47,973 nt of DNA from IMG/VR virus record IMGVR_UViG_3300035698_003703, positions 1-47,973 of that record, one strand, 5' to 3'. Both the position numbers and the translations under genes were made by a program. This DNA comes from a virus. The notes beneath the pieces are model-generated. The model ran no database searches. It had not been told where the DNA came from and worked only from the letters and a program-made list of their open reading frames with translations. The stretch's first letter is position 1, and the number at the start of each line of letters is the position of its first letter. This document shows, piece by piece, positions 1 through 47,973 of this stretch.

Positions 1-127
1 CTGTCACTGGCGGCCGCTGCAGGTGCCGATGTGTCCACAGAGGCCGAACTACTGCGTCAGCGGCAGGCTGAGTTGGATGCTGCTCCTCCGGTGAGTACGG
101 ACTTGAAGGAACCGGAGCCTGAACCGC
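1..127. repeat. Contig-end overlap (left copy)
   Basis: These 127 bases are identical to 47847-47973. The reading frame of the gene at the right end continues exactly into the gene at the left end across this repeat. I infer an assembly overlap of a circular or circularly permuted genome rather than a biological terminal repeat, because the repeat lies inside one coding sequence and its length is a common assembler k-mer size. Confidence 0.93.
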
Positions 128-336
128 CAGTCTCGACAGGCGATGAGGACTTGGACGAGTTCTACGCGCACATCAAAAAGACTGGCGCGCTGGCAAAGGG
201 CGGGGACGCAGAAGCCACTGCGGAGATGCACCGGATCGGGTTGGAAGAGTACAGGCGCGCTGACGGTGGTCGCATCTCCGTCATTCGCAGATTGTCCAAC
301 TACGGGATAAAGAAACCCCCACCGTCTGTATTGTGA
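1..336 (+). CDS. 3' part of junction-spanning virion-region protein
   Basis: This is the C-terminal part of a gene that starts at 47619. Position 1 is a codon start, and the joined gene is 187 residues. An internal GTG at 31 could look like a start, but the frame is open to the contig end and continues at the other end. The protein is hydrophilic with Ala/Glu-rich helices, a proline/glutamate linker in which PPVST occurs twice, and a basic C-terminus ending in KKPPPSVL. No domain was recognised. It sits in the head/connector cluster downstream of the coat gene. Confidence 0.85.
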   Translation: MSLAAAAGADVSTEAELLRQRQAELDAAPPVSTDLKEPEPEPPVSTGDEDLDEFYAHIKKTGALAKGGDAEATAEMHRIGLEEYRRADGGRISVIRRLSNYGIKKPPPSVL

Positions 337-344
337 GGTAGGAC

Positions 345-491
345 ATGGAACGGCCAATCGGGATTAGGGCGGCATCGCAGGAGATGCTCAAGGGTGAGCA
401 TGTCGTGAGGAAGACAGGTAAGGCGTTCGCTAAGAATCTGATACTGGGCGATAAGGTCTCAGTCGAAACAAAGATCACGCGAGGCGAATGA
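345..491 (+). CDS. Small basic hypothetical protein (48 aa)
   Basis: ATG at 345 follows a GAGGTAGG Shine-Dalgarno-like run and the stop TGA (489-491) overlaps the next start as ATGA. The product is Lys/Arg-rich (starts MERPIGIRAASQ, ends KITRGE), with no membrane segment or known domain. The overlap at the 3' end and the tight fit between flanking genes support it as real. It may be a minor virion or assembly protein. Confidence 0.6.
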   Translation: MERPIGIRAASQEMLKGEHVVRKTGKAFAKNLILGDKVSVETKITRGE

Positions 492-1543
492 TGTCAAGAA
501 CGGTTGGTCAGGTAATAGAGGGTGCGCGGGTAGAAGATCCTGCGTTTACCCCTGAGAACCATCCTAATCGGGTGGCGCTGTCGTGGCTGTCCGACCGACA
601 ACAGGACTTCCTTAAGAGGCTATCAGATGATTTGGTCGATCGGTTCTCTGAGACCAGAAGCATCGCCGACACAATCGACAACGCACTGGTCGGAGTTGAT
701 TCTGATGGTACCGCATACACAGTTGAGACATCTGGAGATGGCTATGATGTCATTGCCGAAGTCGGGGATGCAGTGGACATCGTTTCCTCCTCTGCCGCGA
801 CACCTACGGTAATCACAGCGACGGCGCACGGGCTCATCACGCTCGACTCGATAACTATCTCAGATCACGATGGGAGTGACGACGATGACGGCGTAAACAC
901 ATCGCACCAGGTCACGTACCTGACAGACGACACGTTCAGCATCCCGGTCGATCTAACTGGCGGGGGCGGGACTGGCGGTACACTCCGCCAGAATCATGCC
1001 CTGTACACGGGACCAACACTTATTGCTCAAGATCCATACAGTGACGGGTTCCCGCTTCCTGCCGATTTCATCAAGATCGTGAGTATCTACGCGGTCTTCG
1101 AGACTACCGAGGCGTATGCTCCGGTGGTCGTGGTTCCGCAACATGATATCGCGGTTCGTGCAGGATCGTCCGGTAAGTTTCACGCTATCATCTCGGCTGA
1201 CAGACTGGTGCCGATACTGAGCCCACCTAACAACACAGGCGCATCGAGATGGGACGCTATCGAGAAGGTGACTTTCACCTGGATAGACAACCCTGTCAGG
1301 TTCACCGAAACAGGTAGCTGGACAGCGCAGACCTTCACGGTACCGGATCTATACGCCAACGCTTTGCAGTACGGGCTTGCGGCTTTCTTCGGTCGCAGGC
1401 AGCAATCGATCGACTCGGCGTTCCCCCCTGAGACGGCGGCTGCACTCGATAGTAACTGGAAGGAAGCGCGGGACGAGGCTCTGTACGGCGCAACCCGCGA
1501 GGTCCGGTCGCTCAAGACAAGTACAACGAGACGGAATCGATGA
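488..1543 (+). CDS. Neck/head-tail connector-type structural protein with FCCH-like domain
   Basis: A 351-residue protein. The N-terminal 60 residues are helical (AlSWLSDRQQDFLKRL), as in phage neck adaptors. Residues about 99-168 form a beta domain beginning SSSAATPTVITATAHGL and ending in a TDDTFSIP-type strand, the signature of the FCCH-like beta module found in phage tail and neck proteins. The same module recurs in the product of 3411-5519. GAGG precedes the start, and ATG 488 overlaps the upstream stop; ATG 491 is an equally good start. The position between coat and tail hub suggests a connector role, which is inferred. Confidence 0.6.
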   Translation: MMSRTVGQVIEGARVEDPAFTPENHPNRVALSWLSDRQQDFLKRLSDDLVDRFSETRSIADTIDNALVGVDSDGTAYTVETSGDGYDVIAEVGDAVDIVSSSAATPTVITATAHGLITLDSITISDHDGSDDDDGVNTSHQVTYLTDDTFSIPVDLTGGGGTGGTLRQNHALYTGPTLIAQDPYSDGFPLPADFIKIVSIYAVFETTEAYAPVVVVPQHDIAVRAGSSGKFHAIISADRLVPILSPPNNTGASRWDAIEKVTFTWIDNPVRFTETGSWTAQTFTVPDLYANALQYGLAAFFGRRQQSIDSAFPPETAAALDSNWKEARDEALYGATREVRSLKTSTTRRNR

Positions 1544-2457
1544 CCTACGACTCCGCTACTGACTGGGGGTTTCTGGGCCTACCGTCCGGCAAGGGACGTC
1601 AAGCAATTGCTGACGATCCCACGATCAACCTCAACGACATCACGCCTTGGGGGCACGGTGATCCGTTCATGCCGTTCCCTGAAGATGCCGATGCTGATCC
1701 CAGGCCACCACGTATCAGGTGGAGGCCTGGGAAGCCTACGGCAGAGGGTGACGCAGACCCTGGGATCACCGACAACGAACCGATCGTAGCAGGCGAGCCT
1801 GGAGACGTGATCATCAACACCGATGGTGGTGACGACGAGACTCTGTACGTCTACGATAGTGTGGGCGGATACAAATACGTGGCCTCCCCAGAGGATCAGT
1901 GCTTGAGGGCAGACGGAGACACCTACATGCCGGTTGCTCCGTTGCGCCTCCAGGCATGGCATAACCAAGACTGCACTTACGTATCGATGTACAACTACAT
2001 CAACGATGAGTCTGATTTAACGTATATCAGGTTTGGTTGTGATATTTATGGCGGCGGTTCTCCAAATCAGAGTGCGCGTGGCATTGTGTCATTAGATAAT
2101 CCAACACGAGTACCAACCAATTCAATTGGCGTAACTGTGACCACAAGGATGAACTCCGAGATCCTTGAGGGGGATTGGAATACCAATATAGAGGTCGGCC
2201 TGTATCAAGGTGCGGTGAGGATTAGTAGAATGTTTTGGGATGTAACCGGAGCGGCCTACACAGCGGGAATTGTTCGTGATGCTTGGGTAGATTTGTCATG
2301 GGAGTTGTCGGAAGTGGAGTTCGGCAATATTACTGACTTCGATGATCTTCGACTGTTGTTCTATGGAACTGGTGGTCACGTCTCCTACGGCATAGGTGAC
2401 GATCATACAGCAACGACCATCTACATCAGTGATGCATATGTAGACTTTCCAGGATGA
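1540..2457 (+). CDS. Virion protein with TDGG tail motif and AT-richer C-terminal domain
   Basis: A 305-residue protein in two parts. Residues 1-110 (MTYDSATDWGFLGL, then GDVIINTDGGDDETLYVYD) match the layout of the small protein at 2465-2716. This TDGG-x-TTLYV-type module is common at the ends of phage tail and decoration proteins. Residues about 125-305 read as a beta-rich domain. Their codons are visibly more AT-rich than the flanking sequence, suggesting a separately acquired, possibly carbohydrate-binding domain. The start overlaps the upstream stop (ATGA). The exact virion location is unknown. Confidence 0.55.
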   Translation: MTYDSATDWGFLGLPSGKGRQAIADDPTINLNDITPWGHGDPFMPFPEDADADPRPPRIRWRPGKPTAEGDADPGITDNEPIVAGEPGDVIINTDGGDDETLYVYDSVGGYKYVASPEDQCLRADGDTYMPVAPLRLQAWHNQDCTYVSMYNYINDESDLTYIRFGCDIYGGGSPNQSARGIVSLDNPTRVPTNSIGVTVTTRMNSEILEGDWNTNIEVGLYQGAVRISRMFWDVTGAAYTAGIVRDAWVDLSWELSEVEFGNITDFDDLRLLFYGTGGHVSYGIGDDHTATTIYISDAYVDFPG

Positions 2458-2464
2458 GGCTTTA

Positions 2465-2716
2465 ATGTCATACGATCCAGATACTGACGTTGGACTGGCT
2501 GCACGCCCTCCTGGTCTGACGATCCCGTACATCCAGATGCCCTACGCTGACGGCGACACGCGGGCACCTCGCATCTACTGGTACACAGGCTCTCCGGAGA
2601 CTGTCGTCACTGGCCGGATAGGCGACATGTTCCTCCGCACTGATGGCGGTGCCGGGACAACCCTCTATATCAAAGAGACCGGAGCTGACACGAACACAGG
2701 GTGGGCCGCTAAATGA
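2465..2716 (+). CDS. Small virion protein, paralogue of the preceding N-terminal module
   Basis: 83 residues starting MSYDPDTDVGLAARPPG, with a GDMFLRTDGGAGTTLYIKE motif near the end and TGWAAK at the C-terminus. This is the short, stand-alone form of the module at the N-terminus of the upstream gene, and the form often seen as a minor tail/decoration protein in environmental phages. The stop overlaps the next ATG (ATGA). The function is inferred from context only. Confidence 0.6.
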   Translation: MSYDPDTDVGLAARPPGLTIPYIQMPYADGDTRAPRIYWYTGSPETVVTGRIGDMFLRTDGGAGTTLYIKETGADTNTGWAAK

Positions 2717-3411
2717 CGGTCGTAACCACATCACAGACGATCATCGACGCTGCTGTTGGATCGAACCTATCGAACGACTCCGATAGACTCAACGGGTCAA
2801 CAACGACTAGCCTGACCTTGCTACTGAACGTGATCAATAGGCGGGTGCAGCGAGTCTACACGCTTGCTGGTATGCCACCTGAACGCGGTGGTATGTCGCG
2901 TGGTGACTACTTCGCAGCATCGACAACGGTGACAGTAAATGCCGCTGCCCCTCCGGCGGCACCTACCTCTGCATTCGATCATTTGTTCGCAAATGCTTCG
3001 GGTGCAGAGGTACGGGTGGTATCAAGGAGGGACGTTGCCAGGGGACACGCTGAACTGCCGCCCGCCATCGTAATCGAGGACAGAGCCGTAAAGACTGCCG
3101 GTCGCACTGGCGATCCGGTAGATGACGACGTGATCACCGTACACTACACGCCTTTGCCTGCACTGCACACTCTTGCCACACACTACATCGGGGCTACCAC
3201 GGCCGCGACGAACACTACGTCAGAGTGGCCGGAAGCAGTGGGCAATCCGTGGTTGATCGCGGAACTCAGACGGTACCTGGCAATTAAGCGGGGTGACGCC
3301 GATCCGTCAGAACTTGCCGACATCGCAGCCGAGATAAACGATACCGGCACTACACTGGCGGAACTCATTGGGGTCAACAAAACGTACCTGACGACTTCGG
3401 AAAGTGACTGA
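2713..3411 (+). CDS. Probable head-tail adaptor/tail completion protein
   Basis: 232 residues, mixed helical and beta. The C-terminal third is helical (NPWLIAELRRYLAIKRGDADPSELADIAAE), as in many small neck proteins that assemble between portal and tail hub. No catalytic motif is visible. Both ends overlap neighbours, so translation is probably coupled. Assigned from position (after the connector, before the hub); no family was recognised with confidence. Confidence 0.45.
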   Translation: MTVVTTSQTIIDAAVGSNLSNDSDRLNGSTTTSLTLLLNVINRRVQRVYTLAGMPPERGGMSRGDYFAASTTVTVNAAAPPAAPTSAFDHLFANASGAEVRVVSRRDVARGHAELPPAIVIEDRAVKTAGRTGDPVDDDVITVHYTPLPALHTLATHYIGATTAATNTTSEWPEAVGNPWLIAELRRYLAIKRGDADPSELADIAAEINDTGTTLAELIGVNKTYLTTSESD

Positions 3412-5519
3412 TGCCCAAAAAGCTCCAGAGCGGAAACACGCCAGTCACAGGTCACGGTGGCGAGCAGTCGGCTGCTGCATATGATGCGTTCGATCCGTCC
3501 GAGGTCGAACTTCTCCATAACGGCCTGATCGGTGGGCGCGGCCTGATTGAGCAGGCACCCGACCTAATCATCACCAAAGATTCAGCCGGGGCGGCACAAC
3601 CACAACAGACGCCTGCGGGTACTGAGCTTGACGCTGTCTGTGGAATCTTCCCGTTTGTTCAGCAGGGTGATGCCACTAGTGCGAACTCTGGCGTGGCCTT
3701 CGCAGTCGATCTCGACAACAACAACATCTACATGTCGATGCTTGACGAGGACCACACCATCAATCTGAACGGTGGAGCAAACTTCATCGTGATGGTAGCT
3801 AACGACTGGACGGTAGCTACACCTCCGCAGACCACCGGCTTCGAGATGGAGAATAAGTTCTTCTTCAATTTCTATGGCAAAGAGGCAGCGTCTACCAGAC
3901 TCGGGATGGGGTACTTCGACCCGACAGGGATTGTTGGCGTGATAAGCTCGAGTGCCGCGACTCCTACTGAGATCCAGACTACCGCTGATCATGGTTTCAC
4001 GACAGGAGATAGGGTCGCGATCTTTGGTCACAGCGTAGCGACTGTGAACGTGATGGCTGCTATCACCGTGACCGACACAGATAAATTCACCATGACAGGG
4101 ATCGCGAGTACCGGCGTGGCCGATACCAGCGGTGAGGTCTACGTTAGGCGTCCGGTGTATGATCTGGACGACTCCGGGGCTGACGAGGCCGCCCTCCGGT
4201 ACAGGGGCATCGTCAGGCACCGTGGTGGTACGATCCTGGGCTGGGGATACCGATATGAGACCGACGCCAACAGGGGCGCGTTCGTCCGGTACTGCAAATA
4301 CAACACACCTCTCACCTGGGAGATCGGTGTCGATGTTGACGATATCAGAGCAGGCGCATTCATCGCAGGCACGTCAGGGCTCGAGGTCGTTGCCTGCGCG
4401 TCAAGCGGACAGTACACGATCATTGGCAAGGAGTCAGAGATATTCGCCCTGGACGGCGATTACGGCAGCCAGTTCTATCTGCGAAAGATCGGCTCCGCAC
4501 ACGGTCCCGTATCCACTGTGGGAATGGTGGAGATCACCGATGCGGCTGTCTGGATGTCAAGCCAGGGACCAGCTATCTCTGAACGGGGTGGCAGGGTTGC
4601 GCTGATCGGACCGGACAAACTGAACAGGACACTCAGGCGATACATGGACCTGACGAACACCTGGGGCGCTCACGACTCGACACGGAACCGCGTCGTCTGG
4701 ACGATGAGACGGAAGGTGGATGTTGATCTCTTGACCACGTCAGAGACCTATGCCAAAGAGCTTTTGGTTTGGGACTACGAACACAACGCATGGTACACCC
4801 AGTTGCTTCCGAGGATGACGTGGTCGGTTGGTGTGACGCGGGGGGTGGGGCTCACGACACCGGGACCAGTTGGTGTCCTGGCGATCGACGCGGCCTCTGT
4901 CATTACGGTCAATACGTTTCAGATCAACTTCACGCCAAACGATACCAGCCCTGACGTAACGTATGAGTTCCAGATCAGAGAGAACGGCACAACAACGTGG
5001 ACGAACGCTGGCACACCTGTCACCGTCCCTGGCGTCACGCTGGTAGTCACAGGACTCGTTGCCGCTACGGCATACGACGTGAGAGGCAAGCAGGTACGTA
5101 ATGGGCAGTCGAGCGCATGGGATACTGAGACAGGCCCATACGCGACAACCGACGCGGCTGTGACCGCAGCCGTACCCAACGATCCGATAGGCGTTGACGT
5201 CCTTGGTCAAGTGAGTGAAAACCCCGGCATCTCGCCAGCACAATATGTCGAAGTGGGTTGGACCCCTGTCTACGATGCCGGGGTGACGGCGGTGCTGTTC
5301 AAGGGACTCACTGCCGTCTTCGCTGCCGCAACTGAACAGCCGGGAGCGGTACCGTCGAGTGTCGGCAGCATCACCGACAGCCTCATTAGGGGCTACGGTG
5401 ACCAGGTCTACTACTGGATTCGGCTCACGAATGCGACCGGCGACTCGACCGAGGTGGCGGCCTCTGGCGGTATCGCACCAAACTTCCCGTACACGGTAGT
5501 TGGTGAAGGTGACGAATGA
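3411..5519 (+). CDS. Tail hub/nozzle-type protein with FCCH-like and fibronectin III domains
   Basis: 702 residues. The order is an N-terminal segment containing NGLIGGRGLIEQAPD, an FCCH-like beta module at about 174-244 (SSSAATPTEIQTTADHGFTTGD), a long beta-rich region with repeated short strands resembling the propeller of podovirus nozzle/stabilisation proteins (for example KELLVWDYEHNAWYTQLLP), a fibronectin type III domain (about 485-580, ending in AATAYDVRGKQVRNG) and a second beta domain. The family name is inferred from fold cues and position; P22 gp10-type hubs are shorter. ATG 3411 shares its first base with the upstream TGA. Confidence 0.55.
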   Translation: MPKKLQSGNTPVTGHGGEQSAAAYDAFDPSEVELLHNGLIGGRGLIEQAPDLIITKDSAGAAQPQQTPAGTELDAVCGIFPFVQQGDATSANSGVAFAVDLDNNNIYMSMLDEDHTINLNGGANFIVMVANDWTVATPPQTTGFEMENKFFFNFYGKEAASTRLGMGYFDPTGIVGVISSSAATPTEIQTTADHGFTTGDRVAIFGHSVATVNVMAAITVTDTDKFTMTGIASTGVADTSGEVYVRRPVYDLDDSGADEAALRYRGIVRHRGGTILGWGYRYETDANRGAFVRYCKYNTPLTWEIGVDVDDIRAGAFIAGTSGLEVVACASSGQYTIIGKESEIFALDGDYGSQFYLRKIGSAHGPVSTVGMVEITDAAVWMSSQGPAISERGGRVALIGPDKLNRTLRRYMDLTNTWGAHDSTRNRVVWTMRRKVDVDLLTTSETYAKELLVWDYEHNAWYTQLLPRMTWSVGVTRGVGLTTPGPVGVLAIDAASVITVNTFQINFTPNDTSPDVTYEFQIRENGTTTWTNAGTPVTVPGVTLVVTGLVAATAYDVRGKQVRNGQSSAWDTETGPYATTDAAVTAAVPNDPIGVDVLGQVSENPGISPAQYVEVGWTPVYDAGVTAVLFKGLTAVFAAATEQPGAVPSSVGSITDSLIRGYGDQVYYWIRLTNATGDSTEVAASGGIAPNFPYTVVGEGDE

Positions 5520-5971
5520 GTGAGACCCTACTATTTGGTGAGGTTGGTATCGCTGGTGCCATTGGTGCGGAGATTTGGTACCTCGCGCCGGACTCATTTG
5601 GTCAGCAAGATACTGGCGGTACCGATGCGTTCCTACGTGTCGAGACGGCAAATTACCTGCCTGCAGGACGTGGTGGCGAGGTAACTCTACGCAAAATCTA
5701 TGTTCCACTGGCATATGAAGGCGCTTGCCAGATCAGGGTCACACCAATTGTGAACTTTGCTACGTCACTCCGACCAAAAACAGTCTCGTTTGCTGCACCG
5801 ACCAAACGGACACGCAAGGTCATTGAGTTGCAGCCAGCAAAAGGAGTAGTGACCCAAGTTAGAACCAAGGTTCAGGTGATTAGTTGTACGGGACGTGTTG
5901 AGATATTCACGCCTGACTACGCCACCGATCTGATTACCGATGTCGCACACACGGTGGCAGGGAAAGACTGA
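5516..5971 (+). CDS. Hypothetical virion protein
   Basis: 151 residues, beta-rich, no signal peptide or known motif (starts MSETLLFGEVGIAGAIGAE). ATGA overlap with the hub gene upstream and a shared base with the tail-fibre start downstream (TGATG). Codon composition is slightly AT-richer than the hub. It may be a hub-associated adaptor for the following fibre; this is positional inference. Confidence 0.5.
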   Translation: MSETLLFGEVGIAGAIGAEIWYLAPDSFGQQDTGGTDAFLRVETANYLPAGRGGEVTLRKIYVPLAYEGACQIRVTPIVNFATSLRPKTVSFAAPTKRTRKVIELQPAKGVVTQVRTKVQVISCTGRVEIFTPDYATDLITDVAHTVAGKD

Positions 5972-8136
5972 TGGCTGGCGGCTCTGACGACGTTCTTCGG
6001 TCTGCGATACGGATCGACGTGATCGGCGGTGACGATCCCGCTGAGATCAGGTCGTTCTCGCAGACGACCGCTGCACTCTGGGAACGATTGCAGAACGGTG
6101 GGCTGCTGCAGTACGGGAGTCGTGAAGAGATACGTACAGGCGCTCCGTCTGACGAGCCTCAATCCAACCAACCAAACGTCGTGCTAGTCAATGAAGGCAC
6201 GGGACCGCACTACTGGGTGTACCTCGTTGGTACTGGTTGGGTTGCGATGTCATCGACCGCGCTGCCAGCAAGCCATGTCTTGGCGACGAATGCCGCACTC
6301 GGTGGACAGCACACGATCACTGGTGGTGTAGCTGGATACGTCTTGAGGGCTTCGGCTGCAGGGGCTGCGAACTTCCAGGCACTCGCGTTCACCGACATGG
6401 ACGGCTCGCACCTTCTAGCTACACAAGCTGCACTCGGTGCGCAGCACACGATTTCGGGCGCGGCTGACGGGAACGTACTGAGGGCGTCTGGCGCTACGAC
6501 AGCAAAATTCCAGAACCTCGGACACGGTGACCTGACCGGCCTGGCTGCTGGCGATCCGCACACCCAGTACCTGCTACTCGCTGGTCGTGCTGGTGGACAG
6601 ACGGCAATCGGCGGCACGGCTTCTGGTGAGAACCTGACGCTCCAGTCTACGGCGCACGCTACACGCGGTGGCATTGTACTCAGCGACAACACGGCTATCG
6701 CAACAACCGTCGAGGCTTATCAACGATTGGCGATTGGCGGTACGATAGCGTCCGCTTCAGATACGATGATGACCATCAATTCGTCCGGTACTTTCACCAT
6801 AGGGCATGTCAATGTCAGTGTTCTAGCAAACATACTGGGCGGTACGATTGCGCGGGCTGGATTCGCGGGCGTAGCCGCACAGAGCATAGTTCGCGTAAGT
6901 GGTGGTGCTACGGGCGCTGGTAGTATTTCGAGCTTACGGTCACTGGAGATTGACGCCTTTACGAACGCCACCGGCACGATTGATGTTTTGTACGGATTGT
7001 ATATCGATTCCGTTGTTGCCGGTACCAACAACTACGCCATCTACACTGGCTCGGGGTATACTCGTCTCGGTGGCAACACGGCAGTAGGGACGACTCCGCT
7101 CGCGACACAACGGTTGTCTGTCCGGTTCATCACCGATATGTCGGCTGCGTATTCTGGGTTCTCGGTCACCAATGAGGGAACTGGGGCCGGCGGCGCTTTC
7201 ATCCAGCGGGCAATGTACGCGGCCGTGCAGAGCAACCCGACAATAGGGACAACGCAGTCTGGCACGGTCTACATCTTACGTAGTGGATTGAGCCTTGGTG
7301 GCGCAGGCACAACAACAAACGCCAAAGGTTTGTACGTTGAGTCGGTCATCGGCGGAACGGTCACCAATCTGCATGGATTCTACTACTCGTCTCCACTGGG
7401 AGGCGGCACGCTGACGAATGAGTACGGGTTCTACTGTGAAAATGTGAACAATGGGACCACCCTCAACTATGCCATCAAAACGCACGCCGGAGTCGTAAGT
7501 TTTGGCGACGTGATGAGGACCGGCGATGGCGGCACGACAGACTACACCGAGTTCGAGGCTGACGGCACGATGGAGTTTAATGGTGCCGCAACGGTATGGG
7601 ACGACATGAGGATAGTGCCCGGCGCTTTCAGTTTTCCGGGCACAGCCGATCCTACTTTAGAAAGCTGGCAACCGGCTGGTAGTGGTACGACGTTCAAGGT
7701 CTACAAGTTCAAGAAGAACGACGAGGTTCAGGCAAGCGTGCAGTTGTCGCATGGATACAAAGAAGGTAGTGACGTCTATTTCCATGTCCATTGGACCCCA
7801 GCCGATAGGGGCATTGCTGAAGGCACAGCGTTAGTCGGATGGAAAGTTGATTACTCGTGGGCGAATATTGATGGGACGTTCGGCGCGAGTGCTACAGTAG
7901 ACCTATCCGATGCCTGTCAATCTACTGACGACGACCATCTAATGACGCCAGACGTGCTGGTGTCTGGGACGGGCAAGACAATATCAAGCATATTTGAGTT
8001 GAGGATATACAGGAGTGACACTGGCGCTGACGATACGTGGGCGGGCGGCACAGGCGCTCAGAGCCCAGCACTCCTAGAGTTTGATATACACTACGAAAAG
8101 GACACGGTGGGCAGTAGGTTAACCCTGACAAAATAA
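5971..8136 (+). CDS. Tail fibre / receptor-binding protein
   Basis: 721 residues. The N-terminal part ends in a PHYWVYLVGTGWVAM segment. Residues about 90-190 hold two degenerate copies of a fibre repeat (HVLATNAALGGQHTITGG and HLLATQAALGAQHTISGA), then GHGDLTGLAAGDPHTQYLLL, a hallmark of trimeric phage fibres. A long Gly/Thr/Ser-rich beta region follows. The C-terminus (about 530-721) contains VWDDMR and HGYKEGSDVYFHVHWTP, a conserved terminal domain of environmental phage fibres. It probably binds the cell surface; the receptor cannot be predicted. Confidence 0.75.
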   Translation: MAGGSDDVLRSAIRIDVIGGDDPAEIRSFSQTTAALWERLQNGGLLQYGSREEIRTGAPSDEPQSNQPNVVLVNEGTGPHYWVYLVGTGWVAMSSTALPASHVLATNAALGGQHTITGGVAGYVLRASAAGAANFQALAFTDMDGSHLLATQAALGAQHTISGAADGNVLRASGATTAKFQNLGHGDLTGLAAGDPHTQYLLLAGRAGGQTAIGGTASGENLTLQSTAHATRGGIVLSDNTAIATTVEAYQRLAIGGTIASASDTMMTINSSGTFTIGHVNVSVLANILGGTIARAGFAGVAAQSIVRVSGGATGAGSISSLRSLEIDAFTNATGTIDVLYGLYIDSVVAGTNNYAIYTGSGYTRLGGNTAVGTTPLATQRLSVRFITDMSAAYSGFSVTNEGTGAGGAFIQRAMYAAVQSNPTIGTTQSGTVYILRSGLSLGGAGTTTNAKGLYVESVIGGTVTNLHGFYYSSPLGGGTLTNEYGFYCENVNNGTTLNYAIKTHAGVVSFGDVMRTGDGGTTDYTEFEADGTMEFNGAATVWDDMRIVPGAFSFPGTADPTLESWQPAGSGTTFKVYKFKKNDEVQASVQLSHGYKEGSDVYFHVHWTPADRGIAEGTALVGWKVDYSWANIDGTFGASATVDLSDACQSTDDDHLMTPDVLVSGTGKTISSIFELRIYRSDTGADDTWAGGTGAQSPALLEFDIHYEKDTVGSRLTLTK

Positions 8137-8145
8137 GGCCAGAAC

Positions 8146-8805
8146 ATGGCAACAACTAGAAGAAACCCAGGCGGATCACGGCAGCGGTACAACTCCACCT
8201 ACCAAGGCGGGAGTGCTCCGTTACGGCTGACGGGTAAGCGGAACGAAGACCTGAAGACTGGCGGGACGGAAGCCGGTCGTGCATCCCGAGAGGCGGGCGG
8301 TCGTGCGAACGAGTTCGGGGGTATGCTTCAGGAGAGCTTCCGAGATCCGACAGGTGGCGCGAACTCGTTCCTGCCGTTCTTTCAGAGTGCAGCCGAAGGT
8401 GCGGCTGCTCCGGCGATGCGGGATTTCCAAAACGTCGTCGGGACTCGAGCGGCTAACGTGGCATCTCGGTTCGGTGGCAATGCGTCAACCGAGGAGCAGC
8501 GGGTCGTACAGCGCACAGGAGACGATTTCAGCCGCAATCTGACTGAAGCCCTGGCCCGCATAGGGCCGCAGGCCATCGGAGCCGCACAGAACCGTACAGG
8601 GCAACTGATCGGTGCGCAGGGTCAGGCCGGCAACCAACAGGCCGACTTCCTGCAGATGTTGCTCGGTGCCGCTGGCAATCAGAAGGAGAAGGGCAATATC
8701 TGGGGCAAGCTGCTCGGGACCGCTGGCGGCGTAGCTGGCTCGTTCCTTGGGCCGATGGGAACGGCGGCAGGCGCGAGTCTTGGAAACAAGATAGGTGGAG
8801 GATAA
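8146..8805 (+). CDS. Internal virion/ejection-type protein
   Basis: 219 residues. Ala/Gln/Gly-rich helices occupy the middle (NVVGTRAANVASRFGG), and the C-terminus is a Gly/Ala-rich hydrophobic stretch (GGVAGSFLGPMGTAAGASL). This resembles internal virion proteins of podoviruses that insert into the host envelope during DNA ejection. It is followed by another helical protein and a giant polyvalent protein, the usual order of an ejection-protein cluster. No strong Shine-Dalgarno is visible. Assigned on composition and context. Confidence 0.55.
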   Translation: MATTRRNPGGSRQRYNSTYQGGSAPLRLTGKRNEDLKTGGTEAGRASREAGGRANEFGGMLQESFRDPTGGANSFLPFFQSAAEGAAAPAMRDFQNVVGTRAANVASRFGGNASTEEQRVVQRTGDDFSRNLTEALARIGPQAIGAAQNRTGQLIGAQGQAGNQQADFLQMLLGAAGNQKEKGNIWGKLLGTAGGVAGSFLGPMGTAAGASLGNKIGGG

Positions 8806-8806
8806 C

Positions 8807-9751
8807 ATGACCGCACCAGTTGGAGCGTTCACCAGACGTGGTCGAGGCAACACGATGGACATGTTGCGCCAGATCATGGAATCACAGCAGCCGAACATTG
8901 ATCCGAACGTGATTGACACCGGCCAAGGCAGGGCTGACGACACCGGCCGCGCAATAGACCAGACGGCAACGATGCGTGGTATGGGTCCGTCCGGCTTCGA
9001 GCGTGAAATGATGCCGGAAAGTTTGCCTGACGCGCCACAGGGGCAGGACGGCGGCGGCAACTTCGGCAGTCAGTTGAAACAGATCCTCGCTGGTATCGGT
9101 AGGTCGGGTACATTCGACCAGGACGCTGAAGGGTTCCTCGAGTCACTACTTGGCTCCGGTCTCGGTACGTTCGCCGGTATCCAAGATGAGCGTGAAGGTA
9201 GGGCGATGCAGGAGGCTGAACAGCAACAGGGGATGGCCGACCGTAGCATGGAGGCTAGGCGCGGTGCGCGTGATGAGAACCGTGATAACCTCCAGATGTT
9301 GCGTGACATCTTCGGAGTGGACGCTACCGAGGCCAAGGGGATACCTATGCCTGGTGACGTTGACGTGCCGATCGGCGACACGTCCGTCAGGTTCCGTACA
9401 CTGAAGCCCGACCGCGACAGGGACGCAGCCGAGGCTGAGACGACGCGAATGGAACAGCAACAGACGGAAGCGGAAGACACGCGACAGCGCACCTTCTACG
9501 ATCAGTTGAAAGCATCGGGCGATCCGTCAGCACAGGGTGAGTTCATCCCTGGGTTCGACTACGCCGAGGAGTTCAGTCAGTCGGCCAAGGCTGCGAGGAC
9601 AGCCGCTGGAAAGGCAAAGCCAAAGGAAGCGGAGGAAGAGGTAGCACCTCCAACCCTAAAAGAATGGGATCAGTTGGCAGCGGAACAAGGCGCTGAGTGG
9701 ACAAAGGCCAACTTCGGCAACCGTCCCATCGAAGTTCCTCCTGGGGTATGA
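8807..9751 (+). CDS. Second internal virion-type protein
   Basis: 314 residues from ATG 8807, chosen over GTG 8795 because GGAGG (8797-8801) lies five bases before it. The sequence is Gln/Glu/Arg-rich and predicted mostly helical or coiled-coil (QEAEQQQGMADRSMEARRG, EAETTRMEQQQTEAEDT), and it ends with an acidic/Pro segment. The stop abuts the giant gene at 9752. Similar low-complexity helical proteins accompany ejected polyvalent proteins; no enzymatic motif is present. Confidence 0.55.
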   Translation: MTAPVGAFTRRGRGNTMDMLRQIMESQQPNIDPNVIDTGQGRADDTGRAIDQTATMRGMGPSGFEREMMPESLPDAPQGQDGGGNFGSQLKQILAGIGRSGTFDQDAEGFLESLLGSGLGTFAGIQDEREGRAMQEAEQQQGMADRSMEARRGARDENRDNLQMLRDIFGVDATEAKGIPMPGDVDVPIGDTSVRFRTLKPDRDRDAAEAETTRMEQQQTEAEDTRQRTFYDQLKASGDPSAQGEFIPGFDYAEEFSQSAKAARTAAGKAKPKEAEEEVAPPTLKEWDQLAAEQGAEWTKANFGNRPIEVPPGV

Positions 9752-12700
9752 ATGGGCGCGGTACTAAAGCCTGAGACACCGCAGGAGATTCTTGCTCGCC
9801 TGCGTGAGAAGGCCAATCCACAACTGGCGCTTGCGCGGTTGCGTAGCACCGAGACGATCACTGCAGGCGGTGACGAGCCGGTAGAAGGCCGCGACATCAC
9901 GGTTGGTGGAGTTGAGCCAGTCGAGGACCGTCGTCAACCTGCACTCGGGATCCCTACCGCAGTACACCAGGGGACGCTGGCACCACCGAAGGTAACACCG
10001 ATTGAAGAGGCTGGACCCGTACGTCGTGGCGCAGCAAGCGGAGCCGCGTTCATCGAGCAGGCTGCTGGCGCGTTCGCATCTGGCTTTGGTCGAGAAACAC
10101 GTCGTGGCACCGAGAGGGCGCGAGAGGCGCTGCCTGGGTCCGCTATACAACCACGGGATACAGGTGGTCCCGGCAAGGTCTCCGAGTTCCTTGAGCGTAA
10201 AGGAACCGAGATGGTAGAGCAGGGCCGTGCGCGGGAGGAAGTGATTCCCGGCCCGAAGTCGTTATCTGAGATAGTACAGAACCCTAATCTCGGTGATGCG
10301 CTTGACTGGGCAGCGTTCAGTGTGTCGTCCGGTGTCGTGTCGAGCATCCCGAGTCTTGTTGGTGGAGCCACAGGCTTCGCAGCCGCTGGCCCTGCTGGCG
10401 CTTGGCTGGGTGCTGCCGCTCCTGGCTATATCCTGAATCAGCATGAAGTGCGACGTGCGTTGCTGGACGAGGGCGTTAGCGAGGACGATGCGGAGCAACT
10501 GTCTGCGTTCGCGGCTGTTCCGATGGCGGCACTCGATGCGCTGCTTCCGTCCCGGCTTGGCTCGAAACTCGCTGGACCGATACGCGACAGAGCGATGAAG
10601 GCGATAGTAAAAGCCGTCATGGCAGAAGCCGCCCGTGGTGCGCCGATGGAAGGTATCACCGAGACGCTACAGAGTTTCATTGAGCAGGGGACCACGGCGG
10701 CAGTTACCGGGAAACCAATCGATGTTGCGCAGGCTCTCGAAGAAGGGCTCGCTGGACTCCTGACAGGTGGCGTCCTGAGTGGTGTCACTGCGGCGGCTGG
10801 TGGAACCGCCACTGAGGTGCCAGGGTCAACCGTAGAGGATGTCTCAGGCACTCCCGCCCCAGGGGACGAAGCACGTAGACGGCTCGCGGCCATACGTGAC
10901 GAAGAGATGCAGAAGCCCACCTTCGAGCGCAGGGGCGTTCCTAAGCCGCCAGAACTGACCATCGAGCAACGTGCCGAGGCGCTCCCGAAGCGTGCGCCAG
11001 TCGAGGTAACCCCAGAGGAGGCGCTTGCGAATATTAGGCGTGCTCGGGAAGAGGAAGCTGAAGTTGGTGTAGGGCAGGTTGGCAATGACGCATACTCTGA
11101 ACCTTTTGATGTGCGTGGTGGCGTTGATCCTTGGAATGAAACGAACGAGAATCAACTAGAATCTGTACGGAAAATGAGTTCAACTGACCTACTGTCTAAA
11201 CCGATCATTGTTGTTGAAGACATTGGCAACGGTTCGATAATGCTGGACGGTCATCACCGATTGGCGATAGCCAAAGAGAGGGAACTGGGTGAGATACCAG
11301 CATGGGTGGTGCCAAGTGAGGTTTTCGAGAGGATCGTCGCCGACGAGTTCGATGGAGACCTACCTCCGCGTTCGCGTGACATTCTGGAATACATCAACTT
11401 CGACGGTCGTAGTATCGATGAGGTCGCACCAGACACGCCACAGGATAATTTAGCAAGGCAGCAGGGCACCCAACTCCGCCACACCGCAGCGGTCCCCAGC
11501 CCGTTCGAGCGTCCGACTAAGGTTCAGAGATACGAAGAGGCTGGAGTACCAATCGGTGATACGTCGAAACCACAGGGACTCTACACAAACCCCGTTGGGA
11601 TGGAATCGCCCCACGAAGACCTCGGAGGCGAGCGGCACGAGTTAGACGTAAGTCCCGAGGCCAATGTACTGGAAGTGGACGCGACTGACCTCGTAAGGAC
11701 TAACCGTGGCACAGTGGGGCAATCGGCGGGGATAGCGGCACTCCGGAACTTGCTAGGCAACGAAGAGACGTCTGCGTTGCTCGGTATGCATAGGGAAACA
11801 TTGCAACTCGAACTTGAACGCCGCTGGCCCGATGTTGAGTGGGGCAAGTACTACGATGAGCAGGAGATGCTTGAGGGTCACGCTGGCTTGTTGGCGAGGG
11901 AAAAAGGCTACGACGCTATTTGGGCACCGGATCGCACGGCCCCTGAACACAACGAGTATGTGGGTCTAACTCCGGAGGCATTCGCTCCCGCCACCGAACT
12001 CCGTCACACAGTAGGAGTCCCCAGCCCGTTCAAGGGCAAGAAGAAACAGCGCGTCACCCCGCCACGTCCCGGCCAGCCAGCGGCTGAGAGCAAGCCTGCT
12101 ACCCGTAGGCGGCTGACTCTTGCGCGGGATATGATCGAGGAACTCGCGATCCAGATCGAGCCAGGCAATCGGGTTCAACTCGGTGACGAGTTCAAGGCTG
12201 AGATCGGCAAGATAATGAAAGCCACTCAGTTGCCAGCGCGGTTGAAGGGGATCTTCGACGTGTCTGGTAAAATGACAACACACAAGCGAGCCAAGGATCT
12301 CATTGAGAAAACGCTCAATAAGGTGGAGGACGAACTCCATCGCACAGCGGTTGACAATCTGCAAAAGGCATACACCAAGGCGCTGACGGTCGGGTTGCGT
12401 CCTCCGTTCCTCGCTGACGTGAAGGTGGCCGTAGAGGATATCGGGTTTGCGGAGATGAACCAGAAGACGCGAGCGGCGATGTTCGCGACGGCTAGGTACC
12501 TGGCGCAGAATCCCGATAACCCAATCCCGAAGTCAGTGCTTCGCAACATCAGGAAGCTAGACAAAGCGAAGCTCAAGGAAATGTCGGCAGACGATATCTT
12601 CGTAGTCCTCGACGCGGTAGAGACGGCAATTCATATGAGCCGCATCGAGAATAGAGTGCTGGCAGAGGAGCGTAAGGAGACGCTGGATCAGTTGCGTGCC

Positions 12701-15343
12701 AAGGTCTCTGCGGATGCCGAACGTCTGCCGGAACTGAAGCGCAAGGGTGGCACCCGCTCGCTGATAGACCGGATCATGAAACGGGATCTTGAGGGTATGC
12801 CCGTTCGCGGAGCAGTAGGGATATACCTAAAAGAGTGGGCCTCTCGGCCAGAGATTTTAATGGAGCACCTGGGTGAGACGCTGCGACATCTCGGCTGGGA
12901 ACAGGTCACCGTACAGGGACAAAACAAAGAACTGCAATTCGTTAACGACCAGAAGGCCGCGCTGTTCGAGGCGTACAGGAAAGAGGGGTTGACGCTAGGG
13001 CCGAGGGTGAAGCCGTATCAGGGCGGGAAGCAAGGCATTCTCGAATACCGAAAGCAGTCGAAGAAGTTCGAGAAGTGGCGCAAGAAGTCGTTCAGAATCC
13101 CCGCTCGCAAACGGGGCAAGAAGGGACAGTTTGCCGCCATTAGGCGACTAGTGCAGATCAGTCGTGGTGAGGCGATGTCCTTTCTCGGCGCGATCAGAGA
13201 TCCGTACATACTTGAGTTGTTCTATCGCGAGGGTATTACGCTGGACAGGTCCGGCCAATCTTTCCTAGTTGACGACCAGTTCGTAGCCGATGTCAAGAAC
13301 GCGATGGGCGCAAAGGAAAAGAACCTCGTAGACTACGTCGTCGGTGAGTTCAACGGCCCGCTGCCGGGGTTTATGAATCCGGCATGGGTGAAGGTGTACG
13401 GGAAAGAGGTCGCCACCCGAGACAATTACTGGCCCGCGTCAATTGACAGGACTCGCGCTCAGACATCCAAAGACCCCATTGAGCAGATGGCGCTGGAGAA
13501 ACAATCGAGCTTGGAAGGATGGGGCCATCTGAAGGGGCGCACGGGTGCTGCCGCGCCGATGCGGATTGGAGACATACTCGATACGTACCTGAATCACCTT
13601 TCGTGGGCTGCGCGAATTGGTGCGTATCTCGCACCAGCTAGGGACTTCCTTTCCGTCATGGGCGATCCAGATGTAAAAGAATCGATTCTGTCGCGGGTGG
13701 GTAAGTTCGGCTACAACCGTATCGTAGACTCGGTCAAGAAGCAGACGACGCCACCAATAGAGACCAGTGCGCCGGGGCGAGTGCTGCGGAAGTTCTTGCG
13801 ATCGTTTGGTGGCTCGGTGTTGGGTCTCAGGATAATGACGCTATTCGTCAATCCATCGGGGCTGTCAATCTCCGCGTCGTACCAAAAGAACGGGGGAGTG
13901 CATCTACTCAAGTCCCTCAAAGAGCCGTTCACGCCCAAGACTGCAAACCGCATCATCCGACTGGCTCAGAAACACTCTCCGTACTGGACTGCGCGGTATA
14001 GCAACTTCATCTTCGAGACCACGTCGGGCCTGGTGTTGGAACGAAGTAGGTCGTATGGCCCTCCCGGTGTGACGGAGTTGGGATTAGAGCCGCTACAGCG
14101 GTCTGATATGTTCGGTGCGATCATCCGGTGGAAGATGGCCGAACTCCATATCAACGAGACGACCAAACTCAAGCAAGGCACCCAGGAGTACTACCACGAA
14201 GTTGCGCTTGAGTGGGAGCGGTTGATGTATCGCGGTGAGAACACTGGGCACGGTGGCGACATGACAGGCGCGATTGCGTTCGGTAAAGATCACGTTTGGT
14301 TCGCGCCGTTTGTGACGTTCACGTCTTCGGTGTCGAAGATATTCACCGCAGGCGTTCGGGGTCAGTTGCAGGTTGCGCGTGGACAGATGGAGTCTGCGCG
14401 TGGAGATAAGAAGGCAGCGAGCGCCTCACGGAAGGCAGCGGCTACATCCCTGGCTGCGGTACTGGTGGCTCAGTTCTACGTCTCTGTCGCCCGCGAGACG
14501 AGAAGGTCGTTGTTGGGTGACGACGACGACGAGCCAATGGTCACGCGGGTGCCCAAACGAATGGTGAAGGACTATCTCGGCTTCATCCCGATATTCGGGA
14601 AGCTGCTCGGCCCACTATGGAACAAGGCTATGGGTGGAAGTGGTTACGTCTACCCAATGAGTGCAGCCGAGGGAGAGTTGCTAAACTGGGGGCAAACTGC
14701 GGTCGAGCTTATCGATGGCACCCAGAAGCTAATAGAGGGTGAGTTGGATTCGAGCGGTGAGAACGCCGGATGGAAGAAGCTAGAGAAGGGCTTCGAGGGT
14801 ACGTTCGAGGCAATCGCTCATATGCGTGGCATCCCATACGGGTGGCAGGACATCCCTCGCATAGTCAAACGCCTCTTCCCCAATGACCCCGACTTCGAGG
14901 CATTGATGCGGGACGAGGGCAAGTCGGTTCCGATCACGCAGGAGAACCTGCGCATACTTAGGGCGATTGCGGAGGACAACGACGAGGAGTTCCGCAAGTA
15001 CGTCGAGAGGCTGTCAGCGAAACGCGAGCGCCCCACCGAGTCCGATGTGGTGGCTATCGTCAACCGAGAATTTGGTAAGTTTACGAAGTATGAGCCGGGG
15101 GAAGACGCACGCAAGGCGAAGGAAGCTGAACTCGCCGCGATACCCCTGACGCCTCGTAAACGGTTCCAGGGGTTGCGATGGAGGCTTGGCCTGGACGGAT
15201 TGTCTCAGGACCGGGAGCAGAGATCTGAGTTCCTTGAGTACGTGGACCTAAAGCTAGCCGAACGTGCTGAGTTGCGTGAGGCCGCTGAAGACATGGTGAT
15301 GCGCAACAGAGACATCATCAGGTCAACACCGAGGAAACGATGA
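9752..15343 (+). CDS. Giant polyvalent ejection protein (1863 aa) with ParB-like and ART-like domains
   Basis: The largest gene. Residues about 180-360 contain hydrophobic Gly/Ala-rich segments (VVSSIPSLVGGATGFAAAG) and a GITETLQSFIEQGTT element typical of phage polyvalent proteins. Residues about 480-520 match the ParB/sulfiredoxin-like fold (IMLDGHHRLAIAKEREL). Residues about 585-745 resemble an ADP-ribosyltransferase-type domain (VSPEANVLEVDATDL, then GYDAIWAPD and EYVGLTPEAF). This last domain lies between two LRHT-x-x-VPSPF linkers. The remainder is helical, with a HVWFAPFVTFTSSVSKIF segment and an FIPIFGKLLGPL segment near the end. I infer packaging in the head and delivery into the host with the DNA. 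No transglycosylase domain was seen. Domain calls need profile searches. Confidence 0.65.
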   Translation: MGAVLKPETPQEILARLREKANPQLALARLRSTETITAGGDEPVEGRDITVGGVEPVEDRRQPALGIPTAVHQGTLAPPKVTPIEEAGPVRRGAASGAAFIEQAAGAFASGFGRETRRGTERAREALPGSAIQPRDTGGPGKVSEFLERKGTEMVEQGRAREEVIPGPKSLSEIVQNPNLGDALDWAAFSVSSGVVSSIPSLVGGATGFAAAGPAGAWLGAAAPGYILNQHEVRRALLDEGVSEDDAEQLSAFAAVPMAALDALLPSRLGSKLAGPIRDRAMKAIVKAVMAEAARGAPMEGITETLQSFIEQGTTAAVTGKPIDVAQALEEGLAGLLTGGVLSGVTAAAGGTATEVPGSTVEDVSGTPAPGDEARRRLAAIRDEEMQKPTFERRGVPKPPELTIEQRAEALPKRAPVEVTPEEALANIRRAREEEAEVGVGQVGNDAYSEPFDVRGGVDPWNETNENQLESVRKMSSTDLLSKPIIVVEDIGNGSIMLDGHHRLAIAKERELGEIPAWVVPSEVFERIVADEFDGDLPPRSRDILEYINFDGRSIDEVAPDTPQDNLARQQGTQLRHTAAVPSPFERPTKVQRYEEAGVPIGDTSKPQGLYTNPVGMESPHEDLGGERHELDVSPEANVLEVDATDLVRTNRGTVGQSAGIAALRNLLGNEETSALLGMHRETLQLELERRWPDVEWGKYYDEQEMLEGHAGLLAREKGYDAIWAPDRTAPEHNEYVGLTPEAFAPATELRHTVGVPSPFKGKKKQRVTPPRPGQPAAESKPATRRRLTLARDMIEELAIQIEPGNRVQLGDEFKAEIGKIMKATQLPARLKGIFDVSGKMTTHKRAKDLIEKTLNKVEDELHRTAVDNLQKAYTKALTVGLRPPFLADVKVAVEDIGFAEMNQKTRAAMFATARYLAQNPDNPIPKSVLRNIRKLDKAKLKEMSADDIFVVLDAVETAIHMSRIENRVLAEERKETLDQLRAKVSADAERLPELKRKGGTRSLIDRIMKRDLEGMPVRGAVGIYLKEWASRPEILMEHLGETLRHLGWEQVTVQGQNKELQFVNDQKAALFEAYRKEGLTLGPRVKPYQGGKQGILEYRKQSKKFEKWRKKSFRIPARKRGKKGQFAAIRRLVQISRGEAMSFLGAIRDPYILELFYREGITLDRSGQSFLVDDQFVADVKNAMGAKEKNLVDYVVGEFNGPLPGFMNPAWVKVYGKEVATRDNYWPASIDRTRAQTSKDPIEQMALEKQSSLEGWGHLKGRTGAAAPMRIGDILDTYLNHLSWAARIGAYLAPARDFLSVMGDPDVKESILSRVGKFGYNRIVDSVKKQTTPPIETSAPGRVLRKFLRSFGGSVLGLRIMTLFVNPSGLSISASYQKNGGVHLLKSLKEPFTPKTANRIIRLAQKHSPYWTARYSNFIFETTSGLVLERSRSYGPPGVTELGLEPLQRSDMFGAIIRWKMAELHINETTKLKQGTQEYYHEVALEWERLMYRGENTGHGGDMTGAIAFGKDHVWFAPFVTFTSSVSKIFTAGVRGQLQVARGQMESARGDKKAASASRKAAATSLAAVLVAQFYVSVARETRRSLLGDDDDEPMVTRVPKRMVKDYLGFIPIFGKLLGPLWNKAMGGSGYVYPMSAAEGELLNWGQTAVELIDGTQKLIEGELDSSGENAGWKKLEKGFEGTFEAIAHMRGIPYGWQDIPRIVKRLFPNDPDFEALMRDEGKSVPITQENLRILRAIAEDNDEEFRKYVERLSAKRERPTESDVVAIVNREFGKFTKYEPGEDARKAKEAELAAIPLTPRKRFQGLRWRLGLDGLSQDREQRSEFLEYVDLKLAERAELREAAEDMVMRNRDIIRSTPRKR
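11472..11506 (+). repeat. Direct repeat flanking ART-like cassette (copy 1)
   Basis: 35 bp encoding part of an LRHTAAVPSPF linker. It matches 11997-12031 at 30 of 35 positions by direct alignment. The two copies bracket a 525-bp period inside the giant gene. Confidence 0.75.
11997..12031 (+). repeat. Direct repeat flanking ART-like cassette (copy 2)
   Basis: 35 bp encoding LRHTVGVPSPF. It is the partner of 11472-11506, in the same reading frame, so gain or loss of the segment between them would preserve the frame. Confidence 0.75.
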
Positions 15344-15747
15344 TGTCAGTGCTACAGACGGCGGCAGCGGCAGCCGAGACGGTCGTTAGGTATCACGCAA
15401 TCGAGGGCGCTTCTGCCGTTACGCTACTGACTGCGGCGTTGCATATGGTGCGGCGTTTCCACAAGGGCGAGGTGGTAATGACCGAGAAATTCGGCGAGGT
15501 GCGCGGTGACGTGAAAACATTGACTGAGACGGTTGATAATCATATCGAACACTCGCCGACCCTCGCGTATTGTGCCCAGCAGACGGCGCTACTTGAGAGG
15601 GTTGTGCAGGCTGGTGGTGAAAAGATCAGAGATGAGACTCTGGCTATCAGCCTTTCCCGTGATGGGGAAGTCATAGAACTAGAAAAACGGATACGTGTCG
15701 CTGAAGACTGGCAGTTGCGGCACAACGAAACGGAGTCTAACGCATGA
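15340..15747 (+). CDS. Small protein with weak N-terminal hydrophobic segment and coiled coil
   Basis: 135 residues. The N-terminus is Ala-rich with a short hydrophobic stretch (GASAVTLLTAALHMV) followed by basic residues. The rest is helical and charged (EKFGEVRGDVKTLTETVDN), ending LRHNETESNA. Such a TM-plus-coil layout is seen in spanin- or holin-associated proteins, and the gene begins the probable lysis cluster, but the assignment is tentative. The start overlaps the giant gene (ATGATG) and the stop overlaps ATG 15744. Confidence 0.5.
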   Translation: MMSVLQTAAAAAETVVRYHAIEGASAVTLLTAALHMVRRFHKGEVVMTEKFGEVRGDVKTLTETVDNHIEHSPTLAYCAQQTALLERVVQAGGEKIRDETLAISLSRDGEVIELEKRIRVAEDWQLRHNETESNA

Positions 15748-15866
15748 CAGTGCTGACCCCTTGGTCTCGCAACGGGTCGTGATTTCTGTTACGTTTCTGG
15801 AATGCGCTTCTTGCGCTGCTCGCCATAGGATGTCAGGAAGACCCCGGTACACCGGAGGAAATACCT
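15744..15866 (+). other. In-frame upstream extension with internal UGA and lipobox
   Basis: ATG 15744 overlaps the previous stop (ATGA), the coupling used throughout this phage. It opens 12 codons, then TGA at 15780-15782. In the same frame the sequence continues without stop into the DUF5675-type gene and encodes a lipoprotein-like signal: a hydrophobic run LLALLAIG followed by Cys (TGT at 15831). Either the start is elsewhere (CTG 15786 is the only near candidate), or a Trp codon has become TGA, or there is readthrough or sequencing error. TGA is a normal stop elsewhere in this genome. Confidence 0.55.
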
Positions 15867-16295
15867 GTGGAAGTAACCCTTGAGCGGTGGGCCGACAGTC
15901 CGCACGGAATGTTCGGCACCTTGCGTGTCGGAGACTTGGAACTCACAACGGTCGAACGACCATGGGCCGACAACCAGCCAAGCGTCTCAGCTATCCCAGC
16001 GGGCAAGTACCGCCTAACCCTCGGACGCTACAACCGTGGTGGATATCCCGCCTACGAACTCCATGGCGTACCCGGCCGCAGTTTGATTAAGATTCACGTG
16101 GCGAACACGATGGATCAACTGCTTGGCTGTATCGGCGTCGGCGATAGTCTCGGGATGTTCAGCCCGAAAGACGGGATGCAAGTGCGCTGGGCTGTGACCG
16201 ACAGCAAGAAGGCGCTCGATCGGTTCATGGAGAAGATGAACGGGGCGGCTGAAAGCACAATCACGATATTCAACAAGGACTCGCTGAGTTCGTGA
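15867..16295 (+). CDS. DUF5675-type protein, probable lysis-cluster member
   Basis: 142 residues from GTG 15867. Family-like features in order are: LERWADSPHGMFGTLRVGD, an ERPWADNQPSVSAIPAGKY element, a VPGRSLIKIHVAN segment, then a GCIGVGDSLG motif. This pattern fits the DUF5675 family, whose phage members often lie in lysis regions; its reaction is not established to my knowledge. No classical endolysin was found nearby, so it is a candidate wall-active protein. An upstream in-frame lipobox (15831) suggests the mature form might be a lipoprotein if the UGA at 15780 is bypassed. Confidence 0.65.
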   Translation: MEVTLERWADSPHGMFGTLRVGDLELTTVERPWADNQPSVSAIPAGKYRLTLGRYNRGGYPAYELHGVPGRSLIKIHVANTMDQLLGCIGVGDSLGMFSPKDGMQVRWAVTDSKKALDRFMEKMNGAAESTITIFNKDSLSS

Positions 16296-16467
16296 AATAA
16301 AGTGTTCTATCCGTGGCTACGTAAGTGGTTGTGTGCTCTGATGTTACACTATAGAGCGTACGTGATTCCGTTCAATTATAAGCGGGATTATAAGGGGATG
16401 ACTCACATTGTTAGTGTGCCTATTTCTTGACCTGACGGTAGGTAGAAAAATAGGCACAGGAGGTCCA
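16296..16467 (+). promoter_or_regulatory. AT-rich leader with promoter-like boxes and SD-adjacent hairpin
   Basis: 172 bp without a gene inside the late region. It holds TATAGA (16350) and two ATTATAAG copies (near 16375 and 16387), suggesting a promoter, though no good -35 is paired with them. A perfect 11-bp inverted repeat, TGTGCCTATTT (16415-16425) and AAATAGGCACA (16448-16458), ends on the first base of the AGGAGG Shine-Dalgarno (16458-16463). Folding of the RNA would place the ribosome site at the base of a stem-loop. Confidence 0.5.
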
Positions 16468-17385
16468 ATGAAAACGCACAGATGGCTGAGTGTCACGTTG
16501 GTGCTGGTGGCCGGACTCACGCAAGTGCAATGCAGTCCGACGCCGGTATACGCATCGAGCGTGAGCGTCAAGGTGGTCCAGTCGTATGACTCTCTGGGGT
16601 TCGTTGTGGACTGGCAAGCGCCCGTGGTGGGCAACTCGAGGCAGTATCCTACGGCTGGCTACAATGTCAGGGTGATCGAAGTTCTTGGTGACACACTGGC
16701 GGCTACGTACACGACAGCGACGGTGGATACGCTGTGGGCGCAGATGCCTCCGCTGGGCGAGACGCTTGATTACTATGCCGCTGTGCAGACAGTCGATACA
16801 CAGGGTCAGGAGTCCGAGACGTGGGCGCTGTCGGATACGGAAACGTGGATCACAACTTCACTAGCTCCAAATCCTCCAAGCGGCGTGAACGTGGACACAG
16901 TCGTTGGCTCCCTGATTATCGACTCGGTTGTAACAATTACGCATGCTGATGCGAGGACAAAATCTGACTTGAGAGATTATATACTCGGGTTCGACTCACT
17001 ACCTGATTGGGCACCAGTAGATTTCATGTCGGACACGTTGGGATATTGGTTCGATGCATTTAGCGACACGCTCCGGTTCGGCTTTGTTCTGTACAGTGGA
17101 GTCGCGCCGGTTGAGTGTTGCTGCCAGATGATCACAGATCCGATAGGGACTCACCCGTGTGACGCCATTGCTCTGGTTAGCGTACAGGGGCAGGTGCCGG
17201 GGAGTGACCGCATCGAGTATCGACGTGCGGCCGACTTCACAGCGAACGTTGATCCCTCGGTGAGCTTCGGAGCCAATATGCCAGCCAAAGGTGTCATGCT
17301 GTTGCCGGAATACCAGCTACAGAACCGGCGCACCTACGCCTTTCTGCACCGCTCCGACCACCTACTGCCATTACTCGGTGGTTGA
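16468..17385 (+). CDS. Secreted protein with fibronectin III-like domain
   Basis: 305 residues from ATG 16468, chosen over the upstream start at 16408 because AGGAGG lies just before it and a clear signal peptide follows (MKTHRWLSVTLVLVAG). A Cys follows at about residue 22 (VQCS), but the residue before it is Gln, so a lipobox is poor. Residues about 30-125 read as an FN3 fold (VVDWQAPV, AGYNVRVIE, YYAAVQTVDTQGQES). The C-terminal half has a Cys cluster (ECCCQM). A phage-encoded exported adhesin or envelope modifier is plausible; the middle is AT-richer than its flanks. Confidence 0.6.
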   Translation: MKTHRWLSVTLVLVAGLTQVQCSPTPVYASSVSVKVVQSYDSLGFVVDWQAPVVGNSRQYPTAGYNVRVIEVLGDTLAATYTTATVDTLWAQMPPLGETLDYYAAVQTVDTQGQESETWALSDTETWITTSLAPNPPSGVNVDTVVGSLIIDSVVTITHADARTKSDLRDYILGFDSLPDWAPVDFMSDTLGYWFDAFSDTLRFGFVLYSGVAPVECCCQMITDPIGTHPCDAIALVSVQGQVPGSDRIEYRRAADFTANVDPSVSFGANMPAKGVMLLPEYQLQNRRTYAFLHRSDHLLPLLGG

Positions 17386-17386
17386 A

Positions 17387-17581
17387 ATGGCATCGCGTAA
17401 GAGTATGCTATCCAACGACGAGATTCGTGCGCGCCGCGCTGCTGGCGAAACGTATGTGGCTATCGCTAAGGTGGCCGGTCTCGGGAAGCAGCGAGTGCGT
17501 AACATTTGTAGCAAGACAGAGGACAAGCCGCAGCGTGGTCCGGTCGTCGCGTGTGTGAGGCGAAGCCCAAATACCTTCTAA
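17387..17581 (+). CDS. Small helix-turn-helix protein
   Basis: 64 residues from ATG 17387, one base after the preceding stop. Residues about 10-45 form a resolvase/Hin-like HTH (NDEIRARRAAGETYVAIAKV, then GKQRVRNIC). The rest is short and basic. It could be a DNA-binding regulator or packaging accessory; its location at the end of the late operon next to membrane-type genes is unusual for a regulator. A longer in-frame start (17291) exists but would overlap the secreted-protein gene. Confidence 0.55.
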   Translation: MASRKSMLSNDEIRARRAAGETYVAIAKVAGLGKQRVRNICSKTEDKPQRGPVVACVRRSPNTF

Positions 17582-17602
17582 CCAGTAAAAGGAGAAAATC
17601 TG

Positions 17603-17872
17603 ATGCTGGGTCTAATCGCAAAGGTAGGGGGAATGGTCCTGAAACAAACAGGGATCATTGGTAAGGGCAAACTGACGGCCGTAGGTGCCGTTGCTACGGT
17701 AGCGGGTTTGACGGCTTCAGGGGCCACAGGAGGCGATCCGTTCGCCAGTGCCAAGATATTAATCGACCTGACGCAGCAGGCATGGCCCCACATCCTGATC
17801 GTTGGTGGTGGGATCACGACAATAGCAGGCTTCTTCAGAAAGGCTGGCGCGCGCGCGGTTCAAGGGGAGTAG
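17603..17872 (+). CDS. Small hydrophobic membrane protein, holin candidate
   Basis: 89 residues preceded by AAAAGGAGAAAATCTG, a strong Shine-Dalgarno at good spacing. Two hydrophobic stretches are visible: about 25-45 (LTAVGAVATVAGLTASGAT) and about 62-79 (PHILIVGGGITTIAGFF), with a short basic C-terminus (RKAGARAVQGE). Size, two membrane segments and last position in the late operon fit a holin; no family signature was recognised. It ends four bases before a UUCG-loop terminator. Confidence 0.55.
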   Translation: MLGLIAKVGGMVLKQTGIIGKGKLTAVGAVATVAGLTASGATGGDPFASAKILIDLTQQAWPHILIVGGGITTIAGFFRKAGARAVQGE

Positions 17873-17875
17873 ATC

Positions 17876-17897
17876 GCTTGCCCTTCGGGGCAAGCTT
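17876..17897 (+). terminator. UUCG-loop terminator of late operon
   Basis: Perfect 8-bp stem GCTTGCCC / GGGCAAGC closing the stable loop TTCG, followed by TT then CCCC. It lies just after the last rightward late gene. The U-tract is weak, so termination may be partial. Confidence 0.75.
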
Positions 17898-18203
17898 CCC
17901 CATATTACATATGGCGTTCGGACATCGTTCGCCACTTCCGACGAGACCTCGGGGGATACTCAACGAGATGTCCAGATTGATGCGAAAAATCAAATCCAAG
18001 CTCTACTTGCCAGTAACTTGGTCTGTCATCACCACAATCTGTAGCCGTAGACGGCTCACCCACTTGCTTGGGTGTGAATCGTCGTGCGTTAGACAGGGAC
18101 CGGACTTGACCATTTCGGTAGAATCTCACACGCGATAAGCCTGCTAGGTCTCAGAAGATTCGCGCTTGCTCTATTATGACAGGGTAAAGGCTGGTCACGC
18201 CCC

Positions 18204-18234
18204 AAAAAACAACCCCGCCTATAGTAGCGCGGGG
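18204..18234 (-). terminator. Intrinsic terminator of leftward early operon
   Basis: Read on the minus strand: stem CCCCGC / GCGGGG (18213-18218 and 18229-18234) with a 10-base loop, followed by TTGTTTTTT (complement of 18204-18212). It sits downstream of the beta-class methyltransferase stop at 18310 and fits a standard rho-independent terminator. Confidence 0.85.
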
Positions 18235-18309
18235 CTTTGCCTTCGCTGTGGAGACCCGACAAGCGGGGAGCCTGCCGCACGGCGGGGCGTATGCTACAAT
18301 GTAACTACT

Positions 18310-18972
18310 TCATAGGTTCAATACCCCCTGGCTTAGTCGTTCAGCGGCGATCTCGCAATACTTCTCCTCGATCTCAATGCCGATTGCCTTGCGGCCTAGG
18401 TTCTTGGCAGCTACCAATGTGGTGCCTGATCCCATGAAGGGATCGAGGATGGTGCCGAAACCCTTTGCTTTACAGATACACCACTCCATTAGTCGAACTG
18501 GCTTTTGCGTTGGGTGGAAGTGTTGTCCGTGTTCATCGCCACGCACTAAACCCATCCACCGATTGCGGAACATCCGCACAGCGCCGGTTATGTTAGTCCA
18601 GGCCAACTCAGCCTCCCCTAGTGGCCAACCCTCCATGTCTTCCAATCCTTTCCGTTTGTCCCACACGATCCAGCCGTTAGACGGCGGAAGTTTGGCGGCA
18701 TAATTATTGGCACCGAACAACACCAACTGGGGAAAGTGCAACAGGAAAGACGGATCAAAGGGTTCGTCGTCGCCGTGGACTGGCACCCTTTCACCGACTG
18801 ATGTACGCGGGCCCGTCACGGTACCACCTGAGAAGCGTGAGTTATCCACTGCAGCACTAATGCCATATGGGGGGTCGGTCAGTACCAAGTCGATATTGGA
18901 AAGCGTCGGCACGATTTCCCGTGCGTCCCCGTGGTATATCTTGATCTCGTCTTCATTGTAGTAGGGCTTCAC
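18310..18972 (-). CDS. Beta-class DNA methyltransferase (N6-adenine or N4-cytosine)
   Basis: 220 residues from GTG 18972, chosen because it overlaps the upstream stop as GTGA, has GGAGATG upstream, and the protein then starts at the conserved [15 protein letters not shown] segment. Motif IV is TDPPYG (32-37), and the AdoMet motif I (DPFMGSGTT, 177-185) follows it, so the motif order is that of beta-class amino-methyltransferases. [12 protein letters not shown] (153-164) is the usual motif X-side element. It probably modifies phage DNA against restriction. It is last in the leftward operon, directly after an HNH nuclease gene. Confidence 0.88.
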
Positions 18973-19277
18973 GCTTTCATCTCCAAGTAGAGTTGATACA
19001 AACGTCGGGCCTCGGATTGCATTTGTTCTACAGTGACGCCGTACCTCGCGGTGATTGCCGACACGCCATTCTGGTGGATTCTGGCATGGCAACGGTGTTC
19101 TAACACAATGATGTTCTCGATGTCACCAAAGCGCCGTTTACCGCGCAGATGGTGGCCGACCAGTGAGTGATCCGTAATCCCGCAGAAGAAGCAACTGACC
19201 TCCTGCATGTCGCACAGGTGGCGTATATGTTCGACGTACTCCTCGTCGTGCCGGTCCAGTTTCGGGCAGGGGATCAC
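18969..19277 (-). CDS. HNH endonuclease
   Basis: 102 residues from GTG 19277, whose GTGA overlaps the upstream stop; longer upstream starts would run far into that gene. A zinc-type CFFCG pair (near residue 29), a [12 protein letters not shown] segment and a [13 protein letters not shown] segment form the His-Asn-His fold, with the second Cys pair apparently incomplete. It could act in packaging, recombination or as a restriction partner of the overlapping methyltransferase (GTGA overlap at 18969-18972). Which of these applies is not decided by the sequence. Confidence 0.78.
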
Positions 19278-19711
19278 GGCGTGGTCTCGTCGGGCGGTGA
19301 TAGTGCGGCAAGCATCGCGTCCACGGCTGCTTCCTCGAATGTGGGGGCGAAGGCTTTGAAGAGATCGGCACCATTCCACAAATTAACAACTTCGTCATCG
19401 TCTTTATTTCGTGGGGCTATCCACAACACCCGCCACCCACCCTCCCGCATCTTCTCTAGCGCTTCGTGGCAGGCGTTCTTGTCGTGGAGGTAGTCGGGAG
19501 GAGCATTGGCGGCAAACGGGGCTGATTCGGGCACTTCCCATGTGCCGTCCTCACGCTGGCTACATTGATCCCTCCAACGCCACTTATTGTCGTCGTCGAT
19601 CATCACCTGAAAGGGTTTAGAATCTTCAATTGTAAGTGCTCTCCATGGCCTAGGTCGTATCTCCCACCCCATCACCCCCTCGGCTATCTGTCTATTGCGT
19701 GGGTCGGTCAT
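19274..19711 (-). CDS. Phage ABA-sandwich domain protein
   Basis: 145 residues. The N-terminus (DPRNRQIAEGVMGWEI) and the APPDYLHDKNACHEALEKM element in the middle are characteristic of the small ABA-sandwich domain proteins of phage early regions, whose role is unknown. The C-terminus has the AAVDAMLAAL helix usual in this family. Overlaps neighbours at both ends (ATGA upstream, GTGA downstream), so it is part of the same translated unit. Confidence 0.65.
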   Translation of the reverse strand: MTDPRNRQIAEGVMGWEIRPRPWRALTIEDSKPFQVMIDDDNKWRWRDQCSQREDGTWEVPESAPFAANAPPDYLHDKNACHEALEKMREGGWRVLWIAPRNKDDDEVVNLWNGADLFKAFAPTFEEAAVDAMLAALSPPDETTP

Positions 19712-20007
19712 GGGCTGGGCTCCTCTTCGTAGGTGTCAGCGAAGATGTCCTCACGGCACGGGTAGCATTCACCCCGAACACCCTTGATGATCCAGTCGCC
19801 AACGGCCGCCACCAGTGGGCCTTCTAGGGTGAATATCTTAAGCCCGCGAAGCTCGACATGTTTTTCATAGTCGGCCCATTCACGCCATCGCTCGCCTAAA
19901 TGCCGTGTCAGTGATTCATGCGGACCTGTGAAGTTGATTATCTCTTGGAGGTTGTCACCATTCCACTGGAGAGCCTCAACAAGTGACTTCTTTCTAAATT
20001 TCCTCAT
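19708..20007 (-). CDS. Conserved small phage protein (GDWIIKGV family)
   Basis: 99 residues. VEALQWNGDN near the N-terminus and TLEGPLVAAVGDWIIKGVRG plus YPCREDIFADTYE at the C-terminus are the conserved elements of a widespread small phage protein family of unknown function. GAGGGGGAG lies just upstream of the start. The stop overlaps the next gene (ATGA). Confidence 0.7.
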   Translation of the reverse strand: MRKFRKKSLVEALQWNGDNLQEIINFTGPHESLTRHLGERWREWADYEKHVELRGLKIFTLEGPLVAAVGDWIIKGVRGECYPCREDIFADTYEEEPSP

Positions 20008-20008
20008 C

Positions 20009-20359
20009 TCACTCCCCCTCTCTGGGTAGTGCTAAGAGGGCTGCGCGGAGTTTTCGGTATTGAGTCTTGTCACGTACACTCAGACTTACGATCTTACCCG
20101 TACGCCCTTCCGCGTCACGCTTACACGTAGCCATATCCTCGTTACTGATCTCCCCCACCATTGCCTCGTAGACGGCGAGGGCAATAATGGCGATGCAGTC
20201 AGGACAACTCCGGGATTCAGATTTTAGCCGCGAGGTGTACAGACTGTCACCAAGACCAAAACTATCCTTGACTGATCCTTGGATTTTAGAGGCACAACTG
20301 GCGCAATGGGGAGCTTCACGGGCAGCCCGCGCCCCTGCCTCTGTCATTTTATTCGGCAT
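20009..20359 (-). CDS. Hypothetical protein with two CxxC pairs
   Basis: 116 residues. CASC (about 19-22) and CPDC (about 52-55) could bind one zinc ion. The remainder is helical and charged and ends RAALLALPREGE. No family was recognised. It overlaps the upstream gene by 11 bases and lies one base from the next. Confidence 0.55.
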   Translation of the reverse strand: MPNKMTEAGARAAREAPHCASCASKIQGSVKDSFGLGDSLYTSRLKSESRSCPDCIAIIALAVYEAMVGEISNEDMATCKRDAEGRTGKIVSLSVRDKTQYRKLRAALLALPREGE

Positions 20360-20537
20360 CGTCTGCGATCCTTTCTAGCCTGTCGGCGTAGACTAGCATC
20401 TCCCGCGCACAACTACATTGTCCGTCTCGGGTCTCCCCGCGACTATCGGCATCAAAGCCAAGCGCGTGTGCGTGTGCGGCCATCACCCTCGCCTGCAACT
20501 CCGCGATCTTGGCTAGTGTCTGAGTGTTATTCGGCAT
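20349..20537 (-). CDS. Small helical hypothetical protein
   Basis: 62 residues, starting MPNNTQTLAKIAELQARVMA and containing a CSC pair. GAGGTGAATA precedes the start. Predicted mostly helical. No family recognised; the N-terminal MPN is shared with the next gene product, perhaps by chance. Confidence 0.55.
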   Translation of the reverse strand: MPNNTQTLAKIAELQARVMAAHAHALGFDADSRGETRDGQCSCAREMLVYADRLERIADDAE

Positions 20538-20985
20538 TATTCACCTCATCAAATGCGGCGAGGATTGCGTCTAGTACAGGGCGTGTGCGTTCACTATCAC
20601 GGCAACCATTTCTGGCCTTGTTCACGATTCCCCGGTAAGCCTCTTCCACCCTACGTAGTCGCTGGAGTTCGGCGTTCGCCATGTCCAATGCGAGAGCTTT
20701 CACTTCCGCTGATTCACGCCACGCCTTCGCCCACTTGTCGCGTTTATCGCCCCGCGTCTTTTCTGTTTGCCCCCACTTAAAATCAAGCGAACCCTCATAT
20801 CGGTAGAAGTCCCGGAGTTTCTGGGCCTCCGTAAGCTCGGCGTCCTTCTCGACTAACTCAACATCCCGCGCAATATTACAGGCTTTCGCCTCCGCAAGAT
20901 CCCGCTCGAGGGTGGCGATACGGTCAACGTGGTCGTCGTAGTTCGCCGCCTTCATCTCGTCAATCTCGCTCTGGTCAAGCGTCAT
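20527..20985 (-). CDS. Coiled-coil hypothetical protein
   Basis: 152 residues from ATG 20985, which overlaps the VRR-NUC stop (ATGA); GGAAGTG lies upstream. The sequence is a long amphipathic helix with heptad character (IATLERDLAEAKACNIARD, ELVEKDAELTEAQKLRDFY), then a helical tail. It resembles small phage early proteins of unknown function. The longer frame starting at 21177 is rejected because it would lie inside the upstream gene. Confidence 0.6.
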   Translation of the reverse strand: MTLDQSEIDEMKAANYDDHVDRIATLERDLAEAKACNIARDVELVEKDAELTEAQKLRDFYRYEGSLDFKWGQTEKTRGDKRDKWAKAWRESAEVKALALDMANAELQRLRRVEEAYRGIVNKARNGCRDSERTRPVLDAILAAFDEVNNAE

Positions 20986-21401
20986 GTCACTTCCTCCACG
21001 GTCAGGGCGGTACGGGCTCGACTGCGGATATCTGCCCGCTTCAGTGCCTTGCATACCTCCTGCGCCTCTTCCATTCCGCCAAGTACGTACCTGACGCCGC
21101 AGGCCGTGCAGTGAGCCTCGAACGCGGCCTGGTCGGCACTCTGTAGCTTCACGTAGAACGGACGCCTTATGCACCATTCCACGTTATCAAGCGGCCAGTC
21201 GTCGTCGCGCTTCTTGACCTCGAACCAGATGTGGGTCTTCCAACGCGGGAAGAATATCAAAAGGTCTGCGATCCCCTTGGTCTGCCGCGTGGTCCCGTGC
21301 CGCTTGCCGCCAGGTCTGTACCCTTGGCTCATGTTGTAGACCTCGCCGCCGTACAACTTCATCACGATAACCACGCGCTTCTGAGCGTCGTCTTCTCTCA
21401 T
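20982..21401 (-). CDS. VRR-NUC domain nuclease
   Basis: 139 residues from ATG 21401, which overlaps the stop of the 29-residue gene upstream and has GAGG at good spacing. The core has GIADLLIFFP then WFEVKK (the PD-(D/E)xK-type D...ExK), and LQSADQAAFEAHCTACGVRY, the conserved helix after the catalytic core. VRR-NUC proteins are Holliday-junction or flap-type nucleases, so it probably acts in replication or recombination of phage DNA, consistent with the SSB-like gene in the same operon. Confidence 0.8.
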   Translation of the reverse strand: MREDDAQKRVVIVMKLYGGEVYNMSQGYRPGGKRHGTTRQTKGIADLLIFFPRWKTHIWFEVKKRDDDWPLDNVEWCIRRPFYVKLQSADQAAFEAHCTACGVRYVLGGMEEAQEVCKALKRADIRSRARTALTVEEVT

Positions 21402-21487
21402 GGTATCCTCGGTGGGAGCCATGCGTGTCCACATATCACGCCGAGAATGAAGCCGCCTAGTGCCCAAGTAAAGCATGTCCAGAACAT
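21398..21487 (-). CDS. 29-residue membrane microprotein
   Basis: ATG 21487 shares its first base with the upstream stop (TGATG), and its own stop overlaps the next start (ATGA). It is short but fully open: MFWTCFTWALGGFILGVICG followed by HAWLPPRIP. The first 20 residues form one transmembrane segment. The double coupling between two real genes makes it credible. Confidence 0.7.
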   Translation of the reverse strand: MFWTCFTWALGGFILGVICGHAWLPPRIP

Positions 21488-21732
21488 CACCCCTCCGTCA
21501 TCTCGAGTTCTTCGCGACGTGCTTCCGCGTCTTCAATGCTCTGATCTTCCTGCGGGTCTGTCGCCTGCGTAGGCTCCGTATCTTCCTCGTTTTCCGGCGT
21601 TCGCTCGGGCTCTCCATTTGGGTACCCCTGGATAGGCTTGAAGGTGGACGCTGGCTGCGCCGGTAGCTGCTCGACTTCGAGCGGCTTGACGTAGGAGGCC
21701 ATCGGCGGGAGTTGGTTATTGTCTTCACGCAT
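21487..21732 (-). CDS. Acidic disordered hypothetical protein
   Basis: 81 residues, Pro/Glu/Gln-rich, low complexity (GEPERTPENEEDTEPTQATD), with no hydrophobic core. The start overlaps the previous stop region and the stop overlaps the microprotein start. It could be a DNA-mimic-like or linker protein, but nothing in the sequence proves this. Confidence 0.55.
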   Translation of the reverse strand: MREDNNQLPPMASYVKPLEVEQLPAQPASTFKPIQGYPNGEPERTPENEEDTEPTQATDPQEDQSIEDAEARREELEMTEG

Positions 21733-22145
21733 TATAAAGTCGCCTCTGCTGATAGGTACCGTGCTATTGCATTGGCACGATAGATGGTCGCGTCAATGTG
21801 TTCGATCTTTGATTCCAACACGGCAAGATCGGCGCGGCCTTGGGTTGCCATTGTGATGAACTCCACGTACCGCGCATCAGCGTGCGCCTCTTCATCGAGG
21901 CACGCTTCTGTCTTTTTCACGCCAGCGGCTACAGATTGGGCACGAATCTGCATCTTGATTTGTGATAGCGTAGACTTACGCATGGGGTCAAAGGTGCCAA
22001 ACGATCCGTACTGTGCCCGCAAATCTGCTACCTGCTCGACAAACTCTTGTCGCCTAGCCAACAGTTCGTGTATGGGCTCGATGCCCATACGACTCTCGAT
22101 GCCAGCCATCTTCTCCGCGTATACAACGTCAGGTGTTTGTGGCAT
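21732..22145 (-). CDS. Helical hypothetical protein
   Basis: 137 residues, mostly helical (IHELLARRQEFVEQVADLRAQ, then ADLAVLESKIEHIDATIYRA). No catalytic or metal motif. It starts directly at the SSB-like gene stop (TGATG). Unknown role in the replication/recombination operon. Confidence 0.6.
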   Translation of the reverse strand: MPQTPDVVYAEKMAGIESRMGIEPIHELLARRQEFVEQVADLRAQYGSFGTFDPMRKSTLSQIKMQIRAQSVAAGVKKTEACLDEEAHADARYVEFITMATQGRADLAVLESKIEHIDATIYRANAIARYLSAEATL

Positions 22146-22750
22146 CAGAACGGGAGGTCGTCGTCGTCGAGGGCTTCAGCTTCCTGGTATTCGTCTGGGT
22201 CGGGAGCTTGACTGTGCCGTGATCGGAACTCCGCCAATTGTTGAGCGTATTCCTTTTTGCGTTCAGCGAAGAAGTCAGGACGTTCGTATTCGTCGAGTAT
22301 CTTCGGGTCAGGTGGCTCCATGCCATCGGGCAACGGAGAGATAGAACGTATCTTGGCGAACAATCTGTTCCGTCGAGTCGTGATATGCTCGATGGATGCC
22401 AACCCGTTCTGGCCTTGCAGCTTGTGCAATGGGACTCCGGCCTCTGCCTGTTCTGCCGGATACGATCGCCCACGCCACGACTCAAGGAACTGTCGCATGT
22501 TGGCTTTCTCGTACATACTGAGCGTCATCTCGACCGTTACTATCACGAGGCTGTTGTCGTCATGGCGTTCACCAGAGGCAAACACCAACGCTGCTTTTCC
22601 AACCTCCTTGGGTTCGGACCCAGGGAACTCGTCAATCTTCAATCCAAGGTTCACAACATCTACGCATAGAAGGGAGTGTTGTCCTTCCGAATGAGGATCA
22701 AACCCTCCACCAGCGTCCTTTGCTGTTGCTTCGTCGGGTTTCTGTGTCAT
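22145..22750 (-). CDS. SSB-like single-strand DNA-binding protein
   Basis: 201 residues from ATG 22750, which overlaps the upstream stop (ATGA). The C-terminus is acidic and ends DDDDLPF, the classic tip by which SSB proteins recruit partners. The N-terminal two thirds contain a conserved phage segment (MYEKANMRQFLESWRGRSYP) and a predicted beta-rich region that may be an OB fold. It probably coats single strands during phage replication or recombination. Typical cellular SSB motifs in the OB fold are not obvious, so the family is inferred mainly from the tail and context. Confidence 0.65.
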   Translation of the reverse strand: MTQKPDEATAKDAGGGFDPHSEGQHSLLCVDVVNLGLKIDEFPGSEPKEVGKAALVFASGERHDDNSLVIVTVEMTLSMYEKANMRQFLESWRGRSYPAEQAEAGVPLHKLQGQNGLASIEHITTRRNRLFAKIRSISPLPDGMEPPDPKILDEYERPDFFAERKKEYAQQLAEFRSRHSQAPDPDEYQEAEALDDDDLPF

Positions 22751-22923
22751 TGTCCGTTTGCCTTTCTCGCCTTGACGGCTTTGTAGTAGGGTATGCGATT
22801 GCCTTCCCATGGTTCTTTGTACGTGATATCTATCTTGTAATTAGCCCACTGCCCAGTCTCGACCATCGAGTCTCCGTCGAGGATCGCGTCGGCCTCTGTC
22901 TGCCTCCACTCCGGCTGGTTCAT
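22747..22923 (-). CDS. Small hypothetical protein upstream of SSB-like gene
   Basis: 58 residues from ATG 22923 (ATGA overlap with the upstream stop); GTG 22929 is an alternative. Charged, with no known motif (ends YKAVKARKANGQ). Coupled to the SSB-like gene by a second ATGA overlap. Confidence 0.55.
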   Translation of the reverse strand: MNQPEWRQTEADAILDGDSMVETGQWANYKIDITYKEPWEGNRIPYYKAVKARKANGQ

Positions 22924-23189
22924 TTGCACATCGCCGCTAGGAAAAGACAGGCGTAGACGCGATGTTCAATGGCCGTACGAAATATTGTGCAGCCCCACCA
23001 TGCGTCGGAACATGTGTGCGATTTGTAAGGTCGGAATCGCAACAGGTCTTCGCGCATAAACTCATACTGACTATCTCCGATATGTCCCACCGTACGCCTT
23101 TCCTCTAACGCATGGCAGATAAAGTTTGGTTTCGTCTCCATCTTCTCGGCCAGCCACAGCCACGCTTCCTTCTCGGTCATCTTTTTCAT
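22920..23189 (-). CDS. Small phage protein of the MTEKEAWLWLA type
   Basis: 89 residues; GGAGG lies seven bases before ATG 23189. The opening KKMTEKEAWLWLAEKME, then a region with His/Cys residues (CHALEERRT, SHTCSDAWWGC), resembles small early proteins seen in many phages. The function is unknown. Overlaps both neighbours (ATGA). Confidence 0.6.
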   Translation of the reverse strand: MKKMTEKEAWLWLAEKMETKPNFICHALEERRTVGHIGDSQYEFMREDLLRFRPYKSHTCSDAWWGCTIFRTAIEHRVYACLFLAAMCK

Positions 23190-23503
23190 TCGGAATCCTC
23201 CTTGGGGAGTGAGACGTTGTAGGTCCTTGCGTACTTTTCAACGCAACGGACAGCCATTAACGCCACCTGACGACCCCCTGCGTAGTGCGCGTTACCACGA
23301 TCCTGATTCCACAGGTCGCCCATCTGTTTACCCATGCGTCTACGGTCTAATACAATTTCCTTGATGCACCCCTCGAGCCTCGCCACGCGGTCCTCTGCGT
23401 CCTCTAGTCGCTCCTCTACCGTTGGCTCTTGCGCCTCGGCGTGCTCGGCCTCGTCGCGGGCTACGGCGGAGTTGCTGTTGTCGGGGTAGTCGGGTGTTTG
23501 CAT
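23186..23503 (-). CDS. Acidic coiled-coil protein overprinting the C5-MTase tail
   Basis: 105 residues. GAGGA precedes ATG 23503. The N-terminal half is acidic and helical (EAEHAEAQEPTVEERLED, ARLEGCIKEIVLDRRR). Its first 164 bases also encode the Arg-rich C-terminus of the C5-methyltransferase in another frame. No domain recognised. Confidence 0.6.
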   Translation of the reverse strand: MQTPDYPDNSNSAVARDEAEHAEAQEPTVEERLEDAEDRVARLEGCIKEIVLDRRRMGKQMGDLWNQDRGNAHYAGGRQVALMAVRCVEKYARTYNVSLPKEDSE

Positions 23504-24206
23504 TGTGAGTTCCTCTGCGTTCGACTTGTTGAAAGATCCAATATGCGACCTGGGGAACTACTGCCATTCCACACTCTCTAATTCTGTCCATCCCGTAGGG
23601 AATCCCATCATCCACTCCCAGAGCAGCGGATGGGGGTGACCACCGGTGCGTCCGACCAGCTTTTGTAGGTTCCGGCAGCTTCGCCACTTCGCCATAGAGG
23701 GAGCCAATTGGTTCGCTTTTGCCGTTGGTCGCGGTAACAAAGATGCGCGATCCGTGGTGGGGTGCCCCAAAGTGAGAGGCTGGCAGGCGTAGTGGCACGC
23801 TGGCATACCCGAGTTCTGCAAGGGACTGCCGCACGACGGGCACCCACCGCTTCCAGGCCGCTCCGTCAACATTCTCAACCACGACCCAGTCTGGTACGAG
23901 TCGCCCGATGATGCGGTGCATCTGGAACCAGAGCCCAGATCTGTCTCCCTTGAGTCCATCGTTTCGTCCTCTCGCCACATCGCTCAGATCCTGGCAGGGG
24001 AATCCGCCACAGATCAAATCGACACAGTCGCTGTCATTTGGGTGCCATTCGGTGATGTCGCCGACACTGCGGCTTTCAGGGAAATGCTGCGCGAAGACGG
24101 CCAGCGCGTGTTCCGCGACATCGGAGTGCCACGTTGTCTCCCAGCCCATCCAACGGGCTGCGAGATCGAAGCCTCCTATTCCCGAGAACAGCGAGCCAAT
24201 CTTCAT
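23340..24206 (-). CDS. C5-cytosine DNA methyltransferase
   Basis: 288 residues. Motif I is GSLFSGIGGFDLA (4-16), motif IV is GGFPCQDLS with the catalytic Cys (near 71), and motif VI is VVENVDG. The C-terminal motif X-side element is AVVPQVAYWIF, with Met in place of the usual Asn just before it (CGMAVV). The target-recognition part is short. The last about 54 residues are Arg/Gly-rich and overlap the next gene by 164 nt in another frame. It probably methylates phage or host DNA to evade restriction. No partner nuclease with a matching motif was identified. Confidence 0.9.
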   Translation of the reverse strand: MKIGSLFSGIGGFDLAARWMGWETTWHSDVAEHALAVFAQHFPESRSVGDITEWHPNDSDCVDLICGGFPCQDLSDVARGRNDGLKGDRSGLWFQMHRIIGRLVPDWVVVENVDGAAWKRWVPVVRQSLAELGYASVPLRLPASHFGAPHHGSRIFVTATNGKSEPIGSLYGEVAKLPEPTKAGRTHRWSPPSAALGVDDGIPYGMDRIRECGMAVVPQVAYWIFQQVERRGTHNANTRLPRQQQLRRSPRRGRARRGARANGRGATRGRRGPRGEARGVHQGNCIRP

Positions 24207-24295
24207 TTGGAGCGCGGGCAGTCTTTGTTGTCATCTTGGTGTGTCAGGTATCCGCTATTGCCGCAGTAGCAGGGAGTGTAGTCTTTGGTGTCCAT
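24203..24295 (-). CDS. 30-residue Cys-rich microprotein, first gene of leftward operon
   Basis: ATG 24295 has GGAG eight bases upstream, and the stop overlaps the methyltransferase start (ATGA). The product contains CYC near residues 9-11 and another Cys at 26, in MDTKDYTPCYCGNSGYL. It may bind zinc. It is the first gene after the leftward promoter, so expression should be strong. Confidence 0.65.
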   Translation of the reverse strand: MDTKDYTPCYCGNSGYLTHQDDNKDCPRSK

Positions 24296-24324
24296 CTCAC
24301 ATCTCCGGTTGATTGGCTGGGAGT

Positions 24325-24354
24325 AGTATACACCCTTCCTACACCGTTCCGCAA
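24325..24354 (-). promoter_or_regulatory. Leftward early promoter
   Basis: Minus strand: -35 TTGCGG (complement of 24349-24354), 18-bp spacer, -10 TATACT (complement of 24325-24330). Sigma70-like. It lies upstream of the microprotein/C5-methyltransferase operon. Confidence 0.7.
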
Positions 24355-24376
24355 GCCCCTACTTTAACCTTAACAC

Positions 24377-24405
24377 TTGCGTTTGATTGCACGGCGGTGT
24401 ATTAT
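24377..24405 (+). promoter_or_regulatory. Rightward early promoter, leaderless start
   Basis: -35 TTGCGT (24377-24382), 17-bp spacer, -10 TATTAT (24400-24405). The first ATG of the HTH gene is at 24412, about where transcription would begin, so the mRNA may be leaderless. Confidence 0.7.
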
Positions 24406-24411
24406 GTACCC

Positions 24412-24627
24412 ATGACTACCACAGAAATGACAGTAAATGAGGCGGCTGCACGGCTGCGAGTAACACCGGACACCATCTACAGAAGGATCGAGAGCGGCGA
24501 CATTCTAGCCGTCAAGGTCTTCAGTGTATGGCGTATACCAATCACTGAAATTGAACGGCTCCTGGCTCCCAGTATGAGCGCAGAAGTCTCAGAAGACGAA
24601 GCGAGGGCGGATGGGGCGTCGGTCTGA
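24412..24627 (+). CDS. Excisionase/MerR-type HTH regulator
   Basis: 71 residues from ATG 24412. Residues about 5-50 are a winged-HTH of the excisionase family (MTVNEAAARLRVTPDTIYRR, then GDILAVKVFSVWRIP), followed by an acidic tail. An ATG at 24427 is an alternative start, but neither has a Shine-Dalgarno; the promoter position favours leaderless translation from 24412. As first gene of the rightward operon, beside divergent promoters, it probably regulates early transcription. No integrase is present, so an excisionase role is unlikely. Confidence 0.75.
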   Translation: MTTTEMTVNEAAARLRVTPDTIYRRIESGDILAVKVFSVWRIPITEIERLLAPSMSAEVSEDEARADGASV

Positions 24628-24809
24628 TGCCTCCCGTAAAGCCAGACATACACGGCGACGAACTCGATATACTGATTAGGTACCTGTGGTCCAGGGTTGC
24701 GGCAGCAGAGAGATTGTCAGACGAGGCACTGGTCAGAGTCGCACTTCCACAATCCACAGCTAAGAGGTTGTGCGAGACGTTGCAGTGGTTATGGGATGAA
24801 ACGTCCTAG
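24627..24809 (+). CDS. Small helical hypothetical protein
   Basis: 60 residues. The start shares a base with the upstream stop (TGATG). Helical, with no known domain (LDILIRYLWSRVAAAERLSD). It may assist the initiator that follows four bases downstream. Confidence 0.5.
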   Translation: MPPVKPDIHGDELDILIRYLWSRVAAAERLSDEALVRVALPQSTAKRLCETLQWLWDETS

Positions 24810-24812
24810 CCA

Positions 24813-25553
24813 GTGGGGAAGAAACGTGAACCAGAGCGCAAGGGATTCTATACCCTGTCACGGAAGCTCCATGACTGGCCGGTGGGTAAGGGGTTCAGCG
24901 TTCGACCGCGTGATGCTATGGCTGATTTAGTCGCCTGGGCGGCATTCGCGGACGGCCAAACGCTCAATGGGGCCAGGCTTAATCGTGGCGAGGTCAACGT
25001 ATCAGAGCGGTTTTGTGCGATGGCCTGGGGATGGTCTCGGAATCGAGTGCGTAGGTTCATTCAGACACTCGTCGAACGTGGCACTTTGGCGGTAAAAAAC
25101 GGGACCAGCAACGGGACCAGCAACGGGACCAGCAACGGGACCACCTATGTCCTTGTAAAATATGACACTTGGCAGTCTAGCGGGACCACCCACGGGACCA
25201 CCAACGGGACCACCAACGGGACCAAAGAGGAAGTAAGAAGTAAGAAGGAACAATTAACTACTGTGTTTGATGAACGGTTCTGGCCAGCATATCCACGGCG
25301 TTCAGGTGGTGAGGGTAAGGACGAAGCGCGGAAAGCGTTTGTGTCGCGGGTAACGAACGACAAGATCCCAGTTGATCTGTTGGTATCGAAGGCCGGTGAA
25401 TATCAGAAGTACTGCGAGTTTAAGGGTAAGATCAATTCCGAGTGGGTGAAGTTGGCTTCCTCATGGTTGCGGAGAAGCAAGGGATGGGAAGAGGATTGGT
25501 TTACTCCAAGACAACGGGCAACCGAACAACTCCCAATACTGAGCGGCAAATGA
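24813..25553 (+). CDS. Replication initiator with winged helix and embedded iterons
   Basis: 246 residues from GTG 24813 (an in-frame TAG lies just upstream). Residues about 36-112 form a winged-HTH: AMADLVAWAAFADG, SERFCAMAWGWSRNRVRRFI and TLVERGTLAV, with the wing strand YVLVKYDTWQ. The wing loop carries NGTS repeats (about 96-111), and a second GTTNGTT-type block follows (about 123-138). The C-terminal half (FDERFWPAYPRRSGG, then LASSWLRRSKGWEED) resembles DnaA/DnaD-type initiator tails of phages. The repeats are 12-bp DNA iterons and may be the origin. Followed by the helicase with ATGA overlap, the arrangement of an initiator plus helicase loader target. Confidence 0.75.
   Translation: MGKKREPERKGFYTLSRKLHDWPVGKGFSVRPRDAMADLVAWAAFADGQTLNGARLNRGEVNVSERFCAMAWGWSRNRVRRFIQTLVERGTLAVKNGTSNGTSNGTSNGTTYVLVKYDTWQSSGTTHGTTNGTTNGTKEEVRSKKEQLTTVFDERFWPAYPRRSGGEGKDEARKAFVSRVTNDKIPVDLLVSKAGEYQKYCEFKGKINSEWVKLASSWLRRSKGWEEDWFTPRQRATEQLPILSGK
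25098..25145 (+). repeat. Iteron block 1 (4 x 12 bp)
   Basis: Three perfect AACGGGACCAGC copies and a fourth differing by one base (AACGGGACCACC), head to tail, inside the initiator gene. Candidate binding sites for the protein that this gene encodes. Confidence 0.85.
25179..25226 (+). repeat. Iteron block 2 (4 x 12 bp)
   Basis: Four copies of the ACGGGACCACCA-type unit, the last ending in AAA, in the same gene. A 33-bp AT-richer gap (25146-25178) separates it from block 1. Confidence 0.85.
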
Positions 25554-26416
25554 GTGAATACGGGAAACATCTCCTAAGCGTCGGACACGACACCCTGAAG
25601 CAGATATGGGACGCGAACGACCAGCCAGTGAGCGCGGTGCCAACACATCTACCGGCATGGAACCAATACTGTCGGGATGAGGGCGGGGCGATAGGCTTGG
25701 CCCACGGCTGGCATGTGATCGTCGCCGGTAAGACGGGCAGCGGCAAATCCCTGTTCGCGCTCAACATGGCTGTCCATGCGATGGGTGCGAACCACAAGGC
25801 GGGGATCGTGAGCTTGGAGATGTCACATAGGCAACTGATCACTAGGGGGCTGGCAATCGCTACACGGACGCCGGTCCAAGACCTCGAGCCTGGGGTCCAT
25901 TACGATGATAAGCAGTTCGAGCGGGCAGCGCAGGAGTGGGTCAACCGGCTAGAGAATATGCTGTTCGTCAACCGGGAGCCGATCACAACACTGGATGAAA
26001 TCGAGACGGCCATCACGTCCGCGTTCGTCACGGAGAACATCCGGTTCTTCATCATCGACTACATGCAACTCGCGTGGACATCGAAGGCCGATAACTTGAA
26101 CGCTCAAATCACAGAGGTGAGCCACCGGATACGCGGGCTCGCACAGAAACTCGAGGTCGTGACCGTTGGTCTGTCGCAGTACAACCGGGACACCAGCAAG
26201 TCCAAGGATCGGCCCGAAGCAACTGGCCTGATGGGCGGATCGAGCCTCGAGAACGACGCGGACCAAGTGATTCTACTCGACCACACCAGCTACCAAACTG
26301 AGCCGCTGGGGCACGCAACGCAGGAGATATTGCTTGCGAAGAACCGCCACGGCTCGACCGGACGCATTCCGGTACGCTGGGACTACAACACGTTGACCGT
26401 GACGGAGAACATATGA
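25550..26416 (+). CDS. DnaB-type replicative helicase core
   Basis: 288 residues from ATG 25550, coupled to the initiator by ATGA. RecA-fold motifs: Walker A AGKTGSGKS (59-67), SLEMS (88-92), Walker B FFIID (166-170), VTVGLSQ (204-210) and the arginine-finger-like AKNRHG (263-268). The N-terminal domain of cellular DnaB is missing; only a short lead of about 50 residues precedes the core. It probably unwinds phage DNA with the host primase and polymerase. The ORF frame begins earlier (25442), but that region belongs to the initiator. Confidence 0.88.
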   Translation: MSEYGKHLLSVGHDTLKQIWDANDQPVSAVPTHLPAWNQYCRDEGGAIGLAHGWHVIVAGKTGSGKSLFALNMAVHAMGANHKAGIVSLEMSHRQLITRGLAIATRTPVQDLEPGVHYDDKQFERAAQEWVNRLENMLFVNREPITTLDEIETAITSAFVTENIRFFIIDYMQLAWTSKADNLNAQITEVSHRIRGLAQKLEVVTVGLSQYNRDTSKSKDRPEATGLMGGSSLENDADQVILLDHTSYQTEPLGHATQEILLAKNRHGSTGRIPVRWDYNTLTVTENI

Positions 26417-26469
26417 ACACCGACCGAATCCAGACGCTCAACGACGCGGTTGGGAAGCTGGACAAATGA
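26413..26469 (+). CDS. 18-residue micro-ORF between helicase and HTH gene
   Basis: ATG 26413 overlaps the helicase stop and its TGA overlaps the next ATG (26466), both as ATGA. The product is MNTDRIQTLNDAVGKLDK. It may be a real microprotein or only a coupling device that carries ribosomes to the next gene. Confidence 0.4.
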   Translation: MNTDRIQTLNDAVGKLDK

Positions 26470-26708
26470 CATTGACTCCAATGCAGAAGCGGTACCGCGA
26501 CATTGACCGGAAGCTGACGCCTGCAATCGTCAACCTAATCCGTGCGTCAGTTGGTCATACGCCAGCATGGGCTAAAGGGATCGGCTGTAGCACCAGCACC
26601 ATCGAACGGATACGCGCAGGCAAACGCGGGGCAACCCGTAAACCAATGGGCGGCGACAGACGCTCGGAAAACTTCAGGAGGGGTAATGGCAACCGCCAAA
26701 GAGATTAA
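26466..26708 (+). CDS. Small HTH DNA-binding protein
   Basis: 80 residues. Residues about 24-55 look like a helix-turn-helix (PAIVNLIRASVGHTPAWAKG, then STSTIERIRAGKRG), followed by a basic C-terminal tail (GGDRRSENFRRGNGNRQRD). A replication accessory or transcription regulator; both fit the position next to the helicase. Confidence 0.6.
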   Translation: MTLTPMQKRYRDIDRKLTPAIVNLIRASVGHTPAWAKGIGCSTSTIERIRAGKRGATRKPMGGDRRSENFRRGNGNRQRD

Positions 26709-26937
26709 CGCAGTAAAGCCCGATGTTGACCTGAGATTGAGTCACGACGAGGCCGTTGTATTGTACCGCGTGGCTGGGGAAATCGTTGGCCCCGACAATG
26801 GTCCGAGAGGGAAAATGAACAACATCTATGCGGCGTTAGCATGGATTGTCTCAGACGCTGAAGCGGCGGCTAGCGTGAGGGTCGGAGAGGCACACGCGCG
26901 GTACAATCTCTGGATTGACACCCCGGATAAGCCATGA
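26686..26937 (+). CDS. Hypothetical early protein
   Basis: 83 residues from ATG 26686, preceded by AGGAGGGGTA. Overlaps the upstream HTH gene by 23 bases and the next gene by ATGA. Helical (HDEAVVLYRVAGEIVG, NNIYAALAWIVSDAEAAA). No family recognised; small helical proteins with this opening (LRLSHDEA) are common in phage early regions. Confidence 0.6.
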   Translation: MATAKEINAVKPDVDLRLSHDEAVVLYRVAGEIVGPDNGPRGKMNNIYAALAWIVSDAEAAASVRVGEAHARYNLWIDTPDKP

Positions 26938-27206
26938 AAAAGCGAGCAGTGAGCCCCAACCCATCACCCCTGGCGAGGTTCTTCCCGCCGTTCGAGGCTG
27001 GTAATTCCACTGGATCGACTGCGCGGTTGATGGGTAGGCAGCCTGTGTCCAAAGAGCGCACGCAGAAGCGGGCGGCGCGGAAGTTCAGAGCATCGAACCA
27101 ACGGAACCGATCGGGTTTCACAAAGCCAACGGCAGACCGCGAACGCAGGATCGAGATCAACCACTACGTAAGGTGCCAAGATTACCATCGGGCCGCTGCG
27201 CGGTAG
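26934..27206 (+). CDS. Basic hypothetical protein
   Basis: 90 residues, Arg/Lys-rich and probably disordered in the first half (MKKRAVSPNPSPLARFFPP), with a basic middle (KERTQKRAARKFRASNQRNR). Nucleic-acid binding is plausible from charge alone. Coupled to the upstream gene by ATGA. Confidence 0.5.
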   Translation: MKKRAVSPNPSPLARFFPPFEAGNSTGSTARLMGRQPVSKERTQKRAARKFRASNQRNRSGFTKPTADRERRIEINHYVRCQDYHRAAAR

Positions 27207-27215
27207 GAGGTGGGA

Positions 27216-27575
27216 ATGAAAGACGTTGAAGGTTCCATTGACGAACGAAGCTACTTAGCTGCCCTAGTGATACCGGTGACTATAGTTGCGGTAAGCGGAA
27301 CCTTCGACGAGAAGGTGGCTGCAATGAAGATGGCTGCGGAGTCGGTATGGCTAAAGGCCGGTGACGCGATAGTGCTGACATATCCAAACCACGGTGAACT
27401 GTACGGGGCTGTAGTGGAGATAGTGAAGACGGGCTTCGACGAGGCGTGCGGCTGTATGCGGTACGGCGTGGAGGGTTTTGGGTGGGATGGCTGTAGGTAC
27501 ACGGGGACCGTACATCGACACCACTTTGAGCCGCTGGAGCGGTTCGCTGGATGGGGATATGAGCGTAATACCTGA
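27216..27575 (+). CDS. Hypothetical early protein
   Basis: 119 residues from ATG 27216, chosen because AGGAGG (27205-27210) is five bases upstream; GTG 27210 is an alternative. Beta-rich middle with VWLKAGDAIVLTYP and a Gly/Cys-containing loop (CGCMRYGVEGFGWDG). No motif recognised. Confidence 0.55.
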   Translation: MKDVEGSIDERSYLAALVIPVTIVAVSGTFDEKVAAMKMAAESVWLKAGDAIVLTYPNHGELYGAVVEIVKTGFDEACGCMRYGVEGFGWDGCRYTGTVHRHHFEPLERFAGWGYERNT

Positions 27576-27903
27576 AGCCACCGCAACCCTGCGCCGTCAC
27601 ATAGCATGGCGCAAAGCCGGGAAGCAACCAGACAAGTGCCCCAAACCGACAGCAAGCGACGTGATAGACGCGGAACTCGACCGGATAGGGATAACACAAA
27701 GGCCGGAAAGAGGCCAGCAGTGGGCCGTCCTCGCACACGAGGTGATCGACAACGTAAACGGGGAAGCGCCACAGCCACCACGAATGGTGCAGCCGATCGA
27801 CTTCGACAAGGTACGAGAGCCTAAAACGGACGGACATCGAGCATCACGTAGGCCGGGACCAAAACCAAAGAAAACGCTGGCTGAAACACTCATGGAGGTA
27901 TAA
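27559..27903 (+). CDS. Hypothetical early protein with basic tail
   Basis: 114 residues from ATG 27559 (GGATGGGGAT upstream), overlapping the previous gene by 17 bases. Charged, with helical patches (DVIDAELDRIGITQRPERG) and a Lys/Arg/Pro-rich C-terminus (HRASRRPGPKPKKTLAE). Function unknown. The Arg-rich frame 27606-27824 is a shadow of this gene. Confidence 0.55.
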   Translation: MSVIPEATATLRRHIAWRKAGKQPDKCPKPTASDVIDAELDRIGITQRPERGQQWAVLAHEVIDNVNGEAPQPPRMVQPIDFDKVREPKTDGHRASRRPGPKPKKTLAETLMEV

Positions 27904-27916
27904 CCCTGGAGGGGGA

Positions 27917-28195
27917 ATGAAAGTACGACTGACAGCGACAAGTATCGAGTTCAACGACGAGGCATTGGAGGCCATCAACCTCAAGATCACGGGGGAAAGT
28001 GGCAAAGCAAGCCGGGAAACGGTGGACAAGTTCATCGAGATGGGCACGACTCAGTTTCTGGACGCCGCTCTCTGCGTGTTCTACATGGAGAGAGCGAGGA
28101 AGTTAGGGGAAGAGGCTGAACAGATGCTGTTGAAGGCGCAAGAGCGCGACGAGCCGACGCCAGAAACGGTTGACGCATCGGCAGAGGGCTCGTAG
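27917..28195 (+). CDS. Hypothetical early protein
   Basis: 92 residues; GGAGGGGGA lies directly upstream of the start. Mixed beta N-terminus (MKVRLTATSIEFNDEAL) and helical C-terminus (CVFYMERARKLGEEAEQML), ending acidic. No family recognised. Confidence 0.6.
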   Translation: MKVRLTATSIEFNDEALEAINLKITGESGKASRETVDKFIEMGTTQFLDAALCVFYMERARKLGEEAEQMLLKAQERDEPTPETVDASAEGS

Positions 28196-28319
28196 GTTGA
28201 ACAAGGGATCGTGTTGCTCCAAGGTCGGCTCTTTCATACCAACCGGACGGCAATCTCGTTGCTCGCTGATACAGGGCGCACGGTCCCGCTGGTCCAATAT
28301 GGACCCCAAAGAGAGGTGA
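28196..28319 (+). other. 124-bp gap without a supported gene
   Basis: A 40-codon frame from TTG 28197 is open to TGA at 28317-28319, but the start is TTG without a Shine-Dalgarno and the product is Cys/Arg-rich and nondescript. The AGAGAGGTGAATG at its end is the ribosome site of the next gene. I see no promoter or terminator here. Confidence 0.4.
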
Positions 28320-28541
28320 ATGATGGACATTCCATTCAGTGACAGCAAGGTGACGACTAGCTGCGGCATCGCGACAGCAATGAACGGCCCCCAAGAACAG
28401 CAGTGGATGCCCAAAGGCCACAACATCATGTGGGTAGACAACCAGCACGTCTCCCGCACAATGCTCTGGGCATATCCCACCAACTGGCTCCAACGTCTCG
28501 CATGGCGTCTACTCGGCGTGAAGTTCGAGAGGCGAGCATGA
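28320..28541 (+). CDS. Hypothetical early protein
   Basis: 73 residues; AGAGGTGA precedes ATG 28320 (ATG 28323 equally possible). Aromatic- and Cys-containing, with a Trp-rich C-terminal helix (TNWLQRLAWRLLGVKFERRA). The stop overlaps the next start (ATGA). Confidence 0.55.
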   Translation: MMDIPFSDSKVTTSCGIATAMNGPQEQQWMPKGHNIMWVDNQHVSRTMLWAYPTNWLQRLAWRLLGVKFERRA

Positions 28542-28789
28542 AACGACGCGACTGGCTGAAAACGACGGTGCTGGCTCCGATACTGGCGTTCCTTGGGGTG
28601 AAGGCGAAACCTGAGTTCGTGTCAGAGGCCACACTGCCGGAATGGGAGCCTGGTGTTGGCGTCAGGGATGAGGGGTGTGTGTTCATGGATAAAAACGGCG
28701 ACATGTGGCACACGGGGCCGTTTGAATGGGAACGGCGTAACATGTCGAAGGATTATGCCATCTACACCAACGACGGACGGCTTCTGTGA
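28538..28789 (+). CDS. Small protein with Tat-like signal
   Basis: 83 residues from ATG 28538 (ATGA overlap). The N-terminus, MKRRDWLKTTVLAPILAFLG, has a twin-arginine-type motif (RR-x-W-L-K) before a hydrophobic core and an Ala-x-Ala-like end (VKAKP). The remainder is a short soluble domain with GVRDEGCVFMDKNGDMWHTG. If real, the signal suggests export in a folded state. The motif may be a coincidence in so short a protein. Confidence 0.55.
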   Translation: MKRRDWLKTTVLAPILAFLGVKAKPEFVSEATLPEWEPGVGVRDEGCVFMDKNGDMWHTGPFEWERRNMSKDYAIYTNDGRLL

Positions 28790-28899
28790 CCGTCCTCGAC
28801 CTACTCCGCGTCTGCTTCTGGGGATGCATCGCTGGATGCGGACTGATCCTGATCGCCGGCACTCTGTGGGCTTGGAGGGAGTTGTTCGGTGAAAGCTGA
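28786..28899 (+). CDS. 37-residue membrane microprotein
   Basis: GTG 28786 overlaps the upstream stop (GTGA) and the frame ends inside the next gene's start region (11-bp overlap). It encodes MTVLDLLRVCFWGCIAGCGL, then ILIAGTLWAWRELFGES: one transmembrane segment with a charged C-terminus. No Shine-Dalgarno of its own, consistent with coupled translation. Confidence 0.6.
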   Translation: MTVLDLLRVCFWGCIAGCGLILIAGTLWAWRELFGES

Positions 28900-29362
28900 C
28901 TTGTGGCAACGGCTCGTTTATGTGCTAAAGGGGGGATCTGAAACTTGCTGTGAGTGCCAACGGCGAGACGAGGAGGAACTGTCAAAGAAAGCCGAGAGGA
29001 GACAACAGCAAGAATACGAACATAAGCAATGGGTGGAAAGGCACAAACGAGAGAATCCCTCGGCTGCGTGGTGGACCTGCGACCTAGAGTTACCGCACGG
29101 GGCGAAGACTATTCTTGACTGGCACCACCATGTTAGATGTGCCCACGCCTGCCTGCTTTGGCTTGCTGAGATTGATGAAGAGAGACTAGGCGAAGTGAGC
29201 CAGTTCGGCCCCAAGCGGGTCGCAGGATTGAAAGCGGCACTGCCAGACATTAGAATGGCGGCAGTGCAGTACGGCACATGCAAACAAAGCACCTGTCTGT
29301 GTACGAAACAGATCAAGGGGATTCATCAAAGAGCGTTCCTGACGGACTTGGTTCATGTCTAA
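28889..29362 (+). CDS. Cys/His-containing hypothetical protein, last of rightward early operon
   Basis: 157 residues from GTG 28889, preceded by GGAGGGAG. It has Cys pairs (ETCCECQRRD near the N-terminus, CKQSTCLCTK near the C-terminus), a charged helix (EEELSKKAERRQQQEYEHK) and a short hairpin-like element (FGPKRVAGLKAALPD). Possible zinc binding. It ends ten bases from the convergent HTH gene. Confidence 0.55.
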   Translation: MKADLWQRLVYVLKGGSETCCECQRRDEEELSKKAERRQQQEYEHKQWVERHKRENPSAAWWTCDLELPHGAKTILDWHHHVRCAHACLLWLAEIDEERLGEVSQFGPKRVAGLKAALPDIRMAAVQYGTCKQSTCLCTKQIKGIHQRAFLTDLVHV

Positions 29363-29371
29363 GGGGAACGG

Positions 29372-29542
29372 TTACTTGGCGAGAAACCGAATGACTGCGG
29401 CAGGCATGGGGCTGTCGCCGGCCAGCCAGCGCCGAATCGTGCGCTCGTCTCGGATCAGTACGTCACGCGCAAAGCGCCGGGCGCTGAGGCCCGACGCCAA
29501 GATGATGCCTTTAAGTAGGGTGATCTGTTCGGTCTTAGTCAT
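29372..29542 (-). CDS. Cro/CI-type HTH regulator (56 aa)
   Basis: ATG 29542 overlaps the LPD29 gene stop (ATGA). The product has an XRE-like HTH: GLSARRFARDVLIRDERTIR, then RWLAGDSPMPAAVIRFL, where the RRWLAG-PMP element is characteristic of Cro-like minimal repressors. Last gene of the three-gene leftward cassette. A candidate ligand of the palindrome at 30178-30191. Confidence 0.7.
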   Translation of the reverse strand: MTKTEQITLLKGIILASGLSARRFARDVLIRDERTIRRWLAGDSPMPAAVIRFLAK

Positions 29543-30003
29543 CGAGGGAAGAACCCCACTAGGCTCGCGGTTCTATCTTCGGCCAGCGTGTGGCATATCG
29601 CACGGCGCGAACCGATCCAGTCGCCAGTTGCGTTCTGCCAGTTCTCGTCAGCCGCCAGCAACTCAGCGAAGGGCGGGTATTGGTCGATTGCCGTCGCGAT
29701 TAGTCTATCTTCAAAAGCAGGGGAAAGATCCCGACGGACAAGAATGCCGCTCATGCCGGAACATCCGTCAGGTAACTTGTTGCCGGTCGAGTGGTAGCCG
29801 TCGTCCATGCCGTCAAAGTAGCAAGCCTGATACTTATAGGCCACTGCATCGACCAACTTGCGGCTCGGGCCGTCTGTGTAGCTCACGTCGGCCCATCCAT
29901 AGGCGGTACCACGATGACGCTTAACGCTGAACTTTACGGCGGGCCAGGTTTCTTTGAGTTCGCGGCGAAGATGTGGGAGAATGTCGCTTTTCCTGGGCAT
30001 CAT
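29539..30003 (-). CDS. LPD29-domain protein
   Basis: 154 residues from ATG 30003 (ATGA overlap; AGGAGG close upstream; ATG 30000 would be better spaced). Features of the large polyvalent protein-associated domain 29 are HLRRELKETWPAVKFSVKR, a WADVSYTDGPSRKLVD element and ACYFDGMDDGYH. It occurs here as a stand-alone protein. LPD29 proteins are found in phages and mobile elements; the activity is unknown. Confidence 0.7.
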   Translation of the reverse strand: MMPRKSDILPHLRRELKETWPAVKFSVKRHRGTAYGWADVSYTDGPSRKLVDAVAYKYQACYFDGMDDGYHSTGNKLPDGCSGMSGILVRRDLSPAFEDRLIATAIDQYPPFAELLAADENWQNATGDWIGSRRAICHTLAEDRTASLVGFFPR

Positions 30004-30125
30004 ACACCTCCTGCCAGCACTGCGCCACATTCACAGCAACCAACGCATAGTGTGCCATCGGCAGCGATCCATGAATAAAGTCTTTTCGGTGGGTGCTTGC
30101 AGCCGGTCTCAGTGGTGCGGGCCAT
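30000..30125 (-). CDS. 41-residue zinc-ribbon-like microprotein
   Basis: ATG 30125 has AGGAGC seven bases upstream, and the stop overlaps the LPD29 start. The Cys pattern is C9-x-H11, C27, C30-C31, C33 in MARTTETGCKHPPKRLYSWI and LCVGCCECGAV, consistent with a zinc ribbon. First gene of the cassette. Confidence 0.65.
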   Translation of the reverse strand: MARTTETGCKHPPKRLYSWIAADGTLCVGCCECGAVLAGGV

Positions 30126-30172
30126 GTCTTTGCTCCTGTTTCGTCGGGCGGGATTGCCCAGGCGCTGAATAC

Positions 30173-30201
30173 AAGCTAGGGCATATGCCCTCAGATGTCA
30201 A
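30173..30201 (-). promoter_or_regulatory. Promoter of LPD29 cassette
   Basis: Minus strand: perfect -35 TTGACA (complement of 30196-30201), 17-bp spacer, -10 TAGCTT (complement of 30173-30178, only 3 of 6 consensus). It lies upstream of the zinc-ribbon gene. The weak -10 suggests a regulated promoter. Confidence 0.6.
30178..30191. promoter_or_regulatory. Perfect 14-bp palindrome (operator candidate)
   Basis: AGGGCATATGCCCT is a perfect inverted repeat lying in the spacer of the leftward cassette promoter and 46 bp upstream of the terminase gene. A bound repressor would block the promoter. No second copy was noticed elsewhere in the window. Confidence 0.7.
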
Positions 30202-30236
30202 GGGGTGAGATTTTCGGAATTTGTTCGGAGGTGAGT

Positions 30237-30833
30237 ATGAATGGAAATGGAAATGCGAAGAACGGCAACGGGAAGCTGAATCCCAAGCAAGAAGCCTTCG
30301 CTCGTGAGTTGGTGATCGACTTCAACGTCACAAAGGCCGCTATTCGGGCTGGATATGCCAAGACCGGCGCTCATGTCCAAGGACATCACCTCCTACAAAA
30401 CCCTAAAGTAATCGCGAAATATCGTGAATTAGTCGAGGCTCGTAACAAACGCTGTGACTTCGACGCTGATCGCGCCATGCTCGAGGTGAAGCGGATTGCG
30501 CTATCGGACATCAGAGACGCAGTGGCGTGGCACCCTGATCGCGGTGTGGTGTTCATGGATTCAGATTCTCTGACCCCAGACATCGCGGCCTGCGTCAAAA
30601 AGGTGAAGTCGAAGACGGTGTACAAAAGCGTCAAGGACGACGACAACCTAATTGAGGTGCAGCTTGAGATCGAGTTCTACGACAAGGTCAAGGCGCTCGA
30701 CCAGGCCCACAAGCTGATGGGTGCATACAACGAGACGATCTGGCTCGGCGACGAGAAGGACAAACCCCAGCCAGGGGTCATGCTTGGCGAACGCAAACCG
30801 CTGAAACTGCTGAAGGATGGGACAGATGGCTAA
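30237..30833 (+). CDS. terS: Terminase small subunit
   Basis: 198 residues from ATG 30237, chosen over 30195 because GGAGGTG lies just upstream. The N-terminal HTH, LNPKQEAFARELVIDFNVTK then AAIRAGYAKTGAHVQG, with LLQNPKVIAKYRELVEA after it, is the Terminase_2-type small-subunit signature. A beta segment and an oligomerisation region follow. It recognises the packaging site and presents DNA to the large subunit. The first Gly/Asn-rich residues (MNGNGNAKNGNGK) are unusual. First gene of the packaging/late region. Confidence 0.88.
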   Translation: MNGNGNAKNGNGKLNPKQEAFARELVIDFNVTKAAIRAGYAKTGAHVQGHHLLQNPKVIAKYRELVEARNKRCDFDADRAMLEVKRIALSDIRDAVAWHPDRGVVFMDSDSLTPDIAACVKKVKSKTVYKSVKDDDNLIEVQLEIEFYDKVKALDQAHKLMGAYNETIWLGDEKDKPQPGVMLGERKPLKLLKDGTDG

Positions 30834-31023
30834 AAAATGGGAACACATGGTCAGTACTCACAACCACTACTCACACTTCAACGCCGGACATGAGCAAGAG
30901 AGCGACACAATGCGGGTGTGCGACTACGGCGATGAAGGCTGGGAGTTGGTGACTGTCGTCATCCTGCAAGACAACGGACTGTGTGCAGCCTTCTTCAAGC
31001 GTGAGGTGGAGACCGATGGCTGA
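30826..31023 (+). CDS. DUF4177-like small protein
   Basis: 65 residues from ATG 30826 (overlaps terS by 8 bases). The layout KKWEHMVSTHNHYS, then YGDEGWELVTVVILQD and AAFFKRE is that of DUF4177 proteins (an EGWELV motif between two strands). The function is unknown. Such genes are common near phage packaging genes. Confidence 0.65.
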   Translation: MAKKWEHMVSTHNHYSHFNAGHEQESDTMRVCDYGDEGWELVTVVILQDNGLCAAFFKREVETDG

Positions 31024-31216
31024 CATGCAAAGCAGGCTCCATCACTGCGACCCAGTTGACCGGGTCACGGGAATCGTGGACATCATGCTGACTGCAGACC
31101 CAGAGAAGATCGAGGCGGGCCTGGATTACACACTATCGCATCTACGTCGGGATCTACTTAGAGAGTGGCGTAGGGTGAAGGGTGGGGCTGATGCAGCTAT
31201 GCAAGCGCGTGGCTGA
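31016..31216 (+). CDS. Small helical hypothetical protein
   Basis: 66 residues from ATG 31016 (8-base overlap with the preceding gene). Helical and charged (ADPEKIEAGLDYTLSHLRRD). No domain recognised. Confidence 0.55.
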   Translation: MADMQSRLHHCDPVDRVTGIVDIMLTADPEKIEAGLDYTLSHLRRDLLREWRRVKGGADAAMQARG

Positions 31217-31376
31217 GAAGGAGTGTTGGGGAATTGAAGACGCCACCATCGAGGACGTGAGGGCGTGGTTGAAGGAGTTCGGGTATGTACCGCCAGTCAA
31301 GTATGGATCGCTCAGTAATACAGAAACTAGCAGTGCGGGTCACCCCCCCCGCCTGGAGCTTCCCGAGGACCAGTGA
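31191..31376 (+). CDS. Small hypothetical protein upstream of terL
   Basis: 61 residues from ATG 31191 (GTG 31182 alternative); GGTGGGG is nearby. One helix (TIEDVRAWLKEFGYVP) then a disordered tail. A run of eight C bases (31343-31350) near its 3' end is prone to length change. The stop overlaps the terL GTG start. Confidence 0.5.
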   Translation: MQLCKRVAEKECWGIEDATIEDVRAWLKEFGYVPPVKYGSLSNTETSSAGHPPRLELPEDQ

Positions 31377-34063
31377 CCGCCACCATCAACCCTGAACTTG
31401 CCGCCGCAGTCGAAGAGTTCACCAACCCGTACTGCAGGGCCAACCAACTCCGAGATCCAAACCACGGTGGGCCGCACGCCTTCTGTCCGTACTCGCAGGA
31501 ACAGTGGGATTTCACCGAGTCGTCAGCTACTGAGGTGTTCTTCGGAGGGGCGGCTGGACCCGGTAAGTCGGTTCTTTTGGTCAACGAGGGTCTCAGGCAA
31601 GTAGACAAAGAAGGGTACACCGCCGTCCTGTTCCGCCGTACATTCGATGAGCTTGCCCAGATCATCGAGATGAGCCACGCGACGTTCCCGGCACTGGGTG
31701 GCGTCTTCACTGGCGGCCCGCCTAGCTGGCGATTCTACGGCCGCGACCAGTCAGCCTCGCCAAACGTGATGCGCGGCAAGAGGCCAATCTCTCAATACGA
31801 CTTCAAGTACTGCGCTCGCGACCAAGACAAGTATCGGTACCAGGGCAAGGCGTACAGCTACATCGCGTGGGATGAACTGACTCAGTACCCCAATATGAGC
31901 GTGTACGACTACCTATTCAGTCGGTGCCGGCCGTTCAAGCAGGATACGGGCATCTTCAGCTACGTGCGATCGGCATCGAATCCAGGCGGGCCGGGACATC
32001 CAGTCAGACAAGGCGAGGTTCTGACTCCGCGTGGATGGCAGGACATCTGGAGCCTTTGGATCGGCGATCCGATAATGACGATCACTGACAAGGGTGAGAT
32101 AGTAGAGACGCACATCGAGCAGCGCCACGTACAGGAAAACGTCAGAAAACTTGTTCAGGTGAACGCTCGTGGTCTCTTTATGGAATGCTCGCCGGACCAC
32201 AGTGTAGCTAAGGTCGGCGGTACCAAACAGAACCGTGACACCAATCACTCACTCATACCATTCAATGAATTGCCTGGGCAGGCTGTGATTCTCCGCTCCG
32301 GTTGGTGGGATGGGGAGCGGGTTGGCCGGTTCGACGTGCCGTACTGTCCGACACGGAAGCGCAAGGTGAAGCAGCCTAAGTCGCTGTGTGGCATGGACTA
32401 CGCTGCTTTGGTTGGCTGGATGCTGGCTGAAGGCTGTACAATCGACCGTGACAAGGCGTTCTTGATAGCGCAGAGCAAGCCGCACGGACGACGCATCCTT
32501 CGCCGTCTACTGGCTTGCTGTGGATTCAAGGTGTCGTGGTCGGATACTCAGGCGACAGTGTACGCAGCCGACTGGTGGGCACACTTCAAGCGGTTGGGTA
32601 AGTCTCGCGAGAAGCACATACCATACAGGCTCAAACAAGCTGTGCCAATGGAGTTACACGCGCTACTGATGGCCTTGATGGAGGGCGACGGGCATTGGAC
32701 GCGACGTGGACTGTCGGGCGAGTATTACACCATCAGCAAGCAGTTGGCTGACGATGTGTGCGAGGTGGCGTTCAAGCTCGGGTATGTGGTGCATCTGTCG
32801 AGCAGACAACGGAAGAACAGGCGTGGACTGTCGTACTGTGTGTCGTTCAAGAAGGTGAAGTCTGGCGGCACGGAGCTTCTGACCGGCCAGCACAAATACA
32901 ACGTCAAGACGGAGACCAAACGACGCTCTGACATTCAGACGGTGCCAAACTCCGACCAAACCATCTGCCTGGGAGTGCCTGAGACTCACGCCATGATCAT
33001 CCGGCAGCAGGGCTCTGTGTGGGTATCGGGCAATTCATGGGTCAAGGAACGGTTCATCGAAGGGCGGGTGCCAGGCCAGCAGTATGTGGAGATTGCCGAA
33101 GATCCGGTCAGCGGCAAACAACTCAAGTATACTCGGCAGTACATCCCAGCAACGCTCGACAGCAACGACATCCTGATGAACAACAGCAACTACGAGCTGA
33201 TGCTGCTGATCGAGTCAGACCCAGAGATACGGAAGGCTTTGCGGCACGGCGACTGGGACATCATCGCCGGTATCATGTTCTCGGAACTCCGCGAGAACAT
33301 CCACAAGGTAGAGGCCAGGCCGCCACTTAGCTGGACATCCAAAGAGGTCGCGGTCGATTATGGGTACGGCAACTTCACGCACGCGCTCTGGATCGAGACA
33401 ACCACCGGGGTAGAGGACCGTCCGCGTTCCACGGTATATCGTGAATTGGTGATCAAGGGTATCCCGCCACCGCTGATAGCTCAGATGATCACTGAGATGA
33501 CCCCACCGGCCGAGAAGATCAGCAAGATGACATGGGACACCAACGCATTCGCGACACACGACGGCGGACCGGATCCGATAGAGCAGATGATGTCTCGGTT
33601 CAGGGCAGACGGGAAGGAACACGACCGCAAATGGCCTATCGTTGGTGCCGTGAAGGGCGCAGGATCGCGTCAGAGGGGCTGGAAGCTCCTACACACGTAC
33701 TTCTTCGCCAAACGGGCTGGAGGGCCGCTGGCGACGGTTATGGACAACTGTCCGGTACTGTGGCGGCAGTTGACTAGCCTGATACGTGGGATTGAGCCGC
33801 ATGACGTTGAGGATCTCGAGCCGCACCAGGTGGATCACGGCGCTGATGCATTCCGGTACTGGGCACAGGGTAGGCCTCACCTGGCGGATATGACACCGGA
33901 CGAGTTGATTCTAACCGACCCAGACTTCAACTATCAGGACGAGCCGAGAACGCACAAGGCCCGTCAGATCGAGCGGGCACGGCAGGAGAAGAAGGCTGGC
34001 TTCCCGGCTGTGCGCGTTGGACAGGGACCAAAGAAGAAACCGAAACGCAACAGACCATTTTAA
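31373..34063 (+). CDS. terL: Terminase large subunit containing an intein
   Basis: 896 residues from GTG 31373 (GTGA overlap). ATPase: Walker A GGAAGPGKS (58-66), Walker B YIAWDE (163-168), coupling motif SNPGGPGH (202-209). Nuclease: AVDYG with Asp662, TWDTNAF, and VDHGADAF with Asp821 and Asp825 (RNase H-like acidic site). Between His209 and Ser555 lies a 345-residue intein, at the conserved site where most TerL proteins read GGPGH-x-WV. Spliced, the enzyme would be about 551 residues, the usual size. It drives DNA packaging into proheads and cuts the concatemer. Confidence 0.92.
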   Translation: MTATINPELAAAVEEFTNPYCRANQLRDPNHGGPHAFCPYSQEQWDFTESSATEVFFGGAAGPGKSVLLVNEGLRQVDKEGYTAVLFRRTFDELAQIIEMSHATFPALGGVFTGGPPSWRFYGRDQSASPNVMRGKRPISQYDFKYCARDQDKYRYQGKAYSYIAWDELTQYPNMSVYDYLFSRCRPFKQDTGIFSYVRSASNPGGPGHPVRQGEVLTPRGWQDIWSLWIGDPIMTITDKGEIVETHIEQRHVQENVRKLVQVNARGLFMECSPDHSVAKVGGTKQNRDTNHSLIPFNELPGQAVILRSGWWDGERVGRFDVPYCPTRKRKVKQPKSLCGMDYAALVGWMLAEGCTIDRDKAFLIAQSKPHGRRILRRLLACCGFKVSWSDTQATVYAADWWAHFKRLGKSREKHIPYRLKQAVPMELHALLMALMEGDGHWTRRGLSGEYYTISKQLADDVCEVAFKLGYVVHLSSRQRKNRRGLSYCVSFKKVKSGGTELLTGQHKYNVKTETKRRSDIQTVPNSDQTICLGVPETHAMIIRQQGSVWVSGNSWVKERFIEGRVPGQQYVEIAEDPVSGKQLKYTRQYIPATLDSNDILMNNSNYELMLLIESDPEIRKALRHGDWDIIAGIMFSELRENIHKVEARPPLSWTSKEVAVDYGYGNFTHALWIETTTGVEDRPRSTVYRELVIKGIPPPLIAQMITEMTPPAEKISKMTWDTNAFATHDGGPDPIEQMMSRFRADGKEHDRKWPIVGAVKGAGSRQRGWKLLHTYFFAKRAGGPLATVMDNCPVLWRQLTSLIRGIEPHDVEDLEPHQVDHGADAFRYWAQGRPHLADMTPDELILTDPDFNYQDEPRTHKARQIERARQEKKAGFPAVRVGQGPKKKPKRNRPF
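32000..33034 (+). other. TerL intein with LAGLIDADG homing endonuclease
   Basis: Residues Pro210 to Asn554 of TerL. The N-terminal splicing part begins PVRQGEVLTPRGWQDIWSLW, and a block B-like ECSPDH (271-276) carries the conserved His. Two LAGLIDADG motifs: LVGWMLAEG (346-354) and LMALMEGDG (432-440). A block F-like VPETHAMIIRQQG follows Cys532, and the C-terminus is VSGN (Asn554) followed by extein Ser555. The first residue is Pro, not Cys or Ser, so the N-terminal shift of standard splicing is not possible as read. The frame is fully open, so the element may be active. Confidence 0.9.
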
Positions 34064-34072
34064 GGAGGGGAT

Positions 34073-34393
34073 ATGAAACGAGGATACCTGTGGCTTGATT
34101 GGGTGGAGTTGGGGTGTAGGGGGTGGGATCTGGAGCCCGAAGGCGCTGCGTTGGACGGTGAAGATCAAGAACGGTGCCATCCTGGCTGCTACGCCCACTT
34201 GGACAGGACTACATTGCAACTCCTACTGCACGGTTGTCGAGAATGGCAGGCCAAGGTCTCTAATGATCTTTTGGCTGCGGGTTTGTTTGTGGCAGTCTCA
34301 GACAGGGAACCTTGGGTGCGCTGGACCCTCGGCAATGAAGGGCCGGAACTCGAAACGACATTCACGGCGAGTACGCAGTTGGTGGCACGATGA
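34073..34393 (+). CDS. Hypothetical protein after terL
   Basis: 106 residues; AAGGAGGGGAT lies directly before ATG 34073. Trp- and Cys-containing, mixed alpha/beta (LDWVELGCRGWDLEPEG, RTTLQLLLHGCREWQAKV). No family recognised. The stop overlaps the next small gene (ATGA). Confidence 0.55.
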   Translation: MKRGYLWLDWVELGCRGWDLEPEGAALDGEDQERCHPGCYAHLDRTTLQLLLHGCREWQAKVSNDLLAAGLFVAVSDREPWVRWTLGNEGPELETTFTASTQLVAR

Positions 34394-34488
34394 CCACCGG
34401 TACGCTGGACGGCTGGGTCTGGGCAATCATCACCGCGTGTCTCTTCTGCTGGCTGATCCATCAATTCACCATGAGGAGGGGGATATGA
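34390..34488 (+). CDS. 32-residue membrane microprotein
   Basis: ATG 34390 and stop 34488 are both coupled by ATGA overlaps. One transmembrane segment, WVWAIITACLFCWLI, with a basic C-terminus (TMRRGI). Role unknown. Confidence 0.6.
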   Translation: MTTGTLDGWVWAIITACLFCWLIHQFTMRRGI

Positions 34489-34646
34489 TACGTAAGGCTT
34501 GGTGGCGTCATTGGCACCGGAAGAAGCGCCGGATAGATGACGTAACTCTATGGAAGATGGCCTCTTGGCTCACCTACTGGACGCAGTTCGACATCGATCT
34601 ACCACTGGATGCGCGATGGCCCTCTAGTTGGGGATTGCAGTCATGA
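34485..34646 (+). CDS. Trp-rich basic small protein
   Basis: 53 residues from ATG 34485 preceded by GAGGAGGGGGAT, a strong ribosome site. Opens MIRKAWWRHWHRKKRRIDD, then a Trp/Leu-rich part. The upstream frame from 34095 is a shadow of the preceding genes. Possible membrane-surface protein, based on charge and Trp content. Confidence 0.55.
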   Translation: MIRKAWWRHWHRKKRRIDDVTLWKMASWLTYWTQFDIDLPLDARWPSSWGLQS

Positions 34647-34969
34647 CCCCCACAACAGTCCTAGGGCTACTGCTACCGTTCATGCTGGTAGTAGGGTTCG
34701 TGTCTGGCTGGTGTCTCGGTTGGCTGCGAGGCAACCTCGGCTTCCCGCTGGGTCGCGGCATCAAACCACCAAAGAAGGTAGCCGAGATCAGCCCTGAAGA
34801 GATGGAAACCCTTGCACAGCAACGACAAGAGCGGTCGATCGAGGACCAACGGGAGAAGGTGGAGGCGCAGGTAGCCGAGAGGTATAGCGACCTACCAAAG
34901 CCCCTGCAAGATGCGACCGTTCATGAGATCATGGCGAAAGGCAAGGAGTTGTTCCCCCACAAGGCTTGA
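34643..34969 (+). CDS. Membrane-anchored helical protein
   Basis: 108 residues from ATG 34643 (ATGA overlap). An N-terminal transmembrane segment (TVLGLLLPFMLVVGFVSGWC) is followed by a charged helix (EISPEEMETLAQQRQERS) and a basic end. The stop codon overlaps the -35 box of the downstream promoter. Role unknown. Confidence 0.6.
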   Translation: MTPTTVLGLLLPFMLVVGFVSGWCLGWLRGNLGFPLGRGIKPPKKVAEISPEEMETLAQQRQERSIEDQREKVEAQVAERYSDLPKPLQDATVHEIMAKGKELFPHKA

Positions 34970-34995
34970 CTCTTTGGTTCGCTTTGGTGTATAGA
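34966..34995 (+). promoter_or_regulatory. Promoter of structural gene cluster
   Basis: -35 TTGACT (34966-34971), 18-bp spacer, -10 TATAGA (34990-34995). The -35 overlaps the stop of the previous gene. The next gene starts at 35121, leaving a 5' leader of about 120 bases. Confidence 0.7.
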
Positions 34996-35040
34996 TATTA
35001 GACGTTCGATTCTTATACGTTTAGATATCGTACACCAAAG
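34982..35040. promoter_or_regulatory. Inverted repeat overlapping the structural promoter
   Basis: CTTTGGTGTA (34982-34991) and TACACCAAAG (35031-35040) are perfect 10-bp inverted arms separated by a 39-bp AT-rich segment. The left arm covers part of the spacer and reaches the -10 box. Either a protein operator pair or a leader-RNA stem-loop. Confidence 0.65.
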
Positions 35041-35120
35041 GCGGACAAATGACCGTCCATCGAGTACATGTTGTTCTTCCCCCCGTAAGAATCTCTATTC
35101 CATTGGCATCGAGGTAGGAT

Positions 35121-35495
35121 ATGGCGAGACCATACACGTTCACGTCAGCATCGACTGATCTGGCGACGACAAACGACTACGTTGACATCCCGATCGGCAA
35201 CGAGCTTGACGGATACGGCGTCTACCTCCTGACCACCTCGTCAGGCCCGATCTCAGTCAACTGGAAGAACACCGGGGACGAGACGATCAACAGCAGGGTG
35301 CTTGGCAGTAACGACAAGGACGCTGCCGATGCTGATTGGCACGTGGTTGGCGCGGTGGCGACCATCGCCACTGGCGTGATGCGTCACTACGAGGAACCGA
35401 TAGCGTACTACCAGTTCTACAAGTTCCAGCATGAGGCGCTGGTTGATGACACCCATGGAGCTTCTGAACTCAAGGGCAGACACTCCAGAGTATGA
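35121..35495 (+). CDS. Hypothetical virion protein
   Basis: 124 residues, GGTAGGAT upstream of ATG. Beta-rich (RPYTFTSASTDLATTNDYVD, GVYLLTTSSGPISVNWKNTG) with the look of a small decoration or head protein. First gene after the structural promoter. Confidence 0.5.
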   Translation: MARPYTFTSASTDLATTNDYVDIPIGNELDGYGVYLLTTSSGPISVNWKNTGDETINSRVLGSNDKDAADADWHVVGAVATIATGVMRHYEEPIAYYQFYKFQHEALVDDTHGASELKGRHSRV

Positions 35496-35544
35496 TGGCA
35501 ACTCTGGGCATTCGCAGGAGTGGCCCCTTTGCGTTGGAGGAAAT

Positions 35545-35799
35545 ATGAACCAGGGTATTACAAACTGGAAACCCGACACGTTCCTCGAAAGTCTAGACCC
35601 GAATAGGGTCCAGGTGGTCGAGGTTCATTGCCCGTATTGCTTGGTCGGTATTGCAACCACTACGGTGACAGGTCCCTCCGTCATTACGGTAGGGACACAA
35701 CAGACAATCGACATGCGGCCGAAGAAGTGTGACCAGTGCAAACGGGATTTCCGCATAGGCTACCGGCAGCAATTTGTCGGTATACAGATGGAGGATTGA
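35545..35799 (+). CDS. Zinc-ribbon-like small protein
   Basis: 84 residues from ATG 35545 preceded by TTGGAGGAAAT. CPYC (about 29-32) and CDQC (about 63-66) pairs suggest one zinc site. No family name assigned; it may help head assembly or regulate late expression. Confidence 0.6.
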   Translation: MNQGITNWKPDTFLESLDPNRVQVVEVHCPYCLVGIATTTVTGPSVITVGTQQTIDMRPKKCDQCKRDFRIGYRQQFVGIQMED

Positions 35800-35803
35800 A
35801 ACG

Positions 35804-36055
35804 ATGGCAGCAAGAACGCTCGAGGACGCGATGGGCAAGCGGCAAGGTGCGTCGTATATCGCACACCTCAAGGAACACCGTAAGAGAATCGTACTGTGTT
35901 ACGAAAGGGTGAAAGGGAAGGTCAAGAAGTCATGGCGTCCATTCCAAGCCAACAAGGGTGCCGGCAGGAGATTAGCAGAGTACGATGCCACGCTAGAGCG
36001 GTATGATCGCGAGTTGAAGGTGTGGGCTATACTCCACCCAAAGACGGAGGGTTAG
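35804..36055 (+). CDS. Basic helical hypothetical protein
   Basis: 83 residues from ATG 35804, GGAGG upstream with slightly long spacing. Lys/Arg-rich (KRIVLCYERVKGKVKKSW) and helical. DNA binding or a packaging aid is possible from charge alone. Confidence 0.5.
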   Translation: MAARTLEDAMGKRQGASYIAHLKEHRKRIVLCYERVKGKVKKSWRPFQANKGAGRRLAEYDATLERYDRELKVWAILHPKTEG

Positions 36056-36058
36056 ACA

Positions 36059-36514
36059 ATGGCTTCGGATCTCTGGAGACGATACAACAAATTCCCCGAG
36101 TACATGGGTGACGGCACGATCGATATGGACACCGACACCTTCAATATGGCGCTGTATCTGTCCACCTCAGATTGCGCCACCCTGACGGAAACCACATATC
36201 CATCCACCAATGAACACGCCAGCGCCAACGGGTACACCACCAAAGGGAGTCCGCTCGCTTCGGTGACGTGGGTGGAGGCTGCGGGCACTATCACGTTCGA
36301 TTCGGCGGACGAAGTGTTCACGGCAGCAGCAGGGTCGATTGTGGCACGGTTCGCTCAAATCTTTTCGGACACTGCCGCCGGTGATCAGTTGGTAGCGTAT
36401 AACCTCATGGACAACGCACCAGCCGACATGACCGCGACTGACACGAACACACTCACGATTGCCATGAATGCGTCAGGAATTCTAACTGTGAGTGGTGGGC
36501 AGGCGGCTTCATAA
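36059..36514 (+). CDS. Virion structural protein (decoration-type)
   Basis: 151 residues. MASDLWRRYNKFPEYMGDGT, then IDMDTDTFNMALYLSTSDC, is a pattern (DTF-x-ALYLSTS) seen in structural proteins of many environmental phages. The remainder is beta-rich with a Thr/Ala-rich C-terminus. Probably a capsid or head-fibre component; the precise site is unknown. Confidence 0.55.
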   Translation: MASDLWRRYNKFPEYMGDGTIDMDTDTFNMALYLSTSDCATLTETTYPSTNEHASANGYTTKGSPLASVTWVEAAGTITFDSADEVFTAAAGSIVARFAQIFSDTAAGDQLVAYNLMDNAPADMTATDTNTLTIAMNASGILTVSGGQAAS

Positions 36515-36585
36515 CGGCGGCGGCCACGACTTATTATGTGGATGCTGCGGGTTAGTGAATGTTCACGACAAAGGAGTAGGGAATT

Positions 36586-36816
36586 ATGGGAGTAGTAATC
36601 GAAGGCAGACGAAACGTGTCGGTGAATGAATTACACAATGTCGGTCAAGCGATTGAGTCCACTATCAGTCAATTGAACTCGATCAAGTCAAGAGGTGCAA
36701 ACCTCATTCCCTTGTTCGCCGACCGTGACGTGTTCACACAAGCAGAGGGCAACGAGGCTTCCGCTCAGATCACCGCGCTACGGCAATCCATTCGGGACTT
36801 CGCGGCAACGTACTAA
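36586..36816 (+). CDS. Small hypothetical structural-region protein
   Basis: 76 residues; AAAGGAGTAGGGAATT precedes the start. Helical (VNELHNVGQAIESTISQLNS) and ending ALRQSIRDFAATY. No motif. It precedes the repeat-rich gene by four bases. Confidence 0.55.
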   Translation: MGVVIEGRRNVSVNELHNVGQAIESTISQLNSIKSRGANLIPLFADRDVFTQAEGNEASAQITALRQSIRDFAATY

Positions 36817-36819
36817 GCT

Positions 36820-38439
36820 ATGGCTGTTGCCTACGTAGGGTTTGAGAGTCGGTACGACGGGGATTCCGTTGGTTCCCTGACATTAGCTGACTTCACACTT
36901 AGCGGTGGTAGTGATCGCAAGATCGTGGTCTCGGCTGTGAGTGAAGATAACACTGCGTCTGGTGATGGCGTTGTTACCGGCGTGACGCTTAACAGTGTCG
37001 CCTTAACCAAAATCCTTGAGTACTGCGAGTTGGGCGTCTCGGCGTCTGGTCGCAACTATTGCTCTACGTGGGAGATCAGTGAGGCAGATTTACCGAGCGC
37101 AGGTGATTACGATGTCGTTGTCACCTTTACGGGAGCGTCAGTCTACAGGGCGGGCATGTATGTAGTAGAGGCTACAGGAGTGGCGTCTGGTGCGCCGGAC
37201 CATTCAGTGGGTGCAGGCAATGCCGACGCTGACGGAACCGACGTGAATGTAGAACTGATCCCCACACAAAACGGCTCACTTCTTCTTTGTTTTGGGATCT
37301 GTTCCTCGACCGGGGGGGATCAGCTTACACCGAATACGAGCGACTACGCAGCGGTGGAGCGGGACGAGATGACGCTGATAACCGGTTCAGTGAAAGCTCA
37401 CGCTGCGTTTAGTACGTTTATTCAGACGACGGCAGCACAGGTTACTGCCGGGTGGTCAATGACTAGCGGTGATCGCAAGGCAATGGTTGCGATGGCGATT
37501 GGACTGCCCAGTGCTGGTGGCGTTACAGCGGAGCCGGGAGTCGCGCCGATTGCGATCACTGGCCCCGCTCCTACCGTCACGACCACCGCGAACGTAACAG
37601 CTGCGCCTGGCGTAGCTCCTGTGGTTATTGCAGGACTAGCCCCAACAGTTACCGCATCCGATCATAAGACAGCCGAGCCGGGAGTCTCCCCGGTCGCGAT
37701 CACTGGACTCGCTCCTACTGTCTCTGTGACTGAGAATGTAACCGCCGAGCCGGGAGTCGCACCGATTGCGATCACGGGACTTGCGCCTACTGTAGCGGCC
37801 ACGGCGAACGTCACCGCCGAGCCGGGTGTGGCCGCAGTAGTATTCACTGGCCTAGCCCCGACAGTCACAACCGGCGCTCATGTTACCGCAACGCCAGGCA
37901 CAGCGCATGTCGTATTAACAGGGTTCGCCCCTACTGTATCGGTCACTGAGAATGTCATAACGGCGCCGGGCGTGGCTCCCATTGCGATCACTGGACTCGC
38001 GCCCACGGTAGCTGTGACTGAGAATGTAACCGCCGAGCCAGGTGTCGCACCGATCGTGATCACCGGTCTTGCGCCTACCGTCACGACCACGGCGAACGTC
38101 ACAGCTGCACCGGGCGTAGCTCCCATTGTGATCACAGGGCTTGCGCCCTCGGTAGCTGTCACGTCTGGAGTCACAGCTGCGCCGGGCGTGGCTCCCATTG
38201 CGATCACCTGTTACGCTCCCACCGTCACGACCACGGCGAACGTACTCGCCGAGCCCGGAGTGGCCGCAGTAGTATTCACTGGCCTAGCTCCAACAGTCAC
38301 AACTGGTGCTCACGTTACCGCAACACCAGGCACAGCGCAGATCGTATTCACGGGGTTTGCCCCAACGGTATCGACCGTCGCCAGCGTCCCGTTACCACTA
38401 ATGCAACTGGCACACGATTACCATAGGAGCGTAGCATGA
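36820..38439 (+). CDS. Repeat-rich head fibre/decoration protein
   Basis: 539 residues. The N-terminal domain (about 1-234) is beta-rich (DFTLSGGSDRKIVVSAVS, GVTLNSVALTKILEYC). Residues 235-522 are twelve tandem 24-residue repeats of the form VTAEPGVAPIAITGLAPTVT, typical of surface-exposed beta-repeat or fibre shafts. The last 17 residues are distinct. Probably a capsid- or tail-attached fibre that binds surfaces. Repeats 5-6 and 11-12 are nearly identical pairs, showing internal duplication. Repeat number may vary between strains. Confidence 0.7.
   Translation: MAVAYVGFESRYDGDSVGSLTLADFTLSGGSDRKIVVSAVSEDNTASGDGVVTGVTLNSVALTKILEYCELGVSASGRNYCSTWEISEADLPSAGDYDVVVTFTGASVYRAGMYVVEATGVASGAPDHSVGAGNADADGTDVNVELIPTQNGSLLLCFGICSSTGGDQLTPNTSDYAAVERDEMTLITGSVKAHAAFSTFIQTTAAQVTAGWSMTSGDRKAMVAMAIGLPSAGGVTAEPGVAPIAITGPAPTVTTTANVTAAPGVAPVVIAGLAPTVTASDHKTAEPGVSPVAITGLAPTVSVTENVTAEPGVAPIAITGLAPTVAATANVTAEPGVAAVVFTGLAPTVTTGAHVTATPGTAHVVLTGFAPTVSVTENVITAPGVAPIAITGLAPTVAVTENVTAEPGVAPIVITGLAPTVTTTANVTAAPGVAPIVITGLAPSVAVTSGVTAAPGVAPIAITCYAPTVTTTANVLAEPGVAAVVFTGLAPTVTTGAHVTATPGTAQIVFTGFAPTVSTVASVPLPLMQLAHDYHRSVA
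37522..38385 (+). repeat. Twelve tandem 72-bp repeats
   Basis: In-frame 72-bp units encode 24 residues each, with consensus V-T-A-x-P-G-V-A-P-I-x-I-T-G-L-A-P-T-V. Units 5-6 and 11-12 form a near-identical higher-order pair. Repeats are diverged at the third codon position, arguing for old expansion plus later pair duplication. Confidence 0.9.
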
Positions 38440-39014
38440 TAGTCCCTAAGGGCTCCACGAACGTGAGCGCCTATTTCTACATTGTTGGCGACTCGGGCCA
38501 TGCGACTCCTGGTGAGCCGGTAACGGGATTGCTGTTCAGCGACATCGAGACGGGTGGTTCGGCCAGTTACGTGCGGCAGGGTGCTGCTCGGGCTGACCTG
38601 GAACTAATCACGTTGGCTTCGGCTGCGGCTGCACATGCTGACGGCGGGTTCATCTTAGTGGACGACACCAACATGCCAGGGCTCTATCGGTGTGACTTCC
38701 CAGACGCTGCGTTCGCCACTGCCGTGGATGAGGTCAATCTACAGATCGTGATAGCTGCTGCGAATAACGCACTGGCTGCACCGATCAGGGTGGCGCTCAC
38801 AGACCTGCTCTGGGACGAGGTTGTAGTTGGCACCACGACCGCACGGGAGTTGATGAGAGGCTGGGCTGCGGCGTTGCTCGGCACGGCAAGTGGGATGGGA
38901 ACGGATAACGGCATCTTCCGCGACATTGCAGACAGTATGGATGTGATTACCGTGACGCAGGACGAGGACGGCAACCGCTCGGTAGTAACCCTTGACCTGG
39001 ACGATACGCCATAA
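38436..39014 (+). CDS. Phage structural protein (IVPKGSTNVSAYF type)
   Basis: 192 residues; ATGA overlap with the repeat gene. MIVPKGSTNVSAYFYIVGDS, then GEPVTGLLFSDIETGG, is the opening of a family of phage neck/head-fibre proteins found in many environmental genomes. The C-terminus (VITVTQDEDGNRSVVTLDLD) is beta-rich. Location in the particle is not known. Confidence 0.6.
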   Translation: MIVPKGSTNVSAYFYIVGDSGHATPGEPVTGLLFSDIETGGSASYVRQGAARADLELITLASAAAAHADGGFILVDDTNMPGLYRCDFPDAAFATAVDEVNLQIVIAAANNALAAPIRVALTDLLWDEVVVGTTTARELMRGWAAALLGTASGMGTDNGIFRDIADSMDVITVTQDEDGNRSVVTLDLDDTP

Positions 39015-39145
39015 TGTTCGGCAGATACTTTGGAGCGCGGTATTTCGCGCCACGGTATTTCAGCACCGGCAATGTGGGTGGCGGCGGTACCAATCCAAAT
39101 CGCACACGCGGCCGCGCATTACATACACTCTTCGCTTCGAGGTAG
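39014..39145 (+). CDS. 43-residue RYF-repeat microprotein
   Basis: ATG 39014 overlaps the previous stop (TAATG). MFGRYFGARYFAPRYFSTGN carries three RYF units, a very short protein type that recurs next to structural genes in phage genomes. No function known. It ends ten bases before the portal start. Confidence 0.7.
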   Translation: MFGRYFGARYFAPRYFSTGNVGGGGTNPNRTRGRALHTLFASR

Positions 39146-39155
39146 AACTGGTCTG

Positions 39156-41468
39156 ATGGCCGACAACAAACAGGAGTTCTCAACCAAGGTTCCCGACTGG
39201 ACCGAAGGGACGGAGAATGCTGGCGTTGTGCCCGCGACTCCTGAAGAGGTAAATCGGTTCGTCAATCAGGTCTGCTGGGACGAGTGGATGCCAGCGTATC
39301 GATCCTGGCAGCGTCAGGTACAGGAGAACGTCCGCATGGTCTCCGGTAGGCAGTACGATCGGTTCATCGAGAACGTCGGTGAGTTCGTTGACCTGTCGGA
39401 GTATTTCTATCAGGCGGATGAGCAGTGGCGACAGAATCCGACCTTCAACTGGTTGAGTCATTACTACAAGCTGACACTGTCGAAGCTGACCGAGAACCTG
39501 CCTGCGATGGGGTTCATCCCTGCCGGCGCTGACTTCAACGACGCCGTCCTAGCCGAGTTGATGGAGCCGGTGTTCAAGTACGAGTGGCGGCAGATGAAGA
39601 TGCCCCAGAACATGTTCCCGCTCTACGGCTGGGTGATCCTGGCAGGTCGAGCGGTGACCAAAATCAGGTGGGATCCTGACCGTGGGCCTGCCGACGAGTT
39701 CAAGGGGCCAGCGTTCCTCGACTTCCTCGAGGGCAACAGCCTGACGCAACGTGAACTATCCGACGCTCCATATATCAGGAACAACGAGGGTCTGTTCGAG
39801 CCAAACGTGATGCGCGACGAGGGTCTCCCGGTATTTGGTGAGGGGGGCGGGTTCCCCGAGATGGGCGCACCGCATACTGAGCGTGCAGGCGACCTAGCGT
39901 TCGACGTGCTGGCACCAACGAGCGTGATCAGCCCACACGGCCCTGAATGGTTCGAGGACAAGCCTTGGTACACCCATGAATACCTGATGCCGGTAGAGGA
40001 CGTGGAGCGCCGGTTCCCCGAGGCGAAGAACGTGGAGCCCGACGACATCGAGGTGGACGACATCGCCGATATGTGGATGCGGCTCAGTTATGGTGAGAAC
40101 TACGGCATGGCATCGAGCCTGTCGTCCGAATCAGTCGAGCACCTGGAGCGGAAGACACTCCAGGGCTACAAGCGGATACGGGAGCACTGGAGACGGGATG
40201 TCCCTAATCATCCGGTACTGGGCAAAGGCCGGACGATTGTGGTGCCCGTGGCCGATCAGGACGAGGTGTATTACGACGACATCAATCCGTTCTGGGTAGA
40301 CGGGTCGCACGAGGTGACCGTAATGCCGTTCGATGCCTGGGACGGTGTGCTGGTCCCGTTCAGGAACGAAGGCATGAGTGACTTCGAGCAGATGAACCCA
40401 GTGCAACGGGCTCTGAACAGACGTGAGGCAGGCCTGCTTGACGCTGTCGAACACAACGAGCAGCCGATCAGGTGGAGAAACGAGAACACGACACAGGAAG
40501 AAGACGAGCCGAATTTCAACAAGCCAGGCTTCATCGGCGTAGCCAATCTGTCTCCGAACGCCGGACCTCCGATGCACACTGAGCCCGCACCGCAGCTTCC
40601 CGACGCCTCTGTCATACAGGCTGGCAGGCTACGTGAGTGGCTCATGCTGCTCGGTTCGCAGCCGCTAGGTGCAGAGGGTACCCCGGCAACCAAAGACGCT
40701 TCAGGGGAGCTACAGCGCGAGGTACGGTTCGATACCGATCGAGTATGGGGCGCGACAATCAGGCTTCACAGCTACGGCTGGGCTCGGGTAGCCGAGAAGA
40801 TAGGGCAGATCATCGGGTCGTGTATGGATGATTCTAGGGTCGTTACACTGAGCGGTGAGGACAATGCCGCACAGTTCTTGAATATCGGGGGGCAAGTCTT
40901 TCGTGGAAGCGTCCACGCCGTACCCAACCCCGAATCGCAGGTACTCGAGAGCCGCCAGGAGAAGCAGAACAGGATTGCTCAACTGGTACAGACTGTCGGG
41001 ATGCCACCGGAAGTGGCGCTCAAAGCGCTCAACTATCCTGATGTGAACAGAGCGTTGCGCCCCGGTGGTGCAGCAAACTCAATGGCACGTCGTGAGAACG
41101 TCGAATTAATGCTGGGGACACTGTCTCAAGCCCTACCAAAACACGATCACGCCATACACAAACTGGTGCATTTAGAGCAGATGCAGACCGCAGCTTTCAG
41201 GGATGCAGATCCCCAAATCCAACAGCTATTCGGCCTACATGTGATGATGCACGAAGAGATGGAAGTATTGGAAGCGATCCGTCAAGGTCAGTTGGCGATG
41301 AAGGTGCAAGGCGCACTCATGCCACCGCCAGTAGACGAGACGGGTCAACCGACTGGAGGAGGTTCAGCCCAGCCGTTGAACGGTGAAGCGAACGCTGATC
41401 TACAGCGTGGCGCGGGCGCTCCAGGCCAGGCCGACCCTGGCTCGGGACAACTCCAGTTGCAGGCGTAA
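39156..41468 (+). CDS. Portal protein
   Basis: 770 residues from ATG 39156; the 42-residue upstream extension overlaps the RYF gene and is rejected. Large, helical/mixed protein with portal-like segments: SRQEKQNRIAQLVQTVGMPP, ALKALNYPDVNRALRPGG, and a PLYGWVILAGRAVTKIRWDP stretch early. The C-terminal quarter is Gln/Gly/Pro-rich. It should form the dodecameric ring through which DNA is packaged by TerL. Assigned from size, position before scaffold and coat, and these segments. Confidence 0.78.
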   Translation: MADNKQEFSTKVPDWTEGTENAGVVPATPEEVNRFVNQVCWDEWMPAYRSWQRQVQENVRMVSGRQYDRFIENVGEFVDLSEYFYQADEQWRQNPTFNWLSHYYKLTLSKLTENLPAMGFIPAGADFNDAVLAELMEPVFKYEWRQMKMPQNMFPLYGWVILAGRAVTKIRWDPDRGPADEFKGPAFLDFLEGNSLTQRELSDAPYIRNNEGLFEPNVMRDEGLPVFGEGGGFPEMGAPHTERAGDLAFDVLAPTSVISPHGPEWFEDKPWYTHEYLMPVEDVERRFPEAKNVEPDDIEVDDIADMWMRLSYGENYGMASSLSSESVEHLERKTLQGYKRIREHWRRDVPNHPVLGKGRTIVVPVADQDEVYYDDINPFWVDGSHEVTVMPFDAWDGVLVPFRNEGMSDFEQMNPVQRALNRREAGLLDAVEHNEQPIRWRNENTTQEEDEPNFNKPGFIGVANLSPNAGPPMHTEPAPQLPDASVIQAGRLREWLMLLGSQPLGAEGTPATKDASGELQREVRFDTDRVWGATIRLHSYGWARVAEKIGQIIGSCMDDSRVVTLSGEDNAAQFLNIGGQVFRGSVHAVPNPESQVLESRQEKQNRIAQLVQTVGMPPEVALKALNYPDVNRALRPGGAANSMARRENVELMLGTLSQALPKHDHAIHKLVHLEQMQTAAFRDADPQIQQLFGLHVMMHEEMEVLEAIRQGQLAMKVQGALMPPPVDETGQPTGGGSAQPLNGEANADLQRGAGAPGQADPGSGQLQLQA

Positions 41469-41508
41469 CACCAAGGGGAGCCGACCCCCGCATAGGAGCG
41501 AATAGCAA

Positions 41509-42264
41509 ATGGCAACACAGAGCAGAGCACAACTCGAAGCATTGATGGGCATTGCGAGTCCGGGCCTGGTATATGGATTCCATGCACCTGATCCTGGCGC
41601 AGCCGACCTCGACTGGGTGTACTCCGAATCGCTGGTACGGATAGCCCACAACGTGTCGAATCCAGAGGGCTTCACCGAGTTTGTCCTTGACAGCGGCACC
41701 GAGACGGTGACGGCGTCGAGAGACACCTACGCATACGTCCACGGTACAACCGGAGTCTTGACATTCGTTGCGGTAACGAACGGAGCGGACAAGCCGGTCA
41801 TCGGCGGAAGCGGTACGAGCGATATCGTTGACAACTCGCTGTTCCTGGCGAAGTGCGTGAGCGATGCCACTGACATCACCAGCATTACGGATCTCCGACA
41901 ATTCACTGGCAACATTCAGACCCATGCCATTCCGGTTGGATTTGAGACGGCTGATTTGGGTGTCCACAAGTGGGTGCCCCGCGTACACGCCCGTGTGATC
42001 GGACTGGATTCAAGAGTCATCAACGCGCTGGCAGCAGCCAATGCCGGAACAGTGATTCCGTACACAATCGACATGGGTGGAACCGCAACCGAAGTGACAA
42101 ACGCAACGATATCCCATGCTGCTTCAGCAGACCCAGGGGTACGCGATCTCGAAATCTCCGATGGTTTCTTCTACATCAATGAGATGGACGAAATCGACCT
42201 GGAAAGCGCGAAAGAAACCGTTGGTGGTTGCTGCATGGTCACTGTTGTACTCGAGATACTCTAA
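41509..42264 (+). CDS. Tandem paralogue A, probable head decoration protein
   Basis: 251 residues, MATQSRAQLEALMG start, then a beta-rich body with TDLRQFTGNIQTHAIPVGFE, ISHAASADPGVRDLEISDG and a GGCCMVTVVLEIL terminus. The next gene is a clear paralogue. Located between portal and scaffold, where decoration or head-spike genes often lie. TAGGAG precedes the start. No enzymatic motif. Confidence 0.6.
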   Translation: MATQSRAQLEALMGIASPGLVYGFHAPDPGAADLDWVYSESLVRIAHNVSNPEGFTEFVLDSGTETVTASRDTYAYVHGTTGVLTFVAVTNGADKPVIGGSGTSDIVDNSLFLAKCVSDATDITSITDLRQFTGNIQTHAIPVGFETADLGVHKWVPRVHARVIGLDSRVINALAAANAGTVIPYTIDMGGTATEVTNATISHAASADPGVRDLEISDGFFYINEMDEIDLESAKETVGGCCMVTVVLEIL

Positions 42265-43016
42265 TGGCTACCCAAAGCAGGGCACAACTAGAAGCCCTAA
42301 TGGGCAACGCGACCGAGGGCGTCGTGTATGGATTCCATGCGCCCGACCCCGGTAACAGCCTGACGCTGACGTATTCGGAGTCACTGGTACGGCTTGAGAA
42401 CGGATCGGCCAATCCACCGGGGCTGAAGGAATACCGACTTGCCGCTGGTACCAATGTGTGTACGGCGTCGAGAGACACGTATGCGTATGTGGATGGCACG
42501 ACAGGCGCAATCGGGTTCCAAGAGGTAGCACTGAACGCCGTGAAGCCGGTGATCGGTGGCCCTGGTGACAACGACATCGCAGCCAGATCGATCTTCTTGG
42601 CGAAGGTAGTGACTGACGCGAGTTGGATTGCGAGCATTACCGATCTCAGGCAGTTCACCGGGAATGTCCAGACTCACGCTATTCCTGTTGGGTTCGAGAC
42701 AGCGGATGTGGGCGCTCACTACTGGGTGCCGCGTGTACATGCTCGCGTACTCGGGTTGGACTCACGGGTCATCAATGCGCTAGCAGCAACCGACGCCGGG
42801 ACAGTGGTCCCGTACGTGGTTGATATGGGCGGGACAGCTACCGAGGTCACCAATGCGACAATCTCGCACGCCGCCTCTGCAGCCATCGCTACCCGCGACC
42901 TCGAGCTGACTGGCGGTCAGTTCTACATCAACGAGATGGATGAAATCTATCTCCTGAGTGCAAAGGCTACCGCAGGCGGATGTTGCATGGTCACCCTGAT
43001 ACTTGAAATACTCTAG
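42264..43016 (+). CDS. Tandem paralogue B, probable head decoration protein
   Basis: 250 residues, same opening (MATQSRAQLEALMG) and C-terminal core (RVINALAATDAGTVVPYVVD, GGCCMVTLILEIL) as the preceding gene. It differs mainly in the surface-like middle. Starts on the last base of the upstream stop (TAATG). A recent-looking tandem duplication that has diverged. Confidence 0.65.
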   Translation: MATQSRAQLEALMGNATEGVVYGFHAPDPGNSLTLTYSESLVRLENGSANPPGLKEYRLAAGTNVCTASRDTYAYVDGTTGAIGFQEVALNAVKPVIGGPGDNDIAARSIFLAKVVTDASWIASITDLRQFTGNVQTHAIPVGFETADVGAHYWVPRVHARVLGLDSRVINALAATDAGTVVPYVVDMGGTATEVTNATISHAASAAIATRDLELTGGQFYINEMDEIYLLSAKATAGGCCMVTLILEIL

Positions 43017-43032
43017 GAGGGATTGAATACCT

Positions 43033-44157
43033 ATGGCTGACGACAACACGGAACTCGCCACCATGCTCGCCGACGATGATGTCGATGAGAATGAGGAGAA
43101 TGGATCGGAAGAAGAACTTGATCCCCTAGCCAAAGCATCGGCTGATCTCCGCTCCGAGTCCGACGATGAGCTTGAAGATGAAGACGGCTTGCCGCCTGAC
43201 AAGGAAGAAGAGGACGACGTTGAAGATGACATGGATGATCTGTTCGAGGAAGAGGATGATAAAAAGGGCGAGAAGGAAGACGACAGTCTGACCCTGACCG
43301 TCCCACCGCATCCGAACGACGAACGGAACAGCGCGGCACGGAAGTCAATGGATCTCGATGGGCTTGATCAGCCCACGCATGATCTAATCCAGGGCCATAT
43401 CAAGCGCAGTCAGAAGCTCGGTACGGTAGAGAAGCAACTCGAAACAGCGCAGGAACATGAGACCGCTGCGATGTTCGTGAACGACCAGCCGCTTGCGGCT
43501 ATGCTGTACATGGAACACGAAGACGCCCAGTCCGACAATCCCGCTGGCTACAGCGCAAAGTATGTCGAGAACTGGTTGCAGAGACATCCGAAAGAAGGCA
43601 TGGATCTGATGAGCAGCGTGTACCATGAGGACGACGAAGCGATTGATCCTGCTACGCTGGAGAGGACAGCCAAGCTGGCCCGTAAGGAAGCGAAACAGGA
43701 AATCAATGATGGTCTCAGGAGTCAACAGCAGAACACGGCACAGCAGCGGTACTTCACCGAAATCCATGACGTTGTCGGTCAAGCGGCTGACACTTTAGAC
43801 TTGGACGAGGACGACCGTACCGATTTGCTTGCGAACGCTGCGAGGCGGATCAAATCCGCGATGACAGCACGGGTGCGAAAGGGTCAAGACGAACGTCTCC
43901 CAAAAGCCCAGTTGCTCGAGCTTGTCCAGGCAGCAGCCGTTAGGTTTGGCGGCAAACGCCGTGACGAAAAGAAAAAGGAGAAGCCGGAAGACACGGCCAA
44001 AAAATTCAAACGCAAGGCAGACACCGCGAAGAAACACCGCAAGGTAAGTGGCGGGCGTCCTGCTGCTGCCGACCTGAGCGACCGGAGTGGAAGTACCAAG
44101 GGTGCCGTTGGCATCATTGCAGCTTCGGACCAGATGCTCGGTAGGAAAAAGAAATAG
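43033..44157 (+). CDS. Scaffolding protein
   Basis: 374 residues; GGAGGGATTG upstream. The N-terminus is strongly acidic (EEEDDVEDDMDDLFEEEDD), the middle is helical, and the C-terminus is Lys/Arg-rich (KKFKRKADTAKKHRKVSGG), a charge pattern typical of phage scaffolds that bind coat through a basic C-terminus. It lies directly before the coat gene. No protease domain is visible. Confidence 0.72.
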   Translation: MADDNTELATMLADDDVDENEENGSEEELDPLAKASADLRSESDDELEDEDGLPPDKEEEDDVEDDMDDLFEEEDDKKGEKEDDSLTLTVPPHPNDERNSAARKSMDLDGLDQPTHDLIQGHIKRSQKLGTVEKQLETAQEHETAAMFVNDQPLAAMLYMEHEDAQSDNPAGYSAKYVENWLQRHPKEGMDLMSSVYHEDDEAIDPATLERTAKLARKEAKQEINDGLRSQQQNTAQQRYFTEIHDVVGQAADTLDLDEDDRTDLLANAARRIKSAMTARVRKGQDERLPKAQLLELVQAAAVRFGGKRRDEKKKEKPEDTAKKFKRKADTAKKHRKVSGGRPAAADLSDRSGSTKGAVGIIAASDQMLGRKKK

Positions 44158-44167
44158 GAGCTAGGTT

Positions 44168-45487
44168 ATGGCTACTTTCAACACTGCTGCGGCAGATGCG
44201 ATGCTGAAGATCAGGTACCAAGATCCCATGTTCGACGGGGTTGTTGGTCACTCGAAGGTGTTGGATCTGTTCACCCAGAACAGCAACGTGAAGTCTGGGC
44301 CGCAGGGCAAATACATCGAACTGTCGGAGATGTTCGGGTACAACGAGGGAATCGGCGCTCGTAGTGAGAACGGTTTCCTCCCGGTGCCTGGCAACCCGAC
44401 GTTCACCAACGGTAGGGTCACCTTGAAAAAGAACCTTGCCGTAGCACAAATGACCAGAAATATCATGGCGAATGCCGTGAAGTCGAAGGCCGCGTTCGCC
44501 GGCTGGGCTGACGTGGAACTGACCAAGACCGAGAAGGGTCTGCGGTACGACCTCGACCGGCAAGCCATCGGGTACGGATCAGGTATTCTGTGCCGCGTGG
44601 ACACTGGCACCATCGATGCCTCGCTCGAGATCGATGCGCCTTACGGCATGGCGTCCGATACCAAAGGCTGGCTGCCGGGACTGAGGCGCGGTATGAGTAT
44701 CGTGTTTGGTCCGAACGCTGACGGCACAGGACTCCGCTCCGCTGGAGCGTCACGCACCATCCTGTCAGTGGACAAAGCCGGCAACGCGAATGGCGGGCTC
44801 CTGACGTTGGATAGTGCGCCGCCTGCCGATGTCGCGAATAGCGATTACATCTGGCGTGGTGACGACCTGGGCAACAATGCCCCTGAGAGCGGCACCGATG
44901 TCGAGATGATGGGTCTCTTGGGAATGATCGATGACGGGACATACCTCACGATCATGCAGAACATCTCGAGGGACGACTTCGACGAGTGGAAGGCACAGGC
45001 GGTAGACGCGAGTGCGGCTCCTTACAGCGGCAACGCTGAAGAGGTTCTGTTCATGCGGATGGCCGACGACGCCGACGAACTCGGCAACGGCAACATCACC
45101 CACTTCCTCTGCTCGAAGGGCACCTACCGGAACTCCTTCATTCAGGCGCAGACGCAGTTGGGGTACGGCTCGATGACTGGGCCGCGCAGCATGGAACTAG
45201 GAACAAAGGGAATCAAAATCTGGCTCGGCGACAGGCTGGTTGAGTTGCGGTCAGAGCCGAAGATCCCCATCGGGTTCATCTTCGGGCTCGATACCTCTAC
45301 CCTGTGGCGCTACCACTTGAGTGGGTTCGAGTGGGACGACACGACAGGCGCGATCTGGAAGCAGGTAGCTGTGGGTGCGGGCATCAAGGACGCCTGGTAC
45401 GCCTACGGTCGCACTGAGATGGAACTCGGCTGTACCATGCCGCAACAGAACGTCGTTGCGACAGGAGTGGACGAGACAGTCTCGTAA
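44168..45487 (+). CDS. Major capsid protein (HK97-fold, P22-like type)
   Basis: 439 residues; AGGAGCTAGGTT precedes the start. The opening ATFNTAAADAMLKIRYQD and the helical/beta pattern (FTNGRVTLKKNLAVAQMTRN, ALVAR-like loop segments) resemble P22-type coat proteins of environmental phages. It follows the scaffold gene and is followed by a strong stem-loop. The most abundant virion protein if correct; no cleavage site for a maturation protease is obvious. Confidence 0.8.
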   Translation: MATFNTAAADAMLKIRYQDPMFDGVVGHSKVLDLFTQNSNVKSGPQGKYIELSEMFGYNEGIGARSENGFLPVPGNPTFTNGRVTLKKNLAVAQMTRNIMANAVKSKAAFAGWADVELTKTEKGLRYDLDRQAIGYGSGILCRVDTGTIDASLEIDAPYGMASDTKGWLPGLRRGMSIVFGPNADGTGLRSAGASRTILSVDKAGNANGGLLTLDSAPPADVANSDYIWRGDDLGNNAPESGTDVEMMGLLGMIDDGTYLTIMQNISRDDFDEWKAQAVDASAAPYSGNAEEVLFMRMADDADELGNGNITHFLCSKGTYRNSFIQAQTQLGYGSMTGPRSMELGTKGIKIWLGDRLVELRSEPKIPIGFIFGLDTSTLWRYHLSGFEWDDTTGAIWKQVAVGAGIKDAWYAYGRTEMELGCTMPQQNVVATGVDETVS

Positions 45488-45512
45488 TCACTGAAGGTTG
45501 AACTATATCTGG

Positions 45513-45539
45513 CGTGGGGGAGAATCTCACTCCCCCACG
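45513..45539 (+). terminator. Strong stem-loop after coat gene
   Basis: Perfect 10-bp stem CGTGGGGGAG / CTCCCCCACG with a 7-base loop, 26 bases after the coat stop. No U-tract follows, and the next gene starts 28 bases downstream, so partial termination or 3'-end protection of the coat mRNA is more likely than full termination. Confidence 0.6.
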
Positions 45540-45566
45540 GAGTGCCAATGGCACGGGGGATGAACA

Positions 45567-46502
45567 ATGGGACAGACCACGATGCGGAACATCCAGCGTC
45601 GGACGTTGGAGCAGAAGGAAGACATCAACCTCGCGGATGACGCATATATCCGCTTCGGTGGCACCACCGATCGAGGTAGCACAGGAGACGCACACTTCGG
45701 CTGGGACGGCAGCAACTTCATAATGAAGCCGTCAACAGACGACACGGGCTCGTTCGTGATCGGTGACGGTACGACCGACATGGACGTACAGATATTCATG
45801 GGCGACACCAGCAACTACTGGCTGTTCAATGTCGGTGATCAGAAGCTCTACTGCGCTGCGACACCTGCAGGAGAGAACGCCCGAACACTTCAATTCGACA
45901 TTGAGCCTACCGGCGCAGAGATACGGCGTGGGGTGATTCAGGTAGAGATGTGGCGGTCTTCGAGTTTTGATTGGGCTGGTAGCCCTGACGTTGCTTTCAA
46001 GAGCGAAATCAACTCTTCTGCCGCCAACGCCTCTGGTGGTGCGATACGCAGTATCGACACGACCGCTCGGAATCGCGGCGATGACATGACCTGGATTCAC
46101 GGTATTCACGCTGGCGTCAGGAACGACAGCGGCAGTACCTGTCCAGAACTGATCGGCCTCAGTACGCGGGTCGAGAACTACGGTGTGATGGCGACCCAGA
46201 TGATGGGTATTGATGTCAACATGTCATGCGAGAACGACGATGGTGCTGGCGCGAAGATCGGCATACAGGTTCGCAACACCGACGCATCGGCACGGACAGC
46301 GGTGGACGACGTGCTGAAGATCAGTCACACATCAACAAACGGATTCACGAATCTGTTCAACTTCGCGGCAGCAACCGGGGATTGTGTCGCTGCGGGTTCA
46401 CTGGACGACAGCGCTACCGCCGACATCCAGTGCGACTATCGCATAACGTGCGTTATCAACGGCACGACCTTCTACATCCCTGGATACGACACGATAGTAT
46501 AG
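45567..46502 (+). CDS. Virion-associated beta-rich protein
   Basis: 311 residues. Low-complexity beta strands (DDAYIRFGGTTDRGSTGDAH, VGDQKLYCAATPAGENART) and a terminal CVINGTTFYIPGYDTIV segment, whose YIP-type ending is common in phage structural proteins carrying a receptor- or head-binding C-terminal domain. Placed right after the coat gene. GGGGGATGAACA may serve as a ribosome site. Confidence 0.55.
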   Translation: MGQTTMRNIQRRTLEQKEDINLADDAYIRFGGTTDRGSTGDAHFGWDGSNFIMKPSTDDTGSFVIGDGTTDMDVQIFMGDTSNYWLFNVGDQKLYCAATPAGENARTLQFDIEPTGAEIRRGVIQVEMWRSSSFDWAGSPDVAFKSEINSSAANASGGAIRSIDTTARNRGDDMTWIHGIHAGVRNDSGSTCPELIGLSTRVENYGVMATQMMGIDVNMSCENDDGAGAKIGIQVRNTDASARTAVDDVLKISHTSTNGFTNLFNFAAATGDCVAAGSLDDSATADIQCDYRITCVINGTTFYIPGYDTIV

Positions 46503-46541
46503 GGAGAAATCATTGAAACTGACGCATAACCAGGAGGGGAT

Positions 46542-46889
46542 ATGTTGTTGTCGATCATGGAACGGTTGGTAGTTATGAACCTACTGCCGCGACAGGGGAA
46601 CGTTACCACCCTACGGCTCATCAAAGAGACTGAGAGTATGGTGGGATTCACCGACGAAGAGCTTGCCAAATTGAACTTCGTCCAAGGACCGAAAAGCATG
46701 AACTGGGACGACAAGGACAAGGATGGCAACGCGACAGTAGTGCCGGTAGATGTAGAACTCGGCCCGACAGCAATTGGCCTCATCAAGGATGCGCTCAGGA
46801 AGAAGGAAAAGGCGAGCGAACTCGCGATGGACGAGTTGCCTCTCTACGACCGTATGATGGAGGATAATGATGGCAAAGAAGACAGCTAA
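46542..46889 (+). CDS. Conserved small phage protein
   Basis: 115 residues; AGGAGGGGAT upstream. RLVVMNLLPRQGNVTTLRLI, then ETESMVGFTDEELAKLNF, is a small protein type seen in other phages (LP-x-GN-x-TTLRL). Function unknown. Acidic C-terminus. Confidence 0.62.
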   Translation: MLLSIMERLVVMNLLPRQGNVTTLRLIKETESMVGFTDEELAKLNFVQGPKSMNWDDKDKDGNATVVPVDVELGPTAIGLIKDALRKKEKASELAMDELPLYDRMMEDNDGKEDS

Positions 46890-47013
46890 GAAGGCAACCA
46901 AGAAGGTTGCTCCGGTAAAGGCTGCTCCGGTGGAGGCTGGACCTCCCGGTAAGGGCGAAGATACTGAGCCTACCTCCCACGAACTCAGGATGGCGCATGT
47001 TCCTGCCTCCTGA
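46870..47013 (+). CDS. Lys/Ala-rich small basic protein (47 aa)
   Basis: ATG 46870 follows GGAGGATAATG; it overlaps the previous gene by 20 bases and the next by 17. The product opens MAKKTAKKATKKVAPVKAAP, a histone-H1-like basic repeat. It may bind DNA or capsid surfaces. Too short for the usual gene length cut-offs. Confidence 0.55.
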   Translation: MAKKTAKKATKKVAPVKAAPVEAGPPGKGEDTEPTSHELRMAHVPAS

Positions 47014-47626
47014 ACTCCAAGAACTCCTTGGCGATCTCAGGGGGCAGGAGCCGCCCAGGGAAGATGTGTTGCGGCGGTTGCGTGACATCAATGGCAACTA
47101 CCGCATCACATGGACCTGGCCTACGCCTGACCGGATCATCAACAGCGAGACGGTGTTCGGCAGGACAGGTCTTTATTGGCTGCATGAAGTGCGGCCGGGA
47201 AACAAGTACGACGAACTGCGGAAAGCCGCAGGAGATGCGCGGCTGCAGCGGTTCGAGAAGTTCGGTGACGACCGCAAGATCAGGAGCCCCGGTATCCCCG
47301 CACAGTGCGAGGACATGATGAAGGGGTACTACGGTGTCGGTCAGTGGCCGAGATACGTTGACAATGGAGTGCCGCCGTTCGGTTCAGAGAGGTTCTTCGA
47401 GGAACTGATCGAGGGCGAGAAGACGTTCAAAGTAGAAAAGGCGAGACTAGAGAAGGAGGCTGCGCTCGACGGTACCGCCGATGAACAGATAACCGAAGAG
47501 AGCGATGTGAACCCCGAGTTCCGGCAGCACATCCGTGATGTCGCCGAGGAGTTTTACCCCTACGTCTGTAAGGGCCGTCGTGACTTCAAATCCGCAGCCA
47601 TCCCAAAGGAGGGAATTGATGCCTGA
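46997..47626 (+). CDS. Hypothetical virion-region protein
   Basis: 209 residues. Helical and charged with a Tyr/Trp-rich middle (RITWTWPTPDRIINSETV, GYYGVGQWPRYVDNG). Small head proteins of this size follow the coat gene in podovirus-like genomes, but no family was recognised. The stop overlaps the junction gene by 8 bases. Confidence 0.5.
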   Translation: MFLPPELQELLGDLRGQEPPREDVLRRLRDINGNYRITWTWPTPDRIINSETVFGRTGLYWLHEVRPGNKYDELRKAAGDARLQRFEKFGDDRKIRSPGIPAQCEDMMKGYYGVGQWPRYVDNGVPPFGSERFFEELIEGEKTFKVEKARLEKEAALDGTADEQITEESDVNPEFRQHIRDVAEEFYPYVCKGRRDFKSAAIPKEGIDA

Positions 47627-47973
47627 GAGAACTGGCAATGTGTACGTCGATCCCGATTCACGCGCCACCAAAGATCCTGTGACCGGAAAATACACGAAAC
47701 GACCGAGAGAAGACCTGCGCGAAGCGAATCCGCAGAACGTTATCCTGTCTGAGTTCAAGGGAACCGGACGTGCCAAGCAGAAATACGGACCTGGGGTGCT
47801 GGACGAGACGGCCGAGAAACGCGCTCTAAGGGCCGAGAAGGACGCGCTGTCACTGGCGGCCGCTGCAGGTGCCGATGTGTCCACAGAGGCCGAACTACTG
47901 CGTCAGCGGCAGGCTGAGTTGGATGCTGCTCCTCCGGTGAGTACGGACTTGAAGGAACCGGAGCCTGAACCGC
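47619..47973 (+). CDS. 5' part of junction-spanning virion-region protein
   Basis: ATG 47619, with GGAGGGAATTG just upstream. The frame runs to the contig end and continues at position 1; the last 127 bases duplicate 1-127. The opening MPERTGNVYVDPDSRATKD is hydrophilic. Joined length is 187 residues. See 1-336 for the rest. Confidence 0.85.
   Translation, partial: MPERTGNVYVDPDSRATKDPVTGKYTKRPREDLREANPQNVILSEFKGTGRAKQKYGPGVLDETAEKRALRAEKDALSLAAAAGADVSTEAELLRQRQAELDAAPPVSTDLKEPEPEP
47847..47973. repeat. Contig-end overlap (right copy)
   Basis: Identical to 1-127. Trimming one copy gives a circle of 47,846 bp. Confidence 0.93.

Follow-up and report, generated by a model that had tools for sequence, protein, structure and literature searches.

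A proline-initiated intein in a phage terminase, derived from class 1 inteins and possibly splicing through an internal cysteine

Where does an intein that begins with proline come from, and by what route might it splice? The question is raised by the IMG/VR virus record IMGVR_UViG_3300035698_003703, whose positions 1 to 47,973 form the window, that is, the whole stretch of 47,973 nucleotides analysed here. A single open frame of 896 amino acids (31373-34063, plus strand), located just downstream of terS (Terminase_2, E 3e-29; 30195-30833), matches the phage terminase large subunit (TerL) at both ends and contains all of the TerL ATPase and nuclease motifs, together with an insert at the point NPGGPGH^SWV of this otherwise well-conserved protein. 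No second TerL was found within the virus record besides the intein-bearing one. The features are as follows.

31373..34063, plus strand: terL, coding for the large terminase subunit and interrupted in frame by the intein; GTG start, 896 codons; phrog_979 (E 7e-29), phrog_2 (E 1e-14).
31373..31999, plus strand: N-extein, TerL 1-209, closing with ...GGPGH; contains Walker A (GGAAGPGKS), Walker B (YIAWDE) and the C-motif (SASNPGG).
32000..33034, plus strand: intein, Pro1 to Asn345, 345 residues, in frame; predicted HINT domain with inserted LAGLIDADG endonuclease, from empty-site relatives, family alignment and fold.
32000..32002, plus strand: codon CCA of Pro1 (A:1); Cys (TGY) in 42/42 collected relatives.
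32189..32200, plus strand: block B, Ser64-Pro-Asp-His67 (SxxH); TxxH in the relatives; B:12 is Val69.
32408..32434, plus strand: LAGLIDADG motif 1, LVGWMLAEG, acid Glu144.
32663..32692, plus strand: LAGLIDADG motif 2, LLMALMEGDG, acid Asp230; Pfam LAGLIDADG_3 at E 0.005 in the window, with 34/40 family members matching.
32960..32989, plus strand: block F, Thr-Ile-Cys323 ... His330; F:4 Cys and F:13 His, with F:2 and F:3 differing from the family Val-Tyr.
33026..33037, plus strand: block G and C-terminal junction, Ser-Gly-Asn345 followed by Ser+1.
33035..34060, plus strand: C-extein, TerL 555-896; SWVKERF and three nuclease acids (AVDYGYG, WDTNAF, DHGADAFRYW).

Elsewhere in the window, a 1863-residue open reading frame (9752-15343) matches virion RNA polymerase and DarB-like families weakly and over part of their length, and two DNA methyltransferase genes (18310-19092 and 23340-24206, minus strand) run in the opposite direction to the structural genes.

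The initial annotation had described TerL residues 210-554 as an open 345-residue insertion, Pro210-Asn554, at the GGPGH motif, and this is confirmed by relatives without it: the TerLs of two viral contigs (L006 and L007, 48% and 42% identical) align to residues 1-209 and 553-896, and their uninterrupted site, GGPGH^GWVKERF, corresponds exactly to GGPGH^P...N^SWVKERF of the window. The two LAGLIDADG motifs claimed there were found (LVGWMLAEG, LMEGDGHW), and the initial Pro, the block F cysteine Cys532 and the GN-Ser junction were likewise borne out, corresponding in intein numbering to Pro1, Cys323 (F:4) and Asn345 followed by Ser+1, which is Ser555 of TerL. A start of the intein at His209 was rejected, as GH (or GN/GR) precedes the insertion point in empty-site TerLs and in nearly all same-site inteins. 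The structure predicted for the insert by AlphaFold2 with 40 family members is confident (pLDDT 92.5, pTM 0.92), and its best Foldseek matches are the endonuclease-bearing inteins TliVMA (E 1e-18), PhoVMA, PI-SceI and PI-PfuI, with E-values ranging to 2e-12. The in-frame insert thus lies at a conserved site with empty-site homologues, adopts a predicted HINT fold and contains blocks A, B, F and G. On this comparative and model-based evidence it is confirmed as an intein, with a HINT splicing domain and a LAGLIDADG endonuclease, for which splicing activity itself is predicted. The insert is not a product of chance, given the empty-site relatives, the fold matches and the presence of inteins at the same site in public viral contigs.

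Same-site inteins in other phage TerLs were found among viral contigs using a DNA pattern for the C-terminal junction, and a profile of these inteins then recovered further relatives from viral contigs and GTDB genomes. The phage TerL intein family so collected comprises 42 relatives, 28-54% identical to the window intein and inserted at NPGG-GH^, two residues earlier (NPYG^SGHNW) or in the Walker B region (YHGH^SYPWIGFEEL). All 42 have Cys1, TxxH, Ser at G:5 and a terminal Asn, while Cys at F:4 and Gly at G:6 are each present in 41 (the remaining F:4 residue is Asp); judged by first residue and TxxH, the family belongs to class 1. Members from IMG/VR and GTDB (L024, 54% identical; L025; L030; L104, a Dokdonella fugitiva contig) share with the window intein the site, the architecture, the blocks, the F:4 Cys and the SGN^S/T end; the difference lies in Cys1 and TxxH, against which the window intein has Pro1, SxxH and six more deviations at near-invariant splicing positions. 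The nearest inteins in annotated phage records, those of Gordonia phage GMA6 TerL and Corynebacterium phage P1201 ThyX (class 1, approximately 23-24% identity), share Cys F:4 and SGN^S and differ by Cys1 and by other host sites. A block A gap seen against these two is an artefact of their distance; inteins from the same site are equal in length. A single-sequence intein search of viral contigs gave no matches, the patterns being too specific, and a plasmid search returned distant TerLs only.

Some relatives carry at least three inserts in one TerL, at Walker A, GPGH and C-terminal sites (L018, 4259-5305; L022, whole TerL ORF), and the L022 insert after HGHEY, which starts SIKSST and ends CNC before WIGFEEL, has an abnormal intein C end. 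The sole collected member with Asp at F:4 (L040, 85-1149) has the third-lowest splicing-domain profile score.

Pro1 is unique in the family as collected. A block A pattern for the GH^/GN^/GR^ site with TGY as codon 1 matched 43 contigs among 2.9 million viral contigs; with a codon 1 that starts with A, C or G, or is TCN, it gave no matches in the same contigs, which perhaps do not cover close records of the window virus. Run against the window itself, the non-Cys pattern does give a match. In a tree of 43 inteins, covering the window intein and its family, the window intein is nested among Cys1 relatives, and Pro1 would therefore have replaced Cys1; on the evidence of this tree, it is a loss of Cys1 inside a class 1 lineage. 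No Pro1 intein is described in the literature searched, and the first residues of 1701 class 3 inteins (PMC7891396) fall outside that search.

The loss of Cys1 is accompanied by other changes, and their distribution is uneven. Near-invariant positions were taken as those with at least 95% conservation across the family. Of the 22 in the splicing domain, the window intein has changed 8 (C1P, V39I, G49R, T64S, G319D, V321T, Y322I and F332M), as compared to at most two in any of 40 relatives, and of the 16 in the endonuclease part, meaning the rest of the intein, it has changed none; nor is any of the 19 conserved columns of the TerL extein, for which a 90% threshold was used, changed (Fisher p 0.012 for splicing domain versus endonuclease, 0.0002 for splicing domain versus endonuclease plus TerL). 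In the profile comparison, the splicing domain of the window intein has the lowest score in the family, and its endonuclease score exceeds the family mean. On a fixed tree, its terminal branch measures 0.87 for the splicing domain and 0.54 for the endonuclease; no other branch of appreciable length has so high a ratio. The 345 intein codons contain no stops or frameshifts, and His B:10, Cys F:4, His F:13, Asn G:7 and Ser+1 are kept. By these sequence measures the splicing domain alone is remodelled, with TerL and the endonuclease under normal constraint.

Such a pattern, the counts of which are those of one sequence, fits adaptation around a lost nucleophile and is compatible with partial loss of splicing as well. 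Splicing may have been lost or nearly lost, with C-cleavage at most, in which case the phage would depend on occasional splicing or on complementation, unless the genome sequenced is itself defective. Pro1 is incapable of an N-S shift, several invariant splicing positions are altered, and eight changes in one domain could represent decay; moreover, early inteins lacking Cys1 have been argued to splice poorly and to be kept by complementation, and a decayed class 3 intein has been described (PMC3196547). Against this stand the unloosened constraint on both the TerL extein and the endonuclease, the uninterrupted reading frame and the retained catalytic His, Cys, Asn and Ser+1. Full loss is further argued against by the fact that TerL is essential, intact and the sole TerL found in the record. 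We consider loss of splicing unlikely, if still a serious competitor.

We slightly favor the reading in which a class 1-derived TerL intein has swapped Cys1 for Pro and most likely still splices via Cys F:4, in a class 3-like manner. Against this reading, every cited test in which residue 1 of a class 1 intein was replaced non-conservatively ended in blocked splicing (PMC3196547), and Trp B:12 and Thr G:5 of class 3 are missing. If splicing occurs here, its first step cannot be that of class 1, Cys323 being the likeliest nucleophile. The data show the sequence, the predicted fold, the ancestry, the residues kept and the distribution of constraint; both the occurrence of splicing and this role of Cys323 are what we infer. 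His67 (B:10) and Ser64 (B:7) would strain and polarise the His209-Pro210 bond, which Cys323, a residue already carried by the family, would attack to form an internal branched thioester. The N-extein would then be transferred to Ser+1, Asn345 would cyclise with the aid of His330 (F:13), and an O-N acyl shift would yield intact TerL. The residues that this route requires (B:10 His, F:4 Cys, G:7 Asn and Ser+1) are all present, and it is the likeliest way for the intein to work because these residues are retained, because TerL and the endonuclease show normal constraint, and because the AceL NrdHF intein sets a precedent. A further point against it is that a class 3 attack would here have to break an X-Pro bond, a tertiary amide, of which we found no described example in the literature searched.

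The AceL NrdHF split intein (PDB 6ZGQ, PMC7891396) is the best mini-intein match of the family profile in the PDB (E 5e-5). It is a proven class 3 intein with Ala1, Ser B:7, Met B:12, Cys F:4 and no His G:6, in which C124A or C124S abolished splicing, S65T was neutral and T144A (G:5) caused an approximately tenfold loss (PMC7891396). With the window intein it shares the absence of a nucleophile at position 1, Cys F:4, Ser B:7, the absence of Trp B:12 and His G:6, and Ser+1; it differs in having Ala1 and Thr G:5, in being split and without an in-frame endonuclease, in its RNR-beta host, and in that its splicing and mechanism are proven. The WCT class 3 inteins (mycobacterial DnaB1, MP-Be DnaB and mycobacteriophage TerL1-c/d/e) likewise combine the lack of an N-terminal nucleophile with Cys F:4 and Ser+1, but the window intein has neither their Trp B:12 nor their Thr G:5 and comes from a Cys1 family.

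Assignment to a class is correspondingly mixed. The window intein shares descent with Cys1 relatives, yet Pro1 (CCA) is not the Cys, Ser or Thr of class 1. It would count as class 3 under the working definition of no Cys1 with Cys F:4 (PMC7891396), and would not under the WCT signature, whose other two residues are Trp B:12 and Thr G:5 (PMC5222942), here Val69 and Ser343; among 1701 class 3 inteins, 6.1% deviate at the former position and 4.6% at the latter (PMC7891396). As to membership in the monophyletic class 3 clade, the tree of family inteins shows a position among Cys1 relatives. Since the two standards disagree, we treat it as an intein of class 1 descent that probably works like class 3, rather than as a member of class 3. 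The class 3-like mechanism put forward in the initial annotation is upheld in part: a non-class-1 first step is required if splicing occurs, Pro1 is unique in the family as collected, and the WCT Trp is, as had been remarked, missing from its expected place. Two of the clues, Cys F:4 and the GN-Ser junction, are not signs of class 3, because they are traits inherited from the Cys1 family (41-42 of 42 relatives); Thr G:5 is absent as well, and the intein sits in a Cys1 clade.

The missing N-terminal nucleophile together with Ser+1 would also suit a class 2-like route, in which Cys323 takes no part and Ser+1 itself attacks the His-Pro bond. Class 2 inteins do lack an N-terminal nucleophile; every one described, however, is a KlbA ortholog that has Ala1, Ser G:6 and Cys+1 (PMC4031507), in contrast to the TerL host, Pro1, Gly G:6 and weaker Ser+1 of the window intein, which moreover retains Cys F:4, and we regard this route as improbable. 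Equally doubtful is an error of sequencing or assembly, or a fresh mutation, concealing a true Cys or Ser codon in an ordinary class 1 intein: the record is metagenomic, the relatives are all Cys1, and a path through Ser ends in a single transition (TCA to CCA), but TGY to CCA takes three substitutions, Ser1 occurs in 0/42 relatives, the TCN pattern has 0 matches, and the seven other splicing-domain deviations are independent of codon 1.

Returning to the favored class 3-like reading, a second lineage may offer a parallel. The RNR-beta of Pectobacterium phage phiTE (L143, 1159-3222) holds an intein with Cys1, Thr B:7 and Cys F:4, located just ahead of (T)IH. The AceL NrdHF intein precedes (S)MH at what seems to be the same position, and the phiTE intein is thus a candidate class 1 sister of it. 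If the site is shared, two lineages have lost Cys1 and both have Ser at B:7 where their relatives have Thr. What is new here, as judged from sequence comparison, is the TerL intein family, the finding that Pro1 is unique among its collected members, and the concentration of changes in one domain. We give about an even chance that, within this family, the window intein has independently gone over from class 1 to a class 3-like mechanism, as a natural intermediate that has Pro at the splice junction and lacks the WCT Trp and Thr. If true, such an intermediate would mean that inteins with Cys F:4 are able to lose Cys1 and yet keep splicing, and if splicing occurs, the X-Pro scissile bond would be chemically unusual and useful for intein engineering. 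With the Pro1 intein nested among Cys1 relatives that already carry Cys F:4, and its essential host gene normally constrained, the derived and ancestral types lend themselves to direct comparison. The insert is probably a rare natural splicing element that has switched to another cysteine within it; otherwise it would be one on the way to losing splicing.
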